From Roseomonas sp. (GTDB lineage Bacteria > Pseudomonadota > Alphaproteobacteria > Acetobacterales > Acetobacteraceae): a stretch of DNA of 35,948 bases. A program made the translations under genes and the position numbers. The DNA is taken from assembly GCA_020249125.1 (NCBI GenBank), contig JADCGG010000089.1, positions 1 to 35,948 of the forward strand. Direction: 5' to 3'. The notes below the pieces were generated by a model that was not told where the DNA came from, ran no database searches, and saw only the letters and a list, made by a program, of their open reading frames with translations. Position 1 is the stretch's first letter. Each line of letters starts with the position of its first letter. Shown here piece after piece: positions 1-35,948 of this stretch.

Positions 1-19
1 CCCACGACCGCCCGCCGGA

Positions 20-565
20 TCAGGCGCTGCGGCTGAGCTTCACGCCGGGGAAGTCCACCGGAACGTCGAAGGCGACGTTCACGTAATTCGTGAACAGGTT
101 GAGAGCGACATGGGCCAGAATCTCGACAATGGCGCCATCATCGAACCCAGCCGCGCGCAGCGATTGCACATTTGCCGCAGTTACCGCGCCACGGTTCTCA
201 ACCACATTGATCGCGAAGGCCAGCGCTGCTCTTGTCTTGGGATCGCTGGAAAGGCCGGTCTGCGCCGCCGCCATTTCGGCGGCGCTGGCGCCGGCCTTCT
301 GGCCAAGCACGGTATGGGCCGCGAGGCAGTAATTGCAGTCATTGCGATCAGCTACCGCAACGGCGATCTGCTCGCCGAGTTTCGCGCCAATCGTCCCGGC
401 GCCAAGCGCGCCAAAGAAGCCCCACATGCTTTGCAGCGCGGCGGGCGAATTCGCAACCGCCTTGAACATGTTCGGTACCACGCCAAAGGCGCCCTGGATC
501 TGTTCCAGCGCTGCCTTGGAGCCGGCTGGGGCCGAGGCTTTGTCAACAAGGTTCACACGTGCCAT
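20..565 (-). CDS. Carboxymuconolactone decarboxylase / AhpD-like family protein
   Basis: 181-aa ORF with the AhpD-like motif region 'DRNDCNYCLAAHTVLGQKAG' (CxxC..H type). Confidence 0.85.
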   Translation of the reverse strand: MARVNLVDKASAPAGSKAALEQIQGAFGVVPNMFKAVANSPAALQSMWGFFGALGAGTIGAKLGEQIAVAVADRNDCNYCLAAHTVLGQKAGASAAEMAAAQTGLSSDPKTRAALAFAINVVENRGAVTAANVQSLRAAGFDDGAIVEILAHVALNLFTNYVNVAFDVPVDFPGVKLSRSA

Positions 566-604
566 AAATAATCTCCTTCTCTGTTGCTTGGAGGGGAATA
601 ATTG

Positions 605-641
605 GGCGGTCCGGCGATGGCAGTCGCCGGGCCGCCTTTTT
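605..641 (+). terminator. Terminator-like hairpin, T-run on + strand
   Basis: GGCGGTCCGGCGA-TGGCAG-TCGCCGGGCCGCC (13 bp, one G:U) followed by TTTTT; lies between two minus-strand genes. Confidence 0.6.
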
Positions 642-655
642 GCTGCGACACGCCC

Positions 656-1384
656 TTAGCGCGCCGGGACGACGCGGCCGGGCAGGCTCAGATTGCCTGA
701 CGCGACCTTGAAGACGTTCTCGACGCATAGCAGCGGCGCATGCAGATTGGCATTGACCTTAAGGCCCGCCGTCACGCCATCGAAGCGCGCCGTTGCCAAG
801 GCACCGATCTGGGCGAGTGGCACTTGCACTTCGACGACATCGTTCGTGAATTCGGTCTTGAAGTCTGGGCTGTCGATCAGGATTGGGGCGCCTGGCCAAT
901 CCGGCGGGAGCCTCGGCGTGGTTCCTGCCGGAATGTCCTTGACCTTCAAGCCGCCGGGGCAGGCTTTGTCCTCATTCAGAATGACCCAATGCGCATGCCA
1001 GCGGTCGCGATTGATAGCGCTTTGAGCCCGCTTGGATGCATCGTCGAAATCGGGATGGAAAGTTGCGGCAAGTGCGACGATGCCTTGATCCCCCTCGAAG
1101 CCGACATCGGCCGAGTTGAGCGAGGTTGGCCAAACATAAGCGTATACTTGTGATCCTTCGAACTTGCCTGTGGCCGCCGGCCGAGCGCTGCCGGCCTCAC
1201 CGCGCACACGGGTGCGGAAGCTCGCCATGCCATTCGCCGTGGTGATCCTGGTTTCGATGATGTCGAAGGACGCGTTCACCGCTTGATTCGCGTCTGGTCT
1301 GATTTCGTTCGCGCATGCAGTGGCGCCGAGGCAAAGCGAAGCCATCGCCGCAAGGCCCAGGCCTCGCACGCTCAAAATACTCAT
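656..1384 (-). CDS. Exported protein of unknown function (signal peptide)
   Basis: ORF with internal start MSILSVRGLGLAAMASLCLGATACA (Sec-type signal); the upstream 35 codons of the ORF track overlap the 3' end of the marR gene and look non-coding. Confidence 0.65.
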   Translation of the reverse strand: MSILSVRGLGLAAMASLCLGATACANEIRPDANQAVNASFDIIETRITTANGMASFRTRVRGEAGSARPAATGKFEGSQVYAYVWPTSLNSADVGFEGDQGIVALAATFHPDFDDASKRAQSAINRDRWHAHWVILNEDKACPGGLKVKDIPAGTTPRLPPDWPGAPILIDSPDFKTEFTNDVVEVQVPLAQIGALATARFDGVTAGLKVNANLHAPLLCVENVFKVASGNLSLPGRVVPAR

Positions 1385-1400
1385 GTTGAAGTTTTCCTTT

Positions 1401-2075
1401 CTAGGTCTCTTGGGTTGCTTGGAAGGGCGGCCGTCCCGTTTCGAAGCCCATCCAGTTGGCAGACTGGAGGGACGGGTCAGCCGCTTCATGCTCGCCGCAG
1501 TCGAGCCGGAGATCCCGGTCGCCGATGGCGGCGTTCACGAAGGCACAATGATGGGGCTGGGCCGCGCCCGGATGGGCGTTCGGCCGAAAATGGCGGCAGC
1601 TTACACACATGCGCTGCTCGGGAATGGCGCCTGCCAGTTGAAGGGAGCGGATGATCCGTATTTGTGACAGCAGAAGGTCAGCCTGTTGGGCGGGCGAGAG
1701 GCCGGCGAGCGCTGTCGTTACCTGTGATTTAGACTGCGCAAGCGCGCGCCCAAGTTTTCGGCCCTCATCCGTCAAAATCACGCGCATGGCGCGTGCGTCG
1801 GCAGGGTCCGGCGCGCGCGCGACAAGGCCCTTGCGTTCCAGCGCGGCGAGCGTATCGGCGATTGTTGGCGGCGATACGGCCAGATGGGCGGCGATGTCCT
1901 TGGCGCGTAGGCCGCCCGCCCGTTCCGCCAGCAAGGCCAAAGCCTGCGCCTGTGTCGGGTTCAGACCCGCCTTGCCTGAGGCCATCCAGAGGTCAGACCG
2001 CAGGACAAGCGCGATTCTCTCAAACCCCTCGCGCAGGCGCGCCGTGACGGAAGCAGGTGTTTCGGCTTTGCTCAT
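1401..2075 (-). CDS. MarR family transcriptional regulator with Cys-rich C-terminal extension
   Basis: wHTH 'LRAKDIAAHLAVSPPTIADTLAALERKGLVARAPDPADARAMRVILTDEGRKL'; C-terminal CX2CX16CX15C. Confidence 0.85.
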   Translation of the reverse strand: MSKAETPASVTARLREGFERIALVLRSDLWMASGKAGLNPTQAQALALLAERAGGLRAKDIAAHLAVSPPTIADTLAALERKGLVARAPDPADARAMRVILTDEGRKLGRALAQSKSQVTTALAGLSPAQQADLLLSQIRIIRSLQLAGAIPEQRMCVSCRHFRPNAHPGAAQPHHCAFVNAAIGDRDLRLDCGEHEAADPSLQSANWMGFETGRPPFQATQET

Positions 2076-2081
2076 GACATA

Positions 2082-2110
2082 AAAATAGGAGTCCTAAGTA
2101 AGATTGTCAA
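2082..2110 (-). promoter_or_regulatory. Predicted sigma70-type promoter of the marR gene, with embedded palindrome
   Basis: Minus strand: TTGACA (2110-2105), 17-nt spacer, TATTTT (2087-2082); palindrome TAGGAGTCCTA at 2086-2096. Confidence 0.65.
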
Positions 2111-2170
2111 GCCAAATTTCTGCTCCGCTAAGTTCCTCAGCGAAGCTGACGTGTGATGCCCTGAGTGCTC

Positions 2171-2956
2171 TCAAACCACCGGGCTTTTCCCGCCATCCAC
2201 ATTGATGGCCGTGCCGCTGATGAAGCCGCCCTGGTCGCTCGCCAGCAGCAAGGCCAGGGAGGCAAATTCCTCGGCCTTGCCGATACGCCCGAGCGGCACC
2301 GCCTTGCCTTGTTCGGCCTTCCAATCCTCCCACGTAATATTGCGCTTTTCGGCGGCATGGCGGCGCACCCATTGGTCGCTTTCAATAATGCCCACCAGCA
2401 TGGCATTCACCAGCACATTATGGGGGGCGAATTCGCTCGCCATCGCCTTGGTCAGCGCCATGCCGGCGGCGCGGGAGACGGAAGTGGGCGTGGACCCCGC
2501 CAAAGGCGCCTTGGCGCCGATATTCAGCACATTGATGACGCGCCCCCATTTGCGATCCCGCATGGCGGGCAGCGCAAGCCGACACAGCCGAATGGCGGCA
2601 AAAAGCTTGAGGTCCAGATCATCCTGCCAAAGCGCATCCGAGACTTCGAGGAAGCCGCCGCGCTGCGATGTGCCGGCATTATTGACCAGGATATCCACCT
2701 GGCCGAGCCCCTTCACCGCCGCCGCATAGGCGGCTTCACAGCCTTCGGCGGTGCGGATATCGGCGGCGATGGCGACCACCTTGGCGCCAGGTGCGGCGGC
2801 GCGGATTTCGACCTCGGCCTTCGCCAGGCTTTCCGCCCCGCGCGCCACAAGGGCAACATGCCCGCCTGATTCGGCAAACATCTTCGCAATAGCCAGCCCA
2901 AGCCCTTTGGACCCGCCGGTAATGAGCGCCGCGCGCCCGTTCAAGGTGATGTTCAT
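2171..2956 (-). CDS. SDR family oxidoreductase
   Basis: N-terminal ALITGGSKGLGLAIA (TGxxxGxG), NNAGTS, C-terminal 'SGTAINVDGG'. The canonical YxxxK is not clear ('STPTSVSRAAGMALTKAMASE'). Confidence 0.85.
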   Translation of the reverse strand: MNITLNGRAALITGGSKGLGLAIAKMFAESGGHVALVARGAESLAKAEVEIRAAAPGAKVVAIAADIRTAEGCEAAYAAAVKGLGQVDILVNNAGTSQRGGFLEVSDALWQDDLDLKLFAAIRLCRLALPAMRDRKWGRVINVLNIGAKAPLAGSTPTSVSRAAGMALTKAMASEFAPHNVLVNAMLVGIIESDQWVRRHAAEKRNITWEDWKAEQGKAVPLGRIGKAEEFASLALLLASDQGGFISGTAINVDGGKSPVV

Positions 2957-3026
2957 GGATCACTCTCCCCCAATGAAGGGGGCCATCCTGCCGCAAGATG
3001 CAAAGGACGCAAGCGGAGGGGACGGC

Positions 3027-3103
3027 TGGGGCGACCAACGGGACTCGAACCCGTGACATCCAAGACCACAACCTGGCGCTCTACCAACTGAGCTATGGCC
3101 GCC
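3027..3103 (-). tRNA. tRNA-His (GTG anticodon)
   Basis: Minus strand GCGGCCATAGCTCAGTTGGTAGAGCGCCAGGTTGTGGTCTTGG...GGGTTCGAGTCCCGTTGGTCGCCCCA; 7-bp acceptor stem, anticodon loop TTGTGGT, encoded CCA, G-1 opposite C73. Confidence 0.95.
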
Positions 3104-3196
3104 ACCAACGGGGCTGAGATAGGCCCGCCCGCCCCGTGGCGTCAACCGCGCAGCCTTGGGTTGCGCGCGATGGGGCTGAAATGACATGCTACGGAC

Positions 3197-4423
3197 ATGA
3201 CCAGCGCCCCGACGCCCCGTTCCTTTGCCTTGCCGATTGCGCTTGTGATCGGCTTTGCGGTGTGCGGTGCCATGCTGGCCACGGGGTTGCGCCAAAGCTT
3301 TGGGCTGTTCCTGGCGCCGATGACCACAGAACATGGCTGGGCAGCGCGGGATTTCGCCTTTGCCATCGGGCTCCAAGTGCTGATCAATGGCATCAGCCAG
3401 CCCTTCATGGGCCAGCTTGCTGATCGTTTCGGCGGCCGGCGCGTGGTGATGGGCGGCGCGTTGCTTTATTGCATCGGTATCCTTGGCATGGCGCTGTCGC
3501 CTTCCGTGCTGCCCTTTACCTTCTTCGCAGGCTTCGTCACGGGCCTGGCGGTCTCTGGCGCCGGCATGTCCACCATTATCGCGAGCCTTACGCGCATGTT
3601 GCCGCCGGAAATGCGCGGGCGCGCATCGGGCTTGGGCACGGCGGGGTCTTCCGCCGGGCAATTCCTGGTGGTGCCGCTGGCGGGCTGGGCCATCCAGGGC
3701 TTTGGCTGGCAGGGCGCGCTTTTCGCCTTGGCGATTGCTGCCTTGTTGATGATCCCTTTTGCGCTGCCGCTCGCGGATAAGCAGCCTGCACCCGCGCCTG
3801 GTGTGGCGGCGGATAATGAAACGGCGCGTTCCGCCATGGGTCGCGCGCTGCGTGATCCAAGCTTCTGGTATCTGTCATCCGGCAATTTTGTGTGTGGGCT
3901 GCATGTGGCCTTCCTGACCGTGCATTTGCCGGGCTTTGTGCATAGCTGCGGCCTGCCGCTTTATGTTGGCGCCGGCGCCATTTCCATGATCGGGCTGTTC
4001 AACATTGTCGGTTCCTTGGCCGCTGGCGAATTGTCACAGCGCTGGAAGCGGCGCGAATTGCTGGTGGGGATTTTCGCGGCGCGCGCCGTGCTGATGACGG
4101 TGTTTATGCTGTCTGAGAAAACCACCGCGACGGTGCTGGTCTTCTCGGCGCTGATGGGCCTGCTCTGGCTTTCCACCGTGCCGCCGAGCCTCGCGCTTTG
4201 CGCGCGTAATTGGGGGCTTCGTTGGTTGGCGACGATTTTCGGCATGGTCTTTGTCAGCCATCAGATTGGCGGCTTCACCGGCGCCTTTCTGGGCGGCGTT
4301 ATTTTTGACCGCACCGGGTCTTATGATCTGATGTGGGTGATTGGCATTCTGGCTGCCGTCTTCGCCGCCGTGATCCATATGCCGATGCGCGATGGGCCGC
4401 GTGTGCAGCCCGCCACGGCCTGA
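3197..4423 (+). CDS. MFS transporter
   Basis: 408 aa, about 12 hydrophobic segments, 'GQLADRFGGRRVVMGGALL' MFS loop motif. Confidence 0.88.
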   Translation: MTSAPTPRSFALPIALVIGFAVCGAMLATGLRQSFGLFLAPMTTEHGWAARDFAFAIGLQVLINGISQPFMGQLADRFGGRRVVMGGALLYCIGILGMALSPSVLPFTFFAGFVTGLAVSGAGMSTIIASLTRMLPPEMRGRASGLGTAGSSAGQFLVVPLAGWAIQGFGWQGALFALAIAALLMIPFALPLADKQPAPAPGVAADNETARSAMGRALRDPSFWYLSSGNFVCGLHVAFLTVHLPGFVHSCGLPLYVGAGAISMIGLFNIVGSLAAGELSQRWKRRELLVGIFAARAVLMTVFMLSEKTTATVLVFSALMGLLWLSTVPPSLALCARNWGLRWLATIFGMVFVSHQIGGFTGAFLGGVIFDRTGSYDLMWVIGILAAVFAAVIHMPMRDGPRVQPATA

Positions 4424-4444
4424 TTTCATTCGAAAGGTTTTGCC

Positions 4445-5077
4445 ATGCGGCTTGCCCTGATCCATGCGCTGCGCCATTCGCCGCCGCCGATTGAAGAAGC
4501 CTTCGCGCGGCTATGGCCGGGCCAGATTCTGATGAACCTGTTGGATGACAGTCTTTCCGCCGATCTGGCGCGCGAAGGGAAACTTACGCCACGCATGACG
4601 GAACGGTTTTTGACACTCGCGCGTTATGCTGCCGGCACGGGTGCGGATGGCATCCTGTTCACCTGTTCCGCCTTCGGCCCCTGCATTGAAGCCTGCGCGC
4701 GGGATTTGGCGCCCATGCCCGTGCTGAAACCGAATGAGGCGATGATCGAAGAAGCCATCACCAAGGGCAAGCGCATCGGGCTTTTGGTGAGTTTCGCGGG
4801 CACCATCCCTTCCATGATCCCTGAATTTCCGCCGGGCATTACCGTGGTGCCGAAGCTCGCCGAAGGCGCGCTGGCGGCTTTGGATGCGGGTGATCTCGCC
4901 ACGCATGACAGGCTGGCCGCTGAAGCGGCGCGCGATCTGGCCGATTGCGATGCGATTGCGCTTGGCCAATTCAGCCTGGCACGCGCCAAGCCCTTGGTGG
5001 AACAGGCCACCGGCAAGCCCGTGCTGACCACGCCGGATAGCGCGGTGGTGAAGCTGAAGCGCTTGCTGGGCGGATAG
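4445..5077 (+). CDS. Aspartate/glutamate racemase superfamily protein with a single recognisable catalytic-type Cys
   Basis: 210 aa; 'DGILFTCSAFGPCIEA' near the first catalytic Cys; the second position reads 'AIALGQFSLARA'. Confidence 0.7.
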   Translation: MRLALIHALRHSPPPIEEAFARLWPGQILMNLLDDSLSADLAREGKLTPRMTERFLTLARYAAGTGADGILFTCSAFGPCIEACARDLAPMPVLKPNEAMIEEAITKGKRIGLLVSFAGTIPSMIPEFPPGITVVPKLAEGALAALDAGDLATHDRLAAEAARDLADCDAIALGQFSLARAKPLVEQATGKPVLTTPDSAVVKLKRLLGG

Positions 5078-5135
5078 GGATATGGGCGCCGCGGCGCGCT
5101 CTACCCGCACATGGGGTTATTGGCGCTTTGGCCAT

Positions 5136-5726
5136 TCAGCTGCGCGCAACATCAAGCATTTTCATGACGTCGCGCAGGTTTGGTCGCCGTTCCTCGGGCA
5201 GCGCCTCCAAATAGCCGCCGATACTGAGGATCGCGAAGCCATGCACGAGTGACCAGGCGGCGACAGCCGCCTTGGTTGCACCTATCGGATGCGGGGCTAC
5301 CCCCTGCACCGCCGCCACGCGTTCCACAACAACGGCGAAGGCAGCTTCGGCGGCTTGATCGAAGCGTTCATATGCCGCGAAGCGCCCTTCCCGCCCAAAC
5401 ATGAGTTTGAACAGGGCCGGGTCTTGTTGCGCGAAGCGGACATAGGCTTCACCGGCCGCGTAAAGCTGCTCAATCGCCTCGGCTGAACCGAGCGCCGCAC
5501 TGGCGCTGAGCATGGCCGCGCGTAAGGCATCAAAGCCTTGAGCGGCCAATTCCATGAGAAGGGCTTCCTTGCTGTCAAAATGGCGATAGGTGGCGTTCAC
5601 ACTGACGCCAACGCGGGACGCGATGTCCCGCAGGGTAAGTGCCGCCTCCGCCCCTTCGGCCAAGCGTGCGCGCGCTGCCTCTAGCAGGGCGATCCGTAAG
5701 TTACCGTGATGATAGGGTTTTTTCAT
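5136..5726 (-). CDS. TetR/AcrR family transcriptional regulator
   Basis: N-terminal HTH 'LTLRDIASRVGVSVNATYRHFDSKEALLMELAAQGF'. Confidence 0.9.
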   Translation of the reverse strand: MKKPYHHGNLRIALLEAARARLAEGAEAALTLRDIASRVGVSVNATYRHFDSKEALLMELAAQGFDALRAAMLSASAALGSAEAIEQLYAAGEAYVRFAQQDPALFKLMFGREGRFAAYERFDQAAEAAFAVVVERVAAVQGVAPHPIGATKAAVAAWSLVHGFAILSIGGYLEALPEERRPNLRDVMKMLDVARS

Positions 5727-5760
5727 CCATCAATCCACCAAATCGCATTCTAATTTTTGA

Positions 5761-5812
5761 TGTTGACAATGTCCACTCTGGTCGTCTAAAAGAATGTTTG
5801 CATTGTGAACAT
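5761..5812. promoter_or_regulatory. Candidate operator region between the divergent tetR and DUF2214 genes
   Basis: Inverted repeat TGTTGACAATG (5761-5771) / CATTGTGAACA (5801-5811), one mismatch; also ATGTT-N9-AACAT at 5794-5812. Confidence 0.45.
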
Positions 5813-5845
5813 ACGTCATACTGTTTGCGGTAAAAGAGATTGCCG

Positions 5846-6301
5846 ATGCCCCTGAACATCGATCTGCTGCTGGCGGTGCTGCACCATTTGGGCATCCTGG
5901 TATTGGTTGGCTGCCTGGCAGCGGAGCTTACCGTGCTATTCCTGCGGGCCGGCAGTCACTGGGCCGAAATCTTGTCGCGCCTTGATCTTGTTTATGGCCT
6001 GAGCGCTGGGGCAGTACTCAGCTTTGGGCTTGCGCGGGTCTTTTGGGGCGCGCGGGGAAGCGGTTTTTATCTCGAAAACCCCGTTTTCTGGCTGAAACTC
6101 GGATTATTTCTGGCGATCTCACTGGTTTCCATTCGGCCCACCATGACCTTCCTGCGCTGGCGCCGTTTGGCGCGGGCGGAAGGTGGAACACCGCCAGCCG
6201 CCGAAATTGCAACGACGCGCCGCTGGGTTCTGCTTCAGGCGGGGCTTTTGCTGGCCCTGCCGATCTTCGCAGCCCTGATGGCGCGCGGCATCGGGCTTTG
6301 A
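5846..6301 (+). CDS. DUF2214-like integral membrane protein
   Basis: About 150 aa, 4 TM-like segments, 'LAVLHHLGILVLVGCLAAEL...RVFWGARGSGFYLENPVFWLKLGLF'. Confidence 0.7.
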   Translation: MPLNIDLLLAVLHHLGILVLVGCLAAELTVLFLRAGSHWAEILSRLDLVYGLSAGAVLSFGLARVFWGARGSGFYLENPVFWLKLGLFLAISLVSIRPTMTFLRWRRLARAEGGTPPAAEIATTRRWVLLQAGLLLALPIFAALMARGIGL

Positions 6302-6349
6302 TGCCGGCTATCTCGAGAACCCTGCACTCACGCCAGACAAGGAGCACCC

Positions 6350-7138
6350 ATGCAACGACAAGTAGCCGTCATCACAGGCGCATCATCTGGTATTGGGGCG
6401 GCCTTGGCGGAAGCACTGGCGGCGCGCGGCACCCAGGTGGTGTTGGTGGCGCGTTCAGCGGCACGGTTGGAGGAAGTGGCGGAGCGGCTGCGGAGCGCCG
6501 GCGCCATTGCCCATGTGCTGCCCATGGACCTTGCCGAAGCAGGCGCTGCGCAAAGCCTGCATGCGGCGATCCGCGCCATGGGGCTTGCCGTTGATACGCT
6601 GATCAACAATGCCGCCATTGGCCATTATGGTCCCTTCGAGGCCGAACCACGTGAACGCCTGACCCAGGCGCTGCACCTGAATGTCGTGGCTCTTGCTGAA
6701 TTGACGCGGCTATTTGTGCCAGAGTTGCTGTTGCGCAAAGGTACCATTCTCAATATCGCCTCAACAGCTGCGTTGCAGCCAACACCCTTCATGAGCAGTT
6801 ACGGGGCGACCAAGGCGTTCGTGCTGTCCTTCTCTGAAGCGCTTTGGGCGGAATATCACCACCGCGGCCTGCATGTGGCGGCCCTTTGCCCCGGCCCGGT
6901 GGAAACGCCTTTCATTGATGCCATGGGGCCGGGTGTGCGCCGCACCGCCATTTTCCGCAAAACAATGCCTATTGAAGCCGTGGTGAAGGCTGGCCTGAAG
7001 GCGCTCGATTCAACAAGGCCTACGCGTATCCTGGGCGCGGGAAATTGGGTGTCGGCGCAGATGATCCGTTTTGCCCCACGCGCCCTGACCGCGCGCTTGA
7101 GTGCGGCGATGCTGAAGCCGCGCGAATTCAATCAGTGA
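6350..7138 (+). CDS. SDR family NAD(P)-dependent oxidoreductase
   Basis: AVITGASSGIGAALA, NNAAIG, YGATKAF motifs. Confidence 0.92.
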   Translation: MQRQVAVITGASSGIGAALAEALAARGTQVVLVARSAARLEEVAERLRSAGAIAHVLPMDLAEAGAAQSLHAAIRAMGLAVDTLINNAAIGHYGPFEAEPRERLTQALHLNVVALAELTRLFVPELLLRKGTILNIASTAALQPTPFMSSYGATKAFVLSFSEALWAEYHHRGLHVAALCPGPVETPFIDAMGPGVRRTAIFRKTMPIEAVVKAGLKALDSTRPTRILGAGNWVSAQMIRFAPRALTARLSAAMLKPREFNQ

Positions 7139-7162
7139 CCTAAAGCCAAAGGAAAATGCGAC

Positions 7163-7657
7163 GTGATGACATCGAACAGGACCAGGCGATCTGCGATTTC
7201 TCGCGCATTCGGCCCTTTATTGGCGCCGCTGATGATCGCCCTTGCCTGCGCGTTATTCGCTCCGCAGGCAATAGCCTCCTCTGGCGGCAGGATTGAAGCG
7301 ACAGTCTCGGGCGTTTCAGTGGCGCCTGGCATGGTGGGCTGTGCGTTATTTTCCTCGGCGGCGGGATTTCCGCTGGAATCGGATAGGCCAGGCGTGAGGA
7401 TCCAACGTGTGGCACCCGCTGCCGGCAGTGCGCTTTGCATCTTTGATAACGTGCCGCCGGGCACTTATGCTATCGCAGTGGTGCATGACACCAATGGCAA
7501 TGGCCGGGCCGATACGAATTTTCTTGGCATTCCCACCGAGGGTGTCGGTGTCAGCAATAACGTGATGCCCAGAATGTCGGCACCAACATTTGATGCCAAT
7601 AAATTCGCTGTCGCGGCAGGCCAAACAACAAGGCTTGCGATCAGTTTGCGCTACTGA
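7163..7657 (+). CDS. DUF2141-family secreted protein
   Basis: Signal peptide, then 'NVPPGTYAIAVVHDTNGNGRADTNFLGIPTEGVGVSNN', characteristic of DUF2141. Confidence 0.85.
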   Translation: MMTSNRTRRSAISRAFGPLLAPLMIALACALFAPQAIASSGGRIEATVSGVSVAPGMVGCALFSSAAGFPLESDRPGVRIQRVAPAAGSALCIFDNVPPGTYAIAVVHDTNGNGRADTNFLGIPTEGVGVSNNVMPRMSAPTFDANKFAVAAGQTTRLAISLRY

Positions 7658-7677
7658 CCTCGCGCGGAGTGATCATC

Positions 7678-7697
7678 GCTTGCGCCAGCGCGCAAGC
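7678..7697. terminator. Hairpin between convergent genes, possible bidirectional terminator
   Basis: GCTTGCGC-CAGC-GCGCAAGC perfect 8-bp stem; no T-run. Confidence 0.4.
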
Positions 7698-7711
7698 AGT
7701 AGCGTCGGCGA

Positions 7712-9076
7712 TTAAACGGGCAGGGTGGCTTCGGCCAGCAAGCCACCTTCTGGCCGGTTCTTCAGCACCACATCGCCACCATGCCCGCGCAGGATATTGC
7801 GTGCGATGGTGAGCCCAAGCCCCGTGCCGCCGGTTTCGCGATTGCGGCTGGCTTCCAGGCGGCGGAAGGGGGTGAAGACAGCCTCCAACTCCGTCTCAGG
7901 AATGCCGGGCCCTTCATCGGCAATGGCAAGGCGCAGCATCCCGCCAGCTTCCTGCGTCAGGGCAAGCCGCGCCGCGCCGCCATATTTCAGCGCATTGGTC
8001 ACCAGATTGGCGATGGCCCGTTTCAGGGCGAGCGGCCTGGCGCGGATCACTAGCTTGTCCGGCCCGTCATAGCTGATCTTTTCCGCCTGATCTGGATGCG
8101 CGTCACTCGCCTCATCGGCCACGGTGCGGCAGAGGGCGGCGATATCCATCTGTGTCGCGGGTTCCGTCGCCGCATCATCCCGCGCGAAGGCCAGTGTCGC
8201 GCCGATCATCGCTTCCATCTCATCCAGATCGGCGAGCATTTTGCGCCGCTGCTCATCATCATCCATGAATTCGGCGCGCAGTTTCAGCCGCGTGATGGGC
8301 GTGCGCAAATCATGTCCGATGGCGGCCAGCATCTGCGTGCGATCCGCGACAAAAAGCCTGATGCGCGCAGCCATTTCATTGAAGGCGCGCGCGGCGGTGG
8401 CAACTTCCATCGGGCCATTTTCCGAAAGCGGCGGTGCATTCACATCGCGCCCGAGCCTATTCGCCGCTTCCGCCAGCAGCCGCACCGGGCGCATCAGCCG
8501 CGCCACCGCCCAAAGGATCAGCAACACGGCGGCGAGCGTCATGCCGAAAAACGCCGCAAGGAAAGTATCCGAATGCCAAGGCCGCGGCGGCGGCAGGGAG
8601 GCGCGCAGATTGAGCCAAGGCCCATCTGGCAGGCGGAGCGACGCCGCAAACCCCGCCGAGCCCAATTCCGCAATGCGTATTTCGCGCGGGCGCAAGCGTG
8701 GCGGGCCAGAGGCCAAAAGATCAAGCCGGAACAGACGCAATATATGCGGCGAAACAGGCGGGGCGCCAACGCGCACAATCGGCGCCAGATCCAAATCCAC
8801 CGTCAGCCCTTCCGGCAGATCAAGATCGGCAATGATTTGCGCGCGCCGATCAGGCGCTGTCAGCACCGCAGCGCGCCAGGCGCCAAGGCTGCGCCCCGCA
8901 ATTTCACGCGCCTGCACAAAACGCTGCAAATCCACGCGATCCAGGGCATGGATGGTGAGCCCCGCTGCCTGCACGAGCATGAGTGCGACAATCAGCGCAA
9001 CGGCGGTCCGCCCACCAAGGCTGCCAGGCCACCAGCGCCGCCGCGGGGGCGGGGCGACAGGGGCTGCTTCAGCCAC
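7712..9076 (-). CDS. Sensor histidine kinase (EnvZ-like, HAMP + HisKA + HATPase)
   Basis: 'AAIGHDLRTPITRLKLRAEF' H-box; 'NLVTNALKYG' N-box; 'DEGPGIP', 'GGTGLGLTIARN'. Confidence 0.93.
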   Translation of the reverse strand: MAEAAPVAPPPRRRWWPGSLGGRTAVALIVALMLVQAAGLTIHALDRVDLQRFVQAREIAGRSLGAWRAAVLTAPDRRAQIIADLDLPEGLTVDLDLAPIVRVGAPPVSPHILRLFRLDLLASGPPRLRPREIRIAELGSAGFAASLRLPDGPWLNLRASLPPPRPWHSDTFLAAFFGMTLAAVLLILWAVARLMRPVRLLAEAANRLGRDVNAPPLSENGPMEVATAARAFNEMAARIRLFVADRTQMLAAIGHDLRTPITRLKLRAEFMDDDEQRRKMLADLDEMEAMIGATLAFARDDAATEPATQMDIAALCRTVADEASDAHPDQAEKISYDGPDKLVIRARPLALKRAIANLVTNALKYGGAARLALTQEAGGMLRLAIADEGPGIPETELEAVFTPFRRLEASRNRETGGTGLGLTIARNILRGHGGDVVLKNRPEGGLLAEATLPV

Positions 9077-9788
9077 GATCTACCGTGGTGGCCAGCACAT
9101 AGCCGCCGCCACGCACGGTCTTGATCAAGGCGGGGTTGCGGCCATCATCTTCCAGGCGGCGCCGAAGACGTGATACCGCGACATCAATGGCGCGATCATA
9201 AGGGCCCGCTTGCCGCCCGCGCAGCAAATCCATCAGCATATCGCGCGTCAGCACGCGATTGGGCCGATCGAGCAATACCAGCAGCAATTCATATTCGCCC
9301 CCGGTCAAGGGAACTTCCACCCCATCGGGGTTGAGCAAGCGCCGGCGCGTGGGTTCCAATGTCCAGCCGGAAAACTTGATCACCTTGGCGGGTGGTTCCT
9401 TGGCCGCGGTGCCATCGCCAGAGGCACGGCGCAACACGGCGCGGATGCGTGCCAGCAATTCGCGCGGGTTGAAGGGCTTTGCCAAATAATCATCAGCGCC
9501 GAGTTCAAGCCCCACGATGCGATCCGTCTCCTCACCCATTGCGGTCAGGATCACGATTGGTACATCGGATTGGGTACGCAGCCAGCGCGCAAAATCAAGC
9601 CCCGATTCGCCCGGCATCATCAGGTCCAGCACCACCAGATGATAGCGCCCAAGCGGCCAAAGCCGGCGCGCTTCGCGGGCATCGCGTGCGGCACTCACGC
9701 GCAGGCCCTGCTTTTCCAGGAAGCGGGACAGAAGATCGCGGATTTCGCGATCATCATCAATGATCAGGATATGCGGTGCGTTTTCCAT
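9069..9788 (-). CDS. OmpR/PhoB family response regulator
   Basis: Receiver 'LIIDDDREIRDLLSRF', 'VVLDLMMPGESG', 'GADDYLAKPFNPREL'; winged helix 'YDRAIDVAVSRLRRRLEDDGRNPALIKTVRGGGYVL'. Confidence 0.95.
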   Translation of the reverse strand: MENAPHILIIDDDREIRDLLSRFLEKQGLRVSAARDAREARRLWPLGRYHLVVLDLMMPGESGLDFARWLRTQSDVPIVILTAMGEETDRIVGLELGADDYLAKPFNPRELLARIRAVLRRASGDGTAAKEPPAKVIKFSGWTLEPTRRRLLNPDGVEVPLTGGEYELLLVLLDRPNRVLTRDMLMDLLRGRQAGPYDRAIDVAVSRLRRRLEDDGRNPALIKTVRGGGYVLATTVDRG

Positions 9789-9982
9789 GCCCTGTTACAT
9801 TAGTGGTTTTTCGGTGCCATTCATCGGCCCATGTTGCGAAATGTGTCTGGCGCCGTGCCGGTTGCTATTCGTTGCACTTTGGCATGTCCGATGCCTTTTG
9901 CCAGCAATATTTCTGCCCCATCCTAAAGCGTATCGGATCAGGGCCTGACCTGCCCCCAAACTCACCCGGCCCTGTTTCCGCT

Positions 9983-10024
9983 GATGCGCCCTGGCCTTAT
10001 GCGCCGGGGCGCATCGCCTTTTTT
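9983..10024 (+). terminator. Rho-independent terminator on + strand (orphan)
   Basis: GATGCGCCC...GGGCGCATC 9-bp stem (alternative inner stem ATGCGC-CGGG-GCGCAT) followed by GCC TTTTTT; both flanking genes are on the minus strand. Confidence 0.65.
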
Positions 10025-10036
10025 CACGCCGCCATG

Positions 10037-10600
10037 TCACACTGGCTGCAAAGGGCGGAGCGGGCCAGCGGGGGCGATCACGATGATCGGATCGCCCAGG
10101 TGTAGCGCGCCGCCCTGCAGCACAATCGCCATGACGCCGGATTTACGGATCAGCCCGCCCGCAGCATCGCGCCCGAGCATCGCGCCCATCAGCCCCGGTT
10201 GGAAATGATCAAGCTGCGCGCAAGGATTGCGGAGTCCGGTGATTTCAATGATCGCCTCAGTCCCAAGACAAAGCCTTGTGCCGGCGCCAAGCGCCAGCAG
10301 ATCAAGCCCGCGCGTCGTCACATTCTCCCCAATATCGCCGGGCTTGAGCGTGAAACCTTGGGGGGCGAGTTCTTCGAAGATTTCAGCATGCAGCAAATGA
10401 AGCTGGCGCAGATTGGGCTGCGATGGATCGCGCGCGACGCGGGAGCGATGCTTTACCGTAACGCCCGCATGCGCATCGCCTTCCACGCCAAGGCCTGCGA
10501 TCAGGGTCAGGCTTTGCGCCGGCTGCTTGCTGAAGCGATGCGCGCCATCGCGGGCGAGTGCCTGGATGTAAGGTGCGGTCATGCGCGGCCTTCCGGCCAA
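10037..10600 (-). CDS. MOSC domain-containing protein
   Basis: 'GVEGDAHAGVTVKHRSRVARDPSQPNLRQLHLLHAEIFEEL...GDIGENVTTRGLDLLAL' MOSC signature. Confidence 0.88.
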   Translation of the reverse strand: MAGRPRMTAPYIQALARDGAHRFSKQPAQSLTLIAGLGVEGDAHAGVTVKHRSRVARDPSQPNLRQLHLLHAEIFEELAPQGFTLKPGDIGENVTTRGLDLLALGAGTRLCLGTEAIIEITGLRNPCAQLDHFQPGLMGAMLGRDAAGGLIRKSGVMAIVLQGGALHLGDPIIVIAPAGPLRPLQPV

Positions 10601-12228
10601 AGCGTGGCGAGCTTGCCGATCAGTCCGGCAGTTGACCCATCATGCGGCTCTTGCGCCGCCCCTGCGCTGATCTCTGGCAGGATAACGCTGGCGAGTTGCT
10701 TGCCAAGCTCCACCCCCCATTGATCGAAGGGATTGATCCCCCACAACGCGCCAAGCACCGCGACCTTGTGTTCGTAAAGCGCCACCAATTGGCCGAGGGT
10801 GAAGGCATCAAGTTGCGGCAGCAGCATCGTCACGCTTGGCCGATCACCGGGGAAAACCCGATGCGGCAATAGGCGCGTGATCTCGGCCTCTGCTGCGCCA
10901 GCCTTGTGCATTTCGGCAATGACCGCGGCGTCATCCTTGCCCATCAGCAGTGCTTCAGCTTGCGCCAGACCATTGGCGAGAAGCTTGCGATGGCTATCGG
11001 CATGGGTGTGATCCGGCCGCGCCACCAGAATGAAATCCACCGGCACGGGTGTGGTGCCCTGATGGAGCAATTGCATGAAGGAATGCTGCGCATTGGTGCC
11101 TGGTTCACCGAACACCACAGGGCCGGAAGCGCGCGCAAGCGGCGCTCCGGAAAGCACCACGCGCTTGCCAAGGCTTTCCATTTCCAATTGCTGCAAATGC
11201 GCCGGCAAGCGCGCGAGGCGTTCATCATAAGGCAGCACGGCGCGGCTTGGGTAAGCCAACCCATTCACATGCCAGACCTCAACCAAGGTAAGCAGCACGG
11301 GCAGGTTTTCGGCGAGTGGCGCGGCCTGAAAATGCTGATCCATCACGCGTGCACCAGCCAGCAGCCGCGCGAAAGCATCCCAGCCAAGCGTCAACGCCAG
11401 TGACAGCCCAATCGCACTCCAAACCGAAAACCGCCCGCCCACCCAATCGCGAAAACCAAAGACGCGCTCAGGCAAAATCCCGAAAGCGGCGGTCGCGGCC
11501 AGATTCGTGGAAAGGGCTGCCATATGCTGCGATGCACCGGCTTCACCCAGCGCCGCGCGCAGCCAATCGCGGGCCAGCGCGGCATTCGCAATGGTTTCCT
11601 GTGTGGTGAAGGTTTTGGAGGCGACCAGCACCAAGGTGCGCGTGGGATCAAGCCGCGCGGCGATTTCATCGAAGGCATGGCCATCCACATTGGCCAGATA
11701 ATGCGCGCGCAGCGGAGCGCCTTCCGTCCAAAGCGCGCGCCCCACCATGGCGGGGCCAAGATCGGAACCACCAATGCCAATATTCAGTACATCGGTGAAG
11801 CGTTCACTATTGGCGGTAAGAATGCGCCCTTCATGCAGGGCGCGGGCGAAGGCTTCCATGCGCGCACGCACCGCCAGCACTTCGGGCATGATGTCTTCGT
11901 GGCCAGCGCGAAACGCATCGCCCGCTTCGGCACGCAGCGCCATATGCAGCGCGGCGCGGCCTTCGGTTTCATTCACCGCCGCACCCGCGAAAAGCCGGGC
12001 ACGGAAGCCCGTGACATCGCGCGCTTCAGCAAGCTTCAGCAGCGCATCAAGCACGGCATCCGAAATCGCGGTTTTGGAAAAATCGAGCAGAATATCCCCC
12101 GCCTGGCGCGAAAACCGCGCGAAACGATCAGGATCAGCGGCGAAAAGCGGGCGAATTTCCGCCGCGCCAGGCCGTGCCGCCAAAGCCATCAGCGCCGCCC
12201 AGGCGGCCTCAGATTGATCCTCTGCCAT
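10579..12228 (-). CDS. pgi: Glucose-6-phosphate isomerase
   Basis: 549 aa; 'VLNIGIGGSDLGPAMV', 'ASKTFTTQETIANA', 'GEPGTNAQHSFMQLLHQGT', 'NPFDQWGVELGKQLA'. Confidence 0.96.
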   Translation of the reverse strand: MAEDQSEAAWAALMALAARPGAAEIRPLFAADPDRFARFSRQAGDILLDFSKTAISDAVLDALLKLAEARDVTGFRARLFAGAAVNETEGRAALHMALRAEAGDAFRAGHEDIMPEVLAVRARMEAFARALHEGRILTANSERFTDVLNIGIGGSDLGPAMVGRALWTEGAPLRAHYLANVDGHAFDEIAARLDPTRTLVLVASKTFTTQETIANAALARDWLRAALGEAGASQHMAALSTNLAATAAFGILPERVFGFRDWVGGRFSVWSAIGLSLALTLGWDAFARLLAGARVMDQHFQAAPLAENLPVLLTLVEVWHVNGLAYPSRAVLPYDERLARLPAHLQQLEMESLGKRVVLSGAPLARASGPVVFGEPGTNAQHSFMQLLHQGTTPVPVDFILVARPDHTHADSHRKLLANGLAQAEALLMGKDDAAVIAEMHKAGAAEAEITRLLPHRVFPGDRPSVTMLLPQLDAFTLGQLVALYEHKVAVLGALWGINPFDQWGVELGKQLASVILPEISAGAAQEPHDGSTAGLIGKLATLWPEGRA

Positions 12229-12281
12229 AAAGTGTTTCTTGCACGCCTCCGCGGCGGGACTATGGCAGATGTGCGCGTGCT

Positions 12282-13547
12282 TTAGCCATGGCGCGCCACA
12301 CGCATGGGCGCAAGAATGGCCGCACCAAGTGCGAGGAAAGCAATCACGGTCGCAATGCCCCAGGCCTGGCTGCCGGAGACCTGTGTTGCGAATGCGACCG
12401 CCGCCGGTCCCAGAAAGCCCGTGATGCGCCCGGAAAGCGCGAAAAGCCCGAAATGCGCCGTGACTTCCTGGGGCGGGGCCATATGCGCCATCAATGTGCG
12501 CGATGCCGCCTGGGCGGGCCCCATGAATAGCCCAAGCGCCAGCGCCAGCGCCCAGAACAGGGTTTTGTCATTGCTCAGCAGCAGGAAACTGCCCAGCATA
12601 ATCATGGCGCAGAGTGCGACGAGGATTGTGGTTTTGGCGCCGATCCGATCCTCAATCAGCCCAAAGCCCGCCGCCCCCAGCCCCGCCGTGACATTCATGG
12701 CAATGCCAAACAGCAGAATTTCCTCAAACCCCATGCCATGCACACCGGCGGCATAGATCGCGCCAAAAGCGAACAGCGTATTGAGGCCATCGGTATAGAA
12801 CAGCCGCGCCACCAAAAACCGCGCCATGGCAGGATGCTGTGGCAGGCCGCGCAGGATGCTGCGTGTCTCGGCCAAGCCCGCGCGCATGGCCTGAAGCAGC
12901 CCAGGGCGCGGCCCGGCAGGATCAGGCAAGGCAATCAGCACCGGCCAGCCAAATACAATGATCCACACCGCAACCAGAAGCGCCGTGGCGCGCACATGTT
13001 CTGCCGCGCCGCGATCAAGCCCAAAGGGGGACGGGTTGGGCTGAATGAACAGCACCAGCGCGAGTGCAAGACAGGCAAGCCCGCCCGCATAGCCAAGCCC
13101 CCAAGCCAGGCCCGAAAGCCGCCCCATGCGTTCTTCCGGCACCAGGCTGGGCAGCATGGCGTTGTAAAACACCGTGCCCAATTCAAAGGCGATGGTGGCG
13201 AGCCCGATGCAGATCAGCGCGTAAAGCGCATCCGCCGGATCGGGCCGCGCGAACCAGATCAAGGCGGTGAAAATCGCGGTCAACAATGTGCAAACTGCGA
13301 GCATCGCGCGCCGGCGCCGGCCTTGATCAGCAATAGCGCCCAGAATGGGCGACAGCACCGCAATGGCGAAGGCGGCGAGCGTCTGCATCCAGCCCCATTG
13401 CGCCTGGCCCGTTACCGGATCGGGCGCGATGCCTTGCGTGAAATAGGCGGCGATGACGAAGGTGGAAACCACCGTCGGAAAGCCGCTATTGGCCCAATCA
13501 TACAGCGCCCAGGCGAAAGCCTTGGTCCGGCCTGGGCGTTCAGCCAC
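12282..13547 (-). CDS. MFS transporter, UMF1-like
   Basis: 'KAFAWALYDWANSGFPTVVSTFVIAAYFTQGI', typical of the UMF1/Atg22-like MFS N-terminus. Confidence 0.82.
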   Translation of the reverse strand: MAERPGRTKAFAWALYDWANSGFPTVVSTFVIAAYFTQGIAPDPVTGQAQWGWMQTLAAFAIAVLSPILGAIADQGRRRRAMLAVCTLLTAIFTALIWFARPDPADALYALICIGLATIAFELGTVFYNAMLPSLVPEERMGRLSGLAWGLGYAGGLACLALALVLFIQPNPSPFGLDRGAAEHVRATALLVAVWIIVFGWPVLIALPDPAGPRPGLLQAMRAGLAETRSILRGLPQHPAMARFLVARLFYTDGLNTLFAFGAIYAAGVHGMGFEEILLFGIAMNVTAGLGAAGFGLIEDRIGAKTTILVALCAMIMLGSFLLLSNDKTLFWALALALGLFMGPAQAASRTLMAHMAPPQEVTAHFGLFALSGRITGFLGPAAVAFATQVSGSQAWGIATVIAFLALGAAILAPMRVARHG

Positions 13548-13552
13548 TTCGG

Positions 13553-14077
13553 CTATTCCATGATTCCCTTCGGCCCGCGCGCAATCGCAACCGCGCCGGT
13601 GCGCGAAACCTCGGCAAGGCCAATCGGGCGCATGAGTGCTACAAAGGCATCAATCTTGTCGGCATTGCCGGTCATTTCAAGCACGAAGCTTTCCGTCGTG
13701 GCATCCACCACGCGCGCGCGGAAGGCATCGGCAAGGCGCAGCACTTCCATGCGGTCTTCGCCGCGCCCAACCACCTTGATCAGCGCCAATTCGCGCGTCA
13801 GATGCGGGCCTTCGATCGTCAGGTCCGATACCTTATGCACCGGCACCAGCCGATCCAACTGTGCCTTGATCTGTTCAATCACCATCTCCGTGCCGCTGGT
13901 GACAATGGTGATGCGCGAAATCTGGCCTGTTTCATCCACCGGCGCGACCGTCAGGCTATCAATATTATAGCCGCGGCCGGAAAACAGGCCAATCACGCGC
14001 GCCAGCACGCCGGCTTCGTTTTCAACAAGGACAGCAATGGTCGCGGCGCGCGGCGCGTTCTTCATTTCGGACATCAT
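13553..14077 (-). CDS. ilvN: Acetolactate synthase small subunit
   Basis: ACT domain 'IAVLVENEAGVLARVIGLFSGRGYNIDSLTVAPVDETGQISRITIVTSG'; next to the large subunit. Confidence 0.94.
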   Translation of the reverse strand: MMSEMKNAPRAATIAVLVENEAGVLARVIGLFSGRGYNIDSLTVAPVDETGQISRITIVTSGTEMVIEQIKAQLDRLVPVHKVSDLTIEGPHLTRELALIKVVGRGEDRMEVLRLADAFRARVVDATTESFVLEMTGNADKIDAFVALMRPIGLAEVSRTGAVAIARGPKGIME

Positions 14078-14085
14078 CGCGTTCC

Positions 14086-15885
14086 TCAGACCAGAACCTT
14101 GCCTTCATCGGTGACGCCGGCAACGCCACCTTCCTGGCCGGGCGCCAGGATCATTTGATTATGCGCGGCACCCGATGGGATCATGGGGAAGCAGTTTTCA
14201 TCCTTCGCCACGCAGATATCGGCAATCACGGGCTTGTCTATCGCGATCATTTCACGGATCACGCGATCAAGATCATCAATCCCTTCCGCGCGCATGCCAA
14301 CGGCGTGGAAGCTTTCCGCGAGCTTCACAAAATCCGGCAGGGATGCCGAATAGCTTTCCGAATAGCGCCCGCCATGCAGCAATTCCTGCCATTGGCGCAC
14401 CATGCCCATATATTCATTGTTCAGAATGAATACCTTCACCGGCAGGCGATATTGCGCGAGCGTGCCCATTTCCTGAATATTCATCAGGATCGAGGCTTCG
14501 CCAGCGATATCAATCACCAGCGCATCCGGATGCGCGATCTGCACCCCCATCGCCGCCGGCAAGCCATAGCCCATGGTGCCAAGCCCGCCCGAGGTCATCC
14601 AACGATTGGGCTTGTCAAAGCCGAAATACTGCGCCGCCCACATTTGATGCTGGCCGACTTCGGTGGTGATGAAGGTCTCGCGGCCCAATTCGCGGGTGAT
14701 GTCATAAAGCCGCTTCACCGCATGTTGCGGCTTGATGATCTTGCCTTCCTGACGATAGGCGAGGCATTGCTTGCCGCGCCATTCATCAATCTGGCGCCAC
14801 CAGGCGGCAATGGCGGGCTTATCCTGCGGCGCTTCATCCGCCTTCCAGGCTTCGATCATGGCGGCCAGCACGGCGCGCGCATCGCCCACAATCGGCACAT
14901 CCACCGCGACATTCTTGTTGATGGATGAAGGATCAATATCGGCGTGGATCTTCTTCGATGTCGGCGAGAAGGCATTGAGCCGACCCGTCACGCGGTCATC
15001 GAAACGCGCGCCGATATTGAACATGACATCACAGCCATGCATCGCAAGGTTCGCTTCATAGGTGCCGTGCATCCCCAGCATGCCCAGGAATTGCGGGTCT
15101 TCCGCCGGATAGGCGCCAAGCCCCATCAGCGTATTGGTGCACGGCATGCCTGTCATGCGCACAAATTCACGGAGCAGGCGTGATGCTTCCGGCCCGGCAT
15201 TGATCACGCCGCCGCCGGCATAGACAATCGGGCGATGCGCGCGCTTCAACAGCCGCACCGCATCGCGGATGGCCTTGGCATCGGGTTCCGTGCGCGGGCG
15301 ATAGGAACGATGGCTTTGCGTGGTTGCTTCCTGATAGGGCGCCTTGTTGATCAGGATATCCTTCGGCAGATCAATCACCACCGGGCCAGGGCGGCCGGAT
15401 TTCGCGACATAGAATGCTTCATGCATCACGCGCGCCAAATCTTCGGATTTCTTGACCAGGTAATTATGCTTGGTCGCCGGGCGGGTTATGCCGGTGGTAT
15501 CGGCTTCCTGGAAGGCATCATTGCCGATCAGATGCGTCGGCACCTGCCCCGTCAGGCAGATCACCGGGATGGAATCCATCAGCGCATCCACCAAGCCCGT
15601 CACCGCATTGGTCGCACCGGGGCCAGAGGTCACCAGCACCACGCCAACCTTGCCGGTGGAACGCGCATAGCCTTCAGCGGCATGGACCGCCGCCTGTTCA
15701 TGGCGCACCAGAATGTGGCGAATGGCGTTTTGCTGGAAAATCGCGTCATAGATCGGCAGCACCGCGCCGCCCGGATAGCCGAAAATCACCTCAACGCCGT
15801 TATCCTTGAGCGCGCGCAATACCACCTCGGCACCCGAAAGGTTCAGGGCATCAGTGGCGGGCGGGGCTTGGGTCGCGGCGGACAT
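14086..15885 (-). CDS. ilvB: Acetolactate synthase large subunit
   Basis: ThDP enzyme: 'VIFGYPGGAVLPIYDAI', 'HEQAAVHAAEGYARSTGKVGVVLVTSGPGATN'; start chosen at MSAATQAPP with upstream AAGGA; the 54 further-upstream codons cross the terminator-like hairpin. Confidence 0.95.
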   Translation of the reverse strand: MSAATQAPPATDALNLSGAEVVLRALKDNGVEVIFGYPGGAVLPIYDAIFQQNAIRHILVRHEQAAVHAAEGYARSTGKVGVVLVTSGPGATNAVTGLVDALMDSIPVICLTGQVPTHLIGNDAFQEADTTGITRPATKHNYLVKKSEDLARVMHEAFYVAKSGRPGPVVIDLPKDILINKAPYQEATTQSHRSYRPRTEPDAKAIRDAVRLLKRAHRPIVYAGGGVINAGPEASRLLREFVRMTGMPCTNTLMGLGAYPAEDPQFLGMLGMHGTYEANLAMHGCDVMFNIGARFDDRVTGRLNAFSPTSKKIHADIDPSSINKNVAVDVPIVGDARAVLAAMIEAWKADEAPQDKPAIAAWWRQIDEWRGKQCLAYRQEGKIIKPQHAVKRLYDITRELGRETFITTEVGQHQMWAAQYFGFDKPNRWMTSGGLGTMGYGLPAAMGVQIAHPDALVIDIAGEASILMNIQEMGTLAQYRLPVKVFILNNEYMGMVRQWQELLHGGRYSESYSASLPDFVKLAESFHAVGMRAEGIDDLDRVIREMIAIDKPVIADICVAKDENCFPMIPSGAAHNQMILAPGQEGGVAGVTDEGKVLV

Positions 15886-15901
15886 GGTGTTTTCCTTCGT
15901 C

Positions 15902-15932
15902 AAAAAGCTGCGGCCCCGAAACAGCGGGGCCG
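15902..15932 (-). terminator. Intrinsic terminator/attenuator-like hairpin just upstream of ilvB
   Basis: Minus strand CGGCCCCG-CTGTTT-CGGGGCCG-CAGC-TTTTT; 8-bp perfect GC stem; T-run about 16 nt before the ilvB start. Confidence 0.65.
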
Positions 15933-15967
15933 AGGAAGGGGCTTCTAGACCCCGGCTGAGGGGCGCG

Positions 15968-16933
15968 TCAACGGATAAAATCAAGAAATGCGAAAAATTT
16001 GGCCGATTCACTTTCCGAAAATTGCGTGAAACCTTCAAATCGCGCATTTATGATATAGGTTTGCTCGGTCGGGGCCAGTTCGTGATGGCGGAACCAAGTC
16101 GCCTGCCGCTTGGTATATTGCCCGGTGGCGAGGATGGCGCGGGCGGAGGTTTCCCTTGCCGTCAGCCGCCCTGCCAACATGGCGGCGATTTCTGGCACGC
16201 CATGGGCGCGCATGGCGGGCAAGGCGGGGTCGAGCCCTTGGGCCAGCAGCGCTCGCACTTCTTCAACCGCGCCTGCCTGGATCATCGCTGCCCAGCGTGT
16301 CGCAATGGCGGCGCGCAGCCTGTCGCGCGGTGGGTCGAGCAGAAGGGCGGCAAAGCGCCAAGGCGCCGGTGCGGCGCTGGCTTCCGCCTGCCACGCCGCA
16401 ATGCCCCGCCCCGTGCCGCGCCAGACCTCATAAGCGCGGGCGATGCGCTGGCTGTCGCTCGGCCTAAGCCGCGCTGCCGAGGTCGGGTCCAGCGTCGCCA
16501 GCCTTGCATGGAGCGCCGCAGGGCCTTCTTCGGCCAAAAGGCGCCGGGCTTCCTCCCGCGCGGGCGCCGGGATTGGGGGGATGGCGGCCAGCCCTTGGGT
16601 TAGCGCGGCGCAATACATGCCGGTGCCACCGCAAATGATCGGCAGCCGCCCTGCCGCGCGGGCTTGCTCCATCGCCACCAGCGCCGCATCGCGCCACCAG
16701 GCGACAGAGGCGGCCTCAGCCGCCGGGCGCACGCCATAAAGCAGATGTGGCATGCGCGCTTCTTCCTCGGCGCTTGGGCGTGCGGTGATGATGCGCAGCT
16801 CTCGGTAAAGCTGCATGCTATCGGCGTTGATGATGGTGCCGCCGAGGCGTTCAGCGATTTCCAATGCGAGGGCGGATTTGCCTGAAGCAGTAGGGCCGAC
16901 AACGAACAAAGCGAGAGGTTGAATCTCGTTCAT
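15968..16933 (-). CDS. miaA: tRNA dimethylallyltransferase
   Basis: 'LFVVGPTASGKSALALEIAERLGGTIINADSMQLYRELRIITARPS', 'PLIICGGTGMY'-like region, 'GQYTKRQATWFRHH'. Alternative start at 16951. Confidence 0.94.
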   Translation of the reverse strand: MNEIQPLALFVVGPTASGKSALALEIAERLGGTIINADSMQLYRELRIITARPSAEEEARMPHLLYGVRPAAEAASVAWWRDAALVAMEQARAAGRLPIICGGTGMYCAALTQGLAAIPPIPAPAREEARRLLAEEGPAALHARLATLDPTSAARLRPSDSQRIARAYEVWRGTGRGIAAWQAEASAAPAPWRFAALLLDPPRDRLRAAIATRWAAMIQAGAVEEVRALLAQGLDPALPAMRAHGVPEIAAMLAGRLTARETSARAILATGQYTKRQATWFRHHELAPTEQTYIINARFEGFTQFSESESAKFFAFLDFIR

Positions 16934-16953
16934 GGCGCGGGCATAGCCCATAC

Positions 16954-17850
16954 ATGGACAAAATTCTGACCTTGATCACCCCACGCGGCGCGCTTTCCCC
17001 CGATCATCTGGCCAAGGCTGCTGCGGCGTTGCGCGCAGCGGGCGGAGAAGCCGGCGCGGCGCTGCCTCTGTCTGAAGCCGAAGCCGCTGATCTGCCCTTT
17101 GGCGGCCTGCCGTTGGATGTCGCGGATCGGGCGGTGCGCGATGCCTTGGCGGGCCAGCCAGTGGATGCCATCGCTCAGGACATCGCGGGCCGGCGCAAGC
17201 GGCTGCTGATCGCCGATATGGATAGCACCATGGTCACCAGCGAAACGCTCGATGAATTGGCCGGCGAGGCTGGGCTCAAGGAAGAAATCTCGGCCATCAC
17301 GCGCCGGGCCATGAATGGCGAATTGGATTTCGAAGGGGCACTCCGGGAACGCGTTGGCATGTTGAAGGGCCTGGCGCTGGAAGCGCTGGAACGCACCTGG
17401 GCGACGACGGAATTGATGCCAGGTGCCGAGGAACTGGTCGCGACCATGCGTGCCCATGGCGCGCGCTGCGCGCTGGTTTCCGGCGGCTTCACCTTCTTCA
17501 CCGGGCGCGTGGCGGAAAAGCTCGGCTTCCATGAACATCATTCCAATACCCTGCTGCATGCAGCCGGCAGGCTGACCGGCCAGGTGGGAGACCCCATCCT
17601 GGGCCGCAACGCCAAGCTGGTTACGCTGAAGCGGCTGGCGGGGGAAGAAGGGCTGGATCTGGCCGAGACCTTGGCCGTGGGTGATGGCGCCAATGACCTT
17701 GATATGCTTGGCGCCGCCGGGCTTGGCGTTGCCTTCAAGGCCAAGCCCGTGGTGGCGGCAGCGGCGCGCGCGCGGGTGGATCACGCGGATTTGCGCGCGC
17801 TGCTGTTTGCGCAGGGGTATCGGGCGGAGGCGTTTCGGCGGGGCGTGTGA
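16954..17850 (+). CDS. serB: Phosphoserine phosphatase
   Basis: HAD motifs 'LLIADMDSTMVTSETLDELA', 'LVSGGFTFFTGRVAEKLGF', 'VGDGANDLDMLGAAGLGVAFKAKPVV'. Confidence 0.95.
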   Translation: MDKILTLITPRGALSPDHLAKAAAALRAAGGEAGAALPLSEAEAADLPFGGLPLDVADRAVRDALAGQPVDAIAQDIAGRRKRLLIADMDSTMVTSETLDELAGEAGLKEEISAITRRAMNGELDFEGALRERVGMLKGLALEALERTWATTELMPGAEELVATMRAHGARCALVSGGFTFFTGRVAEKLGFHEHHSNTLLHAAGRLTGQVGDPILGRNAKLVTLKRLAGEEGLDLAETLAVGDGANDLDMLGAAGLGVAFKAKPVVAAAARARVDHADLRALLFAQGYRAEAFRRGV

Positions 17851-17891
17851 GGCGGCGGGGCTTCTGTTCCGGTCAGGAAAGCCTTGACTGC

Positions 17892-17910
17892 GGTGCTACC
17901 TGGTATTACC
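17892..17910. promoter_or_regulatory. Candidate ParD(E) operator: two tandem imperfect palindromes
   Basis: GGTGcTACC (17892-17900) and GGTAtTACC (17902-17910), centres 10 nt apart, directly upstream of the antitoxin start. Confidence 0.45.
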
Positions 17911-17920
17911 GTACTGCGTC

Positions 17921-18196
17921 ATGACGGTGAAATCCTCCATCTCTCTCGCGGATGAACAGCACGCCTTCGCTAAGACGCTGGTTGATGCCGGGCGCTTCCC
18001 AAGTGTCAGCGCCGTGCTGCAACAAGGCGTGGAGCTTCTGCGCCAGCAAATGGAATCCGAAGCGTTGGAGCGTGCGGCGCTGGCAGAAGTGCTGAAGCAA
18101 CGGCGTGCCGGCAAATTCGTCTCGGCTAATGAGATGGATGATCGCATCGCGGCGATGCTGGCCCGCAAGCGCCAGGCCCATGCCGTACAGGATTGA
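17921..18196 (+). CDS. parD: Type II toxin-antitoxin antitoxin, ParD family
   Basis: 'VKSSISLADEQHAFAKTLVDAGRFPSVSAVLQQGVELLRQQMESE' RHH antitoxin pattern; overlaps the ParE-like ORF. Confidence 0.88.
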   Translation: MTVKSSISLADEQHAFAKTLVDAGRFPSVSAVLQQGVELLRQQMESEALERAALAEVLKQRRAGKFVSANEMDDRIAAMLARKRQAHAVQD

Positions 18197-18545
18197 ATTC
18201 GCCGCAGCGTCTGAAAATGATCTCGAACTGATTTTCGATCATTTGTTCGAAAGCTATCTGAGCTTCGGCGAAAGCACCGTCCATGCCCTGGAACATGCGG
18301 CAATGCGCATCAGCCATATCCGCGCCGCCGCCGAAGGCCTGACGCTGTTTCCCGAACGTGGCACAGAGCGTCGGGATATCCTGCCAGGCCTTCGCTTCAT
18401 GGTGATGGACCGCGCGATTTATTGGTATGATGTTGATGATCAAGCGCAAGCGGTCCGGGTGCTCGGGATATTCTTCGGCGGGCAGGATCATATTCGCCGC
18501 ATGCTGATCAGGCTTTTGGGGCCAGACCCCTCCGCCATCACGTAA
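18180..18545 (+). CDS. parE: Type II toxin-antitoxin toxin, ParE/RelE family
   Basis: 'MPYRIEFAAASENDLELIFDHLFES...GLTLFPERGTERRDILPGLRFMVMDRAIYWYDVDDQAQAVRVLGIFFGGQD'; start corrected from 18105 to 18180. Confidence 0.88.
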   Translation: MPYRIEFAAASENDLELIFDHLFESYLSFGESTVHALEHAAMRISHIRAAAEGLTLFPERGTERRDILPGLRFMVMDRAIYWYDVDDQAQAVRVLGIFFGGQDHIRRMLIRLLGPDPSAIT

Positions 18546-19362
18546 AGATTGACCAGAACATCCGCGCGCTGGTGATCGCCAGAAACACCGCGAAGGCGCG
18601 CTTCAGCACCAAGGGCGGGATGCTATGCGCCAGCTTCACGCCCCAAGGCGTCGCGATGACGGAGGTGGGCGCAATCAGCGCAAAGCCGATCAGGCTGACA
18701 TAGCCGAGTGAAAAGGGCGGCACGCGCGGATCGCCCCAGCCGCCCCAGATCAAGCCGATGGTGGCCGGGATGGCGATGATCACGCCGAAGGCCGAAGCAG
18801 TCGCGACCGCGGCGCGGATCGGATAGCCAAGCAGCGACAGCAAAGGCACCCCAAGCGTGCCGCCACCAATCCCCATCATGGCGCTGACCGAACCAATGCC
18901 AAGGCCAAGTGCCGCGCGCGGTGCGCCTTCCGGCACGCGGTCCGTCAGTTTGAAGTCCAAGCCGGTGAAGCCCATGTTGAAGGCCACCAGCAGCGCAACC
19001 AGCGCGAAAATCGCCGTCTGCCCTTCGCCGCGCACATAAATCGCGAGCAGCGTGCCAATCACCACGCCCGCCAACATGGTGGGCCAGATGGAGCGCACCA
19101 AATCCTGATCCATCGCCCCCGTCGCGCGATGCTTGCGCGCGGATTGGATGGAAGTTGGGATGATGGTCGCGAGTGATGTCGCGACCGCCACCTTCATCTG
19201 CACGGCCTCAGGGATGCCGAATAGCGGAAAAACATTGAACAGCAGCGGCACAATCACAATCCCGCCACCCACGCCAAGCAAGCCCGCGAGCGTCCCGGAA
19301 ACCAGGCCAGTCGCCGCCATGGCGGCAGCAAGAGCCACCAGCCACACCACATCATCAACCAT
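18538..19362 (-). CDS. TSUP family (TauE/SafE-like) permease
   Basis: 'LVSGTLAGLLGVGGGIVIVPLLF', 'MMGIGGGTLGVPLLSLLGYPIRAAVATAS'. Confidence 0.92.
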   Translation of the reverse strand: MVDDVVWLVALAAAMAATGLVSGTLAGLLGVGGGIVIVPLLFNVFPLFGIPEAVQMKVAVATSLATIIPTSIQSARKHRATGAMDQDLVRSIWPTMLAGVVIGTLLAIYVRGEGQTAIFALVALLVAFNMGFTGLDFKLTDRVPEGAPRAALGLGIGSVSAMMGIGGGTLGVPLLSLLGYPIRAAVATASAFGVIIAIPATIGLIWGGWGDPRVPPFSLGYVSLIGFALIAPTSVIATPWGVKLAHSIPPLVLKRAFAVFLAITSARMFWSIFT

Positions 19363-19462
19363 ATTCGGTTTTCTTTCGCTGCTATGCCTTCTTCTGGGCG
19401 CGTGGCATAAAGTGCTGGCGTTCCTGCGTCACCCCCGGGCAGCGCGAAAAAGGGTATGGCTG

Positions 19463-20164
19463 ATGAGTGATGCACGCATTCTGGGCGTTCTGGGCGGCAT
19501 GGGGCCGCTGGCGAGTGCATGTTTCATGCAGCGCCTGACTCTGCTGACGCCAGCCGAGCGTGATCAGGATCATATCCCGGCCATCCTCTGGTCAGACCCG
19601 CGCGTGCCGGATCGCACCGCCGCACGGGTGGCGGGCGGCGAAGACCCTCTGCCCGCGTTGGTACGCGGCATTCGCGGGCTGGAAGCTGCCGGCTGTGGCG
19701 CCATCGCCATTCCCTGCAACACCGCCCATGGCTGGTTTGATGGCATGGCCGCCGCAACCCGCCTGCCCATTCTGCATATCGTTGATGCGGCGGGCGCTGA
19801 ATTGCGCCGGCTTGGCGTGGCGGGCGGGCGCATTGGAATCATGGCCACGTCAGGCACGCTGGCCATGCGGCTTTATCAGCAAAGGCTGGATGGGCTTGGC
19901 TATGAATGCCTGACGCCAAGCGATGCTGAAATGCAAAGCCGTGTCACGCCGGCCATTACAGCGGTGAAGGCGAATAAGCTTGCCGAATCCTATGAGCCCT
20001 TGGCGGAAGTGGCGCGCAGCCTGATGGCGCGTGGAGCGCTGGCCGTGGTGCTGGGGTGTACGGAAATCCCGCTTGGCATCGCTGCCGGCCCGGTGCTGCC
20101 TTTCCCGGTCGCGGATACGATTGATGGCCTGGCGCGGGCCGCGATTGGTTGGGCGAAAGGCTAA
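19463..20164 (+). CDS. Aspartate/glutamate racemase family protein
   Basis: 'ILGVLGGMGPLASACFMQRL', 'AIPCNTAHGWFD', 'VLGCTEIPLGI' (both catalytic Cys); start corrected from 19133. Confidence 0.92.
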   Translation: MSDARILGVLGGMGPLASACFMQRLTLLTPAERDQDHIPAILWSDPRVPDRTAARVAGGEDPLPALVRGIRGLEAAGCGAIAIPCNTAHGWFDGMAAATRLPILHIVDAAGAELRRLGVAGGRIGIMATSGTLAMRLYQQRLDGLGYECLTPSDAEMQSRVTPAITAVKANKLAESYEPLAEVARSLMARGALAVVLGCTEIPLGIAAGPVLPFPVADTIDGLARAAIGWAKG

Positions 20165-21075
20165 ACAACACCCGCCAACATCGCTTCCACCATCGGGCGA
20201 TAGGGCGTGGTGCCATCCCGCGCGCGCAAGGCACCCGCAGCGGAAGCAAAGCGCAACGCCGCTTCCAGACCCATCCCTTCGGCAATCGCCAAAGCATAGG
20301 CGCCGTGGAACACATCGCCGGCGCCGGTGGTATTGGTGGCCTCTACCTTGAAGGCCGGGATTTCCTGCGGCGCTGCCATGCCGGGCGCCAGCCACAGCGT
20401 GCCTTTCTCACCGCGCGTCACGGCGGCGAGCTTCACGGGGCCTGATCCCAAGGCACGGCGCAGCCCTTCTTCCGGCGCGGTGCCGGGCGCGAAATTCTGC
20501 AAGCCGGTGACGGAGAAAATCGCGTGATCCACGCGCGGCACCAAATCCACCAGAATGCGCGTTTCGCTTTTCTCGCCGTCCAGCACTATGGGAACGCCAA
20601 GGCGCCGCGCCTCTGCCGCCGCTGCCGCCACACCTTCCGGCCAGCGCGGATCGCAACAAAGCGCGCCAGCACCGGCCAGGGTTGCCAAGGGCAACCAGCC
20701 GGGATCAGTGCCCAGATCAGCGCCGCGAAAGCCGATAATGGTGCGTTCCCCATGGCGATCCACTAGCACGGCGGAAACCGGGCTCCGCCCGCCCGCCACG
20801 CGCTTGAGCCCCGCCGTGGTCACGCCATCCGCTTCCAGGGCCGCCGCCAGCAGGGGCGCGTTGAGGTCATCGCCAACCCGGCCCCAAAAATCCGCGCGCC
20901 CACCCAGGCGCGTGACCGCAATCGCCGCATTGGCCGCCATGCCACCGGCATTCAGCACATAGGATCGGGCGGCGATTTTCGCGGGCGGTTGGGGTATATC
21001 CTCCACCCGAAACACATGATCGGCGACGACATTGCCAAGGCAGACAACACGCGGAGCGGAAGGGTTCGGGGCCAT
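20161..21075 (-). CDS. PfkB family carbohydrate kinase
   Basis: 'VVCLGNVVADHVFRVEDIP', 'GGMAANAAIAVTRLGG', 'NTTGAGDVFHGAYALAIAEG'. Confidence 0.92.
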   Translation of the reverse strand: MAPNPSAPRVVCLGNVVADHVFRVEDIPQPPAKIAARSYVLNAGGMAANAAIAVTRLGGRADFWGRVGDDLNAPLLAAALEADGVTTAGLKRVAGGRSPVSAVLVDRHGERTIIGFRGADLGTDPGWLPLATLAGAGALCCDPRWPEGVAAAAAEARRLGVPIVLDGEKSETRILVDLVPRVDHAIFSVTGLQNFAPGTAPEEGLRRALGSGPVKLAAVTRGEKGTLWLAPGMAAPQEIPAFKVEATNTTGAGDVFHGAYALAIAEGMGLEAALRFASAAGALRARDGTTPYRPMVEAMLAGVV

Positions 21076-21784
21076 GATGGGGGGAAGCCTGTCACGGCAG
21101 GACCGTCTTGGCCAAGTGCCTTCTGAAATCGCATCCCGCATCCTGCTGCTGCGCGATGATGCGCTGGTGCTGAACAAGCCGGCGGGACTTGCGACGCATC
21201 GCGGCCCGCGCGGCGGGGCTTCGGTGGAAGATTGGCTGCCGGCGTTGCAAATGGGCCGGCGCCATTTGCCGCAGCCGGCGCATCGGTTGGACCAGGATAC
21301 CGCGGGCTGCCTGGTGCTGGGGCGGACCAAGCCGGCACTCGCCGCTTTGGGCGCCATTTTCGCCAAGGGGCTGGCGCAGAAAACCTATTGGGCGGTGGTG
21401 CAGGGCAGCCCGGCGGATGATGCGGGGGAAATCGCCCTGCCGTTGCGCAAGATCAGCACGCGCGAAAAGGGTTGGCGCATGGAAACCCATGCGGATGGCC
21501 TGGCATCGCTCACACGCTGGCGCTGCCTGGGGCGCGGCGATGGCATGGCCTGGCTGGAATTGACGCCGCAAACCGGGCGCACGCATCAATTGCGCGTGCA
21601 TTGCGCGGCGATGGGTTGGCCGATTTTGGGTGATGCGCTTTACGGCGCGGGAGGGGCGGGGGGGTTGCATCTTCTGGCGCGCGCGGTTGCTTTGCCGCTG
21701 GATCCGCCCTTGCAGGCTGAGGCGCCGCCACCGCCGCATATGGAAGGCGCCTTGCGGGCATGTGGCTGGCACGCGCAGGTGTAG
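21074..21784 (+). CDS. RluA-family RNA pseudouridine synthase
   Basis: 'LVLNKPAGLATHRG', 'PAHRLDQDTAGCLVLGRT', 'LTPQTGRTHQLRVHCAAMGWPILGDALYG'; start could also lie downstream. Confidence 0.9.
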   Translation: MMGGSLSRQDRLGQVPSEIASRILLLRDDALVLNKPAGLATHRGPRGGASVEDWLPALQMGRRHLPQPAHRLDQDTAGCLVLGRTKPALAALGAIFAKGLAQKTYWAVVQGSPADDAGEIALPLRKISTREKGWRMETHADGLASLTRWRCLGRGDGMAWLELTPQTGRTHQLRVHCAAMGWPILGDALYGAGGAGGLHLLARAVALPLDPPLQAEAPPPPHMEGALRACGWHAQV

Positions 21785-21798
21785 TGGCTGCGTTCACT

Positions 21799-22023
21799 TT
21801 ATGGCGAGAGATCCTCCAACCATGATGGAAAGCGGCCTGTTACGTAGAAGAAAATCATGGCGTAGCCTGCCTTAACGCAGTGCCAAATCACAAAGAGTGA
21901 CCAAGCCCAAAGACCAGGCAGAATAGCGCCTGCCAGCAGAACAATCGGATGAATCAAGCGCCGACCAATCAGAAATTCATTCAATCCCCAGGAGAGAGGT
22001 ATCAACAAAATCGCCAAGAACAC
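21799..22023 (-). CDS. C-terminal part of a split membrane protein
   Basis: GTG-initiated ORF with 2 TM-like segments; its frame stays open upstream to the G8 tract at 22092-22099 and extends the preceding ORF. Confidence 0.5.
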   Translation of the reverse strand: MFLAILLIPLSWGLNEFLIGRRLIHPIVLLAGAILPGLWAWSLFVIWHCVKAGYAMIFFYVTGRFPSWLEDLSP

Positions 22024-22622
22024 GAAGGGGAAACCGATCCCTCCATTCTGTATATATTTTTTCGTTCTCTGATGATCGACGAGGGTCGTTGCCCCCCCCG
22101 GCGAAGAAAATGTATCGTCACGAAAATCAGGATCAGCAAAGACGAAACAAACGCTAGATCTATCGCTGACATGAAGGCGTCACAGCGAAAAGGGCGCTGC
22201 GCAAACAAGGATCGTTCCACAACACACAGAGTGTCGGGCAAAATAAATATCATCGAATAAAGGTTACGCAAAAAAGAGGCAAAATAGAAAACCGGCCAAG
22301 ATACCAAGAAAAATAGAATAAAAATGAGGCTCGGGGCATCACGGATGCGCTTCACAAAACTTGCTTCTGGCCCGAGGGGCTCATGCGCAATCCTGCCCTT
22401 GTCCCACCAAACCCAGTTCTGAAACGTATCGCGCGTCCTGAGTAAATCCGCCAATGCTGCATGCGATAGAGGCGCATCCTGTGGGGATGTCGCAATCCGC
22501 TGCCGCCAATAATCGCGAACACTCTCCGGCGTCCAGCCGCCGGGCGGTATCGGCGGCATGGGTGGTGATCGGCCCATAAATATAGCCCACCAACTCGGTT
22601 TGGATTTTTGCGACCCAGGCAT
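22002..22622 (-). CDS. N-terminal part of a split membrane protein of unknown function
   Basis: 206-aa ORF with TM-like segments; the last 29 residues after the G8 tract lose hydrophobic character and end 'SVSPSCSWRFC'. Confidence 0.5.
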   Translation of the reverse strand: MPGSQKSKPSWWAIFMGRSPPMPPIPPGGWTPESVRDYWRQRIATSPQDAPLSHAALADLLRTRDTFQNWVWWDKGRIAHEPLGPEASFVKRIRDAPSLIFILFFLVSWPVFYFASFLRNLYSMIFILPDTLCVVERSLFAQRPFRCDAFMSAIDLAFVSSLLILIFVTIHFLRRGGQRPSSIIRERKNIYRMEGSVSPSCSWRFC

Positions 22623-22681
22623 GACACCAAGCTTGCCGAAGAGGTAGAGTCAACGCAAGCTAAAACGGGGGAGAAACCAAT

Positions 22682-23632
22682 ATGCTATCTCGCAGACACA
22701 TCATCACTGGCACGGCAGGCTTGGCCGCTTTGGGCAGCGCGGCATCAGCGCGCGCCTGGGAACCGTCGCGGCCCATTCAATTGATTGTCGGCTTCGCGCC
22801 AGGTGGCGGGGCGGATTTAGCTGCGCGCGCGATTGCGGAAGCATCCTCACGCTTTTTCCCGACGCCGATTGTGGTCATGAACCGCCCCGGTGCCGGAGGC
22901 GCCATTGCCGCGCAGCAAGTGGCGGGCATGGCGCCGGATGGGCTCAATCTGCTGGTGGGTGGCGGCAGTGAAAGCATCGCGCTGCCGGCCTTTCGGGATT
23001 TGCCTTACGATCCGAAGAAATCCTTCCGCGCCATTATCCGCATCACACGCCAGCCCTTGCTGATTGTGGCCCGACGCGGTGGGCGCTTTGCTGATCTGCC
23101 TTCCGTGATTGAAGCGGCGAAGCGCGCACCAGGTGCGATTCCCCATGCCTCCTCCGGCCAGGGGTCCATTTATCATGCGGTGTTCGTGTTGCTGTCGCGT
23201 GCGGCGAATATCGAATTGCTGCATGTGCCCTTCACCGGTGGCGCGCCCAGCTTGCAAGCCTTGATGGCGAATACCGTGGAATTGGCCGTGCTGGCGCCGG
23301 AAGAAATGGCGGGTCTTGCCAATGCCGGTGAAATCCGCCCGCTCGCGGTTGCCTCCGCCGAGCGTATTCCAGGCTACCCGGATGTGCCGACGCTCCGCGA
23401 ATTGGGCTTTGATGTGGTGATCGAAAATATGAAGGGGCTGAATGCGCCGGCGGGTCTGCCCGATGCCATCTATACCAGCCTGCATGACCGCTTCCGCCAA
23501 GGCATGCAGGCGCCGGCCTGGAAAACCTTTCTGGACCGCACGGGGGCCATGGATGGCTATCTGGATGGGCCAGGCTTTCAGCGCGCCATGGATGATGTGC
23601 TGGATGCGCTAAAAGCCGCGCTGGCGAGGTAA
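22682..23632 (+). CDS. Tripartite tricarboxylate transporter (Bug/TctC family) substrate-binding protein
   Basis: Signal 'MLSRRHIITGTAGLAALGSAASARA', 'PIQLIVGFAPGGGADLAARAIAE', 'VMNRPGAGGAIAAQQVA'. Confidence 0.93.
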   Translation: MLSRRHIITGTAGLAALGSAASARAWEPSRPIQLIVGFAPGGGADLAARAIAEASSRFFPTPIVVMNRPGAGGAIAAQQVAGMAPDGLNLLVGGGSESIALPAFRDLPYDPKKSFRAIIRITRQPLLIVARRGGRFADLPSVIEAAKRAPGAIPHASSGQGSIYHAVFVLLSRAANIELLHVPFTGGAPSLQALMANTVELAVLAPEEMAGLANAGEIRPLAVASAERIPGYPDVPTLRELGFDVVIENMKGLNAPAGLPDAIYTSLHDRFRQGMQAPAWKTFLDRTGAMDGYLDGPGFQRAMDDVLDALKAALAR

Positions 23633-23634
23633 GC

Positions 23635-24891
23635 CTAACTCACGCTGGGCATCACACTATCCCCGGCCCTGCCTTCCAGCACCGCATCAAACAGTTTTAT
23701 CTGTTGCGGCAGGCAGATGGATTGCAGATCATAACGTTCCAGCAAGGTCCGCCGCGCGGCCTTGCGGATTGGCTCATAACGATCCGGATGCGCCAGCGCT
23801 TCCACCACGGTTTCGGTCAGCGCGGCGGTATCAAAAAATGGCACCAGCAACCCGTTCACGCCATGTTCGATCACTTCCTGCACGGGTGGCGTGGCGGAGC
23901 CAACCACCAAAGCCTCGCACCCCATGGCCTCAATCATGGACCAGGACAGCACATAGGGATATGTCAAATAGACATGCGCGCGCGTCGCGCGAAACAGCGC
24001 CAGCAAGGCCGGGTGAGGGATGCGCCCGGTGAAATGCAGCCGCGTCACATCAAGCCTATCGCCCAATTCTTCCAGCAGATGTTCGCGCCAGGGGCGGCCA
24101 TCGGCGGGTTTTTCGCCATAGCCACGCGCCTCACCGCCCACCAAAACCACTTGCGCTTGCGGGCGGCGTGCCAGGATTTCCGGCAGCGCGCGCATGAAAA
24201 CATCAAAGCCGCGATAGGGTTCCAGATTGCGGGCGACATAGGTAATCACCTCATCGCCACGCTTGATCACGCTGCCATTGGGCAGCTTCACGTGATGCGC
24301 GCCAATAGGCGTGGCGACTTCGCTATTTACCCCTTCATGCACGACGGAGATTTTGCGGCGGAACACTTCAGGATAGCGGCTGCGTTGGAAATGCGTGGGG
24401 CTGACCCCCCAATCCATCGCCTCCAGCGCCGGGGTTTGCGGCAGGTTGAGCAAACGCGTGCGCGCGGCTTCATCCAATTCCACCTTATGCGCCGGGTTGA
24501 AGCCGACATCGCCGCCTGAGGTGGTGAAGTGGAATTCGCAGTAATGCAGCAATTTTGCATTGGGGAAGATATCGGGGAGGAACATGCCTTCCCCCCAGCC
24601 CGGATGGCAGCAGATGATATCGGGGCGGAAGCCTTTGCTCCGCAGATCAACCAAAGCCCGGGCCACATTCTGCGCGCGGCGCGTGGCGGCTTCCATGGGG
24701 TGCAAATAATGATGCGTCTTATCCCCAGCACCTCGCGGTTCCGGATAGCGGATATGGGTGACGCCGGGGAGCGAGATGTTTTCACGCTCCCCCAGGCCAA
24801 TCACCCGCGCCCCCGGACGCGCGGCGATCACCGGCGCCAAATGGCGGTATTGCCCGGGGAAATTCTGGTGAATGAAGAGCGCCTGAACCAA
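23635..24891 (-). CDS. Glycosyltransferase family 4 protein
   Basis: 'LFIHQNFPGQYRHLAP', 'YVARNLEPYRGFDVFMRALPEIL', 'YVLSWSMIEAMGCEALVVGSATPPVQEVIEHGVNGLLVPF'. Confidence 0.92.
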   Translation of the reverse strand: MVQALFIHQNFPGQYRHLAPVIAARPGARVIGLGERENISLPGVTHIRYPEPRGAGDKTHHYLHPMEAATRRAQNVARALVDLRSKGFRPDIICCHPGWGEGMFLPDIFPNAKLLHYCEFHFTTSGGDVGFNPAHKVELDEAARTRLLNLPQTPALEAMDWGVSPTHFQRSRYPEVFRRKISVVHEGVNSEVATPIGAHHVKLPNGSVIKRGDEVITYVARNLEPYRGFDVFMRALPEILARRPQAQVVLVGGEARGYGEKPADGRPWREHLLEELGDRLDVTRLHFTGRIPHPALLALFRATRAHVYLTYPYVLSWSMIEAMGCEALVVGSATPPVQEVIEHGVNGLLVPFFDTAALTETVVEALAHPDRYEPIRKAARRTLLERYDLQSICLPQQIKLFDAVLEGRAGDSVMPSVS

Positions 24892-25015
24892 GCAATCACA
24901 CCCTGAAGAGAACTGCCGTTAAATCCGCCATTTGCCGTGTGCGCGCAATTGCCCCCTTGGCGCGGCGGTACGAACCCCCGAGAATGGCGCCAGATCAGGA
25001 GAGAAAGACACCCCA

Positions 25016-25765
25016 ATGACATTCGATTTCACCGGCAAGAAGGTTTTGGTCGCGGGCGGCAGCCGCGGCATTGGGCGTTCCATCGCGCTTGGCTTCGCCG
25101 CCGGCGGGGCCGCGGTTTCCATCTGCGCCCGCGGCGCCGCAGGGCTTGAGGCAACGCGGGCCGAGATCGCGGCCCATGGTGTGCCGGCCCATGCACAGCC
25201 CGCAGACCTCGCCAATCAGGCCGAGATCGAAGCCTGGGTGGCAGCCGCCGCCGCCGCGCTTGGGGGCGTGGATGTGCTGGTCAATAACGCCTCGGGCTTT
25301 GGCATGGCCGATACGGAAGAAGGCTGGCAGAAAAGCCTGGATGTGGATGTGATGGCGACGGTCCGTGCATCCCGCGCGGCGCTGCCTTTCCTGCGCGCTT
25401 CCAAGGGGTGCATCGTCAATACCACCTCCATCTCCGGGCTTGGGCCTTCGGTGCGCACGCCGGCCTATGCGGCGGTGAAGGCGCTGGTGATCAATTACAC
25501 GGCATCCCAGGCCGCAACCCTTGCCAAGGATGGCATTCGCGTGAACGCGATTGCGCCGGGTTCCATCGAATTTCCGGGCGGCATGTGGGAAGAACGCAAA
25601 ACCACCGACCCCACGCTTTATGGCCGCATCCTGGCCAGCATCCCCTTTGCCCGCTACGGCACGCCGGAAGAAGTGGCCAATGCCGCGCTTTTCCTGGCAT
25701 CCCCACTCGCAAGCTGGATCACGGGGCAGACACTGGTGGTGGATGGCGGCCAGACGCTTAGCTAG
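25016..25765 (+). CDS. SDR family oxidoreductase
   Basis: 'KVLVAGGSRGIGRSIALGFA', 'NNASGFG', 'YAAVKALVINYT', 'TGQTLVVDGGQTLS'; start corrected from 24932. Confidence 0.92.
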   Translation: MTFDFTGKKVLVAGGSRGIGRSIALGFAAGGAAVSICARGAAGLEATRAEIAAHGVPAHAQPADLANQAEIEAWVAAAAAALGGVDVLVNNASGFGMADTEEGWQKSLDVDVMATVRASRAALPFLRASKGCIVNTTSISGLGPSVRTPAYAAVKALVINYTASQAATLAKDGIRVNAIAPGSIEFPGGMWEERKTTDPTLYGRILASIPFARYGTPEEVANAALFLASPLASWITGQTLVVDGGQTLS

Positions 25766-25770
25766 GGCGC

Positions 25771-25802
25771 CGGATCATCGAATGGATTGATCGAATGATC
25801 CG
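25771..25802. promoter_or_regulatory. Inverted repeat upstream of katG, candidate operator
   Basis: CGGATCATCGA...TCGAATGATCCG, with outer arms CGGATCAT/ATGATCCG. Confidence 0.4.
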
Positions 25803-25839
25803 AAATTATGTGTTGGACAGCTTGCCGGGCCTGCCCTAG

Positions 25840-28146
<2,307 letters not shown>

Positions 28147-28172
28147 GGTTGTAAGCTGCGACAAATTAAAGG

Positions 28173-28201
28173 GGCGCCGGTCTGAAGCCGGCGCCTTTTT
28201 T
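28173..28201 (+). terminator. Rho-independent terminator of katG
   Basis: GGCGCCGG-TCTGAAG-CCGGCGCC followed by TTTTTT, 27 nt after the katG stop. Confidence 0.9.
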
Positions 28202-28268
28202 CATGCTTGACGCTTGGCATGGTCCGGGGGACGCTTCAACGCACTGAAGCCCGTCTTGGGAGAGCGCC

Positions 28269-28562
28269 GTGCCTGAACCCGATCCCGAAGCTGAATTCGA
28301 CATGGCGCTGGCGCGTGCCGGTGTTGTTGTGCCGCCGGAACGGCGTGCCGCGATGATGGAAGGCTTCCGCGCCTGGTGCGAAATGCGGAAGCTGCTGAAT
28401 GAACCCATGCCGCTGGCAACGGAACCCGCTTTCGCACTGACACAACCGGCGGGGCCCAGAGCATTTTCAAGCCAAGCGGAATCGCTTGGCGACTCGGAAA
28501 ATGCGATCAAACAAGATTCTGGAGGCGGTTCGCCGCGTCATGACGCGGCGGGGCGGCTCTAA
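28269..28562 (+). CDS. AtzG-like (DUF4089-type) small protein upstream of an amidase
   Basis: GTG start; 'AEFDMALARAGVVVPPERRAAMMEGFRAWCEMRKLLNEPMPLATEPA'; TAA abuts the amidase ATG. Confidence 0.65.
   Translation: MPEPDPEAEFDMALARAGVVVPPERRAAMMEGFRAWCEMRKLLNEPMPLATEPAFALTQPAGPRAFSSQAESLGDSENAIKQDSGGGSPRHDAAGRL
28461..28504. repeat. REP-like nested inverted repeat inside the AtzG-like ORF
   Basis: GCATTTTC-AAG-CCAAGCG-GAAT-CGCTTGG-CGACTCG-GAAAATGC. Confidence 0.6.
28531..28550. repeat. 20-nt perfect palindrome
   Basis: CGCCGCGTCATGACGCGGCG equals its own reverse complement. Confidence 0.8.
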
Positions 28563-29954
28563 ATGATTTCCCCAGTTCCCTCCCTCGCGGAAGCCTCGGC
28601 AGGCATCGCCGCTGGCACGCTTTCACCGATCGCGCTGACCGAAGCCGCCCTTGCACGCATTGCAGCGCTTGATCCCAAGCTGAATGCCTTCATCACCATC
28701 ACGGCTGATCGCGCGCTGCGCGCGGCGACGGTGGCGGAAGCCGAGATCAAGGCCGGCAAAAGGCGCGGGCCTTTGCATGGGATTCCCTATGCGCTCAAGG
28801 ATATCTATGATGTGGCGGGGGTGCGCACCACGGCGCATTCCAAGCTGCTGATTGACAATGTGGCGCGCGAAGATGCTGCCTCCACCGCCAGGCTGGAAGC
28901 CGCCGGCATGGTGCTGCTGGGTAAGCTTTCGACGCATGAATTCGCCCGCGGCGGGCCGACTGATGCACTGCCCTTCCCCAATGCGAAGAACCCGTGGAAC
29001 ACCGCGCATTTCGCCGGCGGGTCCAGCAGCGGTTCGGGCGTGGCGGTTGCCTCTGGCGTGGTGGGGCTTGCCATGGGCAGCGATACGGCGGGTTCCATTC
29101 GCCTGCCCGCCACGTTTTGCGGCATTGTCGGGCTGAAGCCGACCTATGGCGTGATCAGCCGGCGCGGCGTGGTGCCGCTTTCCTTTACGTTGGATCATGC
29201 CGGACCGCTGACGCGCACGGTGGAAGATTGCGCGCTGGCGATGCAGGTATTGGCCGGGCATGATCCGGGTGATCCGGGATCAGCGCGCGAAGCGGTGCCG
29301 GATTACAGCGCTGATTTACGCAAGGGCGTTGCGGGCCTCACGATCGGGCGCGCGCGTGCCTATGACGAAGAAGCGGGCGTTGATGCGGAAGTGATGGCCG
29401 CGATGGATGAAGCCGCCGCGCAATGGCGTGCCCTTGGCGCGCGGATCATTGATGTGCGCCTGCCCAGCAAGCGACGGATGGATGCCTGCATTCAAACCAT
29501 TCTGATCGCGGAAGGTTTCGCCATTCATGGTGAGTGGCTGCGCACCCGCCCGCAGGATTATGGCCGCGTGACGCGCGAACGCCTGATGATGGGCGCTTTC
29601 GTCACCGGTGCTGAATATGTCCAGGCGCAGCGCCTGCGCCGCATCATCACGGCTGAGGTGGATGCGGTGCTGGCCGGCTGTGATGCGATTCTATGCGCGG
29701 GGAACCCAACAGCGGCGCCGCGTGTGGTGGATGTGGATGAAGGGCCATTCCGGAAATCCCACCCCATTACCGGCCCCTTCAATGCCACGGGCCAGCCGGC
29801 CTTGGCGCTGCCATGCGGCTTTGGCTCTTCTGGCCTGCCCTTGGGGCTGCAATTGATCGGGCGGAATTACGGGGAAGCCATGCTGTTTCGGATCGCGCAG
29901 GCTTATGAAGGGGCAGCGGGGTGGATGGCGCGGCGCCCTGAAGTGGAGGGATGA
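28563..29954 (+). CDS. Amidase signature (AS) family hydrolase, AtzE/GatA-like
   Basis: 'GPLHGIPYALKDIYDVAGVRTTAHSKLL', 'FAGGSSSGSGVAVASGVVGLAMGSDTAGSIRLPATFCGIVGLKPTYG' Ser-cisSer-Lys signature. Confidence 0.94.
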   Translation: MISPVPSLAEASAGIAAGTLSPIALTEAALARIAALDPKLNAFITITADRALRAATVAEAEIKAGKRRGPLHGIPYALKDIYDVAGVRTTAHSKLLIDNVAREDAASTARLEAAGMVLLGKLSTHEFARGGPTDALPFPNAKNPWNTAHFAGGSSSGSGVAVASGVVGLAMGSDTAGSIRLPATFCGIVGLKPTYGVISRRGVVPLSFTLDHAGPLTRTVEDCALAMQVLAGHDPGDPGSAREAVPDYSADLRKGVAGLTIGRARAYDEEAGVDAEVMAAMDEAAAQWRALGARIIDVRLPSKRRMDACIQTILIAEGFAIHGEWLRTRPQDYGRVTRERLMMGAFVTGAEYVQAQRLRRIITAEVDAVLAGCDAILCAGNPTAAPRVVDVDEGPFRKSHPITGPFNATGQPALALPCGFGSSGLPLGLQLIGRNYGEAMLFRIAQAYEGAAGWMARRPEVEG

Positions 29955-31084
29955 AAGCCGCGACTCTCACCGCGCTTTCCGGCACGGCGGCAACCTGCAC
30001 CGGGATAGGGCTTGCGCGCTTTGCCTATGTGCCGCTGTTTCCAGCCATGGTGGCGGCGGGTTGGGTGGATGGCGCGGAAGCGGGCTTGCTGGGGGCGCTT
30101 AATCTTACAGGGTATCTGATTGGTGTGGGCGGCGTGAGGGCGCTGGCGCGGCGGGTTTCCGTACCGCGTGCCTTGGACATGGGTATGGCAACGGCGGTGC
30201 TGGCTTTTGCCGCCTGTGCCTGGCATGGCGGGCTGGCTTGGCTCGGCTTTTGGCGCTGTCTGGCGGGGATTTCGGGCGGCATGTTGATGGGCCTCGCGGG
30301 GCCTTCGGTGCAGGCGGTGACACCCCCGGAACGCCGCGGCCGCGCCGGGGGCATGGTGCTGTTTGGTGTCGGCGGCGGCATCACGCTTGGCGCCGTGCTG
30401 GTGCCGGTTCTGCTGCAAGGCGGCGTGGCGCTCGCCTGGCTTGGGCTTGCGGTCGTGGTCTTGCTGCTTTGGTTAGTCATGCGCCCGCATTGGCCGCGCC
30501 CGCCCGCGACGGAAACCGCGCCGGAAGGCCATGCCCCGCCGGCTTATGGCATCATCATCGCCTATGGGCTTTCGGGCGCGGGGCTGGTGCCGCCGATGCT
30601 TTACCTTTCGGATCTTGCAGCGCGGGGCAGGGGGCTTGGCGTGGAATTGGGCGCGGGCATGTGGGTGCTGTTTGGTCTGGGGTGCATCAGCGGCGCCTTG
30701 TTGGGTGGCAGGGCTGTGGATCTTTGGGGTGGGCGGCTTGCTATCCTGATCTGGATGGTCATTCAGACCATTGCCTTGGCGCTGGCCTTGCCGCAGGCGC
30801 TCTGGGTGCTGGTGCCGTTGGGCCTGGTTTCTGGCCTGGCCGCGCTTGGCATCACCACCGTTGCCTTGGCGGCAGCGCGCGAAAGGGCCGGCGCGCTGGC
30901 CGGCGTGATCTGGGTGCGCGTGACGGCGAGCTTCGCGATTGCTCAGGCCTTATCGGGCTTTGTTCTGGCGGCGCTATTCCGCGCCACCGATGAAAGCCAC
31001 GCCGCCGTTTTCGCGTCGGGGCTTGCTTTAACGCTTGCTGGGCTGGTCGTGGCCTGGGCGGATTGGCGCTGGCGCTGGGACTGA
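29951..31084 (+). CDS. YbfB/YjiJ family MFS transporter
   Basis: 'GIGLARFAYVPLFPAMVAAGWVDGAEAGLLGALNLTGYLIG'; ATGA overlap with the amidase. Confidence 0.88.
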   Translation: MKAATLTALSGTAATCTGIGLARFAYVPLFPAMVAAGWVDGAEAGLLGALNLTGYLIGVGGVRALARRVSVPRALDMGMATAVLAFAACAWHGGLAWLGFWRCLAGISGGMLMGLAGPSVQAVTPPERRGRAGGMVLFGVGGGITLGAVLVPVLLQGGVALAWLGLAVVVLLLWLVMRPHWPRPPATETAPEGHAPPAYGIIIAYGLSGAGLVPPMLYLSDLAARGRGLGVELGAGMWVLFGLGCISGALLGGRAVDLWGGRLAILIWMVIQTIALALALPQALWVLVPLGLVSGLAALGITTVALAAARERAGALAGVIWVRVTASFAIAQALSGFVLAALFRATDESHAAVFASGLALTLAGLVVAWADWRWRWD

Positions 31085-32539
31085 TCAGGCCCTGCCGCGC
31101 GTGACCAGGCGGCCCGGCTTTTCCCCCGTGGCACCCTTGCCCGCGACAAAGGTTGAAACGCCATTGGCCCAGACTTCCTCGATCCCCGCACTTTCCTGCT
31201 TCGGGTTCTCAAAAGTGGCGCGGTCAATCACCGTATCGGGGTCGAACATCACCAGGTCAGCATAAGCACCTTCACGGATCACGCCGCGATCCACCATGCC
31301 GAAAACAGCAGCGGGACGCCCGGTCATTTTATGGACAGCGGTCTCAAGGCTGAACAGGCGCAATTCGCGCGCATAGAGGCCCAGCACGCGCGGGAAAGTG
31401 CCCCAAAGGCGCGGATGGGGATGCGCATCATGCGGAATGCCATCTGAGCCAATCACTGACATGGGATGCGCCATGATGCGGCGCACATCCGCTTCATCCA
31501 TCTGGAAGGTGATTTGCCCCGCCGGCAACAGGCGTTCAGCCGCCATGCGGATATCCGTATTCCAGCCACGCGCAATGTCAGACAGATATTTGCCGGCCAT
31601 TTCAGGATGCGGGATGGACCAGGTGATCATCACCTTCACATCATCGCGCAGCCGATCCGGCATCAGCACGGTGGACCCCGCCGGATAGGGATAGACATCG
31701 AAGCAGACTTCCTGGCTTTGCGCATAAGCGTCAATCAGCGCGAGAGTCTGGTTTGAACGTCCGTAATTTTCCGGCATTGAGCATTTATGGTGGCTGATCC
31801 AAACCGGGCAGCCAACGCGATCACCGATCTTCAGCGTTTCTTCGATGGAAGCGCAAACGCGGTCTGCCTCATCACGCATATGCGTCACATAAATGCCGCC
31901 ATAGGCGCGCAGCGGTTCCGCCACCGCGATCACTTCTTCCGTGGTCGCATGCATGTTCAGCGGATAATAAAGGCCGGTGGAAAAACCCGAGGCCCCTTCG
32001 GCGAGGGATTGCTTCACGCGCAGCCGCATGCGTTCGATTTCGCCATCATTGGCAACGCGCATCACATCGCCATCCATGGCTTCCACACGCATGGTCTGGT
32101 GGCCGACCAGCGCATAGGTATTCACTTCCGAACCCTGCTTTTTCAGCTCATGCGCGTAGTCGCCGAAACTGTCGAAGCGCCACCAGCCATCTTCACCAAT
32201 CAAATCAAGCGGCGGCGGCGGGCGCTTGGAAAACCGCGCGGGCGAAAGGCTCACACCGCAATTGCCGACAACAACCGTGGTGACCCCCTGGCTGATTTTG
32301 CAGGTCATGCAGGCAGGCCCGCACAGCACGGCACGGTCATCATGCGTGTGGCTATCTATGAAGCCAGGTGCGACCGCCTTGCCGCCTGCCAGTACTTCGC
32401 GATCCGCACTCGCCGCGCCCAGATCACCCACCGCGACGATGCGATCGCCCGAAACGCCAATATCGCCGCGCCGGCTGGCGGCGCCGGTGCCATCAATGAT
32501 GGTCGCATCGCGGATGATCAGATCGCAGCGGAGAGCCAT
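31085..32539 (-). CDS. N-acyl-D-amino-acid deacylase / D-aminoacylase family amidohydrolase
   Basis: 'APGFIDSHTHDDRAVL', 'GNCGVSLSP', 'VWISHHKCSMPENYGRS', 'VIGSDGIPHDAHPHPRLWGTFPRVLGLYARE'. Confidence 0.93.
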   Translation of the reverse strand: MALRCDLIIRDATIIDGTGAASRRGDIGVSGDRIVAVGDLGAASADREVLAGGKAVAPGFIDSHTHDDRAVLCGPACMTCKISQGVTTVVVGNCGVSLSPARFSKRPPPPLDLIGEDGWWRFDSFGDYAHELKKQGSEVNTYALVGHQTMRVEAMDGDVMRVANDGEIERMRLRVKQSLAEGASGFSTGLYYPLNMHATTEEVIAVAEPLRAYGGIYVTHMRDEADRVCASIEETLKIGDRVGCPVWISHHKCSMPENYGRSNQTLALIDAYAQSQEVCFDVYPYPAGSTVLMPDRLRDDVKVMITWSIPHPEMAGKYLSDIARGWNTDIRMAAERLLPAGQITFQMDEADVRRIMAHPMSVIGSDGIPHDAHPHPRLWGTFPRVLGLYARELRLFSLETAVHKMTGRPAAVFGMVDRGVIREGAYADLVMFDPDTVIDRATFENPKQESAGIEEVWANGVSTFVAGKGATGEKPGRLVTRGRA

Positions 32540-32636
32540 GGCGCATTCCTGGATTGGAAAGTTGTAAGGTAAAGGATGATGACCCAGAGCCGGGCAGGAG
32601 GGAACCCCCGAGCCACCGGTTCAGCCCCTGGGCGCC

Positions 32637-35087
32637 TTACCGCGGCCGCGCAGATTTGGCCGGCGGTGTCGCCAGGGCAATTGCCTTTTCGGTGCCAAGC
32701 AGGATTTCGGCAAACCTCATGATGTCGTGGCGTTGCAGCCCCCCGCCATCAAGGGCGTTGAGGATGGACTTGATCTTTGCGGAATGACTAATCTGCAGAT
32801 TGTCAAACGCTTGAAAGCGTCCGGCACGGCGACCGGCCTCTTCCAGGCGCCTCAGCGCCCGGGCTAAAATTTCAATATTGAGGACAACGGCAGCACGGCG
32901 CTTAGCATTCGGTTCATGCAGAGCAGGCAGAAATTGTAGATTAATGATCTGTTGCGTGGCCTCCTTGATTACTGAACCGATGTTATCTAGCAGCGGAGCA
33001 AAGATTTTTTGCTGATCCTTGATGCGTCCACGGGATGCGATTTCAAATTCACTTAGCAGGGCGACATATTCCTCGGCGATTTGCGCAGCGCGCGCGGGGT
33101 CTTCGGCGGGTAGACTCGGCAAGGGGTTTCGTTGCAATTTCTGAAGGGTTTCATCGATAATGCTGACAGCGACCGCCGAGATCCGAGTCGCAGTTGCCAG
33201 TACCGAGCTGGGGCTCTGCGCGCGGTCTAGTAGGCTTGCCACAGCCAAGCTGAACGCGGCTTGCCCCTCCTCCGCGGGTCCCTGGAGCGCGGCCATGACC
33301 AATTCTGGAGACGGTCCGGAAAAGGCGGCCAGCTTTGCTTCCCAAATCCCATCTGCGTGCCGCCAAATACTGGCCACCAGATCAAGCAATTGCCTGGTTC
33401 CTGCCGCATCAAGCCCGATACTCGGCAAGCCTTGTGGGAATGACAGGGTCGCCGAAAGACGTGCGGCTTCGGCCCAAAGGGCGCGGCCTTCCGAATCAAC
33501 CTGCAAGACATCAAAGAAACTGCGACCGCCGAGTTTGGCTGAAATCTGCTGTACCTCCGGTCCCAGCACTTCTCGGAGTGCATCTGCAATCGGCTGCAGG
33601 GCGGGGCGCGGTAATTTCGCGCTACCGGCGCGCCATTCATTCATGGGCACCACCGCGCCATCGAAGGGCAAGAACAGTATACGCGTGAAAGTGATAGGGC
33701 GTGGTGGCTTCAGGAGCTTCAGCCTGGGGCGTGCAGCTTCGATGATCGGATCAAGCATGGCGCGCGCAGGTATGGCTTCCAGAGCCGCAACGACCTGCCG
33801 CAATACCGAATCGGACGCAAGGGAGGTTCGCTTGGAAATGCGCGAAAGCGCGTCCGCACCATCATTGCCGTCATGACCGGCTTGGGTGAGGGAGCGCCTG
33901 GACTGTACCAGATCGGCTTCACGCAGCTTCTTGGCTTCAGCGGCAAGCGATGCGCCATGCTTACCAGACAGGAGCGTCTCGTTCCGGGCGATGAATTCCA
34001 AGGGGCGAAGGCGCCGCCAGTCCATACTCTTGGGGCCGGCAGCCTCTTCCTGGCGAATCTTCGATGCACCATCAGGAAAACCGCTCCAACCTTCCACTTC
34101 CCTCGGCAGGCTCGGCACCAAGTCACTCATTTCCCAAAAGCAGGCTTCCCGATCAGAGGGTTCCGATTGTCGCCATAAGGCGATGATAATATCCCAACCA
34201 TCAAGCAACCATTCTGGGCGGGCGACGCGCCGCAGAACCGCTGCCTGATCGCGCTGCCATGCACGCAGAAGGATCGTGGTATCCTCGATCACCGGATCAA
34301 GTTCGCTAATCGCCGTCTGAGCGCAGATTAGGGAAAGCTTTGCCTTACGTAACAGGAATTCTGCCCGAAACCCACGCGCGCTGTTTCGGCGAGGGGCGAG
34401 CCACTGCTCAAGCTCGGTAATAAAGGATTGCAGGTCGGCCACAGCTCTTCGGGTATGGCCGGTCACAGAGTCGTTTCGCTTGCAGATGGGCATTAAAGCG
34501 CTAGCCAAGACCTCCAGCGCCGCCTCAACCGCCTCAACAGTCATCGAATAGCGCTTGGCGATGCGCGCCACCGCCTTGCCGATACGTGGACGCAGGTAGA
34601 GCAGACTTTCCTGTTCCGGGGGCACCTTTGCCTCTGCGTGCAATTCGGTGCGACGAATCAAGTCAGTCAGCAGCAGAAAGAACATGCGGCGCCGCACATT
34701 GGAATCAGCCGCCTTTTGTTCGTCTGCCCAAGCCATGGCAGCCCGGCCTCGCCACCCTTCAAGTGCAACGCTAATCATTGCCTCACGCAGCTTGATCGGG
34801 GAAATTTCATGTGTGGCTCGGAGTTTTTTCCAGAGCTCTTTGTCATGCGCCGTAAGCCAGGGCGTACGGAGGAATTGCGCCTCTGACAAGGTCATTGGCC
34901 CCGACTCTCCCGCAAGGTAGCTCAGAGTCACATGGGGCTGGGCACCAGGGACGGCGCGGCTGACGCAGGCACCGAACAATTGCGGCGTCGTGAACGCTAC
35001 GACAACGCCACGTTCCGCAAAGCTACCCGGATTGCCTTTACTCTGCTGTCCCGGGACTGAGGGGGGGAAATTGTCGCTTCCTGACAT
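32637..35087 (-). CDS. Large protein of unknown function (816 aa), tandem paralog of the upstream gene
   Basis: Long ORF without a recognisable domain; C-terminal ~240 aa aligns by eye with the neighbouring ORF. Confidence 0.7.
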   Translation of the reverse strand: MSGSDNFPPSVPGQQSKGNPGSFAERGVVVAFTTPQLFGACVSRAVPGAQPHVTLSYLAGESGPMTLSEAQFLRTPWLTAHDKELWKKLRATHEISPIKLREAMISVALEGWRGRAAMAWADEQKAADSNVRRRMFFLLLTDLIRRTELHAEAKVPPEQESLLYLRPRIGKAVARIAKRYSMTVEAVEAALEVLASALMPICKRNDSVTGHTRRAVADLQSFITELEQWLAPRRNSARGFRAEFLLRKAKLSLICAQTAISELDPVIEDTTILLRAWQRDQAAVLRRVARPEWLLDGWDIIIALWRQSEPSDREACFWEMSDLVPSLPREVEGWSGFPDGASKIRQEEAAGPKSMDWRRLRPLEFIARNETLLSGKHGASLAAEAKKLREADLVQSRRSLTQAGHDGNDGADALSRISKRTSLASDSVLRQVVAALEAIPARAMLDPIIEAARPRLKLLKPPRPITFTRILFLPFDGAVVPMNEWRAGSAKLPRPALQPIADALREVLGPEVQQISAKLGGRSFFDVLQVDSEGRALWAEAARLSATLSFPQGLPSIGLDAAGTRQLLDLVASIWRHADGIWEAKLAAFSGPSPELVMAALQGPAEEGQAAFSLAVASLLDRAQSPSSVLATATRISAVAVSIIDETLQKLQRNPLPSLPAEDPARAAQIAEEYVALLSEFEIASRGRIKDQQKIFAPLLDNIGSVIKEATQQIINLQFLPALHEPNAKRRAAVVLNIEILARALRRLEEAGRRAGRFQAFDNLQISHSAKIKSILNALDGGGLQRHDIMRFAEILLGTEKAIALATPPAKSARPR

Positions 35088-35209
35088 GATCCTGGATTAT
35101 CGTTACTGCCATTCGTTTCTCGGTCGTGAAAACAACCAATACAACGTTAGGGCATCTTCATCATTTCTCCAAGTACCTTTGCACAAAATGTCCCGGTCTT
35201 TCGGGGGGC

Positions 35210-35948
35210 TCATGCAAGAAAGCCGAGGCCTGCTTCCGGCCCCAACAAAATTTCTGCCAGACGCGCAAGGTCCAATCTCGTCATTCCGCTCGGCTCCAGC
35301 GCGCCTTGCGCTGCCCCAAGCGCCGCAGAGATACGCGCCGCAGCGCCATTATAGCCGTGATCAAGCCCGTGGCGTCGGCCAATACTCTCAATGCGCCGTA
35401 AGGCGCGTGCTTGGGCTTCCATAGCCAGGATGGCTTCCGGCGTGGCTGAGGTGCAGAAGGCCGGCAATTGGCGGAGGATGTGGGTTTCAAGCCCTTCTTC
35501 ATAAGCGAGCCGGCAGGTCACCTCGGCTTCCTGGCGCAGCTGCGCAAGGCGCGCGGCGCGGCGCGGGTTGCGTGTGGCTGGCGCGTTTTCCAGATCCTGG
35601 AAGGCTCTTCCGAAGGACTCGGCAAAGACGGCGGCGGTGCTGAGATCCTCGCTCGGTAAGTGAACCCGCGCCCTTTCCAGCCAATCATCCACGGCCGCAT
35701 CGGCGATAATGCCCGCTTTGGCGGATAATCTGGCCGCTTCCCTGGCGACCTGGCCCGGGCTTGTTGCCTTTTGCATCAAGGTCGCCAGCGCCATGCCGAA
35801 GGCGGGCGAATTCTCGCCGGCCATGGGGGAAAGCGCGGCGCGCACCGCTTCATCTGGCGGCCCCCAGCCGGCAAGCTGAATGGCTGCCCAAAGCGGGCCG
35901 GCATGCTGCCAAATGCCGGCAGCAAGCTGGACCAAAGGCACGAAGTCA
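35210..35948 (-). CDS. Protein of unknown function, 5' end beyond the window; paralog of the 816-aa protein
   Basis: Frame open to the window edge; 'LAAGIWQHAGPLWAA...ALRRIESIGRRHG...LARLAEILLGPE' vs 'LVASIWRHADGIWEA...ALRRLEEAGRRAG...IMRFAEILLGTE'. Confidence 0.7.
   Translation of the reverse strand, partial: DFVPLVQLAAGIWQHAGPLWAAIQLAGWGPPDEAVRAALSPMAGENSPAFGMALATLMQKATSPGQVAREAARLSAKAGIIADAAVDDWLERARVHLPSEDLSTAAVFAESFGRAFQDLENAPATRNPRRAARLAQLRQEAEVTCRLAYEEGLETHILRQLPAFCTSATPEAILAMEAQARALRRIESIGRRHGLDHGYNGAAARISAALGAAQGALEPSGMTRLDLARLAEILLGPEAGLGFLA

Follow-up and report, generated by a model that had tools for sequence, protein, structure and literature searches.

An undescribed two-part protein module of Alphaproteobacteria, fused and quadrupled in one Acetobacteraceae lineage

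Results

Four-copy array at the window edge

The window analysed in this study (35,948 nt) spans contig C312 from end to end; the genome, of 3.53 Mb, is assembled in 323 contigs. As the earlier note had described, two open reading frames (ORFs) lie on its minus strand, separated by 122 nt. The ORF at 32637–35087 (minus strand) encodes a protein of 816 aa, designated P4, and is the final gene of a four-copy array. The ORF at 35210–35947 (minus strand), which runs into the contig end, was assigned from the ORF list and the contig placement as the C-terminal 245 aa of a further copy, P3. The intergenic gap between them (35088–35209, minus strand) contains no terminator-like or sigma-70-like site. 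The C-terminal ~240 aa of the two proteins, which had been judged alike by eye, indeed aligned without gaps over ~239 aa at 33% identity, and the E value of 2e-26 places this likeness beyond chance.

The sequence past the window edge, which the earlier note had called for, was located by searching the genome with the 816-aa protein as a query. This revealed extra pieces of the array on contigs C277 and C67. C277 breaks off within a copy at position 548 of the query, and the truncated copy of C312 starts at position 567. When both ends were placed on the orthologous gene of the sister genome G015, the C277 end spanned bases 1518–1917 and the C312 end followed from base 1918, with zero gap. The two contigs thus carry one gene split by the assembly, namely P3, whose initial 576 aa lie on C277. 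The order of transcription is therefore P1 (C67), P2 (C277), P3 (C277/C312) and P4 (C312), with ~1.1 kb absent between C67 and C277, and the window holds the final one and a third of the four copies. The "pair" of the earlier note is accordingly part of a four-copy array in the lineage of the window, and most carriers have a single module.

The four-gene array is present on a single contig in G015, G007, G020, G008, G034, G031 and G033, and the P4 orthologue of G015 is 94% identical to that of the window. In G015, G007 and G020, the array is flanked by a 2-hydroxyacid dehydrogenase-like gene, with an enolase-like gene before it, and by an N-acyl-D-amino-acid deacylase-like gene, these names being given by reading the sequences and not by profile search. 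The four copies occupy separate loci in G005 and G025, where all of them are retained.

The deacylase-like gene is also found in the window (31085–32539, minus strand), on the same strand and 97 nt downstream of the array, and it recurs by the split module in some of the larger-genome relatives. Elsewhere in the window, a 734-aa ORF (25942–28146, plus strand) has an N-terminus that resembles catalase-peroxidase (KatG).

Fusion of two unrelated halves

In every copy of the array, two unrelated halves are joined: N, of ~370 aa, and C, of ~400 aa. Within P4, the N-part comprises about residues 1–385 (33933–35087, minus strand) and the C-part about residues 410–816 (32637–33860, minus strand), and in most relatives these parts are encoded by separate genes for ~370 aa and ~400–460 aa, respectively. 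In members of the same genus with larger genomes, the query matched a pair of neighbouring ORFs instead of one, N with ~376 aa and C with ~400 aa, and the N-then-C order is the rule at the loci of other genera and families, with one module per locus in most carriers. Among the 104 split N/C pairs counted, 21 overlap by exactly 4 nt, and the larger negative spacings reflect over-long start choices in the mechanical ORF list. We rejected the idea that N and C are ancient duplicates of one another, since their profiles are unrelated.

Adjacent, overlapping genes that become fused in one lineage are a usual mark of proteins that bind each other, and the N and C proteins, which fit this pattern, would thus be binding partners. 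The idea of "two subunits" proposed earlier holds in a different form, in that each protein fuses two halves that are separate neighbours elsewhere. Solitary homologues, or membership in a known family, had been named as outcomes that would speak against the earlier reading; single modules are the rule outside the lineage of the window, whereas no well-characterised family was found.

Several loci depart from the N-then-C order. A candidate for a second, independent N-C fusion (L127 8053–12832, in G146) was discarded as a probable frameshift artefact, because the N match changes frame and motA is also split there, making sequencing indels likely. Three loci (L113 5981–9818, L129 8427–10911 and L226, genus g81) represent a separate subfamily with an N-C-N' arrangement, in which a second N-type gene lies past the pair, in a conserved hemW/16S rRNA methyltransferase-like neighbourhood. 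At L174 5819–9779 (G671), two N-type genes surround one C-type gene, with an unusual order and orientation.

Conserved motifs and predicted structure

A strand-rich N-terminal segment of four strands (residues 28–67; 34887–35006, minus strand) holds the family motif RGxxVPFTTPxLxGARxR...NPSGGRGxYVxPW, which is partly eroded in P4, and further along the N-part lies a DGW motif (residues 296–298; 34194–34202, minus strand) that is invariant in the family alignments. The best-conserved stretch of the C-part is the 'RPITFTRILFLPFDGAVVPMNEWRAG' block (33618–33701, minus strand), with the family consensus RPxxFxRLLFLPLDxxIVPAxxWRxG. The invariant residues of the N and C alignments are mostly Gly, Pro, Arg, Trp, Leu, Asp and Glu, and no catalytic-type Cys, His or Ser, nucleophile or metal-site pattern was detected among the invariant columns, which suggests that a scaffold or adaptor is likelier than an enzyme.

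An AlphaFold2 model of the fused protein, built on 91 sequences, gave a mean pLDDT of 89.7 and a pTM of 0.87. In agreement with the earlier description of a mostly helical protein, the model is helical to its end after the strand-rich residues 28–67, and a low-confidence linker (residues 400–408) lies between the halves. Since a single confident model was obtained at this pTM, the N and C halves are predicted to dock. The N-part of Azospirillum, modelled alone, had its strands and helices in the same succession (pLDDT 86.5).

A Foldseek search with the AlphaFold models, which the earlier note had proposed, was performed against the PDB and viral models and yielded no match at E ≤ 0.001 and no described family; the best match among the viral proteins of BFVD had an E value of 0.08 and a TM-score of 0.12. 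HEAT/armadillo-type repeat proteins (karyopherins and designed armadillo repeats), which are likewise largely helical, were among the top-ranked targets, but with a best E value of 0.19, TM-scores of at most about 0.35 and an rmsd above 12 Å they do not represent a real match. Neither a Pfam repeat family nor a fold match to repeat solenoids at E ≤ 0.001 was found in the N-C proteins.

Searches of Pfam-A, NCBIfam, PHROGs and PADLOC gave no family match that was over the cut-off or consistent across members. An isolated weak profile match to DUF6869 (E 4e-4) occurred in 1 of 18 C members, and the one trivial match in PADLOC was to BrxC (13.8 bits, one protein). A sequence-profile search of the PDB returned low-score matches only, mostly to coiled-coil or helical chains, and no description of the family was found in the literature by accession or by topic. 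The earlier observation that no domain is recognisable held, as neither a Pfam or NCBIfam domain nor a TM-like or enzyme-like signature was found, and so did the suggestion of an undescribed candidate. The N-C family and its architecture are undescribed; "new" denotes here the distance of the family from every family tested, and not a proven new mechanism.

Distribution

The N-part was detected in 123 of 300 Acetobacteraceae genomes, covering 54 of 102 genera, and the C-part in 32 of 385 genomes of a class-wide sample, one of them marginal. G557 was dropped as a carrier, as its marginal C match contains a stop and the genome has no FlgI. As far as sampled, the family is limited to the Acetobacteraceae, the Azospirillaceae and about ten other families of the Alphaproteobacteria. 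A phylum-level sample of 115 genomes gave no match beyond the window genome, but every row shown was alphaproteobacterial, which makes this a weak test of wider spread.

On the megaplasmids and chromids of Azospirillum, the module is annotated as pairs of "hypothetical proteins". The pairs WP_014249635.1/WP_014249636.1 and WP_012977162.1/WP_012977161.1 are true distant relatives encoded by adjacent N and C genes, and they differ from the array in being separate genes, with one module per locus and about 20–30% identity.

History and selection

A tree was built from 60 proteins, fused or concatenated, in which P1, P2, P3 and P4 each formed a single clade with 100% SH-aLRT support. The earlier view of an ancient duplication that stayed in place is supported. 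Fused copies from the genus grouped together with 83% support, under the 95% line, and its split genes adjoin them. The simplest account is one fusion followed by three in-place duplications in one reduced-genome Acetobacteraceae lineage, in which P1–P4 have diverged to about 30% identity. The dN/dS values of ortholog pairs were 0.12–0.27 over all four copies (0.20–0.27 for P4), as compared with 0.03–0.11 for five neighbouring genes. P1–P4 are under purifying selection, although they evolve faster than their neighbours.

These data also bear on the possibility of a decaying or selfish array, in which recombination would have made redundant, non-functional copies. Broken copies do occur in a few genomes: in G026 (C11, C33, C40) and G032 (C3), copies of the module are interrupted by several stop codons, indicating occasional loss. 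In most genomes, however, the four copies stay open over ~800 aa, each within its own ortholog clade and with dN/dS well below 1, and G005 and G025 have kept their copies at scattered loci too, which makes decay most improbable. The retention of four copies in genomes of 3.5–4 Mb suggests instead that they are not redundant.

The earlier note had further considered an effector/partner pair, and an effector/immunity or toxin-antitoxin type pair or an anti-phage system would fit the tandem arrangement, the lack of known domains and the long-diverged paralogues. Against this, the copies are alike in architecture and do not divide into a toxin and its partner, there is no PHROGs match and no PADLOC match beyond the trivial one, and the array is vertically kept at the same chromosomal locus across species as four orthologous clades under purifying selection. 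An effector, toxin or defence role is therefore highly unlikely.

Association with flagellar genes

Among the Acetobacteraceae, MotA (TIGR03818) was found in 117 of 123 carriers and in 118 of 177 non-carriers, counts that ignore kinship. The six carriers lacking MotA all possess FlgI, so that 123 of 123 have one or the other. In the class-wide sample, MotA was over the cut-off in 29 of 31 clear carriers as compared with 195 of 385 genomes overall, again irrespective of kinship, and the two exceptions both have FlgI, giving 31 of 31 with flagellar genes. Conversely, of the 13 Acetobacteraceae without MotA and FlgI, none has the module, whereas urease, a patchy control gene, is present in nine. 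Within the genus g55, FlgI was found in 4/4 clear carriers and was absent from 6/9 non-carriers (Fisher p 0.07); G174, with a weak N match, MotA and no FlgI, was left out of this comparison. In terms of gene content, uncorrected for ancestry, the module is thus confined to genomes with flagellar genes among the sampled confident carriers. Two further Acetobacteraceae, G111 and G126 (genera g78 and g93), have FlgI and only a weak MotA1 match, possibly reflecting another stator type.

The motA/motB stator genes, present in nearly all carriers, were found within about 0.1–5 kb of the module at 10 loci, mostly in convergent orientation on the other strand; they are neighbours and co-occurring genes only and are unrelated to it in sequence. 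Also conserved in the neighbourhood are alkA, enoyl-CoA hydratase (echA) and ompR-type two-component genes, and a guess at the function from this context was abandoned, as it comprises synteny blocks only and no pathway. Since motBA is mostly convergent and alkA is conserved as well, the adjacency may be plain synteny. No flagellar neighbours were found beside the module in Azospirillum or in the lineage of the window.

The same N:C scaffold could have a non-flagellar job, for example in envelope, cell-cycle or stress scaffolding, with the co-occurrence arising from shared lineage and lifestyle. The module's distribution closely follows ancestry and genome size, the association counts ignore ancestry, and motBA is embedded in the wider alkA/echA/two-component block. 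Moreover, the module is missing from about one in two flagellated Acetobacteraceae, four genomes of the window's own genus among them, and it is thus not a core flagellar part. The missing flagellar neighbours in Azospirillum and in the window lineage point the same way, whereas the lack of any confident carrier without both MotA and FlgI, the frequency of urease in non-flagellated genomes and the contrast within g55 argue for a flagellar role. We give the non-flagellar job nearly an even chance, and the flagellar and non-flagellar versions of the scaffold are about equally likely. The flagellum link is a lead, a correlation confounded by ancestry and not a demonstration.

Discussion

The usual form of the module is a two-gene unit, N then C. 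Its two products likely associate into a stable helical scaffold that is cytoplasmic and non-enzymatic. In one lineage, N and C were fused and the fused gene was duplicated in place to give P1–P4, which are likely specialised subunits or variants of this scaffold. The N:C complex may tentatively be assigned to the flagellum, in the motor, the stator or assembly control, because every confident carrier sampled has flagellar genes and motBA is close to the module at 10 loci. Taken as a whole, a helical scaffold of two parts in the cytoplasm, which fused and quadrupled in this lineage and plausibly serves flagellar motility, is a tentative proposal to which we would give somewhat less than an even chance. 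Its most specific form seems rather unlikely, although worth stating: in Acetobacteraceae, Azospirillaceae and related Alphaproteobacteria, N:C would be an undescribed accessory complex of the flagellum, cytoplasmic and with a helical fold unmatched in the PDB, and one lineage would have turned it into a four-subunit hetero-assembly by fusion and three duplications.

Reduced genomes normally shed paralogues, and a fusion followed by a retained quadruplication in a genome-reduced lineage is therefore an unusual route. The family is present in half of the sampled Acetobacteraceae genera and in the plant-growth bacterium Azospirillum, and yet it has no family name. If the link to the flagellum is true, a component of motility would have escaped notice in a large group of bacteria.
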